The notes under the pieces were generated by a model. That model was given only the letters and a program-made list of their open reading frames with translations. It made no database searches and was not told the origin of the DNA. A program made the position numbers and the translations under genes. DNA of 34,769 bases, from contig JANYDK010000075.1 in assembly GCA_025363655.1 (NCBI GenBank), forward strand, positions 1-34,769. The letters are read 5' to 3'. The stretch comes from Deltaproteobacteria bacterium (GTDB taxonomy: Bacteria > Myxococcota_A > Polyangia > Polyangiales > JADJMO01). The first letter of the stretch is position 1. Each line of letters begins with the position of its first letter. Shown here one piece after another: positions 1 through 34,769 of the stretch.

Positions 1-1221
1 GGCAAGGAAGACCTCTTCGCGCTCAGCTACCTCGAGAACGCGCTCACGTCGCACCCGACGCTGGCGCCGCTCTCCGGTCGCGATCCGGGCGATCTCTACA
101 AGCTGGCGCGGATGGCCCAGGGCGAGCCGATCGCCGCCTCCGAGCTCTCGTACGGCTACGCGGGTGCCGAGCTGAGCGACATCCTCGCGATGCTCAAGCT
201 GCTCGGGCGCGTGCAGGACGTGCTCCTCAAGGTCAACCAGACGTACATCAAGGCCGCGTCGCAAGAGGACGCCTACCGCACCGAGCCGCCGTTCAAGTTG
301 CAGGGCAGCTACCGCAACATGAACAAAATCGCCCAGAAATTGGCGCCGGTGATGACCGAAGAGGAGCTCGATCGAACGGTCGACGAGCACTACCAGGCCG
401 AGTCGCAGACGCTGGCGACGGGCGCCGAACAGAACCTCCTCAAGCTCGCCGAGCTGCGCGGTCGCATCTCCCTCGAGCAGCGGACGCGTTGGGAGCAAAT
501 CAAAGAAGCCTTCAAGCGCACGCGTCGTGGCGGCAAAGAGGGCGACTATCCCGTGGCGCGCATCACCTCGGTGATCGGCGGTCTCGAGGAGCAGCTGCAG
601 ACGCTGAACAAGGCCGTGGTCGCCGCCTCGGCCTCGCGCACCGGCGACAAGACCCAAGCCGACGCGCAGCTGCAACAGACCATCGCCAAGGTGAGCGAGG
701 CCCTCGGTAAGCTCGCCAAGACCGACGTCCACGTCACGCTCGCCAATCCATCGCCGCCGCAGGCCATCGATCTGACGGCGATCAGCGCGCTCGGTCAGGC
801 GATGGTCGCGGCGCTGGCGAAGAATCCGGGCACCGATCCGGCGATCTCGCAGGCGCTCGTGCAGAAGCTGGCGGAGCTGGAAAAAGCGATGGTTCGTCGC
901 GATGCGACGCAGACGGTGGAGGTCGATCTGGCGCGTCGCGACGCCACCAACCTGACGTGCGACACCTCGTCGATCATCCGCGGCGTCTTCGTCGCGACGT
1001 ACCAGAAGCCCCCGCCGCGAGGGAGCGAGGTCGTGCTGCAGATGCTCTTCCCGGCGAACCTCTCGACGCAGGCGCGCGGCAAGGTCTCGTTCACGCAGGA
1101 TGAAGACGGCGATCGACCAGCCGGCTACGGCGTGACCTTCTTCGAGCTCTCCGACGAGGCGAAGGAGCTGATCGCGCGCTATGCGCAGGAGCGCGATCCG
1201 TTGCTCTACGACGTCGGATAG
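1..1221 (+). CDS. PilZ domain protein, 5' end outside window
   Basis: The reading frame is already open at base 1 and ends with TAG at 1219-1221, so the gene starts upstream of the window; 406 codons are visible. The first 300 visible residues are charged and mostly helical-looking, with Ala/Gln/Lys-rich stretches and no domain I recognise. The last 100 residues look like a PilZ domain of the type common in myxobacteria: a D-T-S-S-I-I-R-G-V-F-V segment corresponding to the usual D/N-x-S-x-x-G signature, beta-strand-like segments and a terminal G-Y-G-V-T-F-F-E-L-S element. PilZ domains often bind cyclic di-GMP, but the upstream RxxxR arginine motif is not clear here, so binding is uncertain. 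It converges on the kinase gene to the right. Confidence 0.75.
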   Translation, partial: GKEDLFALSYLENALTSHPTLAPLSGRDPGDLYKLARMAQGEPIAASELSYGYAGAELSDILAMLKLLGRVQDVLLKVNQTYIKAASQEDAYRTEPPFKLQGSYRNMNKIAQKLAPVMTEEELDRTVDEHYQAESQTLATGAEQNLLKLAELRGRISLEQRTRWEQIKEAFKRTRRGGKEGDYPVARITSVIGGLEEQLQTLNKAVVAASASRTGDKTQADAQLQQTIAKVSEALGKLAKTDVHVTLANPSPPQAIDLTAISALGQAMVAALAKNPGTDPAISQALVQKLAELEKAMVRRDATQTVEVDLARRDATNLTCDTSSIIRGVFVATYQKPPPRGSEVVLQMLFPANLSTQARGKVSFTQDEDGDRPAGYGVTFFELSDEAKELIARYAQERDPLLYDVG

Positions 1222-1223
1222 CA

Positions 1224-1237
1224 GGCGCGAAGGCGCC
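1224..1237. terminator. small hairpin between convergent genes
   Basis: GGCGC-GAAG-GCGCC forms a perfect 5-bp stem with a 4-nt loop in the 36-nt gap between the convergent PilZ and kinase genes. There is no T-run, so a terminator role rests only on its position. Confidence 0.25.
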
Positions 1238-1257
1238 CGCGCGCGAGGGCGTCGGCG

Positions 1258-3036
1258 TCAACGCTTCTTGCGCAGCGCCTCCTCGACGGCTTTGACGATT
1301 TCGTTCGGCCGAAAAGGCTTCTGGAGAAAGCGAAATCGCCCGGCGGCGATGCCTTGGCGCACGAGCTCTTCCTTGACGTACCCCGAGCAGACCATCACTG
1401 GACTTTCGGGCCAGGCGGCGAGGAAGCGATCGATCAGCGCGAGCGTGTCGGTGCCCGGCAAGATCGCGTCGGTGAGGAGGAGATCGAACGATTTCTTCGT
1501 CGCCAGCTCGTCGTCGGCCTCGGCGCCGTCGGTGGCGGTGACGACTTCGAAGCCGGCGCCACGGAGCACGCGGGCGATCGCGCGTAGCATGCTCGGTTCG
1601 TCCTCGACCACCAACACCCGCGCGTTTCGTGATTTCTGAAGACGCACCGAGACGGGCGCTGGGGCGACGCTGCTCGGGGCCGCGTCGCTGCCGGGGAGGG
1701 TGAGGGTGAAGGTCGTCCCTTCGCCGAGCGCGCCGCCGACGTCGACCGTGCCGCCGGCGCCGGTGATCATCGCGTGGACCATCGAGAGCCCGAGCCCGCT
1801 GCCGCGACCAGCCTCTTTGGTCGTGAAAAATGGCTCGAAGAGACGTGCGCGCACTTCTTCCGAGATGCCGACGCCATCGTCGGCGACGAGCAGACGCACG
1901 AGCTCGTCGTCCGCGCCGGCATCGCGTGTCTCGAGGCGGAGCGTTCCGCCGTTCGGCATCGCGTCGCGGGCGTTGAGGGCGAGATTGAGCAACACCTGCT
2001 CGAGCCGACTGCGGGAGAGCGGGACGCTCCGCGTGGTCTCGGTGACGACGACGATGGTGATGTTCGGCGGCAGAAGGCGATGGAGCGAGCGCGCCAACTG
2101 TTCGATCACCGCCGAGGGTCGGCAGTGCTCTTGTGGGCCTGCGTCCTTGCGACCGAGCATCGTCAGTTGACGCGTCGTCTCCTCGGCGCTCCGTGCGGCG
2201 TCGAGCAAATCGACGAGGAGCTGCTCGCGCGTACCGTCGTCGGGCATCCCTTCGCGGAGTGATTCGGCGCTACAGACGACGACGCCGAGGGCGTTGTTGA
2301 GGTCGTGCGCGACCCCAGCGGCGAGCTGCCCGACCGCTTCCAGCCTCTGCGCGCGCGCCAACGCCTCTTGCGCGCGCTCGCGCTCTTCGCGCTCGATCCG
2401 CTCGCGGGCCAGCGCTTTTCGCGTTTTTTGCAGCGCGTCCTCGAGGGAGCGGATGATGTACGAGGTCATCAGTCCGGCGATGGTGGCGCCGATGCCGAGC
2501 GTGAGGCCGATGCGCACCCACGGCGTCGACGTCGCGAAGTCGATGGCCCCGGTCCGGGGCGGAGGCGTGAGGTGCGAGAGCGAGAGCGCTGCGACGGTCA
2601 GATACGAGACGAGGACGAACGAGACCGTCGGCAAGACCGCGCGCCGCCCGACCAGGCCGGCGCTGGCCACGATCGCCAAGGTGTAGATGACGCCGACGCC
2701 GAGGAGCGGTCCGAAGACGAGCGCGCCGAGGGTCGCGAAGCAAACCGCGTAGAGCGTGATGACGAGCCCACGAACGAAGAGGCCACGTCGACGCGCGACG
2801 AGGATGCCGATCGCGGCGATCGCCTGGAGGACGCCGAAGGGAACGACGTCACGTCGACCGGCGAGGAGCTCGCGAACGGCGAAGAGCACCGTCGCCGGCA
2901 TCGCCAGGTAGAGCAAGAGCGGTTCGGTCCGCGAAAGCACTCGCAGCCGCACGTCACGCGCGACCTCGTCTTCTCGCTCCCCTTCACGCTCCTCTTCTCT
3001 CTCCACCAACGCCCCCATCCTCGACGGGCGGCGCAT
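1258..3036 (-). CDS. membrane hybrid histidine kinase with C-terminal receiver
   Basis: This 592-residue protein should sense a signal at the membrane and autophosphorylate. Residues 35-195 hold about five to six hydrophobic segments, followed by a charged helical linker (200-230). The H-box is A-G-V-A-H244-D-L-N-N, the N-box is N-L-A-L-N-A-R-D-A-M (351-360), G1 is D-D-G-V-G-I (386-391), and the F/G2 boxes are F-F-T-T-K and G-S-G-L-G-L (403-417). A receiver domain follows from residue 473, with acidic residues V-E-D-E and the likely phosphoacceptor D523 in L-L-T-D-A. All catalytic motifs are present. It starts 28 nt after the bufC-like gene on the same strand, so co-transcription with the bufferin genes is likely. 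The start at 3036 has no clear ribosome site; Met7 is an alternative. Confidence 0.9.
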   Translation of the reverse strand: MRRPSRMGALVEREEEREGEREDEVARDVRLRVLSRTEPLLLYLAMPATVLFAVRELLAGRRDVVPFGVLQAIAAIGILVARRRGLFVRGLVITLYAVCFATLGALVFGPLLGVGVIYTLAIVASAGLVGRRAVLPTVSFVLVSYLTVAALSLSHLTPPPRTGAIDFATSTPWVRIGLTLGIGATIAGLMTSYIIRSLEDALQKTRKALARERIEREERERAQEALARAQRLEAVGQLAAGVAHDLNNALGVVVCSAESLREGMPDDGTREQLLVDLLDAARSAEETTRQLTMLGRKDAGPQEHCRPSAVIEQLARSLHRLLPPNITIVVVTETTRSVPLSRSRLEQVLLNLALNARDAMPNGGTLRLETRDAGADDELVRLLVADDGVGISEEVRARLFEPFFTTKEAGRGSGLGLSMVHAMITGAGGTVDVGGALGEGTTFTLTLPGSDAAPSSVAPAPVSVRLQKSRNARVLVVEDEPSMLRAIARVLRGAGFEVVTATDGAEADDELATKKSFDLLLTDAILPGTDTLALIDRFLAAWPESPVMVCSGYVKEELVRQGIAAGRFRFLQKPFRPNEIVKAVEEALRKKR

Positions 3037-3064
3037 CGCCGTAAAGTGACGCGTTCGTGCGGGC

Positions 3065-4060
3065 TCAGCCGCCGACGTCGATGCGGCCGAAGAAGCCTCC
3101 CGAGACCCACTCGCGGAACCAGGCCATCACGTTGCGGCTCGCTTCTTCGACCGAGGCCTCGTCGGACTCGTCCGTTTCGATCTTGCCGAGGGCCTCGCCC
3201 AAGGTCGCGCCGGCGAAGAGGGCCTCGAGGACGCGCGCCATCGCCGGCGTCAAATCCATGCGCCACAAGGTCCAACCGTGACGATAGACGGCAGTGACCG
3301 ACGGCTCCGGCGAAGGAATCGTCGGCGACTTGTCGTGACGAAACGCTTGAAAAAATGCGTTCACGGGGTGCGTGAAGCGAAGGAGTCGCAAGGTGTCGGC
3401 CTTGGGGAGCCGCGCTCCGGCCCACTGCGTCGGGGGGACGGCTTGCAGCGCTTCGAGCGAGAGCGTCGGCGCAGCGGCGGCGTGAAGCACTTCGACGAGG
3501 GCCCACTCGAGTCTCGCCAAGTCGTGGGCAAAGCTCGTCGAGAAGGCCTCGGTGACGTACTCGTCCCGCACGAAGCTCGCCAGGTGCTGCCCGTAGCCGT
3601 TGAGGCTCGGATGTCGCGAAGGGTGACGCACGATGTACGCGCCGGCGAGCGCATCGAAGGCGTCTTCGCCGATGGCGTAGTTTAGCCCCGGATAGTCGTC
3701 GATGAGGCACTCGACGAGCCTCGCGCGATACGCGTAGTGATAGACGCCGAGTCGTTCGCGCGCCGAGAGCTGCGGGCCGCGCGTGAGCACGCGCTCGACG
3801 GGCCATTCGGCCATTGCCGAGCCGTCGTCGAGGCTCGCGGGGAACGTCACCACCGCGGCGAACCACTCTTGCAGCGAACGAAGTGGCGCGGAGACGGCGG
3901 GCAGCGTTTCGGCGCCGGCGATGGCGCTGGTGTCGACGTCGACATGCGCGCGTTCGGCTCGTTCGCGCATCGGCGTCGCGCTCGCACGCTCGTGGAGGAG
4001 CTCTTCCTGTGCGCCGCCGACGTCGGGGGCCGGCTTGCGATCGAGCCTCGCCTCGCTCAC
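3065..4060 (-). CDS. bufC: DUF2063 (BufC/HvfC-type) MNIO partner protein
   Basis: In MNIO RiPP systems, DUF2063 proteins act as partner or recognition subunits of the DUF692 enzyme. This 331-residue protein shows the family's N-terminal helical domain from about residue 60: L-R-S-L-Q-E-W-F-A, then R-L-G-V-Y-H-Y-A-Y-R-x-R-L, then D-Y-P-G-L, and H-P-S-R-H-P-S-L-N. The first 55 residues form a poorly conserved-looking extension. The GTG start overlaps the bufB stop by four bases (GTGA), which indicates translational coupling and supports this start. The gene order precursor, DUF692, DUF2063 matches known bufferin clusters. The assignment as BufC comes from family and context, not from an experiment. 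Confidence 0.88.
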   Translation of the reverse strand: MSEARLDRKPAPDVGGAQEELLHERASATPMRERAERAHVDVDTSAIAGAETLPAVSAPLRSLQEWFAAVVTFPASLDDGSAMAEWPVERVLTRGPQLSARERLGVYHYAYRARLVECLIDDYPGLNYAIGEDAFDALAGAYIVRHPSRHPSLNGYGQHLASFVRDEYVTEAFSTSFAHDLARLEWALVEVLHAAAAPTLSLEALQAVPPTQWAGARLPKADTLRLLRFTHPVNAFFQAFRHDKSPTIPSPEPSVTAVYRHGWTLWRMDLTPAMARVLEALFAGATLGEALGKIETDESDEASVEEASRNVMAWFREWVSGGFFGRIDVGG

Positions 4061-4923
4061 GACGTCACCTCGGGCGTCTTGGCCTGCTCGCCGAGCTCGC
4101 CGAGATCGGCGACGAACTCACGCGCCCGCAGCGCCTCCGCCCACGTCTCCTCGAAGGTCGGAATCTCCGCGTCCCACTCGAGCAAGATGGACGATTTCGC
4201 CTGCGCGCGCGCCTTGCCGAGGAGACGCCAGACGTCGTCGATCACCGGACCGATGTGCGTGTCGACCGCGTGCGTACCGTTGTTGGTGTGCCCGGCGACG
4301 TGGAACTGGACCACCCGATCCCAGGGAATTCCAGCGAGATAGTCGTTCGGATCGAAGCCGTGGTTGAACGACGAGACGAAGACGTTGTTGACGTCGAGGA
4401 GGATGCCGCAGTCGGCCTCCTTCGCCAGCCGCCCGAGGAACTCCCACTCGGTCATCGTCGAGGCCCGGAACTCGACGTAGGTCGAGGGGTTCTCGAGCGC
4501 GATCGGCCCGTCGAGAAAATCTTGCACTTCGCGAACGCGCTGGACGACGTGTGCCAGTGACTCCTCGGTGTAGGGCATCGGGAGGAGGTCGTGCGTGTTC
4601 TTCCCTGCGACGCCCGTCCAACACAGATGGTCCGAGACCCACCGCGCCTGCACGCGATCACGCAGCTTCTTCAGCTCGCCGAGGTAGTCGCGATCGAGCG
4701 GATCGGTCCCGCCGATAGACATCGAGACGCCGTGCATCACCAGCGGATACTGCTCGGCGATTCGATCGAGGTAATAGAGCGGCTTCCCCGCCGTGTGCAT
4801 GTAGTTCTCGCTGATGATCTCGAACCAGCCCACAGGGGGCGAGTGCTCGAGGATCGAGCGATAGTGCACCGTGCGTAGCCCAAGGCCGACGCCGAGATCG
4901 GGAAGCTTCCAGCGATTGATCAT
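4057..4923 (-). CDS. bufB: MNIO family (DUF692) RiPP-modifying oxidase, BufB-like
   Basis: DUF692 proteins are TIM-barrel multinuclear non-heme iron enzymes that use oxygen to convert precursor Cys residues, for example to thiooxazole or oxazolone-type groups in bufferins and methanobactins. This 288-residue protein has the expected length. The metal-ligand motifs of the family are visible: M-H64-G-V-S, S-D98-H99-L-C-W, L-E144-N-P-S, L-D177-V-N179-N, F-H208-V-A-G-H212, D221-x-H223 and L-E249-W-D251. Nothing appears to be missing. It lies 128 nt downstream of the Cys-rich precursor and overlaps bufC by four bases. The product it makes from this precursor is inferred. Confidence 0.93.
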   Translation of the reverse strand: MINRWKLPDLGVGLGLRTVHYRSILEHSPPVGWFEIISENYMHTAGKPLYYLDRIAEQYPLVMHGVSMSIGGTDPLDRDYLGELKKLRDRVQARWVSDHLCWTGVAGKNTHDLLPMPYTEESLAHVVQRVREVQDFLDGPIALENPSTYVEFRASTMTEWEFLGRLAKEADCGILLDVNNVFVSSFNHGFDPNDYLAGIPWDRVVQFHVAGHTNNGTHAVDTHIGPVIDDVWRLLGKARAQAKSSILLEWDAEIPTFEETWAEALRAREFVADLGELGEQAKTPEVTS

Positions 4924-5051
4924 TTTTTGGGCGCCTCACGCACGACGACCGCCGCCGGTGTCTCCACCGAGGACGGTCGCCGAACGATTCGAATCCTCCG
5001 ACGTCTCTCGCGCCACCGACGGAAGCCGGCGTCAGAGTCGTCGGGGTGAAA

Positions 5052-5339
5052 TCAGGTGGACTTGCAGCCGCCCTGGCCCTTGCACTCGTTCTGGCCCTTG
5101 CAGGCGTTCTTGCCTTCGACCTTGCAGCCGCCCTGACCCTTGCAGGTGTTCTGGCCCTTGCAAGCGTGCTTGCCCGCGGCGGCCGGATCGGCGGCAGCAG
5201 CCGAGCCCGCAGCGGCGGCCGGATCGGTCCCGGCGGTCGGCGCATCGGGCGCCTTGGGGGTGCTGCTTCCACACGCAGCAGTGGCGCCGACGAGGATGCC
5301 CGTAACCGCAGCAGCGATGAGCGTGTCCGTGATCTTCAT
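5052..5339 (-). CDS. bufA: bufferin-type precursor peptide with duplicated Cys core
   Basis: This 95-residue protein is the likely substrate of the MNIO enzyme downstream. Residues 1-23 form an export signal ending in A-T-A-A-C23, so it may be a lipoprotein, though the lipobox is imperfect. An Ala/Pro/Asp-rich linker follows (24-58). The core has six Cys at 60, 66, 72, 80, 86 and 92, arranged as two near-identical copies of A-C-K-G-Q-N-x-C-K-G-Q-G-G-C-K separated by V-E-G-K-N. The CKGQ-type Cys pattern resembles known bufferin A2-type precursors, whose modified Cys bind copper. A good ribosome site (AGGGAGA, 5347-5353 complement) precedes the ATG. Transition-metal binding is inferred from the family. 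Confidence 0.9.
   Translation of the reverse strand: MKITDTLIAAAVTGILVGATAACGSSTPKAPDAPTAGTDPAAAAGSAAAADPAAAGKHACKGQNTCKGQGGCKVEGKNACKGQNECKGQGGCKST
5061..5165 (-). repeat. 60-nt duplication inside the bufferin core
   Basis: Codons 59-73 and 79-93 of the precursor repeat almost exactly, differing only at Thr65/Glu85. The 60-nt spacing keeps the frame and doubles the number of Cys triads. Confidence 0.85.
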
Positions 5340-5673
5340 GACGATGTCTCCCTGATTGTTTTTGTGGTGGACGAGCTACGTCGTCGCTTACGAGGCTGAG
5401 GTGCCCGCGGATCACCGCGGCCTCTCCCCACTACGCCGAAACTCATCGGACGTTTCGGCCGGGAGAGTAGAACGGATGCAAAGTCGGTTGCGCGAATTTT
5501 TCGCATCGATGCGACTGCCGCGTCGTGTCAGCCGCGGAGGTGCGTAGTCGAGTCCTCACCTCCGTCCGCTGCCCAGTGCGAGGGTCGTCGACTTCGCGCG
5601 TAAAGGCCGAATTTACCGCCTCGCGTGAGATGGAGCGCGAGAGACGGCTGCGCCGGCGCGACGCTCGGCTACA
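5340..5673. promoter_or_regulatory. divergent intergenic region upstream of the bufferin operon
   Basis: This 334-nt gap separates the bufferin operon (minus) from the next plus-strand gene and must hold both promoters. Two symmetric elements stand out: GCGAA-TTT-TTCGC at 5492-5504 and the palindrome GCATCGATGC at 5503-5512, in an AT-richer patch. No consensus sigma site could be assigned. They are operator candidates only. Confidence 0.3.
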
Positions 5674-6573
5674 ATGCCTCCGCTTTCGATGCTGCACGAG
5701 CTTCCTCAGGGGTTCCCCTCTCCCGCGCCCGCCGATCCGCCCGATGTCGTCGCCGGCTTGATGCGCGCTGCCGACGACTGGCGTCGTGGTGACGAGCCCA
5801 AGGCCACCGCCGACATCGAGGCCCTGGCGAACCGGCTCGAACAGGCCGAGCCTCGCTTGAAGCATCGCTCCGACGAGCTGCTGCGCATCGCGCGTGGCCT
5901 CCAGCTCCTCCTCGCTGCCCGCGGGGTCGGTCTCTCGCCCGAGTCCATCGAGCTCAGCTCGCGAGACCTCGAGTCGGTGCACATCCCCGATCTCACGCCG
6001 GCGCCCGTCGCCCGCGCTCGTGCGTACGCGTCCCACCCGATCCGCAGCGGCAACTTCAAGACCACGCTCCGCTCGGAGTCGCTCAAGGTGCCGTCGACCG
6101 TGCGCTCCGAGACGCCGGGCGAGTCACCGCGTCCGCCGCGCGAGCTACGCACGACGCTGCCCGAAGGCATGTCGGCGTCGTCGACCTTCATCGGCACGCC
6201 CGCGCCCTTCGCGCGCGTCATCGACTTCACGCCGGCGAGCGATCCGAGCCTCGTCACCAAGAAGACCGCGCTCCCGCTGCTGACGCCGTTCGAGCCGCCG
6301 AGCCCTCCGCCCGATTCGATGCCGACGATGCCGATGACGTTGATCGAAGGAGGCGCGAAGTTGCGCGCCCCGACGCCGGCCTCGTTGCCGATCGCGCGAC
6401 GCTTCACCAGCGAGCCGAAGCTCCCTCTCGCGCCGCCAGACTCCAACGTCCCCGACACGCCTCGCTCGATCACCCCGCCGCTCACCTTCTCGGGGCTGAG
6501 CGACGACTCCGAGCCGTCGATCCCGACGGCGAAGGTCGACTCGGTCGAGCTCCCCGACAAGCTCAAGCGTTGA
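5674..6573 (+). CDS. hypothetical Pro/Ser/Thr-rich protein
   Basis: I recognise no family in this 299-residue protein. The first 90 residues look helical and charged (A-A-D-D-W-R-R-G-D-E, then E-A-L-A-N-R-L-E-Q-A-E) and could be a small helical domain. The remainder is low in complexity and rich in Pro, Ser and Thr, with many S-E-T/P and T-P patterns, and is likely disordered. There is no signal sequence or membrane segment. Third codon positions are consistently G or C on this strand, which supports it over the long open frame on the opposite strand. ATG at 5689 is an alternative start. Confidence 0.6.
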   Translation: MPPLSMLHELPQGFPSPAPADPPDVVAGLMRAADDWRRGDEPKATADIEALANRLEQAEPRLKHRSDELLRIARGLQLLLAARGVGLSPESIELSSRDLESVHIPDLTPAPVARARAYASHPIRSGNFKTTLRSESLKVPSTVRSETPGESPRPPRELRTTLPEGMSASSTFIGTPAPFARVIDFTPASDPSLVTKKTALPLLTPFEPPSPPPDSMPTMPMTLIEGGAKLRAPTPASLPIARRFTSEPKLPLAPPDSNVPDTPRSITPPLTFSGLSDDSEPSIPTAKVDSVELPDKLKR

Positions 6574-6604
6574 CGCAGCGTCGGGCGCGTGAGGTGCTGT
6601 CGCG

Positions 6605-7039
6605 ATGCGCACGCCGTTCTTCACCTCGCGATCGCTCGCGCTCCTCGCAGTCGTAGCCCTCGGGTCCGTCGTCTTCGTCTCGGGATGCGACAAGAGCTCG
6701 GGTGGTGGCGGCGCTTCGTCGTCATCGAGCGCATCGGCCGCATCGAGCGCATCGGCCGCATCGAGCGCGTCGGGCGCACAAGCCCCGAGCACGTCGGCAT
6801 CTGGCGCGATCGCGATCGCGGCGTCCAACTCCGCCGGTGGCTCGGTGGTGGGCGCGTGTGCGGCGCTCGCCAAGGACAAGACGGCCTACTGCGACCGCCT
6901 CTCGGGAGGCGATCCGACCGTCAAGATGACCTGCCAAGAGGGCATCGACGCCTTGGTGAAGGCCGGCGACGACGCCAAATGCAAGGCCGCGACGGCACCG
7001 AGCACGAAGAAGCCGTCCGACGATCCCGACCCCGACTGA
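6605..7039 (+). CDS. small Ser/Ala-rich lipoprotein
   Basis: This 144-residue protein has a signal sequence ending in the lipobox V-S-G-C28, so it is probably lipid-anchored. A Ser/Ala/Gly-rich spacer (residues 31-80) leads to a small C-terminal domain with four Cys (A-C-A-A-L, Y-C-D-R-L, T-C-Q-E-G, K-C-K-A) that could form two disulfides. The C-terminus is acidic and Pro-rich. The spacer and Cys-domain architecture is typical of myxobacterial outer-membrane lipoproteins; the function is unknown. Confidence 0.75.
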   Translation: MRTPFFTSRSLALLAVVALGSVVFVSGCDKSSGGGGASSSSSASAASSASAASSASGAQAPSTSASGAIAIAASNSAGGSVVGACAALAKDKTAYCDRLSGGDPTVKMTCQEGIDALVKAGDDAKCKAATAPSTKKPSDDPDPD

Positions 7040-7076
7040 GCCCCTCGTGGGACTTCTGTTGCGATAGGACAAGCAT

Positions 7077-7107
7077 CGGGACCGAGAAGTGGCCCCAAGC
7101 GGTCCCG
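7077..7107. terminator. perfect 8-bp hairpin between lipoprotein genes
   Basis: CGGGACCG (7077-7084) and CGGTCCCG (7100-7107) are exact inverted copies around a 15-nt loop, 37 nt after the small lipoprotein gene. Only a short T-rich patch follows (GATTTCC), so it is a possible rather than certain terminator. Confidence 0.4.
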
Positions 7108-7174
7108 GCAGCTAGATTTCCTCGGTCAGCGTGGGCTCGCGCCGAGCGGGCTCGCGTCTCGAGGAGGTCGTTGC

Positions 7175-8284
7175 ATGTCTCGATTCTCGTGCGCCGCGTT
7201 GGCGTTGGCCTGCTTCGCGGTGGGTTGCGGCGGGGGAGACGGCGGCGGAGGTGACAGTCCCAAGGACACTGCGCCGAGCTCCGACGGCACCACCGGCGAC
7301 ACGCTCGATTCGGGCAGCGGGGACACGGGCACGCCCGGCGACGCAGCCGACACCAGTGATACCGCCAGTCCCATCGACTCGGGCACGGACTCGACGATCG
7401 ACTCCGGCACCGACAGCGCCGATGGCGCGAGCGACGTTTCGAGTGACGTCTCGAGCGACGTCTCGAGTGATGCCGATGCGGGAGACGCGACCGATTCCGT
7501 CAGCGAGACCAGCGCAGATGCCGGCGATGGCTCGACGTGCTCGGCCGACAGCTGCGCGAGCGGCAAGACCTGTTGCAAAGGCGCCTGCGTCGACTTCACG
7601 AACGACGAGAAGAACTGCGGCGCCTGCGATGCACCGTGCGGTGCCACCGAGTTCTGCGGTCGCAGCGCGTGCCAAGCGGTCGCGCTCAAGAGCATCTGCG
7701 CGCTCCCCAAAGGCACCGTCGTCGACGACACGCTCGACAGCGACATCGATGCTGGCATCGCGCTCTCGACGACGCTCACCGCCTGTTCGCCTACCGTCTC
7801 GATGCGCACCGTCACGCAGACGGCGGCCGCGGCGTCGGGGCTCCTCGATGCCACCACGTTCCGACCGCTGGTCGGCCGCGGCGAGCTCCTCGTCCTCCCC
7901 GGCGGACCCTTCGGCGAGAAGGCCGTCGGCTTCCTCGAAGGCGGCACCGCGCCGATCTACTTCCGCAGCGACGCGACCAACTATGCGTTCGTCCGTCGCG
8001 ACACCGGCGTCGACGTGGTGACCGCGTTGCAGACCGAGGCGACCGCGCACCACGACTTCTTCGTCGCCGAAATGGTGCGCGAGCCGCTCAGCGGCACCGT
8101 CTCCTTCGGGCTCTACGGCTGGGTCGGCGAGGGGACGGTTGCCGGCGCATGGTGGATCGGCAACACCGTCATGCCGGCGCTCACCACGTTCGCAAAGCAG
8201 TGGTACGTCGTCGAATGGACGGACAAGAACGGTGACTCGCTCCCCGATTCCGGCGACGAATTCAAGCTCATCGGCTCCGGCTGA
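7175..8284 (+). CDS. lipoprotein with Asp/Ser/Thr-rich linker and Cys-rich motif
   Basis: This 369-residue protein begins with a signal sequence and lipobox A-V-G-C18, preceded by a strong GAGGAGG ribosome site. Residues 20-120 are a highly acidic Gly/Asp/Ser/Thr linker that includes in-frame D-V-S-S repeats. A compact Cys-rich module follows (G-K-T-C-C-K-G-A-C, then N-C-G-A-C-D-A-P-C-G), a pattern common in secreted myxobacterial proteins and also seen in the large surface protein at the right end of the window. The C-terminal 200 residues look like a beta-rich domain of unknown function. It is presumably displayed on the cell surface. Confidence 0.8.
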   Translation: MSRFSCAALALACFAVGCGGGDGGGGDSPKDTAPSSDGTTGDTLDSGSGDTGTPGDAADTSDTASPIDSGTDSTIDSGTDSADGASDVSSDVSSDVSSDADAGDATDSVSETSADAGDGSTCSADSCASGKTCCKGACVDFTNDEKNCGACDAPCGATEFCGRSACQAVALKSICALPKGTVVDDTLDSDIDAGIALSTTLTACSPTVSMRTVTQTAAAASGLLDATTFRPLVGRGELLVLPGGPFGEKAVGFLEGGTAPIYFRSDATNYAFVRRDTGVDVVTALQTEATAHHDFFVAEMVREPLSGTVSFGLYGWVGEGTVAGAWWIGNTVMPALTTFAKQWYVVEWTDKNGDSLPDSGDEFKLIGSG

Positions 8285-9161
8285 CGAAGCGGCCACACGC
8301 GGTCACCCCGCCGGCCTCGCCCACGAGCTCGTCCGCGCCGAAGGCTCATCGCCCGACGCGTGGGTGATGATCCTCCACGGGATCCTCGGAATGGGCCAGA
8401 ATTTCCGGTCATTCGCGCGCAAGCTGGTCCAGCGCGCGCCGACGTTCGGGCTCTGTCTCGTCGATCTTCCGCAGCACGGCGGTTCGCGTCGACTCCCGCC
8501 GCCGCACACGCTCGATGCCGCAGTCGATGCGCTCGGAGAACTTCACGCGCGCTTGCCCGGGCCGTTGCACGCGCTCGTCGGGCACAGCTTCGGCGGCAAG
8601 GTGGCGCTCTCGTTCCTCGCCGCCGACGTCGCGCCCGAGCTCCGGGAGGTCGTCGTCCTCGACAGCAATCCAGGGCCTCGTGAAGGGGGTCGTGGTTCCG
8701 AGTCGACCCTCGCCGTGCTCCGCAAGCTGCGCGCGTTGCCGCCGACATTCGAATCACGCGCCGACTTCGTCGCTCGTCTCCGCGCATCCGGGGAGACCGA
8801 TTCGATCGCGCAATGGCTGGCGATGAACCTCGTGCGCGAGGGCGACGTCCTCCGCTTCGGGCTCGACCTCGACGCCATCGACGCGCTCCTCGACGACTAT
8901 TTCGCGCGTGATTCGTGGGCCACCTTCGAGCATCCGCCGCGCGAGGTGGGCATCACCGCGGTGGTGGGCGGACGAAGCGAGGTCTTTCAAGAAGCCGATC
9001 GCACGCGCCTCGCCCGAGCAGCAGCCGCGAACCCTCGCGTCCACCTCCACGTCATTCCCGCCGCTGGACACTGGGTGCACGTCGAGGCGCAAGACGAGAC
9101 GCTCGATCAAGTGGCGGAGGCCCTGGCGCGCGCCTCTCGTCGCACTATGGTTGGGGCGTGA
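8232..9161 (+). CDS. alpha/beta hydrolase (YbfF-like esterase)
   Basis: This is an alpha/beta-fold hydrolase. It shows the oxyanion-hole loop L-H-G-I-L-G-M-G-Q-N-F, D-L-P-Q-H-G-G-S, the nucleophile elbow G-H-S-F-G-G with its Ser, and a late A-G-H-W-V-H carrying the catalytic His. The order fits the YbfF/esterase-like group; the natural substrate is unknown. The start is uncertain. Homology seems to begin around L-A-H-E-L-V (8316), but no ATG lies nearby in frame; GTG at 8232 (chosen), ATG at 8139 and GTG/ATG at 8364/8367 are possible, and the first two overlap the preceding gene. The stop overlaps the ctaA start (GTGA). Confidence 0.82.
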   Translation: MTRSPIPATNSSSSAPADEAATRGHPAGLAHELVRAEGSSPDAWVMILHGILGMGQNFRSFARKLVQRAPTFGLCLVDLPQHGGSRRLPPPHTLDAAVDALGELHARLPGPLHALVGHSFGGKVALSFLAADVAPELREVVVLDSNPGPREGGRGSESTLAVLRKLRALPPTFESRADFVARLRASGETDSIAQWLAMNLVREGDVLRFGLDLDAIDALLDDYFARDSWATFEHPPREVGITAVVGGRSEVFQEADRTRLARAAAANPRVHLHVIPAAGHWVHVEAQDETLDQVAEALARASRRTMVGA

Positions 9162-10162
9162 ACGCAGCGCTCACCAGCTCGCAGCGAAGCTTTCGTCGCT
9201 TCGCCATCGCAACGTTGGCGGTGACGTTGCTCGTCATCCTCTGGGGCGCCTACGTCCGCGCCAGTGGCTCGGGTGCCGGCTGCGGCAACCATTGGCCGAC
9301 GTGCAACGGCGAGGTCATCCCGCGCCCGAAGTCGATCCAGACGGTCATCGAGCTCACCCATCGGGTCACGTCCGGGCTCGCGCTCTTGATGGTGTTTGGT
9401 CAGTTCGTCGCCGCGCTCGTCGTCTTCCCCTTCCGTCATCGCACGGTGCGCGCGGCGGCGTGGTCCTTCTTCTTCATGCTCACGGAAGCAGGCGTCGGCG
9501 CCGGCCTCGTGCTCTTCGAAATGGTCGCTCACAACAAGTCGATCGCGCGCGCATGGTGGATGGGGGCGCACCTCGTCAACACGTTCGTGCTCATCGGCGT
9601 CCTCGCGCTCACCGTCTTCCACGTCGGCTCGAGCGAGGGTTCGAGCGAAGACGACGCCTCACCGAAGAGCGCTACGCAGCTCGGGTCTTCGTCGACGATG
9701 GTGCGCGCGGGCTACTACGCAGCGCTCGTCGCGCTCGTCCTCGTCGGCGTCAGCGGCGCCATCGTCGCGCTCGGTGACACGCTCTTCCCGAGCGCCTCGC
9801 TCAGCGAAGGCTTCGCCCAAGATCTCTCTCCAGCAGCACATTTTCTCATTCGATTGCGCGTCGTCCACCCCGCGCTCGCGTCGGTGGTCGGCATCGCCAT
9901 CGCCTACGGAGCGGCCCACGTCGGTCGTCGGGTCGGGCCGAGCGCGCGCATGCACTGCAAGGCGATCGTCGTCGCGGTGATCGCGCAAATCTCCATCGGC
10001 TTCCTCAACTTCTTCCTCCTCGCGCCGATCGTCGTCCAGCTCCTCCACCTCTTCGTCGCCGACGTCCTCTGGATCGCCGTCGTCCTCGGCGGCGCCGCAG
10101 TGCTCGGCGCCCCCGCCGTCGTCGAGAGCCCGGAAGCCCATCCAGAAGGAGTCGCCGCATGA
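9158..10162 (+). CDS. ctaA: heme A synthase, CtaA/Cox15 family
   Basis: CtaA/Cox15 oxidises the C8 methyl of heme O to form heme A for cytochrome oxidase. This 334-residue integral membrane protein has about eight hydrophobic segments. It carries the early extracellular motif G-A-Y-V-R-A-S-G-S-G-A-G-C with paired Cys (C42, C49) before C-N-G, then E-L-T-H68-R, a typical heme-ligand region, and later His-containing helices (H-L-V-N, H-P-A-L-A, L-L-H-L-F). The GTG start at 9158 overlaps the upstream stop, and its own stop overlaps the next ATG (ATGA), so three genes are probably translationally coupled. A 20-residue charged insert interrupts the central loop. Confidence 0.88.
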   Translation: MNAALTSSQRSFRRFAIATLAVTLLVILWGAYVRASGSGAGCGNHWPTCNGEVIPRPKSIQTVIELTHRVTSGLALLMVFGQFVAALVVFPFRHRTVRAAAWSFFFMLTEAGVGAGLVLFEMVAHNKSIARAWWMGAHLVNTFVLIGVLALTVFHVGSSEGSSEDDASPKSATQLGSSSTMVRAGYYAALVALVLVGVSGAIVALGDTLFPSASLSEGFAQDLSPAAHFLIRLRVVHPALASVVGIAIAYGAAHVGRRVGPSARMHCKAIVVAVIAQISIGFLNFFLLAPIVVQLLHLFVADVLWIAVVLGGAAVLGAPAVVESPEAHPEGVAA

Positions 10163-10623
10163 GCGCCGAGGTCCAATTCCGACGCGCGCAGCTCGCCGAT
10201 CTAGAGGCCATCGTCACCCTCCTCGCCGCCGACGCGATTCGCGAAAAACCCGAAGATTTGGGGCCTCCGCTGCCTCTCGCCTATCGCGAGGCCTTCGCCG
10301 TCATCGACGCCGACCCTTCGCAAGAGCTCGTCGTCGCCGAGCTCGACGGCCGCATCATCGGCACGCTGCAAGTCACGTTCATCCCCTATTTGATGTACCG
10401 CGGGGGCACGGTCGCCATGATCGAGTCGGTCCGCATCGCCAAAGAGCTGCGCGGCCGTGGCCTCGGCGAACGCCTCATGCGCCACGGCATCGAAGTCGCG
10501 CGCGCCCGCGGCTCGGCCCGCGTGCAGCTCACCTCCAACAAGCAACGTAAAGACGCTCACCGCTTCTACGACCGCCTCGGCTTCGTCGGCTCGCACGAGG
10601 GGTACAAGCTCTTCTTCGGCTGA
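10159..10623 (+). CDS. GNAT family N-acetyltransferase
   Basis: This 154-residue single-domain acetyltransferase has the acetyl-CoA binding loop R-G-R-G-L-G-E-R-L-M (motif A), preceded by the strand A-M-I-E-S-V-R-I, and ends with the typical H-R-F-Y-D-R-L-G-F motif B. The length is normal for the family. The substrate cannot be predicted. It overlaps ctaA by four bases (ATGA), which fixes the start and suggests co-expression with ctaA and the hydrolase, although no functional link is obvious. Confidence 0.88.
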   Translation: MSAEVQFRRAQLADLEAIVTLLAADAIREKPEDLGPPLPLAYREAFAVIDADPSQELVVAELDGRIIGTLQVTFIPYLMYRGGTVAMIESVRIAKELRGRGLGERLMRHGIEVARARGSARVQLTSNKQRKDAHRFYDRLGFVGSHEGYKLFFG

Positions 10624-10649
10624 GGCTCGTCGTCGAGTCCGTCGAGTTG

Positions 10650-10985
10650 CTAGTCGATCCCGCGCTCTTTCCGAGCCTGGATGCAGCGCGGCTCTCCCGC
10701 TTCGAGCATGCGACAGCCCTTCGGCCGCAGCTGGTAAATCGTGCAGCGCACGCGGTCGCCGAGCTTGCCGACGAGGGCGGCGCAGCGACCTGACGGATCG
10801 AGTCGCAAGTGGGGCACGCCGGACTCGTCGTAGACGACGAACTTCTTCTTCAGGTCGGGCTTCTTCAGCAGATCGGTGCCCTTGACCTCGAGGTACCAGA
10901 GGTAACCCTCGGCGACGTTCTCGTCGGGGTTCTTGCAGCAGGCGCCGCAGGTCAGGCAATCGAAGCGGGGAGCGAGGGTCGCCAT
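10650..10985 (-). CDS. YkgJ-type Cys cluster (zinc/iron chelating) protein
   Basis: This 111-residue protein matches the YkgJ-type Cys cluster family: C-L-T-C-G-A-C-C near the N-terminus, G-R-C-A-A-L in the middle, then C-T-I-Y-x-x-R-P-x-G-C. These Cys are thought to bind iron or zinc; members occur beside many metal- and peptide-modifying enzymes, but the exact role is not settled. It is the last gene of a same-strand run that includes the radical SAM/SPASM enzyme, with 22 nt to the preceding gene. It converges on the GNAT gene. Confidence 0.85.
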   Translation of the reverse strand: MATLAPRFDCLTCGACCKNPDENVAEGYLWYLEVKGTDLLKKPDLKKKFVVYDESGVPHLRLDPSGRCAALVGKLGDRVRCTIYQLRPKGCRMLEAGEPRCIQARKERGID

Positions 10986-11007
10986 CGTCAGGCCTTCACG
11001 AGCTCGC

Positions 11008-11568
11008 TCAAAACGTTCCGGTGACGACGATGGTCTGTTCGGACTGTGCGGTCGCGCCGTCGACGTCCTGCATGGTGACGATGATCTTCACGTGATGGTT
11101 CAGCGTCGCGGTCAGCGGCGGCGCGCCCGCTTGATCGAGCTGCATGCGGAGACCGGGCAGCGTGCAGTGACCACCCTCGTCGCGGTCGAGATCGTAAACG
11201 ACCTTGTTTCCGAGCCCATTGAGCGCGATCGGCGCGGCTGGATTCTCGACGTCTTCCATGCGCACGTTGGTGATTGTTCCCTGCTTGCGCACGCCGATGC
11301 TGCGAACGGCGATCCATACGTGATGTCCACCCTGCGGACCGGCCTCCCAGGTCAGCGTCTCGTTCGGCGTCAGGTCGGCGTAGAACGTCTGGCCTTTGCC
11401 GACGGTGACGTCGGGCTTCTGTGCCAGCGACGCCTTGCAGTCGTCGGGGGTGAAGGGCGGTCCGCTCTCGTGGCCACCGTCGCGCGGGCCGGTGTCGCTG
11501 GGCGTCGGCACCGACGACGTCGGGCTACATGCGCATGCGAGGCTCGCGATCAAAAGTGCGCAGCGCAT
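11008..11568 (-). CDS. putative secreted lipoprotein, unknown function
   Basis: This 186-residue protein starts with a short hydrophobic signal ending in a Cys cluster (S-L-A-C-A-C-S), so lipidation is likely, though the lipobox is atypical. A Pro/Ser/Thr linker precedes a beta-rich domain (residues 40-186) with a repeated pattern of polar strands and only two further Cys (D-D-C-K and H-C-T-L), which could form a disulfide. I recognise no family. It lies 19 nt after the DsbD-like gene, so its folding may depend on that thiol pathway. Confidence 0.65.
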   Translation of the reverse strand: MRCALLIASLACACSPTSSVPTPSDTGPRDGGHESGPPFTPDDCKASLAQKPDVTVGKGQTFYADLTPNETLTWEAGPQGGHHVWIAVRSIGVRKQGTITNVRMEDVENPAAPIALNGLGNKVVYDLDRDEGGHCTLPGLRMQLDQAGAPPLTATLNHHVKIIVTMQDVDGATAQSEQTIVVTGTF

Positions 11569-11587
11569 GGGCCTCCGAGTACGGCGG

Positions 11588-13063
11588 CTACTGGACCTTG
11601 GCGAGGGCCGCGACGATCTCGTCGGTGTCGACCTTCTTACGGAAAATCTGCGCCGGGTTCCCCTTCGAGTCGAGGATGACGACCGCCGGGAGCCCCTGCA
11701 CCTCGTATTTCTCGGAATACGACGTGAACTTGGGCGCGGCCACGTCGCTGCCGTCGATGCGGAGGGCGAGGAAGCGGCTGGCGGCCTTCCAGAAGCGCGG
11801 ATCGCCGAAGGTGTCCTTCTCCATCTCGTGGCAGGCGGTGCACCAGTCGGCGCCGAAGTCGATGATCACCGGACGACCTTCTTTGAGGGCAGTCGCGAGG
11901 ATTTTCTCGTCGTCTTCGGACCAGATGACCGGGTGCGGCGTGCCGTCGTCGTTCTTCTTGCCGAGGCCGCTCGCGACTTGCTCTTGCACGCCGGCCGACA
12001 GCGCGGCGACGTAGTGGCTCGGTTCGAGCTGCAACCAGGAGATGAGCGCGAAGCCGCCGTACGTCGCGAGGACGATTCCGAGCCCTTTGCGCACGCGCTC
12101 GACGTTGGTGCCGGAGAACGAGAGGTGCACCGCGCCGATCGCGAGCCCGACGAAGAGGCAGCCGAGCGCGATGGCGAGGAACGTGTTGCCGCGGAAGGCG
12201 GCCGTCTTGAGGATGGCGATGCCGTTCTTCGCGTAGAAGAAGGCGAGCACGAGGAGGACGACGCCGAAGAAGCTCTTCACGTGCTGCATCCACGCGCCCG
12301 GCTTGGGCAGACGTGCAGCGAAGGTGCCGACGAAGAAGAACGGCGTGCCGAGCCCGATCGAGAAGAGGAACACGCTCGCGGTGCCGACCGCGGTGCCGCT
12401 CTGCGAGAACGAGCCGAGAATGCTGGCGAACGGCGCGGTGGTGCAGGGCGACGCGATGAGCCCCGAGACGAGCCCCATGAGGAACGCGCCCTTGAAACCG
12501 ACGCCGCCGACGTTGGCGAGCTTGTTCTGAATCGAGGCCGGGAGGTTGAGCTCGAAGGCGCCGAACATCGACGCCGCCATCACCGCGAAGAGACCGGCGA
12601 GGCCGATGGTGACGTAAGGGCTGCTGAGCGCGCGACCCCACACCGAGTTGGTCATGGCCACGATCATGCCGAGCGGCGTGTAGAGCGCGGCGATGCCGAG
12701 GACGAAGGCGGCCGAGAGCCCCGCCGACTCTTTGCGCGACTTCGCCTGCTTGGCGCCGAAGACCGAGACCGTGATGCCGATCATCGGATAGACGCAAGGG
12801 GTCGCACACGCTGCGAGACCCGCGAGGTAGGCAGCGCCGAACGCGACCAGTGCGCCACCGCTACGGAGCGCGCGCGAGAACATGTCGCCGCCTTGATCGG
12901 CTGCGGGAGGTGCGCTGGCCGCGAGGGCAGGGTGCGTGAACGCGAGCACCACGAGCGCCGCGCCGAGCGCGACGAGCCACGCGTGAGACGTTCGAGAACG
13001 CGACTTCCGAGCGTGCGACGTTCGACGGCCTGAGGCGCGAGGGAGGGTGTCGTTCCAGCTCAT
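11588..13063 (-). CDS. dsbD: DsbD-like thiol:disulfide transporter with C-terminal thioredoxin domain
   Basis: DsbD moves electrons from cytoplasmic thioredoxin across the membrane to reduce periplasmic or exported thiols. This 491-residue version has a signal-like N-terminus (about residues 28-50), then the CcdA-type membrane domain with C86-A-T-P-C90 and I-A-S-P-C207-T-T-A-P, the redox Cys of the family, about eight membrane helices, and a C-terminal thioredoxin domain with D-W-C408-T-A-C411-H-E and a cis-Pro motif G-L-P-A-V. The N-terminal immunoglobulin-like alpha domain of E. coli DsbD is absent, as in shorter family members. It lies 99 nt downstream of the radical SAM gene on the same strand. 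Confidence 0.88.
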   Translation of the reverse strand: MSWNDTLPRASGRRTSHARKSRSRTSHAWLVALGAALVVLAFTHPALAASAPPAADQGGDMFSRALRSGGALVAFGAAYLAGLAACATPCVYPMIGITVSVFGAKQAKSRKESAGLSAAFVLGIAALYTPLGMIVAMTNSVWGRALSSPYVTIGLAGLFAVMAASMFGAFELNLPASIQNKLANVGGVGFKGAFLMGLVSGLIASPCTTAPFASILGSFSQSGTAVGTASVFLFSIGLGTPFFFVGTFAARLPKPGAWMQHVKSFFGVVLLVLAFFYAKNGIAILKTAAFRGNTFLAIALGCLFVGLAIGAVHLSFSGTNVERVRKGLGIVLATYGGFALISWLQLEPSHYVAALSAGVQEQVASGLGKKNDDGTPHPVIWSEDDEKILATALKEGRPVIIDFGADWCTACHEMEKDTFGDPRFWKAASRFLALRIDGSDVAAPKFTSYSEKYEVQGLPAVVILDSKGNPAQIFRKKVDTDEIVAALAKVQ

Positions 13064-13162
13064 GGTGCGATCGGGGTAACCCTACCGCATCGATGCACGC
13101 TCGGCCGCTCCCGGTGCATTCGATCCGAGGGTCCCTGGTGATACGTCGGAAAAATCCGCGGG

Positions 13163-14401
13163 TTACATCACCCGCAATCTTTTCTTCGCGCTCGTTTTCC
13201 CGACTTTCCCGACCGTGATCGCCGCGAGCGGCACCGGCGGCGGCGCGGGCTCGACCACGAGATCGAAGCGACCGTGATCGAACGGTAAGCCCGGCGCGGC
13301 CTCGGCTAGGACCAGCCGCTCGCGTAGACCCTGCTTGTCGTGCTCGAGGGCGCGGTGATGACAGTAGGGATTGTTCCCCCGTCGTCCCATGAGCGTGTGT
13401 CCGGTCCACGTGCAGCCGGCGCGACAGACCTCGGCGTAGTAACAAGAACGACAGAAGCCCCACAGCTCGTCGATCTCGCCTTGCACGCGATCGCGCGCGA
13501 AGCGCAGCTCACGCGTCTCTTCCCAGATGCGTTGGATGCTCAGGTCACGCACGTGACCGCCGGTGTACGAGGCCGTCGGCAGCGAGGGGCAGCCCTTGAT
13601 CGCGCCGTCGGACTCGATGCCGAGCACGTATTTTCCCGCCCCGCAGCCGCTGGTGTGCGCACCGTCGACGGCGCCGCGCTGCAGGTCGGCCTCGTGGGGA
13701 CCGAAGTAACCGACGTTGTTCCCTGGCCAGAGGCGAATGCCGAGCGAGCGCGCGCGCTGCGAGAGCTCGGCGATCTTCGGCATCACCTCGAGCAAATCGT
13801 ACGGCTGGAGAAGCCATTCCGGACGATCGGCGGCGCGCCCGATCGGACCGGTGAGCTGCACCTGCCACGCGCGGGCACCTTCGGCGGCGATCAGATCGAG
13901 CACCGCGTCGAGGTCGGGAAACGAGAGCCGATTGATCTGCGTGTTGACCGACGTGTAGACACCAGCGTCGCGCAAATGGCCGAGCGCCGCGCGTGCCGCC
14001 GCGAAGCTGCCGACGACGTTGCGCTGCCTGTCGTGCGCCGCGGCCATCCCGTCGATCGACACCGAGATCGCATCGATGCCAGCTTCGGCCATCGCGCGCG
14101 CCTTCTCGGCGTCGAGCGAACGACCGCCGGTGGTCATCGTGCACGACATCCCCGCGGCCTTGATCGCGCGCGCGATCGTCGACCAATCGGCGCGCAGATA
14201 GGCCTCGCCGCCGATGATGCTGATCTCGCCGACGCCCATCTCGCCGAGCTGACGAACGACGTCGAGCGCCTCCTCGGTGCTCAGCTCGTCGCCGCGCGCC
14301 TTGCCTGCACGCGAGCCACAGTGGCCGCACGACAAATCACAACGGAGCGTGATTTCCCAGACGACGTACGCGAGGCCGTCGGGCGCGCGACGGTTGGCCA
14401 T
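13163..14401 (-). CDS. radical SAM/SPASM peptide maturase candidate
   Basis: This 412-residue enzyme binds a [4Fe-4S] cluster through C21-D-L-S-C25-G-H-C28 (the CxxxCxxC motif) and uses S-adenosylmethionine for radical chemistry. G-G-E-A-Y-L matches the SAM-contacting GGE motif. A C-terminal SPASM domain is complete: G-C-G-A-G-K...G-x4-C-P, then C-R-S-C-x5-C-R-A-G-C, and a final N-P-Y-C, enough for two auxiliary clusters. Such enzymes commonly modify ribosomal peptides. The start at Met 14401 lies 4 nt after the stop of the upstream P-x-Y-G-x-P protein, which is the best substrate candidate; an ATG 48 nt further upstream would overlap that gene and give a basic, unlikely extension. I cannot name a specific subfamily. 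Confidence 0.9.
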   Translation of the reverse strand: MANRRAPDGLAYVVWEITLRCDLSCGHCGSRAGKARGDELSTEEALDVVRQLGEMGVGEISIIGGEAYLRADWSTIARAIKAAGMSCTMTTGGRSLDAEKARAMAEAGIDAISVSIDGMAAAHDRQRNVVGSFAAARAALGHLRDAGVYTSVNTQINRLSFPDLDAVLDLIAAEGARAWQVQLTGPIGRAADRPEWLLQPYDLLEVMPKIAELSQRARSLGIRLWPGNNVGYFGPHEADLQRGAVDGAHTSGCGAGKYVLGIESDGAIKGCPSLPTASYTGGHVRDLSIQRIWEETRELRFARDRVQGEIDELWGFCRSCYYAEVCRAGCTWTGHTLMGRRGNNPYCHHRALEHDKQGLRERLVLAEAAPGLPFDHGRFDLVVEPAPPPVPLAAITVGKVGKTSAKKRLRVM

Positions 14402-14405
14402 CGAG

Positions 14406-14837
14406 CTACTTCTTCGGCAGCGGCGCCTGTGGAGGCGGCGGCACGCCATACGCCGGAACGTTCACGTTCGTCGGAGGCGGCGGAGGGGGCGGCGGCGGAG
14501 GCGGCGGAGGGGGCGGCGGCGGAGGCGGCGGCACACCGTACGGCGGCACCGGTGCGGTCGGGTTCGTCGACGTCGTCTCGCTCGGCGTCGGCGTCGTGGT
14601 CGGTGACGTCGTCGTCGCAGTGGTCGTAGTGGTCGTCGGCGTGCCCGGCGCAGGCGTCTCGGTGCATCCTGCGAGGCTCGACATGCCGGCGACGATAGCC
14701 GCCGCGACGACGCCTGCCTGCGCCGCCGACGAAGACGAACGAGCAGCCCGCGGGCGCGGCGTGTCGCAGAACGGACAAGCATCGTCCGCGTCGAAGACGT
14801 GCCGTCGACAACCCGAGCAGATGGAGAGCGTGCGCAT
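14406..14837 (-). CDS. zinc-ribbon/lipobox/poly-Pro protein, putative radical SAM substrate 1
   Basis: This 143-residue protein has four parts: an N-terminal ribbon with C7-x2-C10...C21-P-F-C24, a hydrophobic segment (41-57) ending in L-A-G-C58 that resembles a lipobox, a Thr/Pro-rich linker, and a Pro-rich tail with P-P-Y100-G-V-P, an uninterrupted run of 20 Pro (103-122), and P-A-Y130-G-V-P, ending P-K-K. The neighbouring paralogue repeats the same layout. Placement 4 nt before the radical SAM/SPASM gene suggests it is modified by that enzyme, possibly at the Tyr-Gly motifs; this is inference. The start is chosen because the ribbon is conserved from Met1 in both paralogues. The upstream ribosome site is weak. 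Confidence 0.8.
   Translation of the reverse strand: MRTLSICSGCRRHVFDADDACPFCDTPRPRAARSSSSAAQAGVVAAAIVAGMSSLAGCTETPAPGTPTTTTTTATTTSPTTTPTPSETTSTNPTAPVPPYGVPPPPPPPPPPPPPPPPPPPPTNVNVPAYGVPPPPQAPLPKK
14472..14531 (-). repeat. poly-proline codon tract
   Basis: Twenty consecutive Pro codons written as GGN on the plus strand form a simple-sequence tract likely to vary in length. Long Pro runs stall ribosomes and need EF-P, so the tract could also slow synthesis before the last Tyr-Gly motif. Confidence 0.8.
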
Positions 14838-14914
14838 CGTCGGCTGATCGTAGAGCAAGGGCGCCACTTCGCCTACCCCGCCAGAAGAACGAGTGTTCCT
14901 CTCGGTCGGGGAGC

Positions 14915-15439
14915 TCAGAAGTGGCTCGGATCGCCCTTGAACGGCACGCCGTACGCAGGCTTCGGGATAGGCGGCGGCGGCGGCGGAGGAGGAGGAGGAG
15001 GCACGGGCGCTGGCTTGGCGTCGGCGGCCCCGACGTCTCTCGCGGCGTCGGTCGTCGCGTCGGAGGTGCCGGCGTCGGACGAGGGAGAGGCATCGGCCAT
15101 CGGCAACGGCATCGGCGGCGCGCCATACGCAGGAACGTTGTTCATTCCCAGGTCCGTCGGCCGCGGGCTCGGCGTCGGCGCGGGCTCGGTGGTGTCGCTC
15201 GGCTTGGTGGTGATGCGCGTCTCTTTCGGATCGAGCTTTTTCTCTTCTTGTCCGGGTTCGGGACAGGCCACGAGCCCCGTCATTCCCGCCACCAGCACCG
15301 CCGCGACGACGCCTCCGCGTGCGAGCGCGCTCGGTCCCGTGCTGGGCCCTCGCGTGCGCGACGCGCCGCAGAACGGGCACGCCGTCTCGTGCTCGAAGAT
15401 GTGTCGCCGACAGCCGGTGCAAATGTATAAAGAGCTCAT
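14915..15439 (-). CDS. zinc-ribbon/lipobox/poly-Pro protein, putative radical SAM substrate 2
   Basis: This 174-residue protein is a paralogue of the next gene downstream. It has the same Cys spacing (C7, C10, C21-P-F-C24), a matching hydrophobic segment G-V-V-A-A-V-L-V-A-G-M ending in L-V-A-C59, and two tail motifs, V-P-A-Y105-G-A-P and K-P-A-Y163-G-V-P, separated by an Asp/Ser-rich stretch and a shorter Pro run. The C-terminus is K-G-D-P-S-H-F. Conservation of ribbon, lipobox and P-x-Y-G-x-P while the linkers differ suggests these are the functional parts. A good ribosome site (AGGGGA) precedes the ATG. It probably heads the operon with the radical SAM gene. Confidence 0.8.
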   Translation of the reverse strand: MSSLYICTGCRRHIFEHETACPFCGASRTRGPSTGPSALARGGVVAAVLVAGMTGLVACPEPGQEEKKLDPKETRITTKPSDTTEPAPTPSPRPTDLGMNNVPAYGAPPMPLPMADASPSSDAGTSDATTDAARDVGAADAKPAPVPPPPPPPPPPPIPKPAYGVPFKGDPSHF

Positions 15440-15568
15440 GCTTCCCCTGCGGTTCCCTGATTTACTCGGCCGAGCGTAGCGTGAATGCATCCGCTCCGCG
15501 TCTCGTCTTTCGAGGAGACCCGGCGCGCTCGCCGACCTTGGCCGTGCGCTACACTTGGTCCCACATCC

Positions 15569-16576
15569 ATGCGCTTGCGTCTTCCCGTCACCGTCGCTGC
15601 CCTCGCGCTGCTCCTCGTCGCTCCGGCGAGCTCGCGCGCCGACGAGGGCTCCGGTCCCGACTGCGTGGTCAAAGGCAAGGGCGTCATCGACAAGACGGTC
15701 ACCATCTACGACGCGCGTGAAGGTGGCATCGCGCTCGCCTCGTTCGCCACGCAAGAGGTGACGCTCGAGGTCTCCGACTTCCCCGCCGATCCGAGCGGGC
15801 GCGCGAAGGTGAAGACGGGCAAGGGCGGCGCTTCGCTGCGCATCGAAGGCTGGATGGACGCTGCCAAAGTGCCGCTCTCGGCCAAGAGCGAGCTCCCCGT
15901 CGTCGCCGAGCACGTGTGGATCGGGCGCGGGCAGGTGGTGAAGCTGAAGGGAGCTTCACCCGGGAAAATCACGGTCGAAACGACGCTCTCTTCGACGCAG
16001 CAGAAGCTCAAGTCGAAGACCGCGTGCAGCGGCGTCGCCGTCGGCAACGTGCTCGGGGACGAGGTCGAGGTGCCGAAGGGCGCGAAGAAGTGGGTGCTCA
16101 AGTCGTCGAGCCTCGATCTCTTCGACAGCGCGGGTGGCGCCACCGTCTTCACGCTCGACGTGCTCACGCCCGAGACGGGGCTCCTTCTCTTCTCGACCGA
16201 CGGACAAGGCGCGTACATGCACGTGCGTCACTACGGTGGCGTCGTCGTCGATGCGTGGGCGAAGACCAGCGACCTCAAGCTCTTTCCCAAGGGCGAGATG
16301 CTCGACGAGCTCGCGGGTCCCGGCATGGTCACCATCGCGCCCGCCAAGCTCAAGGTCGACGGCGCGACGAAAGAGGGCAAGGCCGCGAAGGACACGCCCG
16401 TGCGCTCGTCGGCGAACGACAAGGGCAAGCAGATCGGCACGCTGGAAGAGGGCGCCGACGTCATCGTCATCGACACGATGGCCGGTTGGTCGCGCGTCTT
16501 CCCGAAGACGCTGGAGCTGATTCCGCCCGACGGCAAAGACTTCTGGGTGAAGGCCGACGCCATCACGATCAAGTGA
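15569..16576 (+). CDS. exported protein with C-terminal SH3-like domain
   Basis: This 335-residue protein starts with a clear signal peptide (L-P-V-T-V-A-A-L-A-L-L-L-V-A-P-A) and a cleavage region S-S-R-A-D-E, so it is exported. The middle is beta-rich with alternating Lys and acidic residues and two Cys that could pair. The last 70 residues (P-V-R-S-S-A-N-D-K-G-K-Q-I-G-T-L...G-W-S-R-V) look like a bacterial SH3 domain, often linked to peptidoglycan binding. ATG 15569 is preferred over an upstream ATG at 15485 because it places the signal peptide at the N-terminus. It ends one base before the convergent neighbour's stop. Confidence 0.72.
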   Translation: MRLRLPVTVAALALLLVAPASSRADEGSGPDCVVKGKGVIDKTVTIYDAREGGIALASFATQEVTLEVSDFPADPSGRAKVKTGKGGASLRIEGWMDAAKVPLSAKSELPVVAEHVWIGRGQVVKLKGASPGKITVETTLSSTQQKLKSKTACSGVAVGNVLGDEVEVPKGAKKWVLKSSSLDLFDSAGGATVFTLDVLTPETGLLLFSTDGQGAYMHVRHYGGVVVDAWAKTSDLKLFPKGEMLDELAGPGMVTIAPAKLKVDGATKEGKAAKDTPVRSSANDKGKQIGTLEEGADVIVIDTMAGWSRVFPKTLELIPPDGKDFWVKADAITIK

Positions 16577-16577
16577 G

Positions 16578-17399
16578 TCAGGAAGCGGCCGCGAGCTTCT
16601 GGGTCATGCCGACGATTTCGAGCGTCGGCGCGCTGCGGGAGATCCAGGCGTGGCGATGCGTGCCGACCGATTGGAGAATCGACTCGACCAGGTGACGACG
16701 CTCGTCGGAGCGCACGAGGAGGGCGGCGTTGGGGCTCGAGAGGAGCAGCGAGCGCAGCGCCGGGACCATGTCGAGTGCGTCGCGTTCGGAGAGGACGATG
16801 ACGTCGGGGAAGAAGCCGCCGGCCAGCGTTCCGTCGACGCCAGCTGCGTCGCTCACCGCGACGTCGAAGCCGTGATGGATGATGCTGCGCGCGAGCATCG
16901 AAGCACCCACGCGATCGCGGTCGACGACCAGGACCGCGCTGCGACGTCGCACGCCGCTCGACGCTTGCACCGAGATCGCCGGCGCCGAGTTGGCTGCGCG
17001 GGAGTCGTCGTCGCGTCGTGAATGCACGGCAGACGACGGCGGAGGCGTCGGGGCCGAACGGACCTCCGTCGACGAACGACGCAGGTCGGAAGACGGGGCG
17101 GCCATCTCTTCGACGACGGCGCCTGCGAGCGTACGACGCTGCTCTTTGCGGATTTCCTTCTCGATGGCGGCGTCGATGTCTTCGAGCACCACCGTGGCGA
17201 GGCGTCCGCCGACTTGCGCGGAGAGCACCGGCACCAAATGCGCGCGCACGAAGATGCGGAGGTCTTCGAGCTTCTCGGGCATCGCGCGTTGACCGCTCGA
17301 GGCGAGTGCCGACTCGAGGATGGCCTGACGGCGCTCCTCGCTACCAACGACGGTAGCGAGGACCTTGAGAACGCGTGGTGTTGCCGGATGTCCCTGCAT
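16578..17399 (-). CDS. protein with degenerate response-regulator receiver domain
   Basis: This 273-residue protein has a helical N-terminal part (residues 1-100, charged, M-P-E-K-L-E-D-L-R-I-F-V), a low-complexity Ser/Arg linker, and a receiver-like C-terminal domain beginning R-S-A-V-L-V-V-D-R-D-R. At the end of strand 3, where the phosphoacceptor Asp normally sits (D-V-I-V-L-D), it reads D-V-I-V-L-S-E-R-D, so the usual phosphorylation site appears replaced. The late strand A-L-L-V-R-S lacks the usual Thr-Ser context. It may therefore be a pseudo-receiver that signals without phosphorylation. The domain assignment is moderately sure. Confidence 0.6.
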   Translation of the reverse strand: MQGHPATPRVLKVLATVVGSEERRQAILESALASSGQRAMPEKLEDLRIFVRAHLVPVLSAQVGGRLATVVLEDIDAAIEKEIRKEQRRTLAGAVVEEMAAPSSDLRRSSTEVRSAPTPPPSSAVHSRRDDDSRAANSAPAISVQASSGVRRRSAVLVVDRDRVGASMLARSIIHHGFDVAVSDAAGVDGTLAGGFFPDVIVLSERDALDMVPALRSLLLSSPNAALLVRSDERRHLVESILQSVGTHRHAWISRSAPTLEIVGMTQKLAAAS

Positions 17400-17601
17400 G
17401 GGTCGTGCTTCTGAACTTCTACTACGCAAGCATGAAGCCAACTCGTACTCCGCGCTCGCGGGGTAGGAAAGGCGGAGCACGGGGGGCGGCGCGATTCTGC
17501 GGCGAATCTTCAGCGAGCACTGGATTGCAGCGCCGCAGTTCCTACTTCAAGGCTGCAATGTGCGAGCGTTGCGAGACCTCCGTGGGGGCGTTCGGGTCGG
17601 A

Positions 17602-18786
17602 TCACACGCGCTCGACGATCACGGCGACGGCTTCACCGCCGCCGATGCAGAGCGTCGCGAGGCCGCGCTTGGCGCTGCGGTTCTTCATCGCGTGCACGAG
17701 CGTGCTGAAGATGCGCGCGCCGCTCGCGCCGATGGGGTGACCGAGGGCGATGGCTCCGCCGTGGACGTTGACCTTCGCCGGATCGAGCTCGCAGTCGCGG
17801 TTGGCGGCGAGGGTGACGACGGCGAAAGCCTCATTGATCTCGAAGAGATCGATGTCTTTGACGGCGACGCCGGTGCGCTTGCTGGCGTCGGCGATGGCCT
17901 TCGCAGGTGCGGTGGTGAACCACTCGGGCGCGTGCGCCGCGGCGCCGTAGCCGACGATGCGGGCGAGCGGCGTGAGGCCGTGCTTCTTCACCGCGGCCTC
18001 GCTGGCGAGCACCACTGCGCTGGCGCCGTCGTTGATCGACGAGGCGTTGGCGGCGGTGATGGTGCCGTCCTTGACGAACGCCGGACGGAGCGCGCTCATC
18101 TTCGACGGATCGCCCTTCTTCGGCCCTTCGTCCTCGAGCACGACGAGCGGATCGCCCTTGCGCTGCGGGACCGAGACACCGGCAATTTCATCGACGAATT
18201 TGCCCTCTTTCTGGGCGGCGAGGGCGCGACGGAAGGACTCCTTGGCGAAGTCGTCCTGCATCTCGCGCGTGAACTTGTACTCGCGCGCGCAGAGCTCGCC
18301 GGCGTTGCCCATGTGGAAGTCTTTGTACGGGTCCCAGAGGCCGTCGTGGATCATGCCGTCGGTGAGCTGGCCGTGACCCATGCGGTAGCCGCTGCGCGCT
18401 TTCTGCAGGTAGTACGGGACGTTGGACATCGACTCCATGCCGCCGGCGACGATGACGTCGGCGTCGCCGAGCGCGATCGACTTGGTGCCGAGGACGATCG
18501 CCTCGAGGCCCGAGCCACACACTTTGCTGACCGTGACGCAGGGGACCGTGTCGGGGACGCCGGCGCCGAGCGATGCCTGACGCGCCGGAGCTTGGCCGAT
18601 GCCCGCCGAGAGGACGTTGCCCATGAAGACCTGCTGCACGGCGGCCGCTTCGAGCTTCGCGGACTCGATCGCAGCGCGAATCGCTGTGCTTCCGAGCTTG
18701 GGGGCGGCGACTTCGGCGAACGCGCCGAGATAAGCGCCGATGGGCGTACGACGAGCGGCGACGACGTAGACGGGGGCGAGTGCCAT
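17602..18786 (-). CDS. acetyl-CoA C-acetyltransferase (thiolase)
   Basis: Thiolases of this type condense two acetyl-CoA to acetoacetyl-CoA, or run in reverse in beta-oxidation. This 394-residue protein is full length and has all catalytic elements: C90 in V-C-G-S-G, the N-E-A-F-A-V motif (318-323), H350 in G-G-A-I-A-L-G-H-P-I-G-A-S-G, and C380 in L-C-I-G-G-G-E-A. The start at 18786 follows a GGAGG ribosome site and is preferred over an in-frame ATG 12 nt upstream. It stands alone on this strand with 200 nt of gene-free DNA after it, so it may be its own unit. The biosynthetic or degradative role cannot be told from sequence. Confidence 0.95.
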   Translation of the reverse strand: MALAPVYVVAARRTPIGAYLGAFAEVAAPKLGSTAIRAAIESAKLEAAAVQQVFMGNVLSAGIGQAPARQASLGAGVPDTVPCVTVSKVCGSGLEAIVLGTKSIALGDADVIVAGGMESMSNVPYYLQKARSGYRMGHGQLTDGMIHDGLWDPYKDFHMGNAGELCAREYKFTREMQDDFAKESFRRALAAQKEGKFVDEIAGVSVPQRKGDPLVVLEDEGPKKGDPSKMSALRPAFVKDGTITAANASSINDGASAVVLASEAAVKKHGLTPLARIVGYGAAAHAPEWFTTAPAKAIADASKRTGVAVKDIDLFEINEAFAVVTLAANRDCELDPAKVNVHGGAIALGHPIGASGARIFSTLVHAMKNRSAKRGLATLCIGGGEAVAVIVERV

Positions 18787-18878
18787 GGAGACCTCCAAAG
18801 GAGCGAGCGACTTGGGGCGATCTAGGGCGCGGAAGCTACCACGGCGAGTCGAGTGGGGCTCCTCCCCAACGCGTCGCG

Positions 18879-19754
18879 TCAGCTTCGCTCAGCGTGCGTT
18901 CTACGTGTTTTCCAGCGCCGGTGGAGCCAGAGCCAACAGCTCGGGTCTTCGCGCACGAACGAGTCGACATGGGCGGCGATGGCGAGCGTGGTGCGCTCGA
19001 CCCACGCCGCGGACGGACGTGCCGGTGGGGCGAGTACGTCGAGTATTGCGACGGTGTGGCGATTGTCTACCACACGACCGAGCGCGACGACGATGGGCGC
19101 GCCGCTCCGGGCGGACAGGGTCGCAGGCAGTGTGTCGTGCAGAGCGATCTCGCCGAGGAAGGGACCTTCGGCGACGCTGGTCGTGCGCTCGGGATCTTGA
19201 TCGACCAAGAGGGCGACCGACCCGCCGTCGCGGAGCTTGTCGAGGAGCGCGCGCACGACGGACGCTTCTTCGAAGACCAAGTCGACGCCTCGACCCGCAC
19301 GTGCGCCTTGCCACCAGGCATCGAGCCGCGGCGATCGCAGACGCTTGGTGACGATCGTGAGGGGCGTGCGTGCAGCACACGCGCACGCAGTCAGATCCCA
19401 ATTGCCGGTGTGCGCGGTGGCGACGATGACGCCGCGGCCCTTCGCACGTGCCTCGACGAAGCGAGGAAAGTCGGCGACGTCGACGAGCGCAGCGACGTCG
19501 GCCTCGGGACGACCGGTGATCCAAAGAAGCTCGAGCGCCGAACGACCGAGCCCACGAAGACACGCCCGCCCGGTCTTCGCGTCACCGAGCCCCGCGCGTT
19601 CAATCGCCGCGACGACCTGCGCCCGACGAATGCGCAGGACGTCGTACGCGATGAACGCAAGCACGCTCCCCAGCGGCCGAAGCCACGACCAAGGGACGAT
19701 CGCGACCAGCCTCGTCAGCGCGCGCAGCCAGAGTGGGCCGGCCCGTTTCGCCAA
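18879..19754 (-). CDS. LpxL/HtrB-like lysophospholipid or lipid A acyltransferase
   Basis: This 291-residue membrane-associated acyltransferase carries the catalytic H-x4-D motif (A-H115-T-G-N-W-D120), a hydrophobic N-terminal segment (about 10-40), V-D-Q-D-P (a common LpxL-family element), and a late W-L-W-L-H-R-R-W-K typical of lipid A secondary acyltransferases. It could add acyl chains to lipid A or a related glycolipid at the inner membrane; the acceptor is not certain because the family includes ornithine-lipid and other acyltransferases. It starts 9 nt after the small gene upstream, so the two are probably co-transcribed. Confidence 0.85.
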   Translation of the reverse strand: MAKRAGPLWLRALTRLVAIVPWSWLRPLGSVLAFIAYDVLRIRRAQVVAAIERAGLGDAKTGRACLRGLGRSALELLWITGRPEADVAALVDVADFPRFVEARAKGRGVIVATAHTGNWDLTACACAARTPLTIVTKRLRSPRLDAWWQGARAGRGVDLVFEEASVVRALLDKLRDGGSVALLVDQDPERTTSVAEGPFLGEIALHDTLPATLSARSGAPIVVALGRVVDNRHTVAILDVLAPPARPSAAWVERTTLAIAAHVDSFVREDPSCWLWLHRRWKTRRTHAERS

Positions 19755-19763
19755 AGACGAGGC

Positions 19764-20048
19764 TCAGGCGAAGCCGGCGCGACGCGTGGTCTTCGACTGG
19801 GCTTTGCCTTCGACGTTGGCGACGAAGACGTCTTCCAGGGCGAAGAGGTAGAGCTCGCCCTTGGTCGTGCGCGCGTGGATGGACAAACCCTTGATCGCCA
19901 GACCTTCGATGGAGCCCACCGTCATGCCGACGCCGTTGCGCGCGAGGTAGAGACTGAGCGTCGTCTTCGCCGGGAGCTCGCGGAAGCCGCCTTCACCCGC
20001 GGTCGCTTCGCACATCGTGAGAATCTCGTTGATCTGTTCGGGGCTCAT
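19764..20048 (-). CDS. conserved-looking small hypothetical protein
   Basis: I recognise no family in this 94-residue protein. It begins with a helix-like M-S-P-E-Q-I-N-E-I-L-T-M-C, continues with strand-like segments (T-L-S-L-Y-L-A-R, L-Y-L-F-A-L-E-D-V-F-V) and ends in a basic tail K-T-T-R-R-A-G-F-A. It has no signal or membrane segment. It lies 9 nt before the acyltransferase and 60 nt after the sigma factor gene, all on the minus strand, so a common transcript is possible. Confidence 0.6.
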   Translation of the reverse strand: MSPEQINEILTMCEATAGEGGFRELPAKTTLSLYLARNGVGMTVGSIEGLAIKGLSIHARTTKGELYLFALEDVFVANVEGKAQSKTTRRAGFA

Positions 20049-20063
20049 GAAGGCATCCTAATA

Positions 20064-20099
20064 GCTTCGGCAACCGCGCGGAGCGAGTTTGACCGAAGC
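20064..20099 (-). terminator. hairpin after the ECF sigma factor gene
   Basis: GCTTCGG (20064-20070) pairs with CCGAAGC (20093-20099), and CAA with TTG extends the stem across a bulge. It lies 10 nt after the sigma gene stop. No T-run follows, so it may attenuate rather than terminate. Confidence 0.3.
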
Positions 20100-20108
20100 G
20101 GCCAAAGT

Positions 20109-20981
20109 TCAGGCGGTGGTGCGCTCTACGGCCTCGAGGTCGGTGCCTTTGACCCGATCGGCGAGTGACTTGCGGAGGGCGAGGCGCGCGCGGTGGAGGC
20201 GCGTCTTCACCGTGGGCAGGGTGAGGTCGAGAATTTGCGCGACCTCTTCCGTCGACAAGTCTTCGAGCTCGCGGAGGATGAAGACCGAGCGATAGGCCTC
20301 GGGCAGCTTGTCGACCGCGTCGGCCGCGTGCTTCGCCAGCTCTTTGTTGCTCGCTTGATCGTCGACGGCCTCGGACCAGTCGTCGATGGGATCGGCGATT
20401 TCACCGGCCTCGGTGTACTGCGGCGACGCGTCTTCGAGCGAGGTTTCGTTGTGACGACGCTCGCTGCGCATGCGCATCAGCGCGGCGTTGACGCTGATGC
20501 GATAGAGCCACGTGGAGAACGCGCTCTGCTCTTGGAACTGGCCGATTTTGCGGAAGACCTGGAGGAAGGCGTCCTGCACGACGTCTTGCGCGCGGGCGTC
20601 GTCGCGGGTGAGGCGAAGGGCCAGGCGATAGACCTTCTCTTGGTGACGACGGACGATTTCACGGAACGCGCGCTTGTCTCCACGCTGGAGCAGCGCCACG
20701 AGCGCGTTGTCCGGCTCGGGTGCACCAGGGGCCGCGGTCCCGCTCGCGGGCGCCGAGGGCGAGGGGGCGTTGGAGGGTTCGCGATCCATTTCAGCCGAGG
20801 GATTCAAAGTAACCGTCTCCGCGCGGGAGGAAAGGGGGCGCGCCTGCTTTTTGCTCGGACCCCTGGGGGGACGTACGGGCACGGCGACTGGCTTCGCGAT
20901 GGGAGTGACCGTCGAGAGCGGCGGAAGAGGCTCCGACTCTGAGCTGCCGAACGCTGAAACGACGCTGGACCAGAAGCACAT
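20109..20981 (-). CDS. ECF-type RNA polymerase sigma factor with N-terminal extension
   Basis: This protein directs RNA polymerase to alternative promoters. It shows a sigma region 2 (D-V-V-Q-D-A-F-L-Q-V-F-R-K, then F-S-T-W-L-Y-R-I-S-V-N) and a region 4 (L-P-E-A-Y-R-S-V-F-I-L-R-E-L, then S-T-E-E-V-A-Q-I-L-D-L, then V-K-T-R-L-H-R-A-R). About 85 residues of Pro/Ser/Arg-rich sequence precede region 2, unusual for ECF factors. The start at 20981 has a GAGG ribosome site; Met at 20789 would give a conventional 226-residue protein but lacks a site. No anti-sigma factor is recognisable beside it. Confidence 0.88.
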   Translation of the reverse strand: MCFWSSVVSAFGSSESEPLPPLSTVTPIAKPVAVPVRPPRGPSKKQARPLSSRAETVTLNPSAEMDREPSNAPSPSAPASGTAAPGAPEPDNALVALLQRGDKRAFREIVRRHQEKVYRLALRLTRDDARAQDVVQDAFLQVFRKIGQFQEQSAFSTWLYRISVNAALMRMRSERRHNETSLEDASPQYTEAGEIADPIDDWSEAVDDQASNKELAKHAADAVDKLPEAYRSVFILRELEDLSTEEVAQILDLTLPTVKTRLHRARLALRKSLADRVKGTDLEAVERTTA

Positions 20982-21297
20982 GGTGTCCTCTTGCTCGTGC
21001 GGTCGTGGGGAAGGGCGTGGGAATCGAAGGGGGCCTGCGTCGGCGCGCGGCTGGGGCAGTCGATGGAGGTTAAGTACGATGCACGGACATGGCATCCAGG
21101 CTTCACACTTCTTCGAGGGCGCGTCGCCAAGCGCGCACCGAGGGCGTGAGGAGGCCGTGAGGAGGGCGTGAGACCTCGCCAGCTTCACTACGTTCGGCGG
21201 CCCTGCTCGGTTTCGCTGGCTCGGTTTCGCGTGCTCGGATGGGGGCGACGCGAGCGCACTTGACGTCCCGTGCTGCGTCGCCGAAACCGCCCGCAAA
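20982..21297. other. 316-nt divergent gap without a gene
   Basis: This region lies between the sigma factor and the deoxyhypusine synthase-like gene, which point away from each other. It has a purine-rich stretch with three copies of a G-C-G-T-G-A-G-like motif around 21140-21172. No ORF in it has a recognisable product, and I could not assign promoter elements. Confidence 0.4.
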
Positions 21298-22512
21298 ATG
21301 GGCAAGGCCAGCACGAAGTCCTCGAAGAAGGTGGGGTCGCCGGTGTCGAAAGGCAAGGGGGCGGCGAAGGGGCATCGTGGCGCGTTCGAGCGCTCGCGCG
21401 ACGTGCGACCGCCGGCGATCACCGGTCGTGAGAGGCCGCGCGACATCATCGAGCAACGCTTCCCCGCCTACGTCGGTCGCCAAGAGCGCATCGCCTTCGA
21501 GCTCATGCGTCGCTCGGTGGAAGAGGACGCGCGCGTCTTCCTCACGCTCTCGGGCGCGATGACCCCCGCGGGGATTCACGCGAGCTGCATCATCCCCCTC
21601 ATCGAGCGCGGCATCATCGACTGCATCACGACGACGGGCGCGAATTTGTATCACGACGCCCATCGCGTCATCGGTCACCGCATCCGCGAGATCGATCCGG
21701 CCGCCGGCGATTTGCAGTACCGCCTCGCGCGCATCGTCCGCATTTACGATCTCGGCTTCTGGGAGGAGACGCTCCTCGAGACCGACAAGCTCTTCTCGGC
21801 GCTGCTTCGGAGGAAAGAATTCCAGTTGCGTTTGACGACGCCGGAGCTTCATTACAAGCTCGGAAAGCAGATCGCGGCGATCGAGGATGCGCTCGGCGTG
21901 AAGGAGCCTTCACTTCTCGCGACGGCGTATCGGTACGGCGTGCCGATCTTCGTCGGCGCGGTGCAAGACGGTTCGATCTTCTTGAACGCGGTGAAGCTGC
22001 GTCACTTGCTCGGTGAGGAGTTCAAGCTCGAGATCGACATCAACGACGACGTCTTCGAGATGGGCGCGATGCAGCACCACTGCTTCGGCACCGACAAGAA
22101 GAAGATGGCGATTTGGATTCTCGGTGGCGGGGTGCCGAAGAACTACACGCTGCAAGGGGAGCCGCTGCTGGATCAGATTCTCGGGGTGCCCACGCATGGG
22201 TTCGACATCGACGTGCAGTTTTGCGTCGACCCCGTGGACAACGGGGCGTTGTCGTCGTGTCCGGCGGGGGAGGGGCACACGTGGGGGAAGGTGTCGGCGG
22301 AGAGCGTGGCGACGGGGTCGATTTATGTGCATGCCGATGTGACGGCGGTGTTTCCGTGGCTGACGTATGCGCTGCTCAGTGATCCTGCGATGCGGCGGGC
22401 GCCTTCGCGGCTTTACAAGGTGCGGCAGGTGGCGGTGCAGAATTTGGATGCGCAGGTGGCGAAGAGGCGGAGAGCGTTGTTGAAGACGGTGGAGTACGCG
22501 CTGCCGAAGTGA
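21298..22512 (+). CDS. deoxyhypusine synthase-like protein
   Basis: Eukaryotic and archaeal deoxyhypusine synthase transfers an aminobutyl group from spermidine to a Lys of eIF5A. Bacteria lack eIF5A, and some bacterial homologues make homospermidine instead. This 404-residue protein keeps the family features: T-L-S-G-A-M-T-P, T-T-G-A-N near the NAD site, I-L-G-G-G-V-P-K-N, and the catalytic Lys331 in H-T-W-G-K-V-S-A-E-S. The first 40 residues are a basic extension rich in Lys, Ser and Gly. The last 350 bases use noticeably more G- and T-ended codons than the rest. A polyamine-forming role is the best guess. Confidence 0.88.
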   Translation: MGKASTKSSKKVGSPVSKGKGAAKGHRGAFERSRDVRPPAITGRERPRDIIEQRFPAYVGRQERIAFELMRRSVEEDARVFLTLSGAMTPAGIHASCIIPLIERGIIDCITTTGANLYHDAHRVIGHRIREIDPAAGDLQYRLARIVRIYDLGFWEETLLETDKLFSALLRRKEFQLRLTTPELHYKLGKQIAAIEDALGVKEPSLLATAYRYGVPIFVGAVQDGSIFLNAVKLRHLLGEEFKLEIDINDDVFEMGAMQHHCFGTDKKKMAIWILGGGVPKNYTLQGEPLLDQILGVPTHGFDIDVQFCVDPVDNGALSSCPAGEGHTWGKVSAESVATGSIYVHADVTAVFPWLTYALLSDPAMRRAPSRLYKVRQVAVQNLDAQVAKRRRALLKTVEYALPK

Positions 22513-22557
22513 GGGGAGGTTACTCACGCGCCGGGTCGGTTCTCCGGCGCCTCCACC

Positions 22558-22586
22558 ACGGGACCGCGGTTCTTCAGCGGTCCCGT
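22558..22586. terminator. strong hairpin between convergent genes
   Basis: ACGGGACCGC (22558-22567) and GCGGTCCCGT (22577-22586) form a perfect 10-bp stem around a 9-nt loop, 45 nt after the deoxyhypusine synthase-like gene. TGCTTTGT follows, a weak T-rich tail. The position fits a terminator for the convergent gene pair. Confidence 0.55.
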
Positions 22587-22741
22587 TGCTTTGTAGGAGG
22601 CGTCACACGCCCGTTTGCAAGCCGCCTGGACGGCATCATCACCGCACGAGTTTCGCGCGGATTGAGCACGCCGTGAAGCGGCCATCCTCGAATTGAGACC
22701 TGGGCTCAAACGATTTCCGACGCCGTCGGACTCCGCCGGAG

Positions 22742-25534
22742 TCAGTCCTTCGGCGATTCCGGCCGCGCCGTGAATCGCTTCAGGCCGCCGAGGACGCTCT
22801 CGTAGTAGGCGGCAATCAAGCCGATCGTGGCCGGCAATCCGAGGATGAAGGTGAAGTACGGATCGAGGCGCGCCTTCGTCTCGTTGCTGAGGCCCGAGTG
22901 GCGGGTCGTGTACCAGGTGATGGCCAGCGCGAGCGTGACGACGATGGCGACGGTCGCGAGGCGAATGCGGCGCGCGTTCGCGTTCTTGGTCTCCGTCGCC
23001 GCGGCCTCGAGGTTGCTACGCGCCCATGCCTCGAGGAGGGGCACGCGAACGCGCTCGTGGTCCTCGATGCGTTGCACGAAGCCGATCGCTCGCAGTTCGT
23101 CGAGCGCGCGCACGCAGGCCTCGAGGCTCTCGATCTTGGGCAAATGCTCGCGCAGCTCGGCGGCGTCCTTCGGGCGGTGCCAGGCGATGGCATGGAGCAC
23201 CGCGCGTTCTTCCTTGGAGAGAGCGCCCACTTCCCGGTGGTTGAAGGTGGCGCCCTCGGCGGCGAGGTCGCGGGTCGCTGCGACGACGTTGGTGCGCGCC
23301 ACGGTGAGGGTGCCGAGAGGATGCGCTTGCACGCCGCGGGCAAGGGACAGCGCGCGGCTAGCGATGCGGCGCGCCACGTTCGGATTTCCGCCGCTCGCCT
23401 CGTGAATGGCGTCGAGCGCGTCGGCGGCAAACGTCACCTCGGCCTCGAGCGCGAGAGCGCTCAGAGCCTCACGCGTCTCGTGCGGAAGGAAGAGGCGCAC
23501 CGCCAGGCGATGGACGAGCTTTGCGAAGGGGTTGTGCCACCCCGCGATGTCCGACTCGCCGAGGCGGTGACCCCGCACCGCGGTGACGACGACGCCGAGC
23601 CGCGGATGCATCGCCATGCTGCCGAGCGACGACCACAGCTCACGTGCTTGGCGACGAGTGTCGGCGTCCACGGACGCGTCGCTGAGCAATCCGATCAGGT
23701 GATCGGCGTCGTCTAGGGCTACGACGCGCTTGCACGGGTCCGTCACCTTGGTGGCGCGCTCGATGGCAGCGTCGAGGGCTGTCTTTCCCGTAAGCGCCTT
23801 CTTCGGCTTGGTCTGTTGCGGGGAAATGGTCTCCGCGAGTGCGGTGCAGAGCTCGCCGATCGTTCGGTTGGCCCAGGGAGGGCACGAAAATGGAATGATT
23901 TTGGTCTCCAGGCAGTCGAGGCGGGCGGACTCCAACAGCCAGCTCTTTCCGGTGCCCGGCATACCGGTCACGGCGACGAAGGTCCGCGGCGATTGGATGT
24001 GACCGATGAGCGACGAGATGGCGTCGCCGAACCCGAAATGCGCCCGCGCCTGAAAACGATCGCTCGAGACGAATGGATCGGTCGGAGCGTGCAGCGAGCC
24101 CACCTGCTCTTCGAAGACGCGGTCGATCCGGCCGTCCTGGAACGCCAGCGCGATTTCGGCGATGTGGATGGGCACGACCTGCGCGTCGAACTTTTTTCGA
24201 TATTCGACGATTTTCTCCCGAACGCCGTTGCCGAGTGACGATGAGTCGATGATGACGATGAAGAGGTATCGGGCCGTGGCCGAGAGCGCGAGGCGCTTAC
24301 GCAAGTCTTCGAGGTAGTGTTCGATTGGGCGCGTGAGTGTGAGGAACGTCAACGTGCCCACCCTGCCGACATCTGTCTTCGCCTCGTCGGGGCGAATGCA
24401 CACAAACGTCGGCCGATTCATCGAGAGGAGGCCTGTGAGCTCGAGAATGCCCTCCGGCGTAACCCGGACGCCGCGTCCGACGGTGGCGAAGAAGGCCTGC
24501 AGCGCAGCGCGGTGCGTGCGCATCGAGGCGGGAATCTCGTCGTCGAGTACACCCCACGGCCCGGTCGGCTTTGGCTCGGCGAGTTCGGGACGCGCAGCGA
24601 GCAACGTGGCATGCGTTGGCCAGCCGATCGTCGGGGGCGCCGCTCCAACGCCTCCCGGCACCAGAGGCGAAACCGCAGCCCTCGTCGTGCGCTCGAACAC
24701 CGACGCGAGCGCGGTCGCGGCCTCGCCCGCCGTGGCGAAGCGATCGGACGGCGTGCGCGCTACGCACTTGGCGAAAAAGCCATCGAAGGCCTTCGGAAGC
24801 GCGACACCGAGCTTGGCAGCGCGCGCCACCGCGGGGGGAATCTTGTCCTTCAGAATCGCCAGGATGAGCTTGTCCAGCGACTCGCCGTCCCGGAGCCAGA
24901 AACGGTGCGCCGTCAGCATCTCGAACGCGATGAGTCCGAGCGCCCAGATGTCGGCCCGGTGTCCGATCTCCCCACGCACCATCAGCTCCGGCGCCGCGTA
25001 GAGCGGCGTTCCGCTCACCGAGGTCGCTCCCGTCGTCTCGCCCGCCCGCCCTACCAGCTCGGCGATGCCGAAATCGAGCACCTTGGCGCTGGTCGTGCCG
25101 TCACGGTTGCGATGGACGAAGAGGTTGCTCGGTTTGAGATCGCGATGAACGATGCCCTTCGCATGCGCCTTGTCGAGTGCGTGCGCGACCTGTCGGAAGA
25201 ACGTCACCACCTCCGCGGCCGGCATTGGGCCGCGCTCGAGGTGGTGGTTGAGCGCCTCCCCCTCGAGGTACTCCATCGCGATGTAGGGCAACGGGTCGGT
25301 CCCCGCATCCAGGATCTCGACGATGTGCTGCGAGTCGATCGTTCGACCGATCGCCACCTCGCGCTGCCAGCGTCGAAGATCGCGCGCCACTTCGGCGGGC
25401 ATCGTCTTCAGCGCGCGGCGCTCGCCGGTGATTATGTCCGACGCGAGGTAGACGGTGCTCAGTCCGCCGGCGGCCAACAGCCTGTCGAGGCGAAAGCGTC
25501 CACCGACCAACGTCCCCAGCTGCAAGTCCCCCAT
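22742..25534 (-). CDS. Ser/Thr protein kinase fused to AAA-type ATPase, membrane-anchored at the C-terminus
   Basis: This 930-residue fusion starts with a complete eukaryotic-type kinase (about residues 10-285): G-loop A-A-G-G-L-S-T-V-Y, Lys43, H130-R-D132-L-K-P-S-N, D154-F-G and A-P-E (181-183). Residues 330-490 form a region I do not recognise (F-V-C-I-R-P-D-E, Y-L-F-I-V-I-I-D-S). A P-loop ATPase follows with Walker A G-M-P-G-T-G-K530-S and Walker B-like R-V-V-A-L-D-D-A-D-H, then a winged-helix-like part and two hydrophobic helices near the C-terminus (about 860-910). It resembles STAND-type signalling ATPases. It stands alone, convergent with the gene on its left. Its partners and signal are unknown. 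Confidence 0.85.
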   Translation of the reverse strand: MGDLQLGTLVGGRFRLDRLLAAGGLSTVYLASDIITGERRALKTMPAEVARDLRRWQREVAIGRTIDSQHIVEILDAGTDPLPYIAMEYLEGEALNHHLERGPMPAAEVVTFFRQVAHALDKAHAKGIVHRDLKPSNLFVHRNRDGTTSAKVLDFGIAELVGRAGETTGATSVSGTPLYAAPELMVRGEIGHRADIWALGLIAFEMLTAHRFWLRDGESLDKLILAILKDKIPPAVARAAKLGVALPKAFDGFFAKCVARTPSDRFATAGEAATALASVFERTTRAAVSPLVPGGVGAAPPTIGWPTHATLLAARPELAEPKPTGPWGVLDDEIPASMRTHRAALQAFFATVGRGVRVTPEGILELTGLLSMNRPTFVCIRPDEAKTDVGRVGTLTFLTLTRPIEHYLEDLRKRLALSATARYLFIVIIDSSSLGNGVREKIVEYRKKFDAQVVPIHIAEIALAFQDGRIDRVFEEQVGSLHAPTDPFVSSDRFQARAHFGFGDAISSLIGHIQSPRTFVAVTGMPGTGKSWLLESARLDCLETKIIPFSCPPWANRTIGELCTALAETISPQQTKPKKALTGKTALDAAIERATKVTDPCKRVVALDDADHLIGLLSDASVDADTRRQARELWSSLGSMAMHPRLGVVVTAVRGHRLGESDIAGWHNPFAKLVHRLAVRLFLPHETREALSALALEAEVTFAADALDAIHEASGGNPNVARRIASRALSLARGVQAHPLGTLTVARTNVVAATRDLAAEGATFNHREVGALSKEERAVLHAIAWHRPKDAAELREHLPKIESLEACVRALDELRAIGFVQRIEDHERVRVPLLEAWARSNLEAAATETKNANARRIRLATVAIVVTLALAITWYTTRHSGLSNETKARLDPYFTFILGLPATIGLIAAYYESVLGGLKRFTARPESPKD

Positions 25535-26032
25535 TGGCGTGAGTCCAACGGCGATGATCGGCGCCGCCCTAACAGCTGTCGAGACGAATCTGAGCCGCGC
25601 AGGGCAAAGTGACCCCCCGGGTTGGTTGCAGTCGGCTCGTTCGTCGCTGTGCCGTGCCCGTCTGTCACGCAGCGACGCTCAAACTCACGATGGCAATCGT
25701 CTTCCGCAGGCCTCGACCGAGGTTGTCGACAAGGCGTGACACTTCTCGAAGCCGAGGGCGGGGACGCCCCGGACCGGAGCTGAAATACCGTGTCACCCCA
25801 GGCTCGCTCTCTCTGCGCCAAGCTTTCCGTCGGTGCTTCTCATGCGGGAGGTGGATGCACCCATCCCATCGGCCGTTCGTTAACCACCCCGTCGGTCAGT
25901 GAGCACGCCCTCGGCGTCATCGTTGCCGAACCTCGCGGCACGAGGTCGCGAGGGCTCGGAAAGTGTCACCCAAGCTGCCGGTCAAAACTGTCACCTCAGC
26001 TCTCGGTCGTTCATAACAGGCCACCGTCGCGA
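25535..26032. other. gene-free stretch with TGTCACC repeats
   Basis: No credible gene is present. TGTCACC occurs at 25791, 25964 and 25989; the last two begin adjacent 25-nt direct repeats that agree at 16 of the first 20 positions. Repeated sites of this kind occur at the ends of some insertion sequences, so this may be a decayed IS end, but no transposase is linked to it. Confidence 0.35.
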
Positions 26033-26270
26033 CGCCTTCCCGAGCCCCAAAACCGACCCACCCCGTCGCCCCGCAAGCTTCGCGAAGCCTCCAAGTCGAC
26101 CCCACCGACGACCAAAAACTTCCCGAAGCCAAAATCCTACCTACCCCCCCACCGCCGCAAAGCTTCCCGAAGCCTCAAATCAACTCCCGCGCCCCCGCCG
26201 CCAAGCTTCGCGAAGCTAAAAATCGACCACCTCCCCCTCCGCAGATCGGCTTCCAAAAGCTTCCCGCCGC
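26033..26270. repeat. tandem array of about 43 nt with palindromic core
   Basis: A 14-nt core close to AAGCTTCSCGAAGC starts at 26033, 26075, 26116, 26160, 26203 and 26257 (spacings 42, 41, 44, 43, 54). The core is a near-perfect palindrome. The intervening pieces also resemble each other (C-rich, with A-A-A-T-C-G-A-C-C), so the whole unit repeats. The period is not a multiple of three and the strand is strongly C-rich, so it is not coding. Confidence 0.75.
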
Positions 26271-26418
26271 GCCCTGCACGGGTGGTGACCGCGACCGGGC
26301 TCCGCCGCTATGCCCGGTGAGGAGCGCGAGGAGCCGATCGCCGACCCACTTCTCGGCCTGCGCCGTAGTGGCGCGGAAGAGGGCGCGCGCCGCGTCCCAC
26401 AGGTATTCGGGCTCTCCG

Positions 26419-26649
26419 AGAGGTTGGGAGCGGGCGGCGAGATGTGGGGAGGGGCGCTTCAGTTCTCCGGAGGGGTTCGCGAATGCTTGGTGGTCGTCCT
26501 TCAGCATTCACGGGCGACCCGCGAGAGCTTGGGCGGGGTTGCCGAATGCTGGAGGACGACGGGGAAGCATTCGGTGACGAGCGGGAAGCATTCGCGGGTG
26601 ACGGGCGAGCATTCGGCGACGACCGGGATGCTTTCGCAGGGCTTGAACG
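26419..26649. repeat. 21-nt minisatellite (heptad-coding period)
   Basis: Units of exactly 21 nt are visible, best preserved at 26566, 26587, 26608 and 26629 (AGCATTCGSNG or close), with more diverged units back to about 26419. The period keeps frame; one plus frame reads heptads such as G-D-E-R-E-A-F and A-G-D-G-R-A-F ending in Leu or Phe. No gene with a start and recognisable product surrounds it, so coding status is open. Confidence 0.7.
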
Positions 26650-26699
26650 ACCGCAGTCCGTCCCTGCGTCCCCACATGTCCCCACATGCGGCCGAGGCA

Positions 26700-27120
26700 C
26701 GGTACCCTCGGTGCTGATGACCAAGAGGTCGTCCTTCGGATCTCGCGCAGACGCTCGATGCTCGTAGATCGCACCGAAGTCCTGCGCTGCACGGATGGCG
26801 AGCTCCTCGACCTGCCGCTTTCCGCTCGACGTGCCGGTGAAGTCCCGCACGGTTTCGGCCACCTCGTCGAACGAGGACTTGGCCGCCTCCTTCGCCACCA
26901 GGCGCCGGATGCCGTGCGCGAAGAGCTCTCGCGGCAGGTTGAGCGCAGCGTCCATCGGATGAAGATCGGCGGCGCCCGGCGCCGGATAGGCGAGCCACTC
27001 TACCGGCACGCGTCCGAGCAGCGTCTCGACGCGACGCTCGCTGTCGCGCGACGACCTCCGCTCCACTCCGTCGGCACCGACGACCTCGGTCCCGAGCTTC
27101 GACGCCTCGGAGGTCGAGCC
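26700..27120 (-). pseudogene. ISKra4-family transposase remnant
   Basis: On the minus strand this stretch encodes V-V-G-A-D-G-V-E-R-R, E-T-L-L-G-R-V-P-V-E-W, H-P-M-D-A-A-L-N-L-P-R-E-L-F, S-F-D-E-V-A-E-T-V, K-R-Q-V-E-E-L-A and D-D-L-L-V-I-S-T-E-G, the expected order of the N-terminal half of ISKra4-type transposases as I know them. Similarity stops abruptly at about 26704, before the catalytic core, and the frame then runs into the 21-nt repeats. The upstream end may continue in another frame near 27120-27150. It is therefore a broken, inactive element. Family assignment is by recalled motif pattern. Confidence 0.65.
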
Positions 27121-27173
27121 TTGGGTATCGGACGCCGCTGCGGTCGTCGCTCGAACGCCGATCGGCGCGTTGG

Positions 27174-28097
27174 GACGACGATCCGGAGTCTGCGCGTGCG
27201 GCTTTGTCTGCCGCCGTGTCGCTCGTGCTCCGACTCGTCGGGCGTGAAGCCGATCCGGCGCGCAGTCGGGAGCATGTGCTCCTTTCGATCCTCGCCGAGC
27301 GCCGCCTCTTGGCCGGCACTACCGCTGATCTCGGGTCGTTGCTCCACGACTTGGCAGAGCCGCCGATCGACATGGTCGGAGCGCTCACGATCGATCACTT
27401 CCTGCCCAAGTCGGAGCGTCGCTCGCTCGCGGCAGCGCGCAATTCGCTGCTCGCCTCGCCGACCTTCGCGTCATGGCGCGAGGGCGCGACGCTCGACGTC
27501 GACGCGTGGATGACACCGAAGGACGGCAAGACGCCCGCCGTCATCGTCAGCGTCGCGCACCTCGACGACGAGGACCACGCCATCGTCCTCGGCGTGCTGC
27601 TCGAGGAAGTGCTCTCGTGGGTTCGTTCGCTTCCCGGAAGCCAAAGGCTGCGCGCGCTCGTCGTGTTCGACGAGGTCTATGGATACTTGCCGCCGCATCC
27701 GGCGAATCCGCCGACCAAGCGGCCGATCGTCGCGCTGATGAAGCAGGCGCGCGCGTACGGGGTCGGCGTGGTGATTGCGACGCAGAACCCGATGGACCTC
27801 GACTATCGCGCGCTCAGCAACGCGGGGCTGTGGTGCGTGGGGAGACTGCAGACGGATGCCGATCGGGCGCGCGTCGTCGATGGGCTCACGGCGAGTCTCG
27901 GCGATGGGCACGGTGGGCGAGAGGCGACGCGGGAGCTCGAGGCGACGATCGCGAAGTTGGCGCCGCGCTGGTTCGTGGTGCGCGACGCGCATGCGCAGAA
28001 CGGGGCGGCGTTGTTGCAACCGCGGTGGGCGATGTCGATGTTGCGCGGGCCGATGACGAGGAGTGAGGTGAGGAGGGCGCGGGCGGCGCAGGCGTGA
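27174..28097 (+). pseudogene. 5'-truncated HerA/DUF853-type ATPase
   Basis: About 305 residues match the C-terminal half of HerA/DUF853-type ATPases: A-D-P-A-R-S-R-E-H-V-L-L-S, V-S-V-A-H-L-D-D, a Walker B-like L-V-V-F-D-E-V-Y-G-Y, K-Q-A-R-A-Y-G-V-G-V-V-I-A-T-Q-N-P, D-L-D-Y-R-A-L-S-N-A-G and G-R-L-Q-T-D-A-D. The Walker A half is missing. Similarity begins near D-D-D-P-E-S-A-R (27174), next to the transposase remnant on the other strand, so an IS-related deletion probably removed the start. A TTG at 27204 could allow translation of a 297-residue fragment, but without a P-loop it should not hydrolyse ATP. The 3' end recurs at 28814. Confidence 0.7.
28035..28093 (+). repeat. first copy of a 59-nt direct repeat
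   Basis: This is the 3' tip of the truncated ATPase gene, repeated with only a few mismatches at 28814-28872 on the far side of the antitoxin gene. Confidence 0.8.
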
Positions 28098-28163
28098 GGT
28101 GCTTGCGTGTCTACTCGTGGTCCGGATCAAGCTTGCCCAAGAGGCGGTGGCCCTCGCGAAGCA

Positions 28164-28460
28164 TCACTTTTTCTTCGTGGGCTTTCTCAGCGCGCCGAAG
28201 CGCTCGTCGAGGCGATGGCCGAGAGCCTCGTCGCTCACGACTCGACCTGCATCGAGATCACCGAGCCCGCCCTGAACGGCCGCGACGAAACGCGCCTGAG
28301 TCGTGAGTCGGTCGAACTCCTCAGGGGAGAGGATCACCGCCGCCGCCCTCCCGTTCTGCGTCACGACGAGCGGCCGGTGCCTGCTCCGAAGTGCCCGGAT
28401 CGTCTCGGAGAGGTGGGCCTTCAGCTCGCCGATGGGAACGATGTCCTTCGCGATCTGCAG
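28164..28460 (-). CDS. Phd/YefM-type antitoxin, no toxin recognised
   Basis: This 98-residue protein reads I-A-K-D-I-V-P-I-G-E-L-K-A-H-L-S-E-T, R-P-L-V-V-T-Q-N-G-R-A-A-A-V-I-L-S-P-E-E-F-D, the N-terminal DNA-binding fold of type II antitoxins, followed by a toxin-binding tail (G-R-V-V-S-D-E-A-L-G). The conserved part begins at a CTG codon (28460), just inside a large operator-like dyad; the next upstream in-frame option is TTG at 28520, which would put the dyad inside the gene. No toxin gene follows: an ATG overlapping the stop opens only a 17-codon frame before TAG. It may be an orphan or the remains of a toxin-antitoxin pair. Confidence 0.7.
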   Translation of the reverse strand: MQIAKDIVPIGELKAHLSETIRALRSRHRPLVVTQNGRAAAVILSPEEFDRLTTQARFVAAVQGGLGDLDAGRVVSDEALGHRLDERFGALRKPTKKK

Positions 28461-28470
28461 GGTAGGCGTA

Positions 28471-28510
28471 GGACTGTTTTCGGACCTGTCCGTAGGTCCA
28501 AATTTAGTCC
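28471..28510. promoter_or_regulatory. 17-nt inverted repeat, probable antitoxin operator
   Basis: The arm at 28494-28510 (AGGTCCAAATTTAGTCC) is matched by the reverse complement of 28471-28487 (AGGTCCGAAAACAGTCC), differing only in the A/T-rich middle; six bases separate them. Each arm thus carries GGTCC and AGTCC half-sites. It ends 10 nt before the antitoxin's presumed start, where an autoregulatory site is expected. Confidence 0.6.
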
Positions 28511-28813
28511 AACGCGGCAAGATGGCAAGGACGTCATTCGGTCTTCGCGCAGCGCTACCCAGGACGATGCGAAGCGATGTGCCCGGGACGCAGGCAGCCA
28601 CGCCGTTTCGTGATGCCGCACGAGGCATCCCGAAGCCGAAGCCTTCCTACCGTCCGTGGCAGGCTCCGAAAACCTCGCCCCATCGGCCACGCCCAATCGC
28701 ACCGCACCAGGGTCGGCTCGAAAAAGGCGATCCACCCACGCAACCGGCCGCCCCCTCGTGCCGACACTTGATCACGCAGGCACGCCGCGTCGCCTCGCCG
28801 ATCCATGTCCCAA

Positions 28814-28890
28814 TCGATGTTGCGCGGGCCGATGACGAGAAGTGAGGTGAGGAGAGCGCGAGCGGCGCAGGAGGTGGGGCAGGGGTGACT
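28814..28890 (+). pseudogene. second copy of the ATPase C-terminal tip
   Basis: The frame reads S-M-L-R-G-P-M-T-R-S-E-V-R-R-A-R-A-A-Q and then a few residues to a stop, matching the last 20 residues of the truncated ATPase upstream. Only this tip survives; nothing before it resembles the gene. It marks an older duplication or recombination scar. Confidence 0.7.
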
Positions 28891-29245
28891 CTACCTGCGG
28901 GGATATCCCCATCGACAGCAGCCAAATGGCAAAACCTTGTGGACCAACAAACTCGCAGTCCAGCCTTCCCGCCGGACGCTTGACTTTGAAAATCAGTGCG
29001 ACGCTGTAGCCGTTTGCGAGCGTTCGCTCCGTCCGAAAGCCTCGTGAATTAACCCCTACGGGTGAATCGCCTTCGCCTTGACGACCTTTGTTCGGCATGG
29101 CGAGTTGAACCTACGCACGCGAGCGGCAACTGCCCTCGCGACGCGTGAAATTTTCGTGGGCGACGCGAGCGCACCCTGTGCGCCCGTGCCGCGCGCGGTG
29201 GATTCCTATTGCCTGTGTTTCGGCGACTTGCCGATGGAGTTTTCG

Positions 29246-32200
29246 ATGCGACGTCTCGCGCTCTTCGCGATCCTCACCTTGTGGCTGCTCGTGCTCACGT
29301 CCGCGTGCAGCGCTCGGTCGACACCGAACGAGACCGCAGAAGATGAGCCGGTCCAAGCGACGCAGGCTGTCGTCAGCGTATCGGCAGATCACGACCGCGC
29401 GGACGACGACTGCGATTGCGAAGATGGCCGCGCGCCGCGCTGGCTCAAGTCGAAGAAGCTCGTGGCTTCGAGCATCACCCGTAGCTCGGTGGTGCTCACC
29501 TGGTCGGGGGCGTGTCGAAACGTCGCTGCCTTCAAGGTCTATCGGAACGGCACGCTCGTCGCGACGGTGCCGAGCACGACGTACACCACCACCGTGACCG
29601 GGCTCGCCGCGGCCACGAGCTACACCTTCAAGGTCGAAGCGGCGAACCGAGCCGGGCGCGTTTCGACGGACGGGCCTTCGACGACGATGACCACCGCCAG
29701 CGCTGGTGGAGGCGCGGCGAATGGCACCGCCTGCAGTGCTGCATCGAGTTGTGCATCGGGTCTATGCGTCGATGGGGTCTGCTGCAACGCCGCGTGCGGC
29801 GGGCAATGCGAAGCGTGCAATGTCGCGGGTAGTGCAGGCACGTGCTCGGCCGTCACCGGAGGGCCTGTCGGGACGCGTCCGGCATGCGCGGGCTCGGGAA
29901 CGAGCTGTGGCGGCACGTGTACGAGCGCGTCGCGGGTGGCATGCACGTACCCGAGCAGCAGCACGAGTTGTCGAGCGGCGAGCTGCGTTTCTGGGACCGC
30001 GTCCGTTGCTGCGTCCTGTGATGGAGCAGGGGCATGCCCAGCTCCGAGCACGACGAGTTGCGCGCCCTATGCCTGCGGTGCGACCAGTTGCCGTACCACC
30101 TGCGCGAGCAACGCGGACTGCGCGACCGGAGACTTCTGCAGCGCCGGGACATGTGCCCCGCTGAAGTCCAACGGAGCGACGTGCGCTTCGGCCAGCCAGT
30201 GCTCTTCGGGGAATTGCGTCGATGGCGTCTGCTGCAATACTGCATGTTCCGGACAGTGCGAGGCCTGCAGTGCCAGCGGGTCCGTCGGGACGTGCGCTGC
30301 CATCTCGGGCGCGCCCATCGGGGGCCGCGCAGCTTGCACGAGCGACGGCTCACTCTGCGGCGGCACTTGCGATGGTGCCGCACGCGCGGCGTGCACGTAC
30401 CCCTCGGCGACCGCGGGTTGTCGCGCTGCCAGTTGTGCAGGCGGCATCGCGACGGCGGCTGCATCGTGCGATGGTTCGGGCCACTGCCCTGCCTCGACCA
30501 CGACCAGTTGCGCACCGCTCGTCTGCGGCGCCGCCGCGTGCCTCTCGACGTGCAGCTCCGACGTCGACTGCGTCGCTGGTGACTACTGCAGAGCGGGTAC
30601 CTGCACGCCCCGTGGAGTCAGCGGGACCGCCTGCACCGTCGCGGATGCATGCGCTTCCGGAAATTGCGTCGATGGGGTGTGCTGCAGCTCCAGCTGCGCC
30701 GGACAGTGCGAGTCCTGCAGCGTCGCAGGCAGCGTTGGCGCGTGCGTGGCGGTGTCGGGCGCGCCCGTCGGTGGCAGGCCCGCTTGCGCCTCTGATGGCA
30801 GCGCCTGTGGCGGTACGTGCAACGGGAGCCTGCGCGCGACCTGCTCGTACCCGGCTGCGTCGACGAGCTGTCGCGCTGCGAGTTGCACCGGAGGTGCCGC
30901 GACGGCCGCAGCAAGCTGCAATGGCGCCGGATCCTGTCCGGCGGCGACGACCACGGCGTGTTCGCCCTTCCTGTGTGGCTCGACGGCGTGTCAGTCGTCG
31001 TGCACTTCGGACGCGGCGTGCGTCGCCGGCGACTACTGCCGCGCAGGCACCTGTGTCGCACGCGTCGCCGACGGAAGCGCGTGCACCGCGTCGAATGCCT
31101 GCGAATCTGGCAACTGCGTCGACGGCGTGTGCTGCAACTCGACCTGCAACGGGCAATGCGAGGCGTGCAACCTCGCGGGCTCGGCGGGTGTGTGCAGCGT
31201 CGTCTCGGGAACTCCCGTGGGCGGACGAACTGCGTGCGCGAGCGACGGAAGCGCCTGTGGCGGGACGTGCGATGGCAGCGCGCGAACGTCGTGCAGCTAC
31301 CCGGGCAGCGGCAAGACGTGTCGGAGCGCCTCGTGCTCCGGCGGCACTTCCACGGCGTCGGCGACGTGCAACGGGGCTGGAGCCTGCCCAGCGGCGACGA
31401 CGAGCATCTGCGCGCCGTACACATGCGGCGCGACGGCGTGCGCCTCTGCGTGCAGCACGAGCGCGGACTGTGCTTCTGGCACCTACTGCAACGCAGGCGC
31501 CTGCGTCGCGAAGCTGACGGCGGGTGCGACGTGTACGAGCGCTGACTCTTGTACGTCGGGCAATTGCGTCGACGGCGTGTGCTGCTCGAGCGCGTGCACT
31601 GGACAATGCGAGTCTTGTAACGTCGCCGGCAGCGTCGGCGCGTGCGTCGCCGTTTCGGGCGCTCCCGTCGGCGGCCGACTCGCGTGCACTTCGGATGGAA
31701 GCGCGTGCGGAGGTACCTGCAACGGGACCCTGCGCGCGACTTGCTCGTATCCCACCGCTTCCATGAGCTGTCGCAGCGCGAGCTGCGCCGGTGGGGTCGC
31801 GACGTCGAGCGCGAGCTGCACGGGCACGGGAAGCTGCCCGGCCCCGACGACCACGACTTGCGCGCCGTTTGCGTGTGGTACTACGGCCTGCGCTGCGTCG
31901 TGCACGTCCGACGCGAACTGCTCCGCGGGGAACTTCTGCCAGGCCGGCACCTGCGAAATCCGCGCGGCGAATGGCGCCACGTGTTCGTCGGCCAGCGCGT
32001 GCGCCTCCGGCAACTGCGTCGACGGTTTGTGTTGCGACACCGCGTGCTCGGGCCAGTGCGAGTCCTGCAGCGTCGCGGGAGCGGCCGGCACATGCAGCGC
32101 AGTGAGCGGAGCACCAGTTGGTGGACGGCCGGCCTGCACGAGCGACGGAACGGCATGCGGAGGGGCATGCGATGGTACGGCACGCACGGCCTGTGCCTAT

Positions 32201-34769
32201 CCGGGTACGACGCAGACGTGTCGAGTCGCCTCGTGCTCCGGCGGCGCGGCGACGGCGGCCAGCTCGTGCGACGGATCGGGCAAGTGTCCGTCGGCCTCCG
32301 TGACGACATGCGCTCCGTACGCGTGTGGAGCGACTGCGTGCTCGACCGCATGCACCACGGACGCGACCTGCGACGCGGGCAGCTACTGCAGCGGCGGCGC
32401 CTGCGTCGCGAAGCTCTCGAACGGTGACTCGTGCACCTCGAGCGCGACCTGCGGGTCTGGAAACTGCGTTGACGGCGTGTGCTGCGACACCGCGTGCAAT
32501 GGACAGTGCGAGGCGTGCAATGCGCCGACGTCGGTGGGGACATGTGCTGCCGTCGTGGGAAGTCCCGTCGGTTCCCGACCCGCCTGCGGGGGAGATGGCT
32601 CGGTGTGTGGTGGCATCTGCGACGGAAGTGCGCGAAGCACGTGCACGTTTGCCGGGACGACCACGAGCTGCCGTAGCGCGACGTGCGCGGCGGGAGCGGT
32701 CACGAGTGGCGCCACCTGCGACGGCACGGGTGCGTGTTCCGCATCTTCGACGACGAGCTGCGCTCCCTACGTCTGCGCGGGTGCGAGCTGCGCCGCGACG
32801 TGCTCGTCCGATGCAGGCTGTCTGAGCGGGAGCTACTGCACGACTTCGGGTACGTGTGCGCCTGCGCCCGTGCTCACTCCGTCGGTGACCGATCGCTCGG
32901 TCGCCACCAACTTCGCATCGTCGATGCAGTACCTCTTCGTCGGCAGCGATCCCGTGCAATCGGGTGTGGCTGCGGGCTCGGGCCTCGGCGGTAAGGTCGT
33001 GCAGGCGACCCAATTCGCCGTCCTCCGCGGAAGTGCGCGGAACGACGACGGCACGCCACAAACGTGGGTGAATGTCTCCGTTGTCGGTCACCCGGAGTAC
33101 GGGAGCACGTTGACGCTGGCTGACGGCACCTTCTCGCTGGCCATCAACGGTGGCGGCACCCCGGTGCATCTGCAGTTCTCCAAGCCTGGGTACCTGCCGG
33201 CGGATCGAGTGATCACGCCGATCGTGGGCGACTTCGCGTTCGCGGCTCCGGTCACGCTGATCGCCCTCGACACTGCCGCGACGCCCATCGCGCTCGGGTC
33301 CTCCGCGTATCAGGTGCATTCGGCGTCGACGACGACCGATGACGACGGCAGTCGTACGGCGCGCATTCTCTTTCCGCCCGGTACCACTGCGAATCGTGTC
33401 AATCCCGACGGGACGCGCACGCCGCTCTCGACCATCACGGTCTCCGCGACCGAATACACGGTCGGCCCCAATGGTCCGGCGCACATGCCGGGCGATCTGC
33501 CGACGTCGACGGCGTTCACGTATGCCGTGGAGCTCGACGCCCGCGAGGCGAGCGGCGCCAGCGGCTACGGCCTCGAGCTGAGTCAGCCCGTCTTCTTCTA
33601 TCTCGACAACTTCCTCGGCTTCCACGCGGGCGACACCGTGCCGATGGGGTATTTCGATCGCAAGAAGAGCAACTGGATGGCCTCGCAGTCAGGCCGAGTC
33701 ATCCGGATTCTCGGTGTCACGGGCGGAGTGGCCTCGATCGAACTCGTCGAGGGCGCTGGCGCGGCGAGCGACGCCGAGCTCACGGCCGCAGGAATCCATG
33801 TCGAGGAGCGCACCCAGCTCGCGACCACGTACGCGAGCGCGACGTTCCCGCTCGGGCTTTGGCGCGTGCCGGTCGCGCACTTCACCTCGTACGACTGCAA
33901 TTGGCCCTACGAATGCCCGACCGCCAACGGCTGTCCGTCGCCGAATCTCGCCGACGCTTCCACGAGTCAGAAGCAGTGCCCCACGCTCGAGTCAGGTTCG
34001 ATCATCGAGTGCGAGAGCCGCGTGCTCGGCGAGGAGATCGGCGTCGCGGGGACGCCGTACAGCCTTACCTACCGAAGCGGGACTCAGGCCGGACATCGCA
34101 CGCTCATTCGTGTGCCGATCACTGGCGACGGACCGATTCCGAGTGCGCTCGAAGCCGTGCTCGTGCGGATCGAGGTCGCGGGTCGCACCATACCAGAAGA
34201 CTGGAGGTATGGCGGAATCACGCTGGACCTCCGTCCGAACAAGTTTCTCGACTACTATTGGGATGGAACGCGCTACGACGGCACGCTCGTGCAGGGTCCG
34301 ACCAGCGCCGTCGTCTCGGTCGGCTACCTGTACAAAGCCAAGTACGCGAGTGTGGGTAGCGGTGGCGCCGGGAGCTTCGGCGGTGCCGGGAGCGTGATCG
34401 AGGTCCCCAATCGCAGTCGACCTCAAGCGATTGTGTGGCAGTCGTCGACCGTTCGATTGAACCGTTTCGATGATCAGCCCGTGGGGCTCGGTGGTTGGCG
34501 CCTCAATGCCCATCACGTGCTTGCGCCGAATGGAATGACCGTCTTCAAAGGTGACGGAACGATTCAATCGGCGGCCGATGTTGCCGACGAAGTACGAACC
34601 GTGCTCGGCAAATGTGGCACCACGGGAGGCTCTCCTGCGGACGGCACCAGCGCGTTCAGTCCCACGTTCTTCCCCTCTGGCGGCGCCGCACTCGCGTTCG
34701 ATGCCACGGGAGCGCTTCTCTTCACCGAGGGGTACAAGATCCGTAGGGTCGATCCGACCTCGAACCTGT
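29246..34769 (+). CDS. giant Rhs/teneurin-like surface protein, 3' end outside window
   Basis: One frame stays open for 1841 codons to the right edge. Residues 1-21 form an export signal ending in L-T-S-A-C21, possibly a lipoprotein. Residues 70-155 look like a fibronectin III domain (S-V-V-L-T-W-S, F-K-V-Y-R-N-G-T, A-T-S-Y-T-F-K-V). Residues 160-1209 are seven Cys-rich repeats. After that come a carboxypeptidase-regulatory-like domain (V-V-G-H-P-E-Y-G-S-T-L), F-T-S-Y-D-C-N-W-P-Y, L-T-Y-R-S-G-T and L-G-G-W-R-L-N-A-H-H, all typical of bacterial Rhs/YD-repeat proteins, then the beginning of an NHL-type propeller (L-L-F-T-E-G-Y-K-I-R-R-V-D). The YD shell and any C-terminal toxin lie downstream. 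ATG 29246 follows TGGAG at good spacing; ATG 29234 is an in-frame alternative. Confidence 0.88.
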   Translation, partial: MRRLALFAILTLWLLVLTSACSARSTPNETAEDEPVQATQAVVSVSADHDRADDDCDCEDGRAPRWLKSKKLVASSITRSSVVLTWSGACRNVAAFKVYRNGTLVATVPSTTYTTTVTGLAAATSYTFKVEAANRAGRVSTDGPSTTMTTASAGGGAANGTACSAASSCASGLCVDGVCCNAACGGQCEACNVAGSAGTCSAVTGGPVGTRPACAGSGTSCGGTCTSASRVACTYPSSSTSCRAASCVSGTASVAASCDGAGACPAPSTTSCAPYACGATSCRTTCASNADCATGDFCSAGTCAPLKSNGATCASASQCSSGNCVDGVCCNTACSGQCEACSASGSVGTCAAISGAPIGGRAACTSDGSLCGGTCDGAARAACTYPSATAGCRAASCAGGIATAAASCDGSGHCPASTTTSCAPLVCGAAACLSTCSSDVDCVAGDYCRAGTCTPRGVSGTACTVADACASGNCVDGVCCSSSCAGQCESCSVAGSVGACVAVSGAPVGGRPACASDGSACGGTCNGSLRATCSYPAASTSCRAASCTGGAATAAASCNGAGSCPAATTTACSPFLCGSTACQSSCTSDAACVAGDYCRAGTCVARVADGSACTASNACESGNCVDGVCCNSTCNGQCEACNLAGSAGVCSVVSGTPVGGRTACASDGSACGGTCDGSARTSCSYPGSGKTCRSASCSGGTSTASATCNGAGACPAATTSICAPYTCGATACASACSTSADCASGTYCNAGACVAKLTAGATCTSADSCTSGNCVDGVCCSSACTGQCESCNVAGSVGACVAVSGAPVGGRLACTSDGSACGGTCNGTLRATCSYPTASMSCRSASCAGGVATSSASCTGTGSCPAPTTTTCAPFACGTTACAASCTSDANCSAGNFCQAGTCEIRAANGATCSSASACASGNCVDGLCCDTACSGQCESCSVAGAAGTCSAVSGAPVGGRPACTSDGTACGGACDGTARTACAYPGTTQTCRVASCSGGAATAASSCDGSGKCPSASVTTCAPYACGATACSTACTTDATCDAGSYCSGGACVAKLSNGDSCTSSATCGSGNCVDGVCCDTACNGQCEACNAPTSVGTCAAVVGSPVGSRPACGGDGSVCGGICDGSARSTCTFAGTTTSCRSATCAAGAVTSGATCDGTGACSASSTTSCAPYVCAGASCAATCSSDAGCLSGSYCTTSGTCAPAPVLTPSVTDRSVATNFASSMQYLFVGSDPVQSGVAAGSGLGGKVVQATQFAVLRGSARNDDGTPQTWVNVSVVGHPEYGSTLTLADGTFSLAINGGGTPVHLQFSKPGYLPADRVITPIVGDFAFAAPVTLIALDTAATPIALGSSAYQVHSASTTTDDDGSRTARILFPPGTTANRVNPDGTRTPLSTITVSATEYTVGPNGPAHMPGDLPTSTAFTYAVELDAREASGASGYGLELSQPVFFYLDNFLGFHAGDTVPMGYFDRKKSNWMASQSGRVIRILGVTGGVASIELVEGAGAASDAELTAAGIHVEERTQLATTYASATFPLGLWRVPVAHFTSYDCNWPYECPTANGCPSPNLADASTSQKQCPTLESGSIIECESRVLGEEIGVAGTPYSLTYRSGTQAGHRTLIRVPITGDGPIPSALEAVLVRIEVAGRTIPEDWRYGGITLDLRPNKFLDYYWDGTRYDGTLVQGPTSAVVSVGYLYKAKYASVGSGGAGSFGGAGSVIEVPNRSRPQAIVWQSSTVRLNRFDDQPVGLGGWRLNAHHVLAPNGMTVFKGDGTIQSAADVADEVRTVLGKCGTTGGSPADGTSAFSPTFFPSGGAALAFDATGALLFTEGYKIRRVDPTSNL
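29723..32872 (+). repeat. seven tandem 450-nt Cys-rich repeats
   Basis: The motif C-x-S-G-x-C-V-D-G-x-C-C recurs with its first Cys codon at 29750, 30200, 30650, 31100, 31550, 32000 and 32450: exactly 450 nt each time, without one insertion or deletion. Each 150-residue unit has about 24 Cys and shares G-Q-C-E-x-C, C-G-G-x-C, C-x-Y/F, C-R-x-A-S/T-C and a final C-x-x-x-x-C. The units differ at many codons, so they are not recent copies. Confidence 0.92.

Follow-up and report, generated by a model that had tools for sequence, protein, structure and literature searches.

Which reaction is carried out by the radical SAM/SPASM enzyme of this locus, on which proteins, and by what means might they be recognized? 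The window (the whole 34,769-nucleotide stretch of DNA that was analyzed) encodes, consecutively and all on the minus strand, a protein A, a protein B and the enzyme, with 4 nt between the stop codon of B and the ATG of the enzyme gene. Protein A (174 aa, 14915..15439) and protein B (143 aa, 14406..14837), both predicted splicease substrates, have a common build, namely an N-terminal Cys4 ribbon with cysteines at residues 7, 10, 21, and 24 (15368..15421 in A, 14766..14819 in B), a hydrophobic segment followed by a lipobox, and two P-x-Y-G-x-P motifs. The lipobox cysteine is Cys59 in A (LVAC, 15263..15265) and Cys58 in B (LAGC, 14664..14666). The two predicted splice sites of A follow the pattern P-A-Y-G-[AV]-P and span residues 103-108 (P-A-Y-G-A-P, 15116..15133) and 161-166 (P-A-Y-G-V-P, 14942..14959), those of B follow P-[PA]-Y-G-V-P and span residues 98-103 (P-P-Y-G-V-P, 14529..14546) and 128-133 (P-A-Y-G-V-P, 14439..14456). 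A first-pass annotation of this DNA had described two adjacent paralogues with an identically spaced Cys4 ribbon, a lipobox-like cysteine and two such motifs each, with a complete radical SAM/SPASM gene 4 nt after the second; coordinates and residues confirm the former, Pfam and the coordinates the latter.

Directly downstream of the enzyme, a DsbD-like thiol:disulfide interchange protein with a thioredoxin domain is encoded (11588-13063, minus strand), which a comparison of neighborhoods did not find conserved beside other copies of the enzyme. Additionally, the window contains a second RiPP-type operon (3065-5339, minus strand), consisting of an MNIO bufferin maturase (4057-4923; NF050167 with 350 bits, above the cut-off), its HvfC/DUF2063 partner (3065-4060) and a precursor (5052-5339) with a lipobox-like GATAAC of its own and repeated CKGQ/GGC motifs, which is, by prediction, a lipoprotein bufferin.

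Identity of the enzyme

The enzyme (412 aa, start MANRRAP, 13163..14401) matched the Pfam families Radical SAM (2e-22) and SPASM (8e-5). Its CxxxCxxC cluster motif (Cys21-Cys28, 14318..14341) and all seven of the seven cysteines expected in the SPASM region (residues 253, 271, 317, 320, 326, 330, and 347; 13361..13645) are invariant in the six full paralogues of the source genome, that is the window's own enzyme and five others that are 53-57% identical to it; one further enzyme fragment is located at a contig end. Among the NCBIfam models, TIGR04103 (nif11-class maturase 3) and TIGR03913 (GDL peptide-associated maturase) scored highest with 508 and 454 bits, respectively, the next model reaching 154. 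Both values stay below the respective cut-offs (the curated 725 bits for TIGR04103 and 592 bits for TIGR03913), which places the predicted splicease between the two models. Since the enzyme is nevertheless found in the same tree clade as members exceeding the TIGR04103 cut-off, it is regarded as belonging to a sister subfamily. Nif11-type and GDL-type enzymes each lie on one side of a branch of this tree, among the ribbon-type enzymes, and the root is unresolved.

TIGR04103 is taken by us to be equivalent to IPR026482 (PlpX). In Xaa-Tyr-Gly, PlpX cuts out tyramine and joins the chain again, which yields a ketoamide (PMC11002830); the mass lost is 135.0757 Da, and PIRPLYGLPI is the published splice tag (PMC10533398). 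This tag itself fits P-x-Y-G-x-P. Cyanobacterial relatives are about 55% identical to the window enzyme, those of Hydrococcus and Nostoc reaching 823 and 802 bits on TIGR04103 (cut-off 725). They adjoin Nif11-domain precursors (identified by Pfam) whose cores carry PMYGV/PLYGV, and this combination of Nif11 precursors and enzyme is the layout of spliceotide clusters. Based on the scores for the two models, this layout in the relatives and the position in the tree, the window enzyme is a probable splicease, predicted to represent a third subfamily for which no dedicated model exists; no PlpX sequence was compared and no biochemistry is available. A search of 390 cyanobacterial genomes for the PlpA tag IRPLYGLPI, with which PlpX itself was to be placed in the tree, yielded no match, and there is no solved splicease structure for comparison. 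For PlpY, the small partner protein with which the characterized enzyme works, the search of the source genome yielded noise-level matches only; PlpY-like proteins were present in two cyanobacterial controls. Since a characterized splicease family falls into the same clade as the enzyme, excision of tyramine with a loss of 135.08 Da per site is predicted, and the oxidation of Tyr side chains with a loss of 2 Da that had been proposed for this locus is probably wrong.

Two Myxococcota enzymes (L105 and L107, from genomes G064 and G120 of the same order) are nearer to the cyanobacterial type and have short precursors without ribbon, the one of L107 with a GG-type leader and PMYGVPLP, the one of L105 with VCYGCAPP. 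A PlpY-like gene was found for neither of them.

The ribbon proteins and the Tyr-Gly site

The source genome encodes 15 ribbon proteins, all 15 of which contain X-Y-G after the lipobox Cys. In an alignment of 13 of the ribbon proteins from this genome, the six invariant columns are the four ribbon cysteines, the Pro after the third of these and the lipobox Cys, and neither a Nif11 nor a nitrile-hydratase-like leader was detected in A or B with Pfam and NCBIfam. The collection was widened to the surroundings of 78 enzyme loci in public genomes and of 30 in the same order, with the presence of YG playing no part in the selection. The resulting set comprised 112 distinct proteins, those of the source genome included, and 110 of them had a usable mature part. 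YG was present in 107 of these 110 proteins beside homologous enzymes and never occurred before the lipobox Cys; as for the three exceptions, one is cut by the contig end and another has Y-A at the position of the site. Tyr was followed by Gly in 256 out of 286 cases, compared to 51 expected from composition-keeping shuffles, and no other dipeptide was as strongly enriched as YG (z = 35). The consensus of the site in these 110 proteins is [PA]-[LAPMVR]-Y-G-[AGL]-P-P. Between close homologues, YG was conserved at 81% and the rest of the mature part at 44%, the pairs not being independent of each other.

Lipoprotein signals of A and B contain n-region, hydrophobic segment and lipobox, with an n-region that is unusually long on account of the ribbon, and all X-Y-G sites lie downstream of the lipobox Cys. 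Of 153 homologues, 150 have A, G, or S at position -1 of the lipobox, which supports the earlier proposal of a surface-anchored substrate. The architecture of A and B fits a RiPP-modified core behind an SPII signal (DAG-RiPP), with both modification and lipidation being inferred. When neighborhoods were compared, no third gene was conserved beside enzyme and ribbon proteins, and no conserved protease, transporter or RRE was found near the enzyme.

Some members of the family deviate from the simple tail architecture. The lipobox Cys itself is the X of X-Y-G in L015 (source genome, C70), L053, L087, L095, L219, and L221, with LMAC-YGGPP and LAAC-YGVPP as examples, so that splicing would alter the very residue that is due for lipidation. 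Behind the site, L012 (source genome, C67) has an OmpA domain (6e-7) and L025 (source genome, C131) a weak match to TonB_C; these putative folded domains suggest functions in the envelope that go further than those of short tails.

Ribbon proteins are also encoded away from the enzyme, and their number per genome reaches 27. In 40 scattered loci that were fetched, all 43 ribbon proteins contained YG, with 110 sites compared to 15 expected. Among 145 genomes of the same order, the ribbon family was present in 70 of 84 enzyme-positive and in none of 61 enzyme-negative genomes (Fisher 1e-27, a value that overstates independence because the genomes are related). The 14 enzyme-positive genomes of the order without a ribbon protein at the threshold used include some that use other precursors. 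In a sample of 189 genomes of the phylum, which partly overlaps with that of the order, all 19 genomes with ribbon proteins were among the 59 enzyme-positive ones. The co-occurrence with this SPASM clade that the first-pass annotation had proposed as a check is met by these counts, and its view of Tyr-Gly as the modified site is strongly supported by the enrichment of YG, its position after the lipobox, its conservation and its co-occurrence with the enzyme. What does not hold is the picture of a two-gene locus, as the family is dispersed and most members do not adjoin an enzyme gene. Frequent homologues lacking a neighboring SPASM gene had been named as a refutation; they are indeed common away from the enzyme, but only in genomes that contain it. 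Enzyme and ribbon protein were also seen together in a metagenome-assembled genome labelled Planctomycetota (L030), nested among Myxococcota sequences, which points to mis-binning or transfer.

The ribbon as a putative docking module and alternative readings

Three GDL-type enzymes (L066, L071, and L074) possess a C-terminal ribbon of the form C-x2-C-x-RH-V...C-P-[FY]-C, to which the ribbon of A is homologous. The peptides encoded beside them are small, contain a PPYG site and have no ribbon, and the one in L071 was assigned to DUF1843 by Pfam. An HMM of the substrate ribbon matched the ribbon of the GDL-type enzymes with E-values of 1e-11 to 2e-9 and matched no other enzyme tested, those of the ribbon-lipoprotein type included; a profile comparison of the two ribbons is in agreement (97.7%). 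In the genomes of the GDL-type enzymes, the enzyme itself is the sole strong ribbon match. The window enzyme shows SPASM cysteines but no ribbon. A ribbon that belongs to the substrate in one clade but to the enzyme in the other is probably a docking module joining the two, as far as can be predicted without binding data. The earlier suggestion that the ribbon serves recognition gains support from this fusion as well as from the absence of ribbon proteins in enzyme-negative genomes. Few further GDL-type enzymes were found, none in Myxococcota and one in Acidobacteriota (the phylum of the GDL genome), and the evidence from fused ribbons consequently rests on three enzymes. Several zinc-ribbon models of Pfam matched the ribbon weakly (E about 0.01 to 1e-5), the ribbons of A and B being below the gathering scores. 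Since PlpY-like proteins are absent from the source genome, the ribbon may stand in for the PlpY partner. Furthermore, the conserved PPYG in the adjoining peptides makes it probable, again by inference, that TIGR03913 enzymes are spliceases as well and that DUF1843 is a substrate family.

PlpXY is able to splice a ten-residue tag without a leader (PMC10533398), and a membrane segment adjoins the ribbon in every case. It therefore remains a real, though less likely, possibility that the ribbon is an independent zinc/redox or membrane-insertion module and that the enzyme recognizes the X-Y-G tail alone. Against this stand the fusion of the ribbon to the enzyme in precisely that clade in which the substrates have none, and the absence of the ribbon family from enzyme-negative genomes. 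The fate of the tails can also be read differently. As they are short and disordered, and the cyanobacterial relatives are secreted RiPPs, they might be cut off and released as small secreted peptides rather than remain on anchored surface proteins. We regard this as improbable considering the conservation of the lipobox (150/153), the lack of an adjacent protease or transporter and the existence of members in which the site is followed by a folded domain such as OmpA.

With respect to the chemistry, SPASM enzymes perform many reactions, and both the score below the TIGR04103 cut-off and the missing PlpY partner leave room for another radical SAM reaction at Tyr-Gly with a small mass change, such as a Tyr cross-link, a cyclophane, a Cα thioether or a desaturation. 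We strongly doubt this, because tyramine excision at X-Y-G is the sole chemistry known in the clade, conservation of the Gly at +1 almost equals that of the Tyr although a reaction at the side chain would not depend on this Gly, and no recurrent cross-link partner residue is found around the site. Finally, the tails are compositionally biased and rich in Pro, and motif and neighborhood could in principle be a coincidence, with unrelated lipoproteins that happen to have low-complexity Pro/Gly-rich tails lying next to a radical SAM gene. This was rejected as virtually impossible in view of the YG counts (256 vs. 51 expected, 110 vs. 15 in the scattered proteins) and the co-occurrence (70/84 vs. 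0/61). Splicing of anchored, ribbon-bearing lipoproteins remains the preferred reading.

Proposed pathway and implications

It appears very likely to us that the window enzyme is a ribbon-guided splicease of the PlpX superfamily acting on lipoproteins before their export. Homology, motif, lipobox, co-occurrence and ribbon fusion were read from the sequences themselves; splicing, docking, topology and a protease-related role are inferred, without any biochemistry. According to this proposal, the enzyme would dock in the cytoplasm, before export, on the N-terminal Cys4 (probably Zn) ribbon of A, B and at least 13 other ribbon proteins of its own genome. There, it would excise tyramine from each X-Y-G Tyr downstream of the lipobox and rejoin the chain, leaving an α-keto-β-amino residue (ketoamide) derived from X and a change of about -135.08 Da per site. 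Sec would then export the protein, after which Lgt and LspA would attach the lipid to the lipobox Cys and take off the ribbon along with the hydrophobic segment. By virtue of this last step the leader would in effect be an extended lipoprotein signal peptide, so that a dedicated protease or transporter would not be needed. The final product is predicted to be a disordered, Pro-rich envelope lipoprotein with one to five electrophilic ketoamides.

The use considered most likely for such a product would be to trap or inhibit subtilisin/elastase-like proteases at the surface, and trypsin-like ones where X is Arg. Ketoamides of spliceotides are known protease inhibitors (PMC10373908, PMC11117315). 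In the ribbon proteins, the residue before the ketoamide (P1) is Leu, Ala, Pro, Met, Val, or Arg and P2 is Pro or Ala, a pattern that in our own inference suits subtilisin/elastase-like and some trypsin-like enzymes. Least certain of all is the idea that a surface brush of ketoamide sites shields the cell from proteases, whether its own or foreign; it is only tentative, and we would rather doubt than assume it, its basis being restricted to the published spliceotides and the P2/P1 pattern.

PlpX/PlpY of Pleurocapsa (TIGR04103/IPR026482; PMC11002830, PMC10533398) is similar with regard to the radical SAM/SPASM clade, the P-x-Y-G-x-P-like site and the several sites per substrate. In contrast, the window substrates carry a Cys4 ribbon and a lipobox where those of PlpX have a Nif11/nitrile-hydratase leader with GG cleavage, and the window system has no PlpY and acts on lipoproteins, many of them encoded far from the enzyme gene. 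GDL-motif maturases (TIGR03913, "rad_SAM_trio") with their DUF1843 peptides share sister enzymes, PPYG substrates and the Cys4 ribbon, but in their case it is the enzyme that contains the ribbon, and the small DUF1843 peptide lacks ribbon, membrane segment and lipobox. Known DAG-RiPP/MNIO lipoprotein hybrids likewise involve a RiPP-type enzyme that modifies a protein entering the lipoprotein (SPII) pathway, although with another enzyme class (MNIO) and another chemistry, and spliceases and ribbons are not mentioned there (PMC12636315).

Both the chemistry and the enzyme superfamily are already known. The splicease survey by Scott et al. from 2022 (Chem, doi 10.1016/j.chempr.2022.09.017) reportedly covers 27 characterized and 939 predicted systems. 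According to its title and to two accounts of it (PMC10373908, PMC10533398), splicing is common in nature and affects not only peptides but also proteins. The first-pass annotation's statement that no such system has been described has to be narrowed, given that spliceases and spliced proteins are published. Ribbon-lipoprotein substrates, their dispersal in trans and the move of the ribbon between enzyme and substrate are undescribed in the open literature searched, with the exception of the 2022 survey, which was outside the scope and may include some of them among its 939 predicted systems.

Whether backbone splicing in Myxococcota is a genome-wide modification of surface lipoproteins, in which a ribbon in front of the signal marks proteins encoded anywhere in the genome for a trans-acting splicease and has moved between enzyme and substrate, seems to us evenly balanced. 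If true, this would be a system dedicated to modifying proteins and not a natural-product cluster, and it would be the first in which the lipoprotein signal peptidase removes an N-terminal docking domain. Because one clade has the ribbon fused to its enzymes and another to its substrates, the question of recognition is directly testable. Hundreds of ready-made substrates would become available, along with a portable recognition domain useful for protein labelling; the published TyrEx method is said to require the PlpY partner and to fail at many insertion sites. The proposal would also offer a testable idea of how the surface of social and predatory bacteria is protected from proteases, and it would make β-amino-acid splicing, a rare natural-product reaction, a common surface-protein modification across a bacterial phylum.
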